Below are positions 1-33,281 of a stretch of DNA of 33,281 nucleotides, piece after piece (the first letter of the stretch is position 1; each line of letters opens with the position of its first letter). The position numbers were made by a program, and so were the translations under genes. Source of the DNA: Chromatiaceae bacterium. Lineage in GTDB: Bacteria > Pseudomonadota > Gammaproteobacteria > Chromatiales > Chromatiaceae. The notes under the pieces are model-generated. The model saw nothing but the letters and a program-made list of their open reading frames with translations, was not told the DNA's origin and ran no database searches. The stretch is taken from the NCBI GenBank assembly GCA_028277465.1, contig JANQGF010000394.1, positions 1 through 33,281 of the forward strand, in the 5' to 3' direction.

Positions 1-95
1 CGATTCAGAAACAAGTGGTGCAACTTGAGCCGCCCTTGTTGGGCACGCTCCGCTTTGCCCAACCTACGGTGTGTAGGTTGTTTCTGAATCATTAC
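1..95. repeat. 95-bp hairpin repeat, copy 1
   Basis: A perfect 13-bp inverted repeat (GATTCAGAAACAA at 2-14, TTGTTTCTGAATC at 78-90) encloses a second palindrome (GTTGGGCA at 38-45, TGCCCAAC at 56-63) and a small ACCTAC/GTAGGT hairpin (62-67, 73-78). The same 95 bases recur at 33090-33184 with a single difference (G at 68, A at 33157). The inner core resembles the very common intergenic palindromes of Gammaproteobacteria. It has no coding capacity and is probably a MITE-like or REP-like element. The window begins exactly where identity to copy 2 begins, so the element may extend further left. Confidence 0.85.
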
Positions 96-182
96 ATAGC
101 GCAGCGATGCTCCTGCAGGCGCTCCTTAGACGGCAGACGCCAATCCGTCGCCATCTGGCATGAGAATTTCCGGCAATCGCCT
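96..182 (+). repeat. 3' part of 159-bp TIR element (copy 1, interrupted)
   Basis: This stretch aligns with the reverse complement of 32821-32908. Shared blocks include ACATAGC, GCGATGCTCCTG, GGCGCTCCTT, CGCCATCTGG and the terminal TTTCCGGCAATCGCCT, which ends at 182. The other half of the element is missing here. The 95-bp hairpin abuts the element's middle at TTACAT, so the hairpin appears to have inserted into this copy. Divergence from the right-edge copies suggests an old insertion. Confidence 0.7.
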
Positions 183-390
183 AACGGTCATGCCGTGTCT
201 CTGGCACCCCGGAGCATGGAACAAGAGCCGCAGCAGCTTGCAGGCTCGTCGCGGCGAGGCGCCGCTCTCACCAAATCGAGCGGCTGGAGGGCCATCGATG
301 GCCGCCGCGGTCACTCGGCGGTTCGGTCTATTCCATAGCGGTACAGATTTTGCCTATATTTCGCGCGTCAAGATCGAGGGAGATACAGTG
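183..390 (+). promoter_or_regulatory. Leader region of the mod operon
   Basis: This 208-bp non-coding stretch precedes modD. It contains a 14-bp palindrome GGCCATCGATGGCC (290-303) and a TATATT (355-360) that could serve as a -10 box about 30 bp before the start codon, but no good -35 hexamer lies 16-18 bp upstream. GAGGGAGA (376-383) is the Shine-Dalgarno sequence. I could not find a ModE-type operator or a convincing molybdenum-cofactor riboswitch. The promoter call is weak. Confidence 0.3.
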
Positions 391-1236
391 ATGACACCGA
401 CGCCGCCCGTCCTCAGTGACCAGGAGCTCCATCAACTCATCACCGAGGATGTTCCCTTCGGCGACCTCACCACCGACTCGCTCGGTATCTCGGCCGCTCC
501 CGGGCGGCTGCGCTTCTTCGCCCGCGATCCCATGGTGGTCTGCGGTGTCGAAGAGGCGGTGCGTTTGCTCCAATTGTGCGGTGCGCAGGCCGAGGGGGTG
601 ACGCCGAGCGGAAGTGAGGCATCGACCGAGACGCTCTTGCTGGAGGCGGCTGGTGGCGCGGGGGCATTGCATCGGGGCTGGAAGGTCGCTCAGACTCTGG
701 TCGAATGGTGCTCGGGCATGGCCACGGGTGCCGCCGAGATCCTTGCCGCGGCACGTCGTGGACATCCCGACGCCCTGGTGGCTGGCACCCGCAAGAACGC
801 CCCGGGCAGTCGGCGGTTGGCGGTCAAGGCCTTCCGCGCGGGTGGTGCAATTATGCATCGTAACGGCTTGTCCGAGACCCTGTTGGTCTTTGCCGAGCAC
901 CGACTGTTCCTGGGCGGGGAGCGACCGCAGGAGACCATCAGGCGTCTGCGGCGTCAGTGCCCCGAGAAGCGGGTGGTCGTCGAGGTCGCTACCCCCGAGG
1001 AGGCATTGCAGTGGGCAGATGCGGATGTGCTGCAGTTGGAGAGGTTCGCACCCGAGGCGGTGGCGGAGGTGACGGCGGCACTCGCAGCTCGCGGCGCGGA
1101 GACGATCGTTGCCGCCACCGGTGGGATCAACGCCGGCAACGCCGAGGCCTACGCCCGTGCCGGGGCGCGTCTGCTGGTCACCACGGCCCCTCACCTGGCG
1201 CCGCCGCGCGATGTGCAGGTTCGGTTTCTGACATGA
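391..1236 (+). CDS. modD: ModD, nicotinate-nucleotide pyrophosphorylase-like protein of the molybdate operon
   Basis: A 281-residue protein of the quinolinate phosphoribosyltransferase fold. QPRT-type signatures are visible: DVPFGDLTT near residues 20-28, GTRKNAPG (132-139), K146 and the GGAIMHRNGL loop (151-160). Members that sit in molybdate transport operons are named ModD; their exact reaction is not settled. The start is ATG 391, 7 bp after GAGGGAGA; the adjacent GTG at 388 is an alternative, and an upstream extension through the leader is not protein-like. modA follows after 26 bp. A biosynthetic NadC is the alternative, but the mod context argues against it. ModD comes first here rather than last, as in the Rhodobacter modABCD order. 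Confidence 0.85.
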   Translation: MTPTPPVLSDQELHQLITEDVPFGDLTTDSLGISAAPGRLRFFARDPMVVCGVEEAVRLLQLCGAQAEGVTPSGSEASTETLLLEAAGGAGALHRGWKVAQTLVEWCSGMATGAAEILAAARRGHPDALVAGTRKNAPGSRRLAVKAFRAGGAIMHRNGLSETLLVFAEHRLFLGGERPQETIRRLRRQCPEKRVVVEVATPEEALQWADADVLQLERFAPEAVAEVTAALAARGAETIVAATGGINAGNAEAYARAGARLLVTTAPHLAPPRDVQVRFLT

Positions 1237-1262
1237 ATGCATCAATCGGAAGGAGAGACCTG

Positions 1263-2003
1263 ATGGGCCCGATCTACCCGATCCTCGCCATCTTGCTGCT
1301 GGCGGGCACTTGCGCGAGCCTGCAGGCCGATGAGGTCAAGGTCGCCGTGGCGGCCAACTTCACCGTGGCGATGAAGGAGATCGCCGCCGGTTTCGAGCAG
1401 GCGACCGGTCACACGACCAGGATCAGCTTCGGTTCGACTGGCAAGCTCTATGCGCAGATTCGCAATGGTGCCCCCTTCGGGGTCTTTCTCGCCGCCGATC
1501 AGGCGCGGCCCAGGCGACTGGTCGAGGCGGGTCAGGCCAGCGGCCGTTTCACCTATGCCGTCGGCAAGTTGGTGCTCTGGAGCGCCGATCCAGCTCTGAT
1601 CGACGGTGAGGGCAGGGTGCTCGCCCGGGCGGACTTCCGGCGACTCGCCATCGCCAACCCCAGGACGGCGCCCTATGGCGCTGCGGCACTGGAGGTCATG
1701 AAGGCGCTGGCGGTCGACGAGAGGGTGAGACCCAGGCTGGTGCGAGGCGACAACATTGTTCAGACCTATCAGTTCGTCGCGACCAGGAATGCCGAGTTGG
1801 GTTTCGTGGCACGTGCACAGATCGCCTTGAGGCCGGGCGGATCCAGCTGGGAGGTCCCGCAATCGCTCTATACGCCGATCCGTCAGGATGCCGTCTTGCT
1901 GGAGCGGGCCGCGTCCGATCCAGCTGCCCTTGCCCTGATCGACTATCTCGAGGGGTCGGAGGCGAGAGCCATCGTCGAGAGATACGGCTATGGCCTTGAA
2001 TAG
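1263..2003 (+). CDS. modA: ModA, periplasmic molybdate-binding protein
   Basis: A 246-residue extracellular solute-binding protein that captures molybdate (or tungstate) in the periplasm and delivers it to ModBC. Residues 1-22 form a signal peptide (hydrophobic [10 protein letters not shown] core, SLQA cleavage site). The mature protein begins [12 protein letters not shown], with the ModA-typical [27 protein letters not shown] and [10 protein letters not shown] segments. The ATG at 1263 was chosen because AAGGAGAG lies 5-6 bp upstream; a longer reading (MNASIGRRDL...) lacks a ribosome binding site. It is the second gene of modDABC, and modB follows after 29 bp. Confidence 0.95.
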
Positions 2004-2032
2004 ACCGCTCACTTCAACCGGGGCCTCATGAC

Positions 2033-2710
2033 GTGGCCCTGGATCTCGGGCCCTTGTGGCTGACGCTCAAGCTTGCGACCGTCACGACCCTCGTCCTGCT
2101 GGTCGTGGGAACACCCATTGCGTGGTGGCTCTCGCAAACGCGCTCGCGCCTGAAGCAGGTGGTGGCGACCCTGGTCGCCCTGCCGCTGGTCTTGCCGCCG
2201 ACCGTGCTGGGCTTCTATCTGCTCTTGCTGCTCGGCCCGGCGGGGCCGGTCGGTCAATTGACCCAGACCCTCGGGCTGGGCACGCTGCCCTTCACCTTCG
2301 CTGGGCTGGTGGTCGGCTCGGCGGTCTACTCGCTGCCCTTCCTGGTGCAGCCGGTCCACAATGCCTTCGAGTCCATCGGCGCTCGACCACTCGAGGTCGC
2401 GGCGACATTGCGCGCCTCGCCACTGGTGAGCTTCTTCACCGTCGCGCTGCCGCTCGCGCTGCCGGGACTGCTCTCGGGTGCCATTCTGTCGTTTGCCCAT
2501 ACGATGGGTGAGTTCGGGGTCATTCTCATGATCGGTGGAAACATCCCGGGCGAGACGAAGGTCCTTTCGATCGCCATCTACGACCATGTCGAATCGCTCG
2601 AATGGAACCAGGCCCATTGGCTGGCCGGTGCCATGGTGCTCTTCTCCTTTCTGGTCGTGCTGGCGGTGAACCTGTTGGGCCAGCGGATGCGCCGGATCGG
2701 GCATGGGTGA
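2033..2710 (+). CDS. modB: ModB, molybdate ABC transporter permease
   Basis: A 225-residue inner-membrane permease of the CysTW/ModB type with about five hydrophobic segments. The cytoplasmic coupling (EAA) loop is clear: [11 protein letters not shown] followed by [16 protein letters not shown], then the conserved [15 protein letters not shown]. Residue count matches the family (about 225-230). The start is GTG 2033; no in-frame ATG exists upstream, and only a poor CGGGG-type ribosome site precedes it. The gene overlaps modC by 8 bp, which suggests coupled translation of permease and ATPase. Confidence 0.95.
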
Positions 2711-3785
2711 GCTGGACGTCGCATTTCGCCTGGACCGCCCCGGCTTCCGGTTGGATGTCGCCTTCAGCACGCCGGGGCTCGGTGTCACGGCACTCTTTGG
2801 TCGCTCCGGCTGCGGCAAGACCAGCATTCTGCGTTGTGTCGCGGGTCTGGAGCGGGCCTCGGGGCATTGCCGACTGAACGGCGAGGCCTGGCAGGACGAT
2901 GCCCGCGGGCTCTTCCTCGAGACCCATCGACGTCCCATCGGTTATGTCTTCCAGGAACCGAGTCTCTTCGCCCACCTCTCGGTCCGGCGCAATCTCGAGT
3001 ATGGTCTGCGGCGGGTGGCCCGCGGGGAGCGTCAAGTGGATTTCGACGAGGTCGTCGATCTGCTCGGGATCCATCGGCACCTGCGGCGCGATCCCGCGGG
3101 GCTCTCGGGCGGCGAGCGCCAGCGGGTCTCGATCGCCCGGGCACTGCTGACCAGTCCGCGACTGCTCTTGATGGACGAGCCGCTCTCGGCGTTGGATCAC
3201 ACCAGCAGGCAGGACATCCTGCCCTATCTGGAGCGTCTGCACGATACCTTGCGGATCCCGGTGCTCTATGTGAGTCACTCGCCCGACGAGGTGGCACGGC
3301 TCGCCGACCGGATCGTGCTACTCCAGGACGGCCGGGTGCAGGCCGCCGGGACGGCGAGCGAGATCCTGTCGCGATTGGATCTGCCCCTGGCCCAGGACGC
3401 CGAGGCAAGCTCGATCATCGACGGCGAGGTGCTTGGTCAGGACCAGGCCTACGGACTCACCCGGATCGCGATCCCCGGCGGCCGGCTCGCGGTGACGGGG
3501 ATGAGCCACCCGGTTGGGTCCAGGGTGCGCGTGCGCGTGCATGCCCGCGACGTGAGCATTGCCCTGGACGAGCCGGGGACATCCAGCATCCTCAATATCC
3601 TGCCGGCACGGATCCTCGAGATGCGGGAGGGCGAGAACGCACAGGTGCTCCTGAAGCTCTGTACGGGTGCCGGCGAGCTGACTCCCTTGCTGGCTCGCAT
3701 CACCCGCCATTCGCGGGATCGGCTCCGGCTCCAGCTCGGTCAGGAGGTCTTCGCTCAGGTGAAGGCGGTGGCCTTGATGGATTGA
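2703..3785 (+). CDS. modC: ModC, molybdate ABC transporter ATPase
   Basis: A 360-residue ATPase that powers molybdate import. Motifs in order: Walker [10 protein letters not shown] (33-41), Q-loop GYVFQEP (80-86), signature LSGGERQR (134-141), Walker B LLLMDEP (154-160) with D-loop SALD, and the switch histidine H192. The C-terminal 100 residues carry the ModC regulatory Mop/TOBE domain, with the typical SILNILPA entry at 295-302. Length is normal. The ATG lies inside the end of modB. It is the last gene of the operon and converges on smpB; a GAGCCCT/AGGGCTC inverted repeat (3784-3790, 3832-3838) lies in the 55-bp gap but has no U-tract. Confidence 0.95.
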
Positions 3786-3840
3786 GCCCTGGGGTGAGTC
3801 GGGGCCTCTGCGGCGGACTTGCGGTAACGGGAGGGCTCGT

Positions 3841-4320
3841 TCAACCCGTCTTGAACAGCCGCTCCTTATCGCGCTGCCAATCGCGGTCCCGCTCGGTGGC
3901 GCGCTTGTCGTGCTGCTTCTTGCCCTTGGCGAGCCCGATCTCGAGCTTGGCTCGGCCATGCTTCCAGTACATGGCGGTTGGCACCAGGGTGTAGCCGGCA
4001 CGCTCGGTGAGGCCGATCAGGCGGTTCAGCTCGGCGCGCTTGAGGAGGAGCTTACGGGTTCGGGTGGGATCCGGATGGACGTGGGTCGAGGCGGCGGCCA
4101 GAGCCGAGATGTGGGCGCCGATCAGAAAGCCTTCGCCGTGCAGGATCTTGACATAGCTCTCCTTGAGCTGCAGCCGCCCGGCGCGCAGACTCTTGACCTC
4201 CCAGCCCTCGAGGACCAGCCCACTCTCGAGACGCTGCTCGATGAAATAGTCGTGACCTGCCTTCTTGTTGAGGGCGATGGTCGAGCTACCGTCGATCTTC
4301 TTCTTTTTACCTTTCGTCAT
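3841..4320 (-). CDS. smpB: SmpB, tmRNA-binding protein for trans-translation
   Basis: A 159-residue basic protein that binds tmRNA (SsrA) and brings it to stalled ribosomes. Family signatures: [35 protein letters not shown], then [14 protein letters not shown] and [24 protein letters not shown], with the usual Lys/Arg-rich disordered tail ([17 protein letters not shown]). The start is ATG at 4318-4320; upstream AT-rich sequence gives no strong Shine-Dalgarno. It is a single gene, convergent with modC and divergent from tpiA. No ssrA gene lies in this window. Confidence 0.97.
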
Positions 4321-4506
4321 GCGCTGAGTTTAAAGTAAAGTTGCGGCCGGGTTAATCGGATGTGTTGAGGCGAGGTTGCTGCTCGGCTATCTTGAAGGAG
4401 AGGCGGCAAGCCATTCGAGAATGCGGTTTGGGAATGGGTTGATTCTCGGTCCCTTCAGCGACTGGAGATGCCGGGCATCCTGGCCTGTGCGGGAACCGCC
4501 GATTGA

Positions 4507-4522
4507 TCGGGGGGTCCCCCGA
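4507..4522. other. Perfect palindrome in the smpB-tpiA intergenic region
   Basis: TCGGGGG-GT-CCCCCGA is a 16-bp perfect dyad about 35 bp before the predicted tpiA -35 box. It could be a regulator site or a chance G/C run; nothing identifies a protein partner. The rest of the 291-bp smpB-tpiA gap (4321-4611) holds the tpiA promoter and no gene. Confidence 0.3.
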
Positions 4523-4556
4523 CCACCCTTGACCCCCGGAACGCGAGCGGTTGTCC

Positions 4557-4584
4557 TTGATTTCTACAGAAACACGGCTAAAAT
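4557..4584 (+). promoter_or_regulatory. Predicted sigma70 promoter of tpiA-secG-tRNA-Leu
   Basis: TTGATT (4557-4562), a 16-bp spacer and TAAAAT (4579-4584) lie 28 bp before the tpiA ATG. The -10 box is the centre of the palindrome CGGCTA-AAA-TAGCCG (4575-4589), so a dimeric regulator could in principle cover it. A Shine-Dalgarno GGAG (4600-4603) follows. Confidence 0.5.
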
Positions 4585-4611
4585 AGCCGGCTTGGTTTAT
4601 GGAGTTGTGTC

Positions 4612-5376
4612 ATGCGCCAGCCACTGATCGCGGGAAACTGGAAGATGAACGGCACTAAGGCCAGCGCGGAGGCGTTGATCTCGGGTGTCATCGACGGGGT
4701 GGCGGCGCTATCCAAGGTGGAGGTCGCCGTCTGTCCACCTTTCCCCTATCTCTATCTCGGGGAGCAGCTTTTCACTGAAAGCTCGGTGCGTCTCGGTGCC
4801 CAGAACCTCTGTACCGAGGAGGCTGGTGCCTACACGGGCGAGGTCGCCGCTTCCATGCTCGCCGATTTCGGCTGTACCTATGTCATCTGCGGTCATTCCG
4901 AGCGTCGCGAGTATTACGGCGAGGCCGAGGAGATCATCGCGAAGAAGCTTCAGGTCTGCGCCAGTCGCGGCATGACGCCCATTCTTTGTGTTGGTGAAAC
5001 ACTCGAGCAGCGCGAGCAGGGGATGACTCGGACGGTCATCGCCGATCAGATCGACGGCATCATCAGCCGGGTCGGCATCGACGCCTTCGAACGTCTGGAG
5101 ATCGCCTATGAACCAGTCTGGGCGATCGGGACGGGTGTCACCGCGACCCCGGATCAGGCGCAAGAGGTGCACGAGTTCATCCGGCAGCGGATCGGGGAGC
5201 TCAGTGGAGCGATCGCCGAGAAGATCAGGATTCTCTATGGTGGCAGCATGAAGCCTGCCAATGCCCGCGATCTCTTGGCGCAGGCGGATATCGACGGCGG
5301 CTTGGTTGGTGGCGCATCCCTGGTCGCCGGGGATTTCGTCGCGATCTGCCAGGCCGGAGAGGCGGTGGCGGGCTGA
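4612..5376 (+). CDS. tpiA: Triosephosphate isomerase
   Basis: A 254-residue TIM-barrel enzyme that interconverts glyceraldehyde 3-phosphate and dihydroxyacetone phosphate in glycolysis, gluconeogenesis and the Calvin cycle. Catalytic residues are all present: K11 in NWKMNG, H95 in CGHSERR and E167 in AYEPVWAIGTG (the AYEPVWAIGTG motif), plus the phosphate-binding GGSMKPAN (210-217) and GLVGGASL. It has full length and a clear start with GGAG 8 bp upstream. secG follows after 23 bp, a conserved tpiA-secG pairing in Gammaproteobacteria. Confidence 0.98.
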   Translation: MRQPLIAGNWKMNGTKASAEALISGVIDGVAALSKVEVAVCPPFPYLYLGEQLFTESSVRLGAQNLCTEEAGAYTGEVAASMLADFGCTYVICGHSERREYYGEAEEIIAKKLQVCASRGMTPILCVGETLEQREQGMTRTVIADQIDGIISRVGIDAFERLEIAYEPVWAIGTGVTATPDQAQEVHEFIRQRIGELSGAIAEKIRILYGGSMKPANARDLLAQADIDGGLVGGASLVAGDFVAICQAGEAVAG

Positions 5377-5399
5377 TTCGCGCAGGGTGTGGGTGACGC

Positions 5400-6059
5400 A
5401 TGCAAATCTTCCTGACAGTCCTCCAGGTCTTTCTGTCGCTGGGTCTGATCGGCTTGGTCTTGATCCAGCACGGAAAGGGCGCGGACGCGGGGGCTGCCTT
5501 CGGGAGCGGGGCCTCGGCCACGGTCTTCGGGGCTCAGGGTTCGGGCTCGTTTCTAACGCGCGTCACTGCGATCATCGCGACCCTCTTTTTCATGACCAGC
5601 GTCGCCCTGGCCTATTATGCGACCAAGGGCGCAGAGCCTTCCTCGGGTTTGATGGAAGGGGCTGGCGACGCCACGGTCATCGAGATCGCGCCCGAGCCAC
5701 CGGCGCCGGTCTCTTCCTCCGACGTTCCTGTCTTGCCTGGGGCGTCGGTGACGACGCGCGAGCAGGACGGATCCGATGTGCCCCCGCTGCCCGCTGCCGC
5801 CGAGCCTTCGGTGGACGCTGATTCCGGGGCGCGGCTCGAGTCCGCAAGCGAGGCCCAGGCGCCACCGCCCGGGCAGGACGCCGATGCAGGGTCGGCGCCC
5901 GATGTCCCTGTCGCGGCGGGTGTGCCGCCGGTCGACCAGCTTCCGGCCGCTTCGGACGTGCCTGCGGTGCCGATGGCGGTCGATGCAGGCACTGATTCGC
6001 CAGCTGATATCGGCACGGACGAGGAGGGCACGCCGTCTTCCGTGGATGTGGGGGGCTGA
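5400..6059 (+). CDS. secG: SecG preprotein translocase subunit with long acidic Pro/Ala tail
   Basis: SecG assists SecYE in moving preproteins across the inner membrane. Residues 1-75 are a normal SecG: TM1 about 2-22, the LIQHGKGADAGAAFGSGAS loop, and TM2 about 53-73. The protein then continues for about 145 residues of low-complexity sequence rich in A, P, D, S and E, with four (S/P)DVP repeats (107, 125, 167, 185), for 219 residues in total; E. coli SecG has about 110. With SecG topology the tail would be periplasmic. The frame stays open with normal GC-rich third positions, so I treat the tail as real. The region downstream of TM2 is usually short and variable in the family, so its function is unknown. 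Confidence 0.93.
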   Translation: MQIFLTVLQVFLSLGLIGLVLIQHGKGADAGAAFGSGASATVFGAQGSGSFLTRVTAIIATLFFMTSVALAYYATKGAEPSSGLMEGAGDATVIEIAPEPPAPVSSSDVPVLPGASVTTREQDGSDVPPLPAAAEPSVDADSGARLESASEAQAPPPGQDADAGSAPDVPVAAGVPPVDQLPAASDVPAVPMAVDAGTDSPADIGTDEEGTPSSVDVGG

Positions 6060-6114
6060 TGCGGTCGAGGCGACTCAGTAGGGGCCTAGCTGACCAAGAG
6101 ATGTGGTGTTCTAT

Positions 6115-6199
6115 GCCGACGTGGTGAAATTGGTAGACACGCTATCTTGAGGGGGTAGTGGCGAAAGCCGTGCCAGTTCGAGTCTGGCCGTCGGCACCA
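6115..6199 (+). tRNA. tRNA-Leu (anticodon GAG)
   Basis: A complete class II tRNA. The acceptor stem GCCGACG (6115-6121) pairs with CGTCGGC (6189-6195), followed by discriminator A and an encoded CCA (6197-6199). The D-loop is GTGAAATTGGTAGACAC. The anticodon stem-loop CTATC-TTGAGGG-GGTAG gives anticodon GAG. A long variable arm (TGGCGAAAGCCGT) and the T-arm GCCAG-TTCGAGT-CTGGC follow. It lies 55 bp after secG and before its own terminator, so it is probably co-transcribed with tpiA-secG. Confidence 0.98.
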
Positions 6200-6210
6200 A
6201 ATACTAAGCA

Positions 6211-6246
6211 AACGGCATGCCGCGATGAGCGGTATGCCGTTTTTTT
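6211..6246 (+). terminator. Intrinsic terminator after tRNA-Leu
   Basis: A 12-bp stem AACGGCATGCCG (6211-6222) and CGGTATGCCGTT (6230-6241), with one G-T pair and a 7-nt loop, runs into seven Ts (6240-6246). It closes the tpiA-secG-tRNA-Leu transcript and separates it from the nuo promoter. Confidence 0.92.
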
Positions 6247-6304
6247 GTGTATTTTGCGGTTGTAAAAGCCTGAAAAACTTCAATAATTTGGATTGTTCTT
6301 CGGG

Positions 6305-6334
6305 TTGACACTGCTGTGACGGCTGCACTAGACT
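6305..6334 (+). promoter_or_regulatory. Predicted sigma70 promoter of the nuo operon
   Basis: A consensus -35 TTGACA (6305-6310), an 18-bp spacer and TAGACT (6329-6334) as -10 lie 41 bp upstream of the nuoA start codon and downstream of the tRNA terminator. GAGGGG (6365-6370) is the nuoA Shine-Dalgarno. Confidence 0.6.
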
Positions 6335-6375
6335 CACCGCTCGGCTGAATGTATGCATAAACACGAGGGGGACAG

Positions 6376-6732
6376 GTGCTCGACAATTATCTGCCAATCC
6401 TGATCTTCATCCTCGTCGGGATCCTGGTGGGTGTCGGTCCGCTCGTGATTGGTTACCTGCTGGGTCCTCGCCGACCCGATCAAGACAAGGATTCGCCTTA
6501 CGAGTGCGGTTTCGAGGCATTCGAGACAGCACGTCTGAAGTTCGACGTGCGTTACTACTTGGTGGCGATCCTCTTCATTCTCTTTGACTTGGAGATCGCC
6601 TTTCTCTTTCCTTGGGCCGTCGTGCTGGATCAGCTCGGGATTTTTGCTTTCTGGGCCATGGCCATATTTCTCGGAATCCTGGTCGTTGGCTTCATCTACG
6701 AATGGAAGAAAGGGGCCTTGGAATGGGAATAG
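6376..6732 (+). CDS. nuoA: NADH-quinone oxidoreductase subunit A
   Basis: A 118-residue membrane subunit of complex I at the junction with the peripheral arm. It has three transmembrane segments (about 6-29, 61-81, 88-110) and the family signature [20 protein letters not shown] (42-61), followed by [11 protein letters not shown], whose acidic pair (D71, E73) lies in the second helix. Start is GTG 6376, 5 bp after GAGGGG. The end overlaps nuoB by 10 bp. It is the first gene of the complete 14-gene operon. Confidence 0.97.
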
Positions 6733-7199
6733 AAGGCATTCTCGAAGAAGGCGTCGTGACCACGACGGCCGACAAGCTGATCAACTGGGCCCGCACCGGT
6801 TCGATGTGGCCCATGACCTTCGGCTTGGCCTGCTGCGCTGTCGAGATGATGCATGCGGGTGCGGCGCGCTATGATCTGGACCGTTTTGGAATCATGTTTC
6901 GGCCCAGCCCGCGCCAGTCTGATGTCATGATCGTCGCTGGCACACTCGTCAACAAGATGGCTCCTGCTCTGCGGAAGGTCTACGACCAAATGGCCGAGCC
7001 TCGCTGGGTCATCTCGATGGGCTCTTGTGCCAACGGCGGCGGCTATTACCACTACTCGTACGCCGTGGTACGTGGTTGTGATCGGGTCGTACCGGTGGAT
7101 GTCTATGTTCCGGGCTGTCCACCCACCGCGGAGGCGCTGCTCTACGGCGTCCTGCAGCTTCAGAACAAGATCCGACGTACCAACACGATCGCCCGCTGA
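6723..7199 (+). CDS. nuoB: NADH-quinone oxidoreductase subunit B (cluster N2)
   Basis: A 158-residue peripheral-arm subunit carrying the terminal [4Fe-4S] cluster N2, the electron donor to quinone. The four ligands are visible: adjacent C37-C38 in [11 protein letters not shown]102 in GSCANGGG and C132 in [11 protein letters not shown]. The ATG at 6723 lies inside nuoA, with AAAGGGG upstream. A longer in-frame reading from 6612 would translate nuoA sequence in the wrong frame and is rejected. Confidence 0.97.
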
Positions 7200-7217
7200 G
7201 CAGTATCCAGGAAGACA

Positions 7218-7931
7218 ATGGTGATAGATTCCCTGACCCGCAATGCCAGGTTGGATACGCTCGCCGCTGCCATTCGCGAACACTTCGCGGATCAGGGCTG
7301 CGATCTGGTCGACCAGTTCGGTGAGCTGACCATGGTCCTTCCCTCCGAGCGTCTACTGGATGTGGCCTCGACGCTCCGGACTCACGTCGATTTCCGTTTC
7401 GACCAGCTCATCGATCTCTGCGGCGTCGACTATGCAGCCTACGGGCGCTCGGAGTGGGAGACGGAGGAGGCGTCCTACAGTGGCTTCGGCCGCGGCGTCG
7501 ATCGGGATCTCGCGCTCGAGGCCGATGACCCACGGCGTTTCGCGGTCGTCTATCACCTTCTCTCCGTGTCGTACAATCACCGCCTGCGTCTGCGCTGCTA
7601 TGTCGGTGGCGCTCAGCCCATGGTGGATTCGCTGGCCTCCGTGTGGGCTGCCGCGAACTGGTTCGAGCGCGAGGCCTTCGACCTGTTCGGGATCCTCTTC
7701 CGTGGCCATCCGGATCTGCGCCGCATCTTGACCGATTACGGGTTCATCGGTCATCCCTTCCGCAAGGACTTTCCGCTCAGCGGTCAGGTCGAGATGCGCT
7801 ATGACCCCGAGCAGCGTCGTGTCGTGTATGAGCCGGTCTCCATCGAGCCGCGAGTTCTGGTGCCCCGGGTGATCCGTGAAGACAGCCGCTATGTCGAGAC
7901 GGGTGCGGACGAGGAGAGGGGCGATGCCTGA
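7218..7931 (+). CDS. nuoC: NADH-quinone oxidoreductase subunit C
   Basis: A 237-residue hydrophilic subunit corresponding to the 30-kDa mitochondrial subunit, docking on NuoD near the quinone site. The 30-kDa signature is intact: [20 protein letters not shown] (146-165), then [21 protein letters not shown] (166-186). An insert at about 76-107 ([10 protein letters not shown]...GFGRGV) is common in beta- and gammaproteobacterial NuoC. Unlike E. coli, C and D are separate genes; they overlap by 8 bp. Confidence 0.97.
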
Positions 7932-9180
7932 GATTCGTAATTACACGGTGAACTTCGGTCCTCAGCATCCGGCGGCCCATGGCGTGCTGCGTCTGGTGCT
8001 CGAGATGGACGGCGAGGTCATCGAGCGTGCCGATCCGCACGTCGGGCTTCTGCACCGCGCGACGGAGAAGCTTGCCGAATCCAAGCCGTACAACCAGAGC
8101 ATCGGTTACATGGATCGGTTGGATTATGTCTCCATGATGTGCAACGAGCATGGCTATGTGCGTGCCATCGAGAAACTGCTCGGGATCCGACCGCCCGAGC
8201 GTGCCGAGTATATCCGCACCCTGTTCGACGAGATCACGCGTGTCCTGAACCATCTCATGTGGCTCGGTGCGCACGGTCTCGATGTTGGCGCCATGAGCAT
8301 CTTCCTCTATTGCTTCCGTGAGCGCGAGGATCTGCTCGACTGCTACGAGGCGGTCTCCGGCGCCCGCATGCATGCCACCTATTATCGTCCGGGCGGTGTC
8401 TATCGCGACTTGCCGGATCGGATGCCGCAGTACCAGGGCGCCTCCAAATGGCACAGCGAGAAGGCGATCGCGCTGCGCAATGCCGCTCGGCAGGGCTCGC
8501 TGCTGGATTTCATCGAGGATTTCACGGATCGTTTCCCGGCGCTTGTCGACGAGTACGAGACCCTGCTGACCGATAACCGCATTTGGAAGCAACGCACGGT
8601 CGGGATCGGTGTGGTGTCGCCGGAACGGGCGCTGCAGCTCGGCTTCACGGGACCCATGCTGCGCGGCTCGGGCGTCGAGTGGGATCTGCGCAAGAAACAG
8701 CCTTACGCCGCCTACGGGAAGGTCGATTTCGACATCCCGGTGGGTGTGAATGGAGATAGCTACGACCGCTATCTGGTGCGCATCGAGGAGATGCGCCAGT
8801 CCAATCGGATCATGCGCCAGTGCGTCCAATGGCTGCGCGAGAATCCAGGGCCGGTGATGATCGAGGACCACAAGGTCGCGCCGCCGAAGCGCGCGACGCT
8901 CAAGGACGACATGGAAGGCCTCATCCATCACTTCAAACTCTTCACCGAGGGCTATTGCCCACCGCCCGGCGAGGTCTATGCGGCCGTTGAGGCGCCCAAG
9001 GGCGAGTTCGGCTGCTACATCCTCTCCGACGGCGCCAACAAGCCGTATCGACTCAAGATCCGCGCGCCCGGCTTTCCGCATCTGGCCGCCCTCGACGAGA
9101 TGTCCAGAGGGCACATGTTGGCCGATGTGGTGGCGATCATCGGCACATTGGATATCGTGTTCGGGGAGATCGACCGCTGA
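7924..9180 (+). CDS. nuoD: NADH-quinone oxidoreductase subunit D (49 kDa)
   Basis: A 418-residue subunit that, with NuoB, forms the quinone-reduction pocket; it is homologous to the large subunit of [NiFe] hydrogenases but without metal ligands. Landmarks: [13 protein letters not shown] (11-23), [14 protein letters not shown] (37-50), [20 protein letters not shown], and the C-terminal [14 protein letters not shown] and [17 protein letters not shown] 7924 was chosen for the GAGGAGAGGGG just upstream; the longer frame into nuoC has no support. Its stop TGA overlaps the nuoE ATG by one base. Confidence 0.97.
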
Positions 9181-9707
9181 TGAGCTTCCGCAACGCACCG
9201 CTCGCCGTTATTCACGACTGCGACAAATCGACCTTGTTCGATCCCGAGACCCGCGCGGCGATCGACGCCGAGGTCGCGAAGTATCCACCCGAGTGGAAGC
9301 AGTCCGCGGTCATGCCCGCACTGACCCTGGTACAGGACGCCAATGGCGGTTGGCTCACCCGCGACCTCATGGATGCAGTGGCGGCCTACCTGGACATGCC
9401 GGTGGTGTCGGTTTACGAGGTTGCGACCTTCTACGGGATGTACGACCTGGAGCCTCAAGGTAGGCACAAGGTCTGCGTCTGCAACAGCGTCTCCTGCCTG
9501 CTGTTGGGCTCGGAAGAACTGATCGAGCACGTCGAATCCAAGTATGGCGTGCGTCCAGGAGAGACCACGCCCGATGGCCGCTTCACCTTCAAGGAGGTCG
9601 AGTGCCTAGGGGCCTGTCGCCATGCCCCGGCGGTGCTCTTGGACAAGACCTACCATGAAGACCTGTCCCCTGAGGCATTGGACGAGCTGATCGACGGGCT
9701 GGAGTGA
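9180..9707 (+). CDS. nuoE: NADH-quinone oxidoreductase subunit E (cluster N1a)
   Basis: A 175-residue 24-kDa-type subunit of the NADH dehydrogenase module with a thioredoxin-like [2Fe-2S] domain. Cluster N1a ligands are C101-x4-C106 (CNSVSC) and C142-x3-C146 (CLGAC). The family segment [12 protein letters not shown] is at 77-88. Translation is probably coupled to nuoD through the shared A of TGATG. Confidence 0.97.
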
Positions 9708-9708
9708 G

Positions 9709-10995
9709 ATGATGGTCCAGAACCAGAACAGCGTCTGTTTTCGCAACATGCACCTGGACGAGGAGGTCCGGCACAAGCTGGATGCCTATCGCAGCATTGG
9801 TGGCTATGTGCAGTGGGAGCGGATCCTGCGCGAGCGGCCCGACCCGAACGACCTCATCGATGAGGTCAAGCGCTCCAGTCTGCGCGGCCGCGGCGGGGCG
9901 GGCTTCCCCACTGGGCTCAAGTGGAGCTTCATGCCTCGCAAGGCGCCTGGTCAGAAGTACATCGTCTGCAACTCGGACGAGGGTGAGCCGGGGACCTGCA
10001 AGGACCGGGACATCCTGCGCTACAACCCGCATCAGTTGATCGAGGGTATGGCGATCGCCGGCTACTGCATCGGCGCGACGGTCGGCTACAACTACATCCG
10101 CGGGGAATTCTACGAGCCGACCGAGCGGTTCGAGGCGGCCTTGCGGGAGGCCTATGCCGCGGGCCTCTTGGGCAAGGATGTCCAAGGCTCGGGGATCGAC
10201 TTCGACCTCTATACCCATCTGGGCGCTGGCGCCTATATCTGCGGCGAGGAGACGGCGCTGCTGGAGTCGATCGAGGGCAAGAAGGGTCAGCCCAGGTTCA
10301 AGCCCCCGTTTCCGGCCCAGCATGGACTCTACGGGCGGCCGACCACCATCAACAATACCGAGTCGCTGGCCTCGGTGCCGGTCATCCTGGAACGCGGCGG
10401 TCAGTGGTTTCTGGAGCAGGGGCGTCCCAACAATGGTGGTCCCAAGTTGTTCTCGGTGACCGGCCATGTGAACCGGCCGGACAACTTCGAGGTGCCGCTT
10501 GGTACACCCTTCAAGGATCTTCTGGAACTGGCGGGCGGGGTGCGTAACGGCGGGGTGCTCAAGGCGGTCATCCCGGGCGGTTCCTCGGTACCCGTGGTGC
10601 CGGGCGAGGTCATGATGAAGACGGACATGGATTACGACTCCATCGCCAAGGCGGGCTCCATGCTGGGGTCGGGGGCCGTGATCGTGATCGCGGAAGGGAC
10701 CTGTATGGTCAAGGTGCTGCACAACCTGGCGCACTTCTACATGCATGAGTCCTGTGGTCAATGTACCCCCTGCCGCGAGGGGACCGGTTGGCTCGCGCGC
10801 GTTCTGCGGCGGATGCTCGATGGCCAGGGCCGTCCCGAGGACCTGGATTTGCTCGAGAGTGTGGCGGGGCGGATCGGTGGGCGCACCATCTGCGCCCTGG
10901 GCGACGCCGCGGCGATGCCGGTCCAGAGCTTCTTGAAACACTATCGGCAAGAGTTCGCGTACCTCATCGAGCACGGCCGCAGTATGGCCGCCTGA
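9709..10995 (+). CDS. nuoF: NADH-quinone oxidoreductase subunit F (NADH/FMN binding)
   Basis: A 428-residue 51-kDa-type subunit that oxidises NADH via FMN and passes electrons to cluster N3. The nucleotide loop [15 protein letters not shown] spans 58-72 and the FMN/NADH region [17 protein letters not shown] 84-100. The second glycine-rich stretch is [19 protein letters not shown]. The [4Fe-4S] N3 ligands are C349, C352, C355 ([12 protein letters not shown]) and C395. Two adjacent ATGs (9709, 9712) are possible starts. A 49-bp gap with a small leader ORF separates it from nuoG. Confidence 0.97.
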
Positions 10996-11009
10996 ATGGA
11001 AGGCGCAAG

Positions 11010-11048
11010 ATGATGGGACTGACAGTGAAATCAATACAGACACAATGA
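11010..11048 (+). CDS. Possible 12-codon leader ORF coupled to nuoG
   Basis: In the nuoF-nuoG gap a GGAAGG sequence (10998-11003) is followed by ATGATG at 11010 and a 12-codon frame reading [12 protein letters not shown]. It stops at TGA 11046-11048, overlapping the nuoG ATG in an ATGA. nuoG itself has AT-rich sequence and no Shine-Dalgarno before its ATG. This looks like a mini-cistron that loads ribosomes and hands them to nuoG by termination-reinitiation. The peptide resembles nothing I know; the arrangement is visible, the coupling is inferred. Confidence 0.4.
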   Translation: MMGLTVKSIQTQ

Positions 11049-13468
11049 CGGACAAGCTCACCATCGAGATCGACGGCCGCCTTTGTGAAGCGGCGCCGGG
11101 AGAGATGATCATCGCGGTCGCGGACCGGGAGGGCATTTCCATCCCGCGCTTCTGCTATCACAAGAAGCTCTCCATCGCGGCCAACTGCCGTATGTGCCTG
11201 GTGGAGGCGGAGGCAGGTGGCCGACCCTTCCCCAAGCCGGTGCCGGCCTGTGCGACCCCGGTCGGCGATGGCATGAAGGTCCAGACGCGCTCGCCCAAGG
11301 CCATCGAGGCTCAGCGGGGCACCATGGAGTTCCTGCTCATCAATCACCCGCTCGATTGCCCCATCTGCGATCAGGGTGGCGAGTGCGAGCTGCAGGATGT
11401 CGCCATGGGGTACGGCGGTGATGTCTCGCGCTTCGCCGAGCGCAAGCGGGTGGTGAAGGACGAGGACCTGGGTCCCCTGATCGCGACCGAGATGACGCGC
11501 TGTATCCATTGTACTCGGTGTGTACGTTTCGGTGCCGAGATTGCCGGTGTGCGCGAGCTCGGAGCCACCGGCCGCGGTGAGGAGATGCGGATCGGGACCT
11601 TCGTCGGCCATGGCGTCGTGCACGAGCTCTCCGGCAATGTCATCGATCTCTGTCCGGTGGGCGCCCTGACCTCCAAACCCTATCGTTTCACGGCGCGAGC
11701 CTGGGAGCTCGCCAGCGTGGACAGCATCGCGCCTCACGACGGCGTCGGGTCCAATCTCCGATTGCACGTGCGGGGTGGCGAGGTCATGCGCGTGCACCCG
11801 AACGACAACGAGGCCGTCAACGAGACCTGGATCTCCGATCGTGACCGCTTCAGTTATGCTGGCCTCGCCAGCGAGGACCGGCTCACGCGACCCTTGGTCA
11901 AGCGGGACGGCACCTGGCATGTCTCGGATTGGTCGGACGCCCTTGCGCTGGTCGCGGAGCGCCTCAAGTCTGCCGATCCGGCCGAGATGGGGTGGCTCGT
12001 GTCGCCGCAGGCGACCCTGGAGGAGCTCTATCTGGCCCAGCGGCTTGCCCGGGGCCTGGGCTGCCCGAACATCGATCACCGTCTACGCCAGCAGGACTTC
12101 AGTGGCGACGCGGCAGATCCACTCGCGCCTTGGCTGGGTGTACCGATCGCCGAATTGGAGCGCCAACGCTGTCTTGTCCTAGTGGGTAGCGATATCCGGC
12201 AGGAACAGCCGCTCCTGGCCCATCGTATCCGCAAGGCATCTCAATCCGGTGCCCAGGTCATCTGTGTCAACCCGATCGTTCTGGATCTGAACCATCCGGC
12301 GCTTCAGCTCGTCGGGACGCCCGCGGCGATGGTCGCCGACCTCGCTGCCATCGCCAAGACCTTGGGTCTGTCCGGCACCGCCGCCCTCGAGGCGCGCGTC
12401 GCCGCGAGCGAGCCGACCGAGCAGCAGCAGGCGGCTGCGGCCAGCCTGGCTCAAGCCGGCCAGCAAGGGAGCGGTCTCATCCTGCTCGGGGCGCTCGCGA
12501 CCGCGCACCCGGAGTATGCGGCGCTCAAGGCCCTCGCCCACGCGCTCGCCGAGGCGACCGGCTGTCGGGTGGGGTATCTGCCGGTCGCCGCCAACAGCGT
12601 GGGGGCCTATCTGGCCGGCGCCCACCCCGGCCGCCGACCCGGTGCCAAGCCGGCGGAGGACCAGCTCGGGCTGTCGCTTGGCGGGATGCTGGCCGCGCCC
12701 CGCAGGACGCTGGTCCTCTGGGGGCTCGAGCCGGGGCTGGACCTCGGAGATCCAGGGGGCGCGATGGATGCCTTCGCGCGGGCCGATTTCGTCGTCGCTT
12801 GCTCGGCCTTCCGTGCGCCCTCCTTGGAGGCCGTGGCCGATGTCCTCTTGCCGATCGGCGCCTTCGCCGAGACCTCTGGGACCTTTGTGAACGCGAGCGG
12901 TACCTGGCAGCGCTTCCAGGGTGCCGTGCCGCCGCCGGGTGAGGCACGCCCAGGCTGGAAGGTCTTGCGTGTGCTCGGCAATCTGATGGACCTGGAGGGC
13001 TTCGAGTATCGCGATGGCTCTCAGGTGCGAGATGAGCTGGCCGCGCTCTGCGCGGAGACCCGTTGCGACAATCGCCTGCGCGGCGAGTTCGAGGTGGCGA
13101 GCGGTTTCGCCGAGACGGGCCTGATGCGGATCGGCACCCTGCCCATCTATGCCTCCGATCCATTGGTGCGGCGTGCGCCGGCGCTTCAGGAGACGGCCTT
13201 GCCCGGATCGGCATTCGGTGTCTATCTGCACCCGGAGCAGGCCGCGGCTGAGGGGTTGGCGGCCGGTGAGCAGGTCTTGCTGCAACAGAAGGGCGGCGCT
13301 GTGCCCGCGCGGGTGATGCTGGACGACCGAGTCCCGCTGGGCTGCGCGCGCATACCGGCCGGGGTCGCCGGGAGCGAGCGACTGGGCGAGCAGGTGGGGC
13401 CAGTCAGCCTGGAGCGCAACAGTCTGGCACAGACGGCGGATGCGTTGGCCGCTGGCGAGGCGGGATGA
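11045..13468 (+). CDS. nuoG: NADH-quinone oxidoreductase subunit G (clusters N1b, N4, N5)
   Basis: An 807-residue 75-kDa-type subunit that conducts electrons from NuoF towards NuoI. The N-terminal ferredoxin domain holds N1b (C37, C48, C51, C69). N5 has the His ligand H101 with C105, C108 and C114. N4 uses C153, C156, C159 and C203. A molybdopterin-oxidoreductase-like domain without catalytic features follows. The extra N7 cluster motif found in E. coli NuoG just after N4 is absent. Start is ATG 11045, with no ribosome site of its own and an overlapping leader ORF. nuoH begins within 10 bp of its stop. Confidence 0.97.
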
Positions 13469-13475
13469 GGTCATG

Positions 13476-14510
13476 ATGATCGAACTTTGGAACGCACTGC
13501 CCTTGATCGTCCAGATTCTGCTCAAGATCACCGCCATCCTTCTGCCCCTGCTGGCGCTGGTGGCCTACTACACCTACGCCGAGCGCAAGGTGATCGGCTA
13601 CATCCAGGTTCGGATCGGCCCGAACCGCGTCGGTTGGCGCGGGCTGCTGCAGCCCATCGCGGATGCGGTCAAGCTGATGATGAAAGAGATCGTCATCCCG
13701 ACCAAGGCCGACAAGACGCTCTTCCTGCTGGCACCAATGATCTCCATCGCTCCGGCCATGGCGGTGTGGGCCGTCTTTCCCTTCGATGAAGGCTTGGTCT
13801 TGGCTGACATCAATGCGAGCTTGCTCTATGTCCTGGCGCTGAGCTCGCTTGGGGTTTACGGTGTCATCATCGCGGGTTGGTCCTCGAACTCCAAGTATGC
13901 CCTGCTTGGCGCCATGCGTTCGGCGGCCCAGATCGTCGCCTACGAGATCGCCATGGGTTTTGCGCTGGTCGGGGTCCTGGTCGCTGCTGGGAGCCTGAAC
14001 CTGGGTGAGATCGTGCGCGCCCAGGAAGGGAGCCTGCTGACTTGGTTCTGGCTTCCGCTGCTGCCTCTGTTCGGCGTCTATCTCATCTCCGGGGTCGCCG
14101 AGACCAACCGCTCACCGTTCGACGTGGCGGAAGGCGAGTCCGAGATCGTCGCTGGCTTCCACGTGGAATACTCGGGCATGGCCTTCGCGGTCTTCTTCCT
14201 GGCCGAGTACGCCAACATGATCCTCATCTCGGCCCTTTCGGCCCTCCTCTTCATGGGCGGCTGGCTGTCGCCGCTGCCGCAGGCCTGGGTGGATGGCGTT
14301 TGGCTGTTGGATGACGGCTTCCATTGGCTGCTGCTGAAGACCTTCTTCTTCATGTTCCTCTTGCTCTGGTTTCGGGCGACCTTTCCTCGCTATCGGTATG
14401 ACCAGATCATGCGTCTGGGCTGGAAGGTCTTCATCCCGATCACGATCGTATGGATCCTCGTCGTGGCCTTTGGAGTGATCTCTGAGCTGCCACCCTGGTG
14501 GTCCGCCTGA
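13476..14510 (+). CDS. nuoH: NADH-quinone oxidoreductase subunit H
   Basis: A 344-residue membrane subunit with about eight helices that forms most of the quinone tunnel and links redox chemistry to proton pumping. Signature segments: [20 protein letters not shown] (34-53) and the acidic loop [20 protein letters not shown] (208-227). The ATG at 13476 has GAGG 5 bp upstream (13467-13470). The ATG at 13473 is equally in frame but too close to that site. Confidence 0.97.
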
Positions 14511-14524
14511 TCCGGAGACGACCG

Positions 14525-15016
14525 ATGCTGAAAACCGCGCGCGACTATCTCCACAGCCTGCTCCTGATGGAGCTGCTCAAGGGGCTGAGCCTGACCGGTG
14601 GCTACCTCTTCAAGCGCAAGTTCACGGTTCAATACCCGGAAGAGAAGGCGCCCATCTCGCCGCGCTTCCGAGGTCTGCACGCCTTGCGCCGCTATCCGAA
14701 CGGTGAGGAGCGCTGCATCGCTTGCAAGCTCTGCGAGGCGGTCTGTCCGGCGCTGGCCATCACCATCGAGGCCGAGCCTCGGGCAGACGGCTCGCGTCGC
14801 ACCACGCGCTATGAGATCGATCTCTTCAAGTGCATCTACTGTGGTTTCTGCGAGGAGTCCTGCCCAGTCGACTCGATCGTCGAGACCGGCGTCTACGAAT
14901 ATCACTTCGAGAATCGCGGTGAGAACATCATGACCAAGGACAAGCTGCTCGCCATTGGGGACAAGTACGAGGCGCAGATCGCCGCGGCCCGCTCGGCTGA
15001 CGCCCCCTATCGCTAA
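14525..15016 (+). CDS. nuoI: NADH-quinone oxidoreductase subunit I (clusters N6a, N6b)
   Basis: A 163-residue 8Fe ferredoxin-type subunit. Two complete CxxCxxCxxxC motifs are visible: C64, C67, C70, C74 ([11 protein letters not shown]) and C103, C106, C109, C113 ([11 protein letters not shown]), with the crossed prolines P75 and P114 that end each motif. The N-terminal amphipathic helix ([18 protein letters not shown]) contacts NuoH. The start is ATG 14525 with GGAG at 14513-14516. A 213-bp gap, unusual for this operon and filled by inverted-repeat units, follows before nuoJ. Confidence 0.97.
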
Positions 15017-15099
15017 GACCGCGTCCAGAGGTCAGCGACGGTGTCTTCAGTGAAATGCGCCTTTTCGAAGCCATTGGGGCGGCGGCGCTGGACGCGGCC
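15017..15099. repeat. GACCGCGTC inverted-repeat unit A (nuoI-nuoJ gap)
   Basis: An 83-bp unit that starts right after the nuoI stop codon. It is bounded by GACCGCGTCCAG (15017-15028) and CTGGACGCGGCC (15088-15099), which match as an inverted repeat in 11 of 12 positions. No coding potential is seen. The same termini occur in unit B and at 21297-21381. The left end of A and right end of B also pair over 13 of 14 bases, so A+B could instead be one 205-bp element. Confidence 0.6.
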
Positions 15100-15139
15100 C
15101 AAATGACAGAGACGTCGGGAGATCGGATGCTTGAATCCT

Positions 15140-15221
15140 GAACCGCGTCAGCGAGAACCTTCAATCGGCGGCTATGAAACTGCTTTCACCAATCACTCCG
15201 CATATCACTCTGGACGCGGTT
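15140..15221. repeat. GACCGCGTC inverted-repeat unit B (nuoI-nuoJ gap)
   Basis: An 82-bp unit with termini AACCGCGTC (15141-15149) and GACGCGGTT (15213-15221), separated from unit A by 40 bp with nothing recognisable. It ends only 8 bp before the nuoJ ATG. The nuoJ start therefore has no Shine-Dalgarno sequence where one is expected. Confidence 0.55.
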
Positions 15222-15229
15222 TAATCATC

Positions 15230-15883
15230 ATGGGCTTTGAAAAGTTTCTTTTCTATCTCTTCGGGGCAATAACCCTATGGTCCGCAGGGATGGTCATCAC
15301 GCGGCGCAACCCAGTGCACGCGGTCCTCTTCCTGGTGCTCGCCTTCGTCACGAGCGCGGCACTCTGGATACTGCTCGAGGCCGAGTTCCTGGGCATCGTC
15401 CTGGTCCTGGTCTATGTGGGCGCCGTCATGGTGCTCTTCCTCTTCGTGGTGATGATGCTCGACGTGGACATCGCGACCCTGCGTGCCGGCTTCATCCGCT
15501 ATCTGCCTCTGGGTGTGCTCATCGCGGCGGTGATGGCGGTCGAGATCCTGCTGATCGTGGGTCCGGGCAACTTCGGGCTCGCCGCCTTTCCGCCCCCTGA
15601 GCCGGCCGCGGCCGATGCGAGCAACGCCCAGGAGCTCGGTTACTTGCTCTATACCCTCTACGTCTATCCGGTCGAGATCGCGGCCGTCATCCTGCTCGTG
15701 GCGATCGTCGCTGCGATCCGGCTGACGCTCCGTCGCCGGCCCGATACCAAGTATCTGGATCCATCCCAACAGGTGCGCATCAAGAAGGGACCGGACCGGA
15801 TCCGACTCGTCAAGATGGCCGCGGAGGACGCCGTCGCGCTCCCCGCGGGCAGGGCCCCGAAGGAAGAGGAAGGGACGGAATGA
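15230..15883 (+). CDS. nuoJ: NADH-quinone oxidoreductase subunit J
   Basis: A 217-residue membrane subunit with about five helices; helix 3 of this family contains the pi-bulge that rotates during turnover. Family features: [29 protein letters not shown] near the N-terminus and [21 protein letters not shown] (the [10 protein letters not shown] segment). The C-terminus is hydrophilic and basic. The ATG at 15230 gives the normal N-terminus; an in-frame extension through repeat unit B is not conserved-looking. It overlaps nuoK by 4 bp (ATGA). Confidence 0.96.
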
Positions 15884-16185
15884 TCGCACTCTCGGACTAT
15901 CTGATTCTCGGCGGCTTTCTCTTCTCCATCGCCGTCACCGGGATCTTCCTGAATCGCAAGAACGTGATCCTGCTCCTCATGTGCATCGAGCTGATGCTCT
16001 TGGCGGTGAACATGAACTTCGTCGCCTTCTCGCATTTTCTCGGCGACATGACGGGGCAGGTCTTCGTCTTCTTCATCCTGACCGTCGCTGCGGCGGAGGC
16101 CGCCATCGGCCTCGCGATCCTGGTGGTGCTTTTCCGTAACCGGCAGACCATCAATGTCCAGGATCTGGATAGCCTGAAAGGGTGA
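15880..16185 (+). CDS. nuoK: NADH-quinone oxidoreductase subunit K
   Basis: A 101-residue three-helix subunit related to MrpC antiporter subunits. The two membrane glutamates needed for proton transfer in the family are present: E37 in [14 protein letters not shown] and E73 in [12 protein letters not shown]. The start overlaps the nuoJ stop (ATGA), and nuoL begins 4 bp after its stop with GAGAGA as ribosome site. Confidence 0.97.
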
Positions 16186-16189
16186 GAGA

Positions 16190-18196
16190 ATGGAAAACGT
16201 CTACCTGACCATTGTGCTGGCGCCGCTCTTGGGTGCCATCGTCGCCGGCTTTTTCGGTGGCAAGATCGGTCGTCGGGGTGCCCATTCGGTGACCATCGCC
16301 GGCGTGGCCGTCTCGACCGGACTCTCGCTCTGGGTGCTGTCGCGCTTCATCTGGGAGGATGAGCCCGTCTTCAACGACGCCGTCTATACCTGGATGGTCT
16401 CGGATGGGATGCGCTTCGAGATCGGCTTCCTGGTCGATAAGCTGACGGCACTCATGATCGCCACGGTGAGCTTCGTCTCGCTCATGGTGCATGTCTATAC
16501 GATCGGCTACATGGCCGACGATGAGCACAACTGGCCGCATGGGGCGCTCTCCGGCAAGAACAGCTATCAGCGCTTCTTCAGCTATATCTCGCTCTTCACC
16601 TTCTCCATGCTGATGCTGGTCATGTCGAACAACTTCCTGCAGTTGTTCTTCGGCTGGGAGGCGGTCGGCCTGGTCTCCTATCTATTGATCGGTTTCTGGT
16701 CGAACCGCGAGAGCGCCGTCTTTGCCAACCTCAAGGCCTTCTTGGTCAACCGGGTGGGCGACTTCGGCTTCATCCTGGGGATCGCGGCGATCGCCATGTT
16801 CTTCGGTTCGATGGACTATGCCGAGGTCTTCGCGCGGGCACCCGAGCTGGCCGATACCCAAGTGGCGCTCTTCGGCGGTGTCTCGGTCTTGACCCTCATC
16901 TGTGTCCTGCTCTTCATCGGGGCCATGGGCAAGTCGGCGCAGGTCCCTCTGCACGTCTGGCTGCCCGACTCGATGGAGGGCCCAACCCCGATCTCGGCCC
17001 TGATCCATGCCGCGACCATGGTCACTGCAGGTGTCTTCATGGTGGCCCGCATGTCGCCGCTCTATGAGCTCTCCGAGACCGCGCTCAGCCTGGTGCTCAT
17101 CATCGGAGCGACCACTGCCTTCTTCATGGGCCTGATCGGTCTGGTGCAGAACGATATCAAGCGCGTCGTCGCCTACTCGACCCTGTCGCAGCTCGGCTAT
17201 ATGGTCACGGCGCTCGGGGCCTCGGCCTACGCGGCGGGGATCTTCCACCTGATGACGCACGCCTTCTTCAAGGCGCTGCTCTTCCTGGCCGCCGGCTCGG
17301 TCATCATCGCCATGCATCACAAGCAGGACATCCGTCTCATGGGCGGCCTGCGCAAATACATGCCCATCACCTGGGTCACGGCCCTGATCGGTTCGCTGGC
17401 CCTGATCGGCTTTCCGGGCTTCTCCGGCTTCTTCTCGAAGGACGCCATCATCGAGGCGGTCGGGGCCTCGCATCTCTTCGGGTCCGGTTATGCCTCGCTC
17501 CTGCTCACCGCCGGCGTGCTGGTCACGGCGCTCTACAGCTTCCGCATGTACTTCATCGTCTTCCACGGCAAGGAACGCATGGACGAGCACACCAGGCACC
17601 ACCTGCATGAGACACCCTGGGTGGTCACGGTCCCCTTGATACTGCTGGCGATCCCGTCGGTCTTCATCGGTTGGTATACCGTCGAGCCGCTCTTGGTGAA
17701 CGACTGGTTCGCCTCGGGCGACTGGAACCCGATCCTGGTCGCCCACGAGCACGACACGCTCCACCATCTGCGCGAGCACTGGCATGGTCAGGCGGCCTTC
17801 GTGCAGCATGGACTCACGGCGATGCCCTTCTATCTGGCCATGACCGGGTTGGTGCTGGCCGCCGTCGTCTGGTGGCTGATCGCGTCCCGAAACCCCAAGA
17901 TCGACGAACAGTTGCAGAGGCTGGGTGGGCCCGTCACCCGTGCCTTGCAGAACAAGTACGGCTTCGACGACTTCAATCAGCGGGTCTTCGCCGGCGGCGG
18001 CCGCAGCCTGGGTCGAGCGCTCTGGAACGGGGGTGATCGTGCCCTCATCGACGGGGTCATCGTCAACGGATCGGCCAAGCGGGTGGGCGCAATGGCCCAG
18101 CGAATGCGGTACCTGCAGACCGGCTATCTCTATCACTACGCCATCGCGATGATCGTCGGGCTCGTGGCCCTCCTGACGCTCTTCGTGACGTTCTGA
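16190..18196 (+). CDS. nuoL: NADH-quinone oxidoreductase subunit L (antiporter-like)
   Basis: A 668-residue distal proton-pumping subunit of the Mrp-antiporter type. The expected charged pair is present: E157 in FFGWEAVGLVSYLLIGFW and K248 in AMGKSAQVPLHVWLPDSMEG. FSTLSQ-type helix-break sequence appears as YSTLSQLGYMV. The C-terminal region includes the long lateral helix and a final TM (YAIAMIVGLVALLTLF). Length is slightly above E. coli NuoL (613) because of an extended segment with a His-rich stretch (HEHDTLHHLREHWHG). Confidence 0.97.
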   Translation: MENVYLTIVLAPLLGAIVAGFFGGKIGRRGAHSVTIAGVAVSTGLSLWVLSRFIWEDEPVFNDAVYTWMVSDGMRFEIGFLVDKLTALMIATVSFVSLMVHVYTIGYMADDEHNWPHGALSGKNSYQRFFSYISLFTFSMLMLVMSNNFLQLFFGWEAVGLVSYLLIGFWSNRESAVFANLKAFLVNRVGDFGFILGIAAIAMFFGSMDYAEVFARAPELADTQVALFGGVSVLTLICVLLFIGAMGKSAQVPLHVWLPDSMEGPTPISALIHAATMVTAGVFMVARMSPLYELSETALSLVLIIGATTAFFMGLIGLVQNDIKRVVAYSTLSQLGYMVTALGASAYAAGIFHLMTHAFFKALLFLAAGSVIIAMHHKQDIRLMGGLRKYMPITWVTALIGSLALIGFPGFSGFFSKDAIIEAVGASHLFGSGYASLLLTAGVLVTALYSFRMYFIVFHGKERMDEHTRHHLHETPWVVTVPLILLAIPSVFIGWYTVEPLLVNDWFASGDWNPILVAHEHDTLHHLREHWHGQAAFVQHGLTAMPFYLAMTGLVLAAVVWWLIASRNPKIDEQLQRLGGPVTRALQNKYGFDDFNQRVFAGGGRSLGRALWNGGDRALIDGVIVNGSAKRVGAMAQRMRYLQTGYLYHYAIAMIVGLVALLTLFVTF

Positions 18197-18217
18197 CGCG
18201 CAAGGGAGACGACCCGC

Positions 18218-19807
18218 ATGACTGAGTTCCCCCTGCTGACGCTGATCATCTGGCTGCCCATCATCGGCGGCATCGTCGTGCTGGCGAGTGGCGAGACGTC
18301 GGCAAGCATCTCCAGATGGACGGCGCTGGCCTTTGCGGTGCTGACCTTCGTGCTGAGCCTCGGTCTGTGGATCGGATTCGATCCGACCACGGCCGAGATG
18401 CAGTTCGTCGAGCGGGCCGCCTGGATCCCCTCGTTCGATGTCGACTACTATCTGGGTGTCGACGGCATCTCCATGCCGCTGATCATCCTCACGACCTTCA
18501 TCACCATCTTCGTCATCGTCGCGGGTTGGGAGGTCATCACCTACAAGCCGTCCCAGTACATGGCCGCCTTCCTCATCATGGACGGCGTCATGGTCGGCGT
18601 CTTCTCGGCCCTGGATGCCATTCTCTTCTATGTCTTCTGGGAGGCGATGCTGATCCCGATGTTCATCATCATCGGGGTCTGGGGCGGACCGAACCGGGTC
18701 TATGCGACCATCAAGTTCTTTCTCTATACCTTCTTCGGCTCGGTCTTCATGCTGGTCGCCCTGATCTACATGTACTTCCAGGCCGACAGCTTCAGCATCC
18801 TGGACTTCCATGGTCTGCAACTGGGCATGACCGCCCAGATCCTGATCTTCATCGCCTTCCTGCTCGCCTTCGCGGTCAAGGTGCCCATGTTCCCGGTCCA
18901 TACTTGGTTGCCGGATGCCCACGTGGAGGCACCGACCGGCGGCTCGGTGATCCTGGCGGCCATCATGCTGAAGATCGGTGGCTATGGTTTTCTGCGTTTC
19001 TCGCTTCCGATCACCCCGGATGCCAGTGCGGCACTGGATTGGCTGATCATTCTGCTCTCCCTGATCGCCATCATCTATATCGGCTTCGTCGCTCTGGTGC
19101 AGCAGGACATGAAGAAGCTGATCGCCTATTCGTCCATCGCCCACATGGGCTTCGTGACCCTGGGCTTCTTCGTCGTCTTCACCATCGTCCAGGACCCGGC
19201 CCTGTCCGCGGGCTCGGTCATGGGCATCGAGGGCGGCATGGTGCAGATGATCTCGCACGGTTTCATCTCGGGCGCACTCTTCCTCTGCGTGGGCGTGCTC
19301 TATGATCGCGTGCACTCGCGCGACATCGCCGCCTACGGCGGAGTCGTCAATACCATGCCCTGGTTCGGCGCCTTCATGGTCTTCTTCGCCATGGCCAACG
19401 CGGGCCTGCCTGGCACCTCCGGCTTCGTCGGCGAGTTCATGGTGATCCTGGCGACCTTCCGGGCCGATTTCTGGTGGGCGGTCCTGGCGGCGACCACCCT
19501 GGTCCTGGCGGCGGCCTTCACCCTCTGGATGGTCAAGCGGGTGGTGTTCGGCGAGGTCAAGAACGACAAGGTGGCGGCCTTGAAGGACCTGGATGCACGC
19601 GAGACCTTCAATCTGGGTGCGCTGGCGGCAGCCGTGCTCGCACTGGGGATCTGGCCCGCGCCACTCATGAACGTCATGCACTCGACCGTCGAGAACCTGG
19701 TGGTCCAGGCCGGGAGCTGCAAGCTGCCCCCGGATGAGCGCGAGGACTGCGTCTTGTCCCGAGCGGAGCCGGTCGCCGCGCTGCTGGATGGGACCGCGCG
19801 GCCCTAG
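18218..19807 (+). CDS. nuoM: NADH-quinone oxidoreductase subunit M (antiporter-like)
   Basis: A 529-residue proton-pumping subunit. Key charges: E142 in FYVFWEAMLIPMF and K221 in AFAVKVPMFPVHTWLPDAHV. The subunit-M signature YLGVDGISMPLIIL (78-91) is present. About 14 helices are expected from the hydrophobicity pattern. The start has GGGAGA about 8 bp upstream, and the gap to nuoL is 21 bp. Confidence 0.97.
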   Translation: MTEFPLLTLIIWLPIIGGIVVLASGETSASISRWTALAFAVLTFVLSLGLWIGFDPTTAEMQFVERAAWIPSFDVDYYLGVDGISMPLIILTTFITIFVIVAGWEVITYKPSQYMAAFLIMDGVMVGVFSALDAILFYVFWEAMLIPMFIIIGVWGGPNRVYATIKFFLYTFFGSVFMLVALIYMYFQADSFSILDFHGLQLGMTAQILIFIAFLLAFAVKVPMFPVHTWLPDAHVEAPTGGSVILAAIMLKIGGYGFLRFSLPITPDASAALDWLIILLSLIAIIYIGFVALVQQDMKKLIAYSSIAHMGFVTLGFFVVFTIVQDPALSAGSVMGIEGGMVQMISHGFISGALFLCVGVLYDRVHSRDIAAYGGVVNTMPWFGAFMVFFAMANAGLPGTSGFVGEFMVILATFRADFWWAVLAATTLVLAAAFTLWMVKRVVFGEVKNDKVAALKDLDARETFNLGALAAAVLALGIWPAPLMNVMHSTVENLVVQAGSCKLPPDEREDCVLSRAEPVAALLDGTARP

Positions 19808-19856
19808 AGTGTCTGGAGACCGCCCGGTTACTTACTGAGAGTTTGGAAGAATCAAG

Positions 19857-21299
19857 ATGCAATTCGATGCGACCAATCTGCTGCCCGTCCTGCCGGAGAT
19901 CGCCATCCTCATCACGGCGAGCCTGGTGCTCGTGGTCGATCTCTATCTGAAAGAGGCGGACAAAGGGGTCAATCACGCCCTGAGCATCATCGGGATTCTG
20001 GCGGCGATCGCCCTGACCGGTACCGTGGGTGGCGGCGAGGCTCAACTGGTCTTCGATGGAAACCTGGTGCGCGATGGGATCAGCGATCTGCTGAAGGGGG
20101 CGATCCTGCTGGTGGGTCTGCTCGCCTTCGTCTATGCACGCCCCTGGCTCAAGGATCGCGGCATGTTGGTCGGCGAGTTCTATGTGCTTGGGTTGTTCGC
20201 GATCCTCGGCATGCTCATCATGGTCTCCGCCAACGGCTTCCTGACCCTGTATCTCGGTCTCGAGCTCCAGGCCCTCTGTCTCTATGCATTGGTCGCCTTC
20301 GACCGAGATTCCAAGCGCGGCGCCGAGGCGGCCATGAAGTACTTCGTGCTTGGGGCGCTCGGCTCGGGGATGCTGCTCTATGGTGTCTCCATGATCTATG
20401 GCGCCACCGGCTCGATCGAGTTCGGCCCGGTCGCCGCTGCGGTCGCAGAACAGGGGATGTCGAACAAGGTGCTGGTGTTCGGGATCGCCTTCCTGGTGAT
20501 CGGCATTGGTTTCAAGTTCGGCGCCGTGCCCTTCCACATGTGGGTACCGGACATCTACGAGGGTGCCCCGACGCCCGCCGTCCTGCTGCTCGGCAGCGCG
20601 CCCAAGATCGCGGCCTTCGCCCTCGCCATCCGCATGCTGGTCGATGGACTGAACAGCCTGCATCCGGACTGGCAGGGCATGCTGGTCATTCTGTCCGTGC
20701 TGTCCATGGCGTTGGGCAACCTGGTCGCCATCGCTCAGACGAACATCAAGCGCATGCTCGCCTACTCGACCATCTCCCATGTCGGCTTCATCTTTCTCGG
20801 CCTGCTCGCCGGATCCAGCCAGGGCTATGCCGCGGCCATGTTCTACGCGATCGTCTATGCGGTGATGGCCGCCGGCGCCTTCGGGATCCTCATCATCCTC
20901 AGCCGAGAGGGGTTCGATGCCGAGCGACTGGAGGACCTCAAGGGACTCAACGATCGCGATTCCTGGTACGCGGCCATGATGGCGCTCGTCATGTTCTCCA
21001 TGGCCGGCGTCCCGCCCACGGTTGGTTTCATGGCCAAGCTGCTGGTCCTGGAGGCCGTCGTCCGTATCGATATGGTCTGGCTCGCGGTCGTCGCCGTCGT
21101 CTTCTCCATCATCGGCGCCTTCTACTATCTGCGTGTGGTGAAGCTGCTCTATTTCGACAAGCCCGCCGAGGCCGCCCCACGTCTGGTCACAACTGGCGGG
21201 GTGCGGGTGGCCATGACGGTCAATGGTCTAGCCCTCTTGGTGCTCGGACTCTTCCCGGCGGGACTGCTGTCGCTCTGTCAGACTGCTTTCGCGTCCTAG
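19857..21299 (+). CDS. nuoN: NADH-quinone oxidoreductase subunit N (antiporter-like)
   Basis: A 480-residue proton-pumping subunit and the last gene of the operon. E136 in LYLGLELQALCLYAL and K220 in GIGFKFGAVPFHMWVPDIYEG are the expected pair; the internal break YSTISHVGFIFLGL is present. The 49-bp gap to nuoM has no obvious element. Its stop codon TAG (21297-21299) is the first three bases of an 85-bp inverted-repeat unit, and no other terminator is visible close by. Confidence 0.97.
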   Translation: MQFDATNLLPVLPEIAILITASLVLVVDLYLKEADKGVNHALSIIGILAAIALTGTVGGGEAQLVFDGNLVRDGISDLLKGAILLVGLLAFVYARPWLKDRGMLVGEFYVLGLFAILGMLIMVSANGFLTLYLGLELQALCLYALVAFDRDSKRGAEAAMKYFVLGALGSGMLLYGVSMIYGATGSIEFGPVAAAVAEQGMSNKVLVFGIAFLVIGIGFKFGAVPFHMWVPDIYEGAPTPAVLLLGSAPKIAAFALAIRMLVDGLNSLHPDWQGMLVILSVLSMALGNLVAIAQTNIKRMLAYSTISHVGFIFLGLLAGSSQGYAAAMFYAIVYAVMAAGAFGILIILSREGFDAERLEDLKGLNDRDSWYAAMMALVMFSMAGVPPTVGFMAKLLVLEAVVRIDMVWLAVVAVVFSIIGAFYYLRVVKLLYFDKPAEAAPRLVTTGGVRVAMTVNGLALLVLGLFPAGLLSLCQTAFAS

Positions 21300-21381
21300 A
21301 CCGCGTCTGGAGTGACAAGCGTTGCGTTCCAGGTGAGTCCAGCCGCCTGGTGAACAGGAGCCATCGGTGGGACGCGGTCTA
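21297..21381. repeat. GACCGCGTC inverted-repeat unit C overlapping the nuoN stop
   Basis: A perfect 11-bp terminal inverted repeat, TAGACCGCGTC (21297-21307) and GACGCGGTCTA (21371-21381), bounds 85 bp. The termini match units A and B in the nuoI-nuoJ gap, while the interior does not align by eye. The nuoN stop codon lies inside the left terminus. As RNA it would form a stem right after translation ends and might act as a 3' stabiliser or weak terminator. Confidence 0.65.
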
Positions 21382-21540
21382 GCCATTTCGGGGCTGCCGC
21401 TTCCCGTCGATATTCCGCCAAGAGCCGCTGGACAAACACGCAGCCTCACCCAATGAGGTGCGACCATATGCGCTTCTTCTGATCGAGCCGATGCTGCGCG
21501 GCGAGGAGCTGAGCGCAGCGACCATTGACGACATCCAGGA
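21382..21540. other. Unassigned spacer, possible gene remnant
   Basis: About 160 bp between unit C and the tandem repeats. One plus-strand frame is open for some 50 codons without a start (for example EVRPYALLLIEPMLRGEEL) and runs into the repeats. I do not recognise it. It could be the tail of a decayed gene or chance in GC-rich DNA. Confidence 0.25.
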
Positions 21541-21636
21541 CCGTAGGCTGGGGTGAGGCACCGACCGTAGGCTGGGGTGAGGGACGAACCGTAGGCTGGG
21601 GTGAGGGACGAACCGTAGGCTGGGGTGAGGCACGAA
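21541..21636 (+). repeat. Four tandem 24-bp repeats
   Basis: Four consecutive 24-bp units (21541, 21565, 21589, 21613) share the core CCGTAGGCTGGGGTGAG and end in variants of GSACGAA. The second and third units are identical. Two more units lie at 21748-21795. The units are adjacent with no spacers, so this is not a CRISPR. Each unit is also the left arm of a hairpin with TTCACCCCAGCCTACG further on. Confidence 0.95.
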
Positions 21637-21727
21637 CCCCAGCATCTTCGTTCGGCACCGAAGAGCCCACGCGGCAAGGTGGCCGCCGACCATGCTGGGG
21701 TTCACTCTCGTTCACCCCAGCCTACGT
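21637..21727. repeat. 91-bp palindromic module, copy 1
   Basis: CCCCAGCAT (21637-21645) pairs with ATGCTGGGG (21692-21700), and the end TTCACCCCAGCCTACG pairs back with the preceding 24-bp unit, making a nested cruciform. A copy at 21796-21886 differs at 5 of 91 positions. The core resembles the widespread CGTAGG...CCCCAGC intergenic palindromes of Gammaproteobacteria. Confidence 0.9.
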
Positions 21728-21747
21728 TACTCGCGTTCACCCCAGAA

Positions 21748-21906
21748 TCGTAGGCTGGGGTGAGGGATGAACCGTAGGCTGGGGTGAGAGACGAACCCCA
21801 GCATCTCCGTTCGGCGCCGAAGAGCCCACGCGGGAAGTTGGTCGCCGACCATGCTGGGGTTCACTCTCGTTCACCCCAGCCTACGTCGCTTGCGTTCAGC
21901 ACATCC
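21748..21906. repeat. Second copy of a 159-bp tandem duplication
   Basis: Two 24-bp units (21748-21771, 21772-21795), the 91-bp palindromic module (21796-21886) and a 20-bp tail repeat the block 21589-21747 in the same order with the same spacing. The tail is less conserved than the module. This is a direct tandem duplication of a hairpin-rich unit, later diverged. Confidence 0.88.
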
Positions 21907-22143
21907 TGCGTCACTTGTTCCACCGTTCGCTGTGGTAGGCTTGCGGCTCTCCTCAACGGAGAGCCGCAGTCGACTTGGTGGGGCATCGCCTGATCAAGGT
22001 CAGTCGGGTCGATTTGACGATGGGCGTGAGGGGGAATGCTGATCCGAGAGACCCAGGAATCCAACCTCTCGAGGCCCGGTCTTTTTGTGCAGACAGCTTG
22101 ATTCAACCAGAGCTCTGGCGAGTTCGATCCGAGACGGGGCTCC
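21907..22143 (+). promoter_or_regulatory. Leader of the RuBisCO-like gene, with hairpins
   Basis: The 237 bp before the RuBisCO-like gene hold an 11-bp perfect stem TGCGGCTCTCC (21942-21952) with GGAGAGCCGCA (21958-21968) and loop TCAAC. A weaker structure follows: AGACC (22050-22054 region) pairing with GGTCT before TTTTT (about 22081-22086), enclosing CCTC/GAGG. A TTGACG (22014-22019) could be a -35 box, but the -10 region is poor. The second structure could be an attenuator; I do not recognise a known riboswitch consensus. No strong Shine-Dalgarno precedes the ATG (CGGGG at 22134-22138 is nearest). Confidence 0.35.
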
Positions 22144-23280
22144 ATGTCACTGAGCGGTGAGCGCTTCACTGCGGTCTATCGGATCGCCTGCCCGCCGCAG
22201 GAGGCGGAGGCGCGGGCCCGTGCGATCTGTATCGAGCAGACCGTCGAGTTTCCGGAAAGACTGATCGAGGATGCGGCGATCCGCGAGCAGGTGATCGGAC
22301 ACCTGGCCTGGCTCCAAGCGGTCGGTCAGGACCGCTTCGAGGCGGCGATCCAGTATCCGGTCGAGGCGGCCGGGCGCGAGCTGACCCAGCTTCTCAATGT
22401 CCTATTCGGGAACATCAGTCTCGCGCCGGGCGTGCGCTTGGTGGGATTCGATCTGTCGCCATCACTGGCGAGCCAGTATCCAGGTCCGCGCTTCGGCCAG
22501 ACGGGACTGCGCGACCTGGTCCAGGTGCCTGACCGACCCTTGCTCTGCACGGCCCTCAAGCCCATGGGGCTCTCGCCAGGTGAGCTCGCGGCGCTCGCCT
22601 ATCGCTTGGCGCTCGGCGGCATCCATCTGATCAAGGACGATCATGGGCTCAGCGATCAGTCTTTCTGTCCCTTCGAGGAGCGTGTCGAGCGCTGTGCGGA
22701 GGCGGTCGCGCGGGCCAGTCGCGAGACTGGCCAGACCTGTCTCTATCTGCCCAATGTCACGGCCCCGGCGGACGAGATCACGATGCGCGCGCAGTTTGCC
22801 AAGGCGGCGGGTGCCGGTGGGCTGCTCTTCTGCCCCGGGCTCTCGGGCCTGGACGCCATGCGTGCCCTGGCGGCCGATGAGGGCCTGGCGCTGCCGATCC
22901 TGAGCCACCCCGCCTTTCAAGGCGCCTATTGTCTGCACCCGGATTCGGGACTCTCGCATGGCGTGCTCTTCGGCCAGCTCAACCGGCTCGCCGGTGCCGA
23001 TGCCGTCATCTTTCCGAACTGGGGCGGTCGGTTCGCATACACCCAGGCGGAATGTCGCGATCTGGTCGCGGGGGCGACCCGCGACATGGGCTCGGTGCGG
23101 CCCATCTTTCCCGTTCCGGCGGGCGGCATGCGGTTGGACCGTGTCCAGGAGCTCCGTGAGTTCTATGGACGCGACTGTATACTGCTCATCGGTGGCGATC
23201 TGCATGCACAGGGACCGGATCTGGTCGCGAGCTGTCGCCGCTTTGCAGATCTCACGGTCGGTTTCCCCGATCAATGCTGA
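22144..23280 (+). CDS. Form IV RuBisCO-like protein, probable methylthioribulose-1-phosphate isomerase type
   Basis: A 378-residue RuBisCO large-subunit homologue, shorter than carboxylating forms (about 460-475). Active-site equivalents: K139 ([10 protein letters not shown], loop of K175 in true RuBisCO); K164, D165 and D166 in LIKDDHGL, where H167 replaces the metal-binding Glu204; H255 in SHPAF; the GG phosphate loop PAGGM (325-329). Loss of the Glu and absence of the loop-6 Lys pattern argue against CO2 fixation. The KDDHGL motif and length resemble the R. rubrum RLP, which isomerises 5-methylthioribulose 1-phosphate in S-methylthioadenosine salvage, rather than the Chlorobium type with KDDE; that assignment is from memory of the family. 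It is a single gene, with no other salvage gene here. Its 3' end overlaps mutM by 10 bp tail to tail. Confidence 0.88.
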
Positions 23281-24098
23281 CAAGCCGGGCAATAGCAGCT
23301 CGAACGCTGACCGATCCGCATCTGGCGTAACCGCCTCCCGCAGACCTTGCAGGGCTGGCCTTCGCGTCCGTAGACCCGCAGCGACTGGGCGAAGTAACCG
23401 GGCTGTCCCTGCTCTTGGACGAAGTCCCTCAGTGTGGTGCCGCCTTGATCGATCGATGCCCGGAGGACCGAACGGATCACCAGGGCCAGACGCCGGTAAC
23501 GCGCCAGACCGATGCGGTTGCAGGCCCTGGCGGGATGGATGCCGGCGAGGAAGAGCGATTCGCTGGCATAGATGTTCCCGACCCCCACCACCACCCGGGC
23601 GTCCATGATGAAAGGCTTCACGGCGCACCTCCTGCTGCGGCTCTCCGCGTGGAGATAGTCGCCGTGGAATGCATCCTCCAGAGGTTCTGGGCCCAGATCC
23701 TGGAGCAGGACGTGTTCGCGCAGCGCGACCTCGAGTGGCGCCGGCGTCCATAGAAAGAGGCCGAAGCGGCGCGGGTCGTGGAAGCGCAGACAATCGCCTT
23801 CCGCGAAGACCAGGTCGAGATGGTCGTGCCGTCTGGGTAGCTGCCCGGCCTTGGCCAACCGCAGGCTGCCCGACATCCCCAGGTGGAGGATGAGGCTCCC
23901 ACGCTCGAGTCCGAACAGCAGGTACTTGCCGCGGCGGGCCAATCGCAGCAAGGTCTGGCCGGCGAGTCGCTCCCCTGTCTCGGGCGGGATCGGACGGCGC
24001 AGCCGCGGCTCGCGGACCAGCAGCCGCTCGATGCGGCGTCCCTCCAGGTGCGGCTGGATGCCGCGCAGGGTGGTCTCGACCTCGGGCAACTCAGGCAT
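23271..24098 (-). CDS. mutM: Formamidopyrimidine-DNA glycosylase (MutM/Fpg)
   Basis: A 275-residue base-excision repair enzyme that removes 8-oxoguanine and formamidopyrimidines and nicks the abasic site. The catalytic N-terminus PELPEVETT (P2 after Met removal, E3), K58 in RRGKYLLF, the HLGMSGSLR loop and the helix-two-turn-helix region [14 protein letters not shown] are intact. The C-terminal zinc finger uses C250, C253, C270 and C273. It is the last gene of the minus-strand block, 51 bp after the DUF4340 gene, and converges with the RuBisCO-like gene, overlapping it by 10 bp. Confidence 0.97.
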
Positions 24099-24149
24099 CG
24101 GCCCTGTCAGTGCGGACGCCTTGTCGCCGCCTGTGTCCTCGACCGCATC

Positions 24150-25280
24150 CTACTGGACCAGCACCGGCGGGGGATCGGGCGCGAACGGGTCCTGTCCGAA
24201 GCCATAGGGCGGCTCCTTGTCGGGCTCGCCGCGCAGTGGGCCACCTCGGCTCGAAGGCAGAGGCGCATCAGCCTCTGGGCTGAGTCGCACCTCGGCGGGG
24301 GGGGCGGCGAGGTCCTCGTCGGTGACGATGAGATCTGGTGGAGACAGGGGGGCCAAGGGTTCAACCGCTTCTGCCAGGGGCGCGAAAGGATCCTGGCTCG
24401 CCTCGGACGGAGGCGGCTCCAACCTGGAGTCGCTCGCGGCCGCAGGACCAGGCACAGATGGATCCGAACCAGTCGTCGAGGCGTCGGGTGCGAGCACGGC
24501 TGGAGGGGGCGTGGGATCGATGGCGTGCGGGTCCTGGGCCAGGCTGGGTCCTTCGGTCAGCACATGGAGAAGATCGGCGTCTAGTCGGCCCCAGCGCCGG
24601 CGATCCGCGGAGACCAGAAAGCTCAGACTGGATCCATCGGCGGCCTCGAGCTCGACCGGAGATCCCTCCAGATTCCCAGGACGGGATTCGACGCGTTCAG
24701 CGACCACCTCCGCCAGAGCGGTCAGTGAATCCAGGGCCAGCGGCGCGCCCTCCATGCGGCCGAAGATCGGGACGAACCCGCGTGGCAGCAGCCGAGGCGA
24801 CACATAGTCGATCGGCGGTGCGATCAACAAGTGGTAGAAACGATCGTCGATGAGATGGACCAGACCGCCGCTGGCGACATAACGGTGCTGACCCAGGGGG
24901 TCGATTCCGCCGACGGCGAGCTCCAGGGTATCCAGCCTCAGCCGGAGCCTGGGTGGCGCCAGATCCAGTTCTTCGAGTGCCGCCGCCTGTTCCGGAAAGC
25001 TGCGGTGAACGGGTGTGTTCAGGATCGCGAGCAGGCTCTCGACCTGTTCCGAGTTGGCGTCTACGCGCAGGGGCCGCTCCATGCGCCAGCCTTGCGGCGA
25101 CCGGGCCAGCTCGATCTTGGGCTCGCCCTCGCGGTTGATCTCGATCAAGAGCATCTCGGAGGCGACGAGCTCAGTGAGGGTCGGTGGCATCCTCGACTCG
25201 GTCAGCTCATGCCGAATCGCCGCCGCCAGTAGGAGCACCAGCACCAGGAGGACGAGATTGGCCAGCCAGCGTCCCTTCAC
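24150..25280 (-). CDS. DUF4340-domain membrane protein of a Gld-like ABC module
   Basis: A 376-residue protein with one N-terminal membrane anchor (about 6-22) and a large, presumably periplasmic, region. Residues about 35-220 match the DUF4340 pattern of the partner found beside Gld-like ABC transporters (IEINREGEPKIELARSPQGW, then RLDTLELAVGGIDPLGQHRYV). The final about 120 residues are Pro/Ala/Ser-rich and probably disordered. Start is GTG 25280, overlapping the GldG-like gene by 4 bp. Function is unknown; partnership with the three upstream genes is inferred from the overlaps. Confidence 0.82.
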   Translation of the reverse strand: MKGRWLANLVLLVLVLLLAAAIRHELTESRMPPTLTELVASEMLLIEINREGEPKIELARSPQGWRMERPLRVDANSEQVESLLAILNTPVHRSFPEQAAALEELDLAPPRLRLRLDTLELAVGGIDPLGQHRYVASGGLVHLIDDRFYHLLIAPPIDYVSPRLLPRGFVPIFGRMEGAPLALDSLTALAEVVAERVESRPGNLEGSPVELEAADGSSLSFLVSADRRRWGRLDADLLHVLTEGPSLAQDPHAIDPTPPPAVLAPDASTTGSDPSVPGPAAASDSRLEPPPSEASQDPFAPLAEAVEPLAPLSPPDLIVTDEDLAAPPAEVRLSPEADAPLPSSRGGPLRGEPDKEPPYGFGQDPFAPDPPPVLVQ

Positions 25281-26650
25281 CGCTCCCTCCAGCGTCCCCA
25301 GCGGATCACCAGCCCGAAGGTCAGAAAGAGACCCGGCAGGAGCACCAGTGCCCCGAGTCCCACGAGCATCTGCCGGGTACCGTCCAGGGTCAGGGGTTCT
25401 GCCGCGGCCGGCGCGGGCGGTAGCTCCAGCAGACCCTCACCACTGCTCAGCCACCGGAGGAGTCGCATCCCGAGTGCACGGTTGCCATGGGTGCCGAGAT
25501 GGGCGTTGCTGAGAAAATCACCATCGCCGACCACCAGAACACGTTGCTCGCGTTCGGCCTCGGGCAGCGAGCGCGTCAGGGCCAGGACGACCGGCAATGG
25601 ACCAGGCAGCTCGCCAACCACTTCATCGCGGTCGATCCGGCCCATGAGCTGGCCGGTCTCGTTCCAGCTGCGTTGGCCGGTCGCCAAGTAGGTCGAGAGC
25701 GTCCAACCGGGGGTGGCCTGGGCCTCGAAGGCAAGGCATCCGGGCAGGAGTGCAGGCGTCGCGAGGCCCTCAGACAAGGGATGAGCCGGGTAGCTGGCGA
25801 TCACGGCGACGGCAGGGGTCTCGACACCCCAGTCGGCGCCAGCGGCGTCCACCACGACCCCGGGCAGGATGGTCAGCCCCAATCGGGTCGCCAGCGGCTC
25901 GAGCCCCTTCATGGGTCCCGGGTCCAGCAGCCAGAGCAGGTTTCCACCCCGGTCCAGGAAGCGGATCAAGGCATCGGCCTCGCCGGGGAACAGTGGGATG
26001 CGCGGCGTCGAGAGGATCACCAATTGGGTATTGTTCGGCACCTCCTTCACCTTGGCCAGGTCCAGCGGCCGCGCCAGGAAGCCGTGATCCCGCAACTCCC
26101 GACCGAGCCGTCCCAGGTCGCTACCACCCCCGCCCTCGATGGCACGCTCGCCATGACCCTCGATCACCGCGACCCAGGGTGATCTGGTCTCGGTGAGCCG
26201 GGCGATGGCCGCGGCCATGCTGCGCTCGCTGACCTCTTTCAGGGTCTCGCGTCGGCCACGGTACTCGAGAAGGATCTGGCCAACCAGTGACACATCCGCA
26301 TCGCGTGCTCGCTCCGGGAAGAGCTGCGGGTCGAGATAGCCAATCTCCAGATCGGGCAATACCTGGACATAGGGTGTCAGCAGACGTTCGATCGCCTTAC
26401 CCATCTGGCTGTCGGCAGCGGCGAACACGGTGACGCGTAGGCTGCCCTCGAGACGCTCGAGGATCGCCAGGCTCTCGTGCGTCAGGCTATTGTCCGCGGT
26501 GGCCGTCCAGTCCCAATAGCGATCATGTCTTGCGACCAGCCAGCCGGCGGCGACCACCAGGGCGAGCAGGAGTACGACGAAGAGTCCATCGACCAGCGGG
26601 CGCTCCAATCGGCGCACTTGGTTCCAGACATTGGTCGCGAGCGGCTTCAT
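25277..26650 (-). CDS. GldG-like ABC transporter auxiliary protein
   Basis: A 457-residue protein with a TM near residues 20-42, a large extracytoplasmic region and a C-terminal TM (about 432-452), followed by a short basic tail (RWGRWRER). The order TADNSLTHES..ILERLEGSLRVTVFA, then IEGHGERAI and LVILSTPRIPLFPGEADALIRFLDRGGNLLWLLDPG, is that of GldG/uncharacterised ABC transport proteins with an IFT52/GIFT-like domain. No gliding genes are present, so a gliding role should not be assumed. 4-bp overlaps join it to both neighbours. Confidence 0.85.
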   Translation of the reverse strand: MKPLATNVWNQVRRLERPLVDGLFVVLLLALVVAAGWLVARHDRYWDWTATADNSLTHESLAILERLEGSLRVTVFAAADSQMGKAIERLLTPYVQVLPDLEIGYLDPQLFPERARDADVSLVGQILLEYRGRRETLKEVSERSMAAAIARLTETRSPWVAVIEGHGERAIEGGGGSDLGRLGRELRDHGFLARPLDLAKVKEVPNNTQLVILSTPRIPLFPGEADALIRFLDRGGNLLWLLDPGPMKGLEPLATRLGLTILPGVVVDAAGADWGVETPAVAVIASYPAHPLSEGLATPALLPGCLAFEAQATPGWTLSTYLATGQRSWNETGQLMGRIDRDEVVGELPGPLPVVLALTRSLPEAEREQRVLVVGDGDFLSNAHLGTHGNRALGMRLLRWLSSGEGLLELPPAPAAAEPLTLDGTRQMLVGLGALVLLPGLFLTFGLVIRWGRWRER

Positions 26651-27384
26651 TGGAGACGACGGTTGGCGAGCCGGCGGTGCGTCAGGGCGAGAAAGAGGCC
26701 GGTGAAGAGGATGAAATAGGCCAGGTCACTCAGACGAACCGCGCCCAGCAGGAACCAGAGGAGATGCTCGTTCCAGCTCAACCAGCCGAAGAGTGAGAGC
26801 GACTCGGCCGCGAGCGACTCCGCTCGACCCACGACGGAGAAGAGCAGGAGTAGGCCGAAGGCCACCAAGACGGATGCGCCGGGTTGAGCGGTCAGGCTGG
26901 AGGCATAGAGTCCGATGGCGCAGAACATCATGGCCGATAGCCACAGCCCCAGCGTCGCCGCCGTCACTTGCCCGGCATCGATGGCGGTTGCGCCATTGAG
27001 CAGCATGAGGTTGGCGGCCGGGAGAAGACAGAGTGGGGTAACCAGGGCCACCAGCCCCAGGAACTTGCCGGTGACCACCTGCCCGAGCCTGATCGGGGCC
27101 GCGCCGATCAGCTCGAAGCTGCCGTCGCGGAACTCGCCGCTCAGCATCCGCATGGCCAGCAGGGGCGCCGCCAGCATGGCGATCACGGCGGCGAGGCCAA
27201 AGAGGTTCAGTGCCATCTCTTGCGTCAGGCTGGCGACCCGCTCGTCCGCGGTCAGGCCGCTGAAGTCCTCGATCACCTGGAGGAAGACCCAGGCGAGCGC
27301 CACTTGGCCCAGACCCAGCAGTACCCAGGGCAGAGGTGTCACGAGTCCGCCACGGACCTCGCGTCCGGCGATGGCGCCGATCAT
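26647..27384 (-). CDS. ABC-2 type permease of the Gld-like module
   Basis: A 245-residue inner-membrane permease with about six hydrophobic segments. The cytoplasmic MRMLSGEFRDGSFELIGAAP and LGQVVTGKFLGLVALV segments are typical of the GldF/NosY/ABC-2 family. It overlaps the ATPase gene by 4 bp upstream and the GldG-like gene by 4 bp downstream. The substrate cannot be inferred from the sequence. Confidence 0.88.
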   Translation of the reverse strand: MIGAIAGREVRGGLVTPLPWVLLGLGQVALAWVFLQVIEDFSGLTADERVASLTQEMALNLFGLAAVIAMLAAPLLAMRMLSGEFRDGSFELIGAAPIRLGQVVTGKFLGLVALVTPLCLLPAANLMLLNGATAIDAGQVTAATLGLWLSAMMFCAIGLYASSLTAQPGASVLVAFGLLLLFSVVGRAESLAAESLSLFGWLSWNEHLLWFLLGAVRLSDLAYFILFTGLFLALTHRRLANRRLQ

Positions 27385-28298
27385 GCCCGGTCCTCCACGC
27401 CGATCAGGTCGAAAAAGACCCGCTCGAGATCGCTGCGCTCCGGGACCAGCTCATAGAGGGCCAGATCCGCCTGCATGATCTCGCGGGCCAGGTCGGCCGA
27501 GCTTGCAGCGGCATCTAGATCGATCCGATAGCGGTCGCCACCGAGCGCGGCGGCGCCCAGGACCTGGGGCAGATCCATCAGCCGACCCGCATTGGCCGAG
27601 GGTCCGAGCCGAATCCGCCAGCTGTTGGCCGGCTGGTCGGCGGCCAGCTCGGTATCGAACTGGATGCGACCCTGGTGTAGGATCGCGACCCGGTCGCAGA
27701 CGGCCTGGACCTCTGGGAGGAGGTGGCTCGAGAAGATGAGACCGCAGTCGCGCGCCAGCTCCCGGATGAGTCGGCGCAGCTCCCGCATCTGCAATGGATC
27801 CAGACCCTCCGTGGGCTCATCCAGGATCAGGACTCGGGGTGAGTGCAGGATGGCCTGGGCGATGCCGAGCCGCTGCCGAAACCCCTTGGAGAGCTTGGCG
27901 ATGAGCCGCCGACCACTGTCTTCCAGACCGCAGCGGGCCTTGGCCTCTTCCACGGCGGCGGCGGTTCGGCGCCGCGGGAGGTGGTGCAGCCGGGCACAGA
28001 AGGTCAGATACTCGTCGACCCTGAGTTCGGGGTAGAGTGGCGGGCGCTCGGGTAGATAGCCGAGGTGACGTTTCGCCTCGATCGGTCGTTGGGCCAGATC
28101 GATCCCCCCGATCTCGATTCGCCCGCTGCTGGGTGCCAGCACCCCACCCAGGAGTCGCAGACAGGTGGTCTTGCCAGCACCGTTGGGTCCGAGCAAGCCG
28201 AGTACCTCGCCCTTGTCCAGACAGAGGTTGACCTCGGACAAGGCCAGATGACCCCCGAAACGACGACTGAGATCGGTCACACGGACGAGTGTCTCCAT
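27381..28298 (-). CDS. ABC transporter ATPase of the Gld-like module
   Basis: A 305-residue ATP-binding subunit. Walker A GPNGAGKTT (37-45), a Q-loop-equivalent GYLPERPPLYPELRV (80-94), signature LSKGFRQRLG (136-145), Walker B VLILDEP (156-162) with EGLDP, and switch H192. The C-terminal about 90 residues are the small regulatory domain common in ABC-2 exporters. It is the first gene of the four-gene module; the ATG at 28298 lacks a good ribosome site. A 126-bp gap separates it from the RND gene. Confidence 0.93.
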   Translation of the reverse strand: METLVRVTDLSRRFGGHLALSEVNLCLDKGEVLGLLGPNGAGKTTCLRLLGGVLAPSSGRIEIGGIDLAQRPIEAKRHLGYLPERPPLYPELRVDEYLTFCARLHHLPRRRTAAAVEEAKARCGLEDSGRRLIAKLSKGFRQRLGIAQAILHSPRVLILDEPTEGLDPLQMRELRRLIRELARDCGLIFSSHLLPEVQAVCDRVAILHQGRIQFDTELAADQPANSWRIRLGPSANAGRLMDLPQVLGAAALGGDRYRIDLDAAASSADLAREIMQADLALYELVPERSDLERVFFDLIGVEDRA

Positions 28299-28386
28299 GG
28301 AGTCAGGAAGATAGCGCGTCAGGGTCCCCTTGCCAATTCTTGCGCCGAATCCCGGGCTGGGGATCGACTCTGGCCGTCCGAGTCGT

Positions 28387-28407
28387 ACGCCGGACGTGTG
28401 CCGGCGT
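28387..28407 (-). terminator. Possible hairpin between the RND gene and the ABC module
   Basis: ACGCCGG (28387-28393) and CCGGCGT (28401-28407) form a 7-bp GC stem with a 7-nt loop in the gap after the RND stop. There is no U-tract on either strand, so termination is doubtful; it may only be a partial block between the efflux and ABC modules. Confidence 0.25.
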
Positions 28408-28424
28408 TCGCGCGGTTCGGTGTT

Positions 28425-31400
28425 TCACGCACCAGGCGTGACCTTGGCCCTCTGGTTCGGAGGGGTCGTCCCAGCCCAGAGTTCAGCCAGCCTTCGATGC
28501 AGGCTTTCATGCAGTGACAGCAGTGCCGGGGTGAAGACCAGGACCAGGATGGTCGCGAAGCCCACGCCGAAGGCGAGCGAGACCGCCATCGGAATCAGGA
28601 ACTGGGCCTGGAGGCTGGTCTCGAAGATGAGTGGACCCAGGCCGACCACGGTGGTCGCGGAGGTGAGCAGCATCGCCCGCAGGCGGGAGGTGGACGCCTC
28701 GACCAGCGCCGCCTCGACCTCCATGCCGCGATCGCGCTGTTCGTGATACATGCTGACCAGGATGATGGCGTTGTTGACCACGATCCCGGCGAGCCCGAAG
28801 AGTCCGAAGAGCGACAGCAGTGTCATGTCCAGTCCCAGGATCCAGTGACCCGCGATCGCACCCACGAGCCCGAGCGGGATGGCCGTCATGACCACCAGCG
28901 GCCAACCCCAGCTCGAGAAGACGGCGGCCAAGATGACATAGATCATGCCGAGACCCAGGATCAACCCCAAACGCATCTCGCCCAGGGTCTCGCGCTGATC
29001 CGCCGCGCGGCCCTCGAAGCTGTACTCGACCCCATAGTCGGCGGTGAGCTTGGGTAGCAGGGTCTGCTCCAGTGCCGCACGGACATTGTCCGGGGTGGTG
29101 ACCGCCCGGCTGACGTCGGCCGAGACCTCGACCGCGAGGCGGCCGGCGGCATGGCGCAGTGCCTCGAAGCCGCGCCGGCTCTCCCAGCGGGCGACCGTGG
29201 TCAGGGGCACGAAACTGCCGTCCGGGGCGCGGATCAGCAGCTGCTCCAAGGCGTCGAGACGGGCGCGCTCGGCGCGCGGCAGCAGGACCCGGACCTCGAG
29301 CTCATCCTGGCCGACCTGGACCAACTGCGCCAGATGGCCGTCGAAGGCCGCACGCAGTTGGCGGCCCAGCCGCTCGGTCGTGAGTCCCAGCGCCTGCCCG
29401 GCCGGGGTCAGACGGTAGATCAATTGCTCGCGCCCGAAGGGCATGTCGTCGAGCATATCGGAGACACCTGGCATGCCTTCCAGGCTCTGCGCGAGCTCCA
29501 GTGCCGCCGACTTGAGGGTGGCCGCGTCGTCGCCGGTCAGGCGGACCGTGAGGTCACGCCCGGGCGGCCCGGCACGACGCGAGGAGATGACCAGGCTCTC
29601 CAGGCCCGCTGGCATCTCGACATTGCCACGCCAGGTCGCGATGAAGGTCTCGTTGCGGACCTCTCGGCGCTCGGAGGGAACCAGCTGAACCAGGACCGAG
29701 GCGAGCTGGTCTCCCCTGGACCTGGCTCCCGCTTGGACCGAGACGGTGCCGCCCAGCCGAGCGACGGCGGCCTCGACCAGGTTGCCGCCCAGTTCCTGCT
29801 CGGTCTCGCTCAGTGTCGCCTCCAGCTCGGCGAGAAAGGCGGCGCTCTGATCGCGCGGTGTGCCGGCGACGAAGGTGGCGTTGGCGAAGATGATCTGGGC
29901 CTCGGGGGTCGGGAAGAAGACGAACTGGACACGTCCGCCGACCAGCAGGCCCACCGCGAGCAACATCAGCACCACGACCAGACTGACGGTGACGCCGCGC
30001 CAGCGCACCGCCGCGCTGACCAGCGGGCGGTAGAGTCGGTCGCGGAAGTCATCGAATCCGGCATCCACGCGGCGGCGCCACCGTGGGACACGCGCCTCGA
30101 CATGATGGCTGAAGGCCGCCCGAAGATGCGCCGGCATCACCAGAAAGACCTCCACCAGGGAGGCGATCAGGACCATCATGGCGACGAAGGGGATATCGCC
30201 GAGGATGTTTCCCATGACCCCGCCGACCAGGATCAGCGGCAGGAAGGCGGCCACCGTGGTCAGGGCCGAGGCGATCACCGGCCAGAACATGCGCCGGGCG
30301 CCTGCGATCGCGGCCTCGGCCGGGGCCATCCCCTGACGAAAGCGTGCCTCGGCGTGCTCACCGATCACGATGGCGTCATCGTCGATGATGCCGAGCGTCA
30401 GCAGCAGACCGAAGAGACTGATCATATTGATGGTGCCGCCGAAGGCCCAGAGCAGCGCGAGCGCGGCCAGATAGGCCGTCGGGATCCCCATCGCGACCCA
30501 GAAGGCCACGCGGCCCGGTAGCAAGACATAGAGCAGCAGTAGCACCAGGGTGAGCCCCTGGAGGCCGTTGTCGATCAAGAGATCGATCCGCTCCTTGATC
30601 TGTTCCCACTGGGCGTCGAACAGGGTGAGCTGGATGGCGGGCGGGAGCGTGGGCCGGGTCTCGGTCAGCCATTGCTCGAAGCGCTGTGCCGCGGCGAGCG
30701 AGTCGCCCGTTTCGGCGCGCTGGACCAGCAATTCCACCGTTGCCGGGCCGTCGGCCAGATCAGTGACCGCCGGAACGGGGTCTGCACTGCCGATCGCGAC
30801 GCTCGACAGGGTGAGGCTCGAAGGTCGCGCCTCGCGCACGATGGTGGCGACGTCACCGAGTCTGACCAGGCTCCGGTCGTCGCTGACGATCGCCAGGTCT
30901 TCGAAGGCCAGGGGATCGCGACGTTGTTCGAGTCCTCGCAGCTCGCGCGCCCCGTCGGCCTCGCCGACGATGCCCGAGGGGATGTCGCGGGCGAGCCGCG
31001 CGACCTGTTCGCCGATCCCGTCCAGCGACAGGCCCAGGGTCTCGAGCACCCGCCCCGGGACCTCGATCGCGATCCGCTCCTCGGGTAGGCCGGTGATCTC
31101 GACCCGGTCGATCCCACGGGCAAGGAGCTCGCGCTCGAACTGGCGGATCCAGGGCCGAAGGTCCGCGAGGCTCGGCCCCGAGACCAGAAGCCTGGCGACG
31201 GATTCGTAGCGCGACACGCGGCTGATCTGCGGGGTCTCGGCGTCCTGGGGCAGGTTGCGGAACTCGTCGACCCGCTGGCGCACCTGATCCAAGGCGATCA
31301 AGGGGTCTGTGCCGTCGCGCAACTCCAACGAGATGCTGGCGATGCCCTGACTGGCCGTTGCGGTCAGTTTCTTGAGATCGTCGACGCTTCTTAGCCGCTC

Positions 31401-31610
31401 TTCGAGGGGGATCAGGATCCCTTTCTCGACGTCCTCTGCCGAGGCGCCACTCCAGACCACCCGCACCGAGACGACATCCAGCGCGAAATTCGGGAAGAAC
31501 TGGATGTTCATCCGGGTCACGGCGATTGCGCCCAGGATGAAGATGACCCCCATGAGGAGGTTGGCGAGCAGCCGATGACGGGCGAAGATGGCGATCAGGC
31601 CGCCACTCAC
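28425..31610 (-). CDS. RND (AcrB/HAE1-like) efflux pump subunit
   Basis: A 1061-residue inner-membrane pump with the duplicated RND fold: TM1 at about 14-31, a large periplasmic loop, TMs 2-6 at about 345-480, a second periplasmic loop and TMs 8-12. The TM4 proton-relay aspartates are present in LGIIDDDAIVIGE (D410-D412). The TM10 segment reads GIVVNNAIILV, so Asn stands where AcrB has Lys940, as in many HAE1 relatives. Start is GTG 31610, overlapping the fusion-protein gene by 4 bp. No outer-membrane TolC partner is in the window and the substrate is unknown. Confidence 0.93.
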   Translation of the reverse strand: MSGGLIAIFARHRLLANLLMGVIFILGAIAVTRMNIQFFPNFALDVVSVRVVWSGASAEDVEKGILIPLEERLRSVDDLKKLTATASQGIASISLELRDGTDPLIALDQVRQRVDEFRNLPQDAETPQISRVSRYESVARLLVSGPSLADLRPWIRQFERELLARGIDRVEITGLPEERIAIEVPGRVLETLGLSLDGIGEQVARLARDIPSGIVGEADGARELRGLEQRRDPLAFEDLAIVSDDRSLVRLGDVATIVREARPSSLTLSSVAIGSADPVPAVTDLADGPATVELLVQRAETGDSLAAAQRFEQWLTETRPTLPPAIQLTLFDAQWEQIKERIDLLIDNGLQGLTLVLLLLYVLLPGRVAFWVAMGIPTAYLAALALLWAFGGTINMISLFGLLLTLGIIDDDAIVIGEHAEARFRQGMAPAEAAIAGARRMFWPVIASALTTVAAFLPLILVGGVMGNILGDIPFVAMMVLIASLVEVFLVMPAHLRAAFSHHVEARVPRWRRRVDAGFDDFRDRLYRPLVSAAVRWRGVTVSLVVVLMLLAVGLLVGGRVQFVFFPTPEAQIIFANATFVAGTPRDQSAAFLAELEATLSETEQELGGNLVEAAVARLGGTVSVQAGARSRGDQLASVLVQLVPSERREVRNETFIATWRGNVEMPAGLESLVISSRRAGPPGRDLTVRLTGDDAATLKSAALELAQSLEGMPGVSDMLDDMPFGREQLIYRLTPAGQALGLTTERLGRQLRAAFDGHLAQLVQVGQDELEVRVLLPRAERARLDALEQLLIRAPDGSFVPLTTVARWESRRGFEALRHAAGRLAVEVSADVSRAVTTPDNVRAALEQTLLPKLTADYGVEYSFEGRAADQRETLGEMRLGLILGLGMIYVILAAVFSSWGWPLVVMTAIPLGLVGAIAGHWILGLDMTLLSLFGLFGLAGIVVNNAIILVSMYHEQRDRGMEVEAALVEASTSRLRAMLLTSATTVVGLGPLIFETSLQAQFLIPMAVSLAFGVGFATILVLVFTPALLSLHESLHRRLAELWAGTTPPNQRAKVTPGA

Positions 31611-32785
31611 CGAATCTCCTCCACCTTGAGGCTGTCGACCGCATTGGGAAGGTGAGTGACCATCACCCGGGTTCCACTCGCCAGGTCCGGGGAGCGCACC
31701 AGAACGAGTCCACCGTCGCGGTCAGTGCCGATCTCGCCGACCCGCTCGACCCAGATCCCCTGGAGTCGCCCCTCGCTCACCGCGAAGACGCGGTCGCCGC
31801 CATGCAGTGCGGCGAAGGGTAGGGCGATGGTCGATTCCGCGACCGGGCGGTCCAGTCCGAGATCCACGAAGGCGCCGAGTGGTAGATCGGACCCGGGATC
31901 GAGCTTCAACAGGGCGTCGACGCCGCGGGCATCGGCCTCGCCCGCGATCCGCTCCAGTACTGCCGACACTGGTCGTCCGAAGTGGCGGCCACGGGCGGTG
32001 AGCCGCTCGCCGGCAGCCAGTGCTTGGCGCAGCTCCTCGCTGTAGACCCCGGGGATCTTGGCCCGCAGATAGAGCCCATCGCGGGGATAGAGAGTCAGGA
32101 TCGTCTGATTCGATTGAACCTGGTCGCCGGCCGCGGCCTCCACGGTGCCGATCCGGGCATCGAAAGGTGCGCGGATCTCACCGCGCGCGACGTCGCGTTC
32201 GGCCTCCAACAGGGCGGCCTGCAGCGTGGCGAGCCGCGCCGGGTGCTCGGCGATCGCTTGCTCGCGCAGGGTGACCGCAAGACGCGCGCGAGCAAGCTGT
32301 TCGCGCGCCTCATCCACGCTGGAGATGGAGGCCAGACGCTTGGACTGAACGGTATCGGCGCGTTCCACTGCCACTCGAGCCAGACGCAGCAGCTCGCGCT
32401 CCTGTTCCAGTGCCTCGGTGTCGTGGAGGTGCCGCAAGCGCTCCTTCTCCGCTTCGGCCCGCGCCTTGAGCAAACGCGGCTCGAGGTCCCGGGGATCCAG
32501 TCGCGCCAGCAGTGTACCGGCGCTGACCCGGTCGCCGTCACGGACCCGGACCTCCAACAGGCGCCCGGCGACCGAGGCCGCGGCGCGGACCCGATCCGGC
32601 GCTTCGACCCGGCCGAACAGGGAGAGCACCGGTTGATGATCTGCGGGGTTCACGGCCTTCACTTCGACCCGCCAGACTCGCTCCCGGGCCTCGACCGGAT
32701 GGGGGATGGGGCGGGTCTCCTTGAGGGCCAAGAAGGCACCCACGCCGGCGAATAGGATCAGAACTGGGAGGATACGGCGCAGCAT
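31607..32785 (-). CDS. RND efflux membrane fusion (adaptor) protein
   Basis: A 392-residue periplasmic adaptor linking the RND pump to an outer-membrane channel. It has an N-terminal anchor (4-20), a lipoyl half AGRLLEVRVRDGDRVSAGT (73-91), an alpha-hairpin coiled coil (about 100-200, rich in A, E, R and L), the second lipoyl half GEIRAPFDARIGTVEAAAGD (202-221), then beta-barrel and membrane-proximal domains. The ATG at 32785 has no good Shine-Dalgarno. It is the first gene of the block; the nearest promoter-like sequence lies inside a repeat element 36 bp upstream. Confidence 0.92.
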   Translation of the reverse strand: MLRRILPVLILFAGVGAFLALKETRPIPHPVEARERVWRVEVKAVNPADHQPVLSLFGRVEAPDRVRAAASVAGRLLEVRVRDGDRVSAGTLLARLDPRDLEPRLLKARAEAEKERLRHLHDTEALEQERELLRLARVAVERADTVQSKRLASISSVDEAREQLARARLAVTLREQAIAEHPARLATLQAALLEAERDVARGEIRAPFDARIGTVEAAAGDQVQSNQTILTLYPRDGLYLRAKIPGVYSEELRQALAAGERLTARGRHFGRPVSAVLERIAGEADARGVDALLKLDPGSDLPLGAFVDLGLDRPVAESTIALPFAALHGGDRVFAVSEGRLQGIWVERVGEIGTDRDGGLVLVRSPDLASGTRVMVTHLPNAVDSLKVEEIR

Positions 32786-32820
32786 GAGGGGGCGTTGATA
32801 CGAGCCTGGGGGAGCAGATG

Positions 32821-32979
32821 AGGCGATTGCCGGAAATGTTTATACCAGATGGCGCCGGATTGAGGCCCGCCTTCAAGGAGCGCCACCAGGAGCATCGCCG
32901 GGCTATGTGACTGGTGGCGCGACACCGAAGGCGGGCGTCAAGACAAGTCAGATGGGATGAACATTGACAGAAATCGCCT
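32821..32979 (-). repeat. 159-bp TIR element, copy 2 (complete)
   Basis: Bounded by AGGCGATTGCCGGAAATGTT (32821-32840) and, at the other end, ACATTGACAGAAATCGCCT (32961-32979), imperfect inverted repeats of about 30 bp ending in the perfect AGGCGATT/AATCGCCT. Inside is a further GC-rich inverted pair (GGCCCGCCTTC, GAAGGCGGGC). Reverse-complement copies lie at 33187-33281 and 96-182. No ORF: a MITE-like non-autonomous element. Confidence 0.75.
32839..32847 (-). promoter_or_regulatory. Extended -10 promoter element inside the repeat, facing the efflux operon
   Basis: On the minus strand the repeat terminus reads TGGTATAAA (complement of 32847-32839), a full extended -10 motif (TGN plus TATAAA), 53 bp upstream of the fusion-protein ATG. 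No good -35 is seen, which extended -10 promoters tolerate. The equivalent position in copy 1 (TGGCATGAG) lacks it. Confidence 0.4.
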
Positions 32980-33089
32980 AAGGTCCCCAGAGGATTGGAT
33001 CAATGAGCGGTAGTGTGCCGGCGAGTGGAGTAGACTCGACCGAGCCCTCGGAGTCCTTATCCAAGGCGCTCGAACAAACGACTAAGGAA
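32980..33089. other. Spacer between inverted TIR elements
   Basis: About 110 bp between the complete TIR element and the second hairpin copy. It contains a small CCGAG-CC-CTCGG dyad. No ORF, promoter or known element is recognised. Confidence 0.3.
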
Positions 33090-33184
33090 CGATTCAGAAA
33101 CAAGTGGTGCAACTTGAGCCGCCCTTGTTGGGCACGCTCCGCTTTGCCCAACCTACAGTGTGTAGGTTGTTTCTGAATCATTAC
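33090..33184. repeat. 95-bp hairpin repeat, copy 2
   Basis: 94 of 95 bases identical to 1-95 and in the same orientation. It carries the same 13-bp terminal inverted repeat (33091-33103 and 33167-33179) and inner GTTGGGCA/TGCCCAAC palindrome. It lies between two inverted copies of the 159-bp TIR element, 2 bp before the start of the second. Confidence 0.9.
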
Positions 33185-33186
33185 TA

Positions 33187-33281
33187 AGGCGATTTCTGTC
33201 AATTCTCATCCCACCTGGCTGGTCTCGACGCCCGCCTTCGGCGTCGCGCCAGCCGTTACATCGCCCGGCGATGCGCCTGCC
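33187..33281 (+). repeat. 159-bp TIR element, copy 3 (runs off the window)
   Basis: Starts with AGGCGATTTCTGTCAA (33187-33202) and follows the reverse complement of 32979-32885 closely: CTCATCCCA, then CGACGCCCGCCTTCGG, GTCGCGCCA and CCCGGCGATG. Only the first 95 of an expected 159 bases are in the window. With copy 2 it forms a large inverted repeat with arms of about 95 bp around 207 bp. Confidence 0.75.

Follow-up and report, generated by a model that had tools for sequence, protein, structure and literature searches.

Probable ancient insertion of a MITE-like Chromatiaceae repeat between nuoI and nuoJ

In the window, by which we mean the whole 33,281-nucleotide stretch of Chromatiaceae DNA analysed here, nuoI ends at position 15016 and nuoJ starts at 15230, leaving a gap of 213 bp (15017-15229) that holds, as had been predicted from the letters of the DNA, two inverted-repeat units of about 80 bp (Table 1). 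The predicted unit size of 82-83 bp agrees with ours once one flanking base per side is counted in, and the second unit does end 8 bp before the nuoJ ATG, or 8-9 bp by our reading. It likewise holds that the remaining nuo junctions overlap or measure at most 49 bp, the latter value belonging to nuoF-G and nuoM-N, and to describe nuoJ as lacking a Shine-Dalgarno sequence is fair, since nothing beyond a bulged duplex of -4.2 kcal/mol is found. The outermost 13 bp at the two ends of the element are perfect inverted repeats of each other. A further unit of this family stands alone 3' of nuoN, and is absent from that position in G131 and Thiobaca.

Table 1. Features of the nuoI-nuoJ junction and the related unit after nuoN, in window positions.
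Feature	Position	Strand	Description
nuoI	14525..15016	+	ORF, NCBIfam NuoI; TAA stop abuts the element
Left unit (unit 1)	15018..15098	.	ACCGCGTC...GACGCGG; orthologous units in L083, L084 and G131
Left-unit arms	15018-15025 and 15091-15097		ACCGCGTC and GACGCGG, read from the sequence
Outer terminal inverted repeat, left copy	15018..15030	+	ACCGCGTCCAGAG, direct reading
Inter-unit spacer	15099..15141	.	AT-rich in relatives and young copies; eroded here
Right unit (unit 2)	15142..15220	.	ACCGCGTC...GACGCGGT; orthologous units in L083, L084 and G131, and more weakly in L089
Right-unit arms	15141-15149 and 15213-15222		AACCGCGTC and GACGCGGTTT
Outer terminal inverted repeat, right copy	15208..15220	-	CTCTGGACGCGGT, direct reading
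nuoJ	15230..15883	+	NCBIfam NADH-quinone oxidoreductase subunit J; ATG 8-9 bp past the right unit
Solitary unit, same family	21300..21378	.	Directly after the nuoN stop codon; CTAG on both sides

The termini of these units had been expected to recur genome-wide on dispersed inverted-repeat units, and they do. In the 4.31-Mb draft genome of the window, the pattern ACCGCGTC-N(10-70)-GACGCGGT finds 61 exact-end copies, against 2 for a control in which the same pattern is reversed, so the repeat lies far beyond chance; the family ends are TAAACCGCG, and copy counts hinge on exact ends. The usual copy is a composite of 181-188 bp, in which a unit of about 79 bp is followed by an AT-rich spacer of about 29 bp and then by another unit in reverse orientation. 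In a set of 39 composites most borders read YTA-A...T-TAR; the left-hand base is C in 26 of the 39 and the right-hand base G in 33. Such C-TA...TA-G borders fit insertion at CTAG with duplication of TA; no base-exact empty site proving the duplication was found. Among copies gathered by an internal motif, mismatches numbered 3/392 in the outer arm (one of its eight positions falling inside the motif), 16/392 in the inner arm and 107/1911 in the interior. The outer arm having the fewest, the outer ends appear to be what movement requires.

Exact-ended units (TAAACCGCGTC...GACGCGGTTTA) were present in 17 of the 146 Chromatiaceae genomes, with a maximum of 168 copies. By this count the window genome has 41 units, Thiobaca trueperi (G032) 102 and the complete 5.02-Mb genome G131 50; four genomes of the genus that includes Thiocapsa hold 48-168 and a fifth 0, one further genome of the family holds 13, and the remaining ones 0-2. 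Across a class-wide sample of 369 genomes such units occurred only in the window's own genome, with none in the 365 genomes outside the family; a plasmid collection gave no match to the element, and no description of the repeat family was found in the open-access literature. We are apparently dealing with a MITE-like family that is limited to Chromatiaceae and undescribed so far. Composites and single units alike are short and non-coding and carry no transposase gene, terminal inverted repeats are present (perfect over 13 bp in the window, with outer ends conserved in young copies), and dispersed copies are many (61 here, 0-168 in relatives).

Both units are also found between nuoI and nuoJ in Thiocystis sp. 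Loclat (L083), T. minor (L084) and G131 (L188); Thiobaca (L089, L192) has the right unit alone at this junction. When 606 units, mostly from four genomes, were compared, the three Thiocystis-type nuo copies took the top three places among the matches of the window's right unit; for its left unit the nuo copy of G131 came first. Orthology of the Thiobaca unit is weaker by sequence: it ranks seventh from the window's unit, and second from the G131 unit among units outside the Thiocystis trio. These unit-level matches favour one single insertion at nuo. The presence of the same element in the same gap of other genera indicates that we are not looking at a recent mobile break of the operon. The original prediction had named two findings that would count against it, a gap sequence conserved across genera as a non-mobile region and a lack of the termini elsewhere in the genome; the former conservation does exist, at the same junction in the Thiocystis trio and partly in Thiobaca, but the family is of a mobile type with many copies. 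A comparison of the genome's own copies with element loci sampled from G131, Thiobaca and a Thiocapsa-type genome turned up a single additional shared site (L067/L239); this comparison took in part of the copies of those genomes, and we do not claim nuo to be exceptional.

We therefore consider it probable that the gap holds an ancient, fixed insertion of the repeat that entered between nuoI and nuoJ in a common ancestor of the window's source, the Thiocystis-type species and Thiobaca. Directly visible are the dispersed copies, the two-unit form, the CTAG/TA-type borders, interiors that drifted around conserved arms, and the occupation of one and the same junction by the element in four genomes and by one of its units in a fifth. 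The element would be non-autonomous, moved by a cut-and-paste transposase recognising its ends; at nuo it would be transcribed within the operon mRNA, its arms forming stem-loops just before nuoJ, and these stems may have been kept by selection, or by one arm serving repeatedly as the template for correcting the other. The patchy copy numbers among related genomes (0-168) count for such an insertion. Counting against it are the fixed unit length combined with free interiors, which is unusual for a MITE, the failure to find a base-exact empty site or, among the loci examined, a transposase with matching ends, and an element-free Chromatium clade. The family adds to the small mobile repeats one limited to Chromatiaceae, and a copy fixed in a core respiratory operon across genera makes the retention of a MITE for its stem ends testable.

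Arms and interiors of the nuo copy have evolved very differently. Between the window and T. minor, the arms are identical at 34 of 34 positions and the interiors at 74 of 126 (Fisher P 2e-7), with 12 of 34 in the spacer. Interior identity of about 60% is close to that of fourfold-degenerate sites in nuoI and nuoJ (0.61), so the interiors behave like neutral sequence and the arms do not. The nuo arms of Thiobaca differ by one paired change, CCGCATC/GATGCGG; among the sampled loci of that genome the variant is confined to the two arms of the nuo element, with the usual letters in 53 other arms. On the best reading, the stem ends of the family are under constraint; arm conservation independent of end-based selection of copies was measured solely for the nuo copy and for those gathered by the internal motif.

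We tentatively entertain, as a minority possibility, that the element was domesticated at nuo, where its RNA stem-loops would set the processing or stability of the nuoJ-N mRNA or access to the start site, and selection would have kept the arms. Its position suits this role: the predicted stem-loops sit between the peripheral-arm and membrane-arm genes, directly 5' of nuoJ, and in each of the five genomes 2-9 nt separate the 3' arm of the right unit from the nuoJ ATG. The preservation of arms over a distance at which interiors drifted, and the Thiobaca paired change, unseen in its other sampled arms, point the same way, and there is precedent in the Correia and ERIC elements, which cause cleavage of mRNA by RNase III or RNase E (PMC10969869). 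Related species, however, do without the element: Chromatium, T. violacea DSM 207 and Imhoffiella have a 12-13-bp spacer in its place, and the Thiocapsa gap, about 170-212 bp long, is unrelated to it in sequence. No promoter-like or intrinsic terminator-like site was detected in the gap, and the arms are conserved family-wide, so nothing special about the nuo copy is required.

For the earlier suggestion that translation of nuoJ-N, or processing of its mRNA, relies on the repeat, these comparisons give no proof. The nuoJ Shine-Dalgarno is weak (-3.0 to -5.5 kcal/mol) in every tested relative, with or without the element, and the nuoI-nuoJ gap, which in 78 related loci ranges from 9 to 351 bp (median 68 bp), exceeds 100 bp in 31 of them, mostly without the element; other relatives have gaps of 9-50 bp. 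It is as a rule the longest of the four junctions tested (the nuoJ-nuoK median is -4), and the long gaps of relatives indicate that the junction tolerates inserts. A search with Rfam covariance models gave no match at gathering score and otherwise chance-level matches only. Regulation of nuoJ-N by the element is possible and unproven; any effect on expression is a guess and probably modest, given the relatives that have no such element.

The behaviour of the units as a family suggests another, doubtful, explanation, in which units would be selected as paired arms at a fixed spacing around a free interior, as a structure-recognised hairpin or two-site element whose nuo copy was kept for function. 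A hypothetical protein would then read a single-stranded DNA, cruciform or RNA form. The distance from CCGCG to CGCGG is 74-79 in 117 of 118 units, picked for intact ends from four genomes, although a far wider range was permitted, and thinned interiors are barely alignable (0.46 identical, against 0.38 in shuffled sequence). Using 68 thinned units chosen solely by TAAACC...GGTTTA, we found that arm position 9 pairs in 64 (TA in 53, CG in 11), against a mean of 45 and a maximum of 54 in 5000 shuffles; many of the CG units resemble one subfamily, so that independent events may be few. Pairing between the arms ends after position 10. A conserved RNA fold inside the unit was rejected, as interiors fold no better than shuffles (mean z -0.34) and consensus folding returns the arm stem only. 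Fixed length, paired arms and free interiors point to recognition by structure or spacing.

Arms might also stay paired without selection, through replication template-switching in which one inverted arm is copied onto the other. This mechanism is known to homogenise the arms of inverted repeats and to produce paired changes (PMC8794818), and here arms do pair while interiors drift. We regard it as unlikely: the arms are also nearly unchanged in sequence across genera, the loops of about 60 nt contrast with the 4-nt loops enriched in that study, inner arms of young copies decay unpaired (the 16/392 mismatches above), and the fixed unit length would be left unexplained.

A similarly small probability attaches to several lineages each having received their own insertion of the family at one and the same site between nuoI and nuoJ. 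The element-free Chromatium clade and the Thiocystis trio form one group in a nuoH-K tree, set apart from the rest with a support of 100, which requires either clean loss in Chromatium or more than one insertion; the placement of the window genome and Thiobaca in this tree is weakly supported. The length of nuoI-nuoJ gaps relative to the other tested junctions also leans towards repeated insertion, as does the Thiobaca copy, whose match to an unrelated Thiocapsa unit is slightly closer than its matches to the nuo copies. Against this stand the unit-level matches, in which right and left units of the window, out of 606, find nuo copies first.

Returning to the ancient MITE-like insertion, we compared the element with known systems. 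By analogy it would work like a MITE, with the RUP and Correia elements nearest in kind. RUP of Streptococcus pneumoniae, a 107-bp MITE, is likewise short and non-coding, with about 100 dispersed intergenic copies, inverted-repeat ends and TA-containing target sites (PMC2229807). Its ends match those of IS630-Spn1 (PMC2229807), whereas the Chromatiaceae element found no partner at the examined IS630-type loci; it also differs in that its usual copy joins two units, with four short arms in all, and in its very variable interiors. The Correia or NEMIS elements of Neisseria are also small dispersed MITEs (PMC2229807, PMC10969869), whose transcribed ends form stem-loops within mRNAs, as is predicted here; the Chromatiaceae element differs from them in sequence and architecture, and the nuo gap has no promoter-like site.

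No transposase sharing the element ends was found among the IS630-type loci and the listed ends of G131. The only IS630-type locus in the genome (L163) and 29 further loci in 10 related genomes had no matching end pair. A 1.1-kb end pair in G131 was rejected as an autonomous element, because it is a composite whose spacer has taken up an IS982-like insertion: at L217 (G131:C1:492192-493326) an IS982-like transposase gene, so labelled from its translated sequence and not by a profile search, lies within the AT-rich spacer of a two-unit element. GTAG- or CGTC-tagged REP elements are likewise palindromic, mostly intergenic and frequently arranged as inverted pairs 20-100 bp apart (PMC3733652). 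That the element is a REP/BIME repeat mobilised by a Y1 (RAYT) transposase is nevertheless highly improbable, in spite of the paired inverted units in an intergenic gap and the Y1_Tnp proteins in 10 of the 12 genomes searched, because the units are of about 79 bp with a 10-11-bp stem, loops of about 60 nt and TA-type borders instead of 20-40-bp palindromes with small loops and a GTAG or CGTC end (PMC3733652), none of the 10 Y1 loci examined has paired family ends, and Y1 genes also occur in element-free genomes. An integron attC-like site, suggested by unit length and paired ends, was rejected by eye, the GTTRRRY core being absent.

Several further observations concern the repeats and the junction. 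Composites L050 and L054 are each short of one unit, with the break falling exactly at a TA, as would follow from a precise loss, and composite L019 carries another repeat, with ends GGCGATT...AATCGCC, inserted at a TA. Window positions 1-95 and 33090-33184, at the two contig ends, are 99% identical; inverted repeats near these stretches carry AGGCGATTGCCGG-type ends, and such a repeat occurs in L019 and beside several other composites. Three Thiocapsa species (L087, L090, L095) share a nuoI-nuoJ gap of similar sequence, about 207-211 bp long and without the element, in a genus that nonetheless holds genomes with many family copies. The 218-bp gap of a Thiorhodovibrio MAG (L137) looks by eye like a putative HicB-like reading frame. 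Behind nuoN, window positions 21535-21903 hold copies of a different, 24-bp repeat (GTAGGCTGGGGTGAGG) and a 159-bp duplication, and downstream of the nuo operon, positions 22144-23280 encode a protein with a RuBisCO large-chain catalytic domain.
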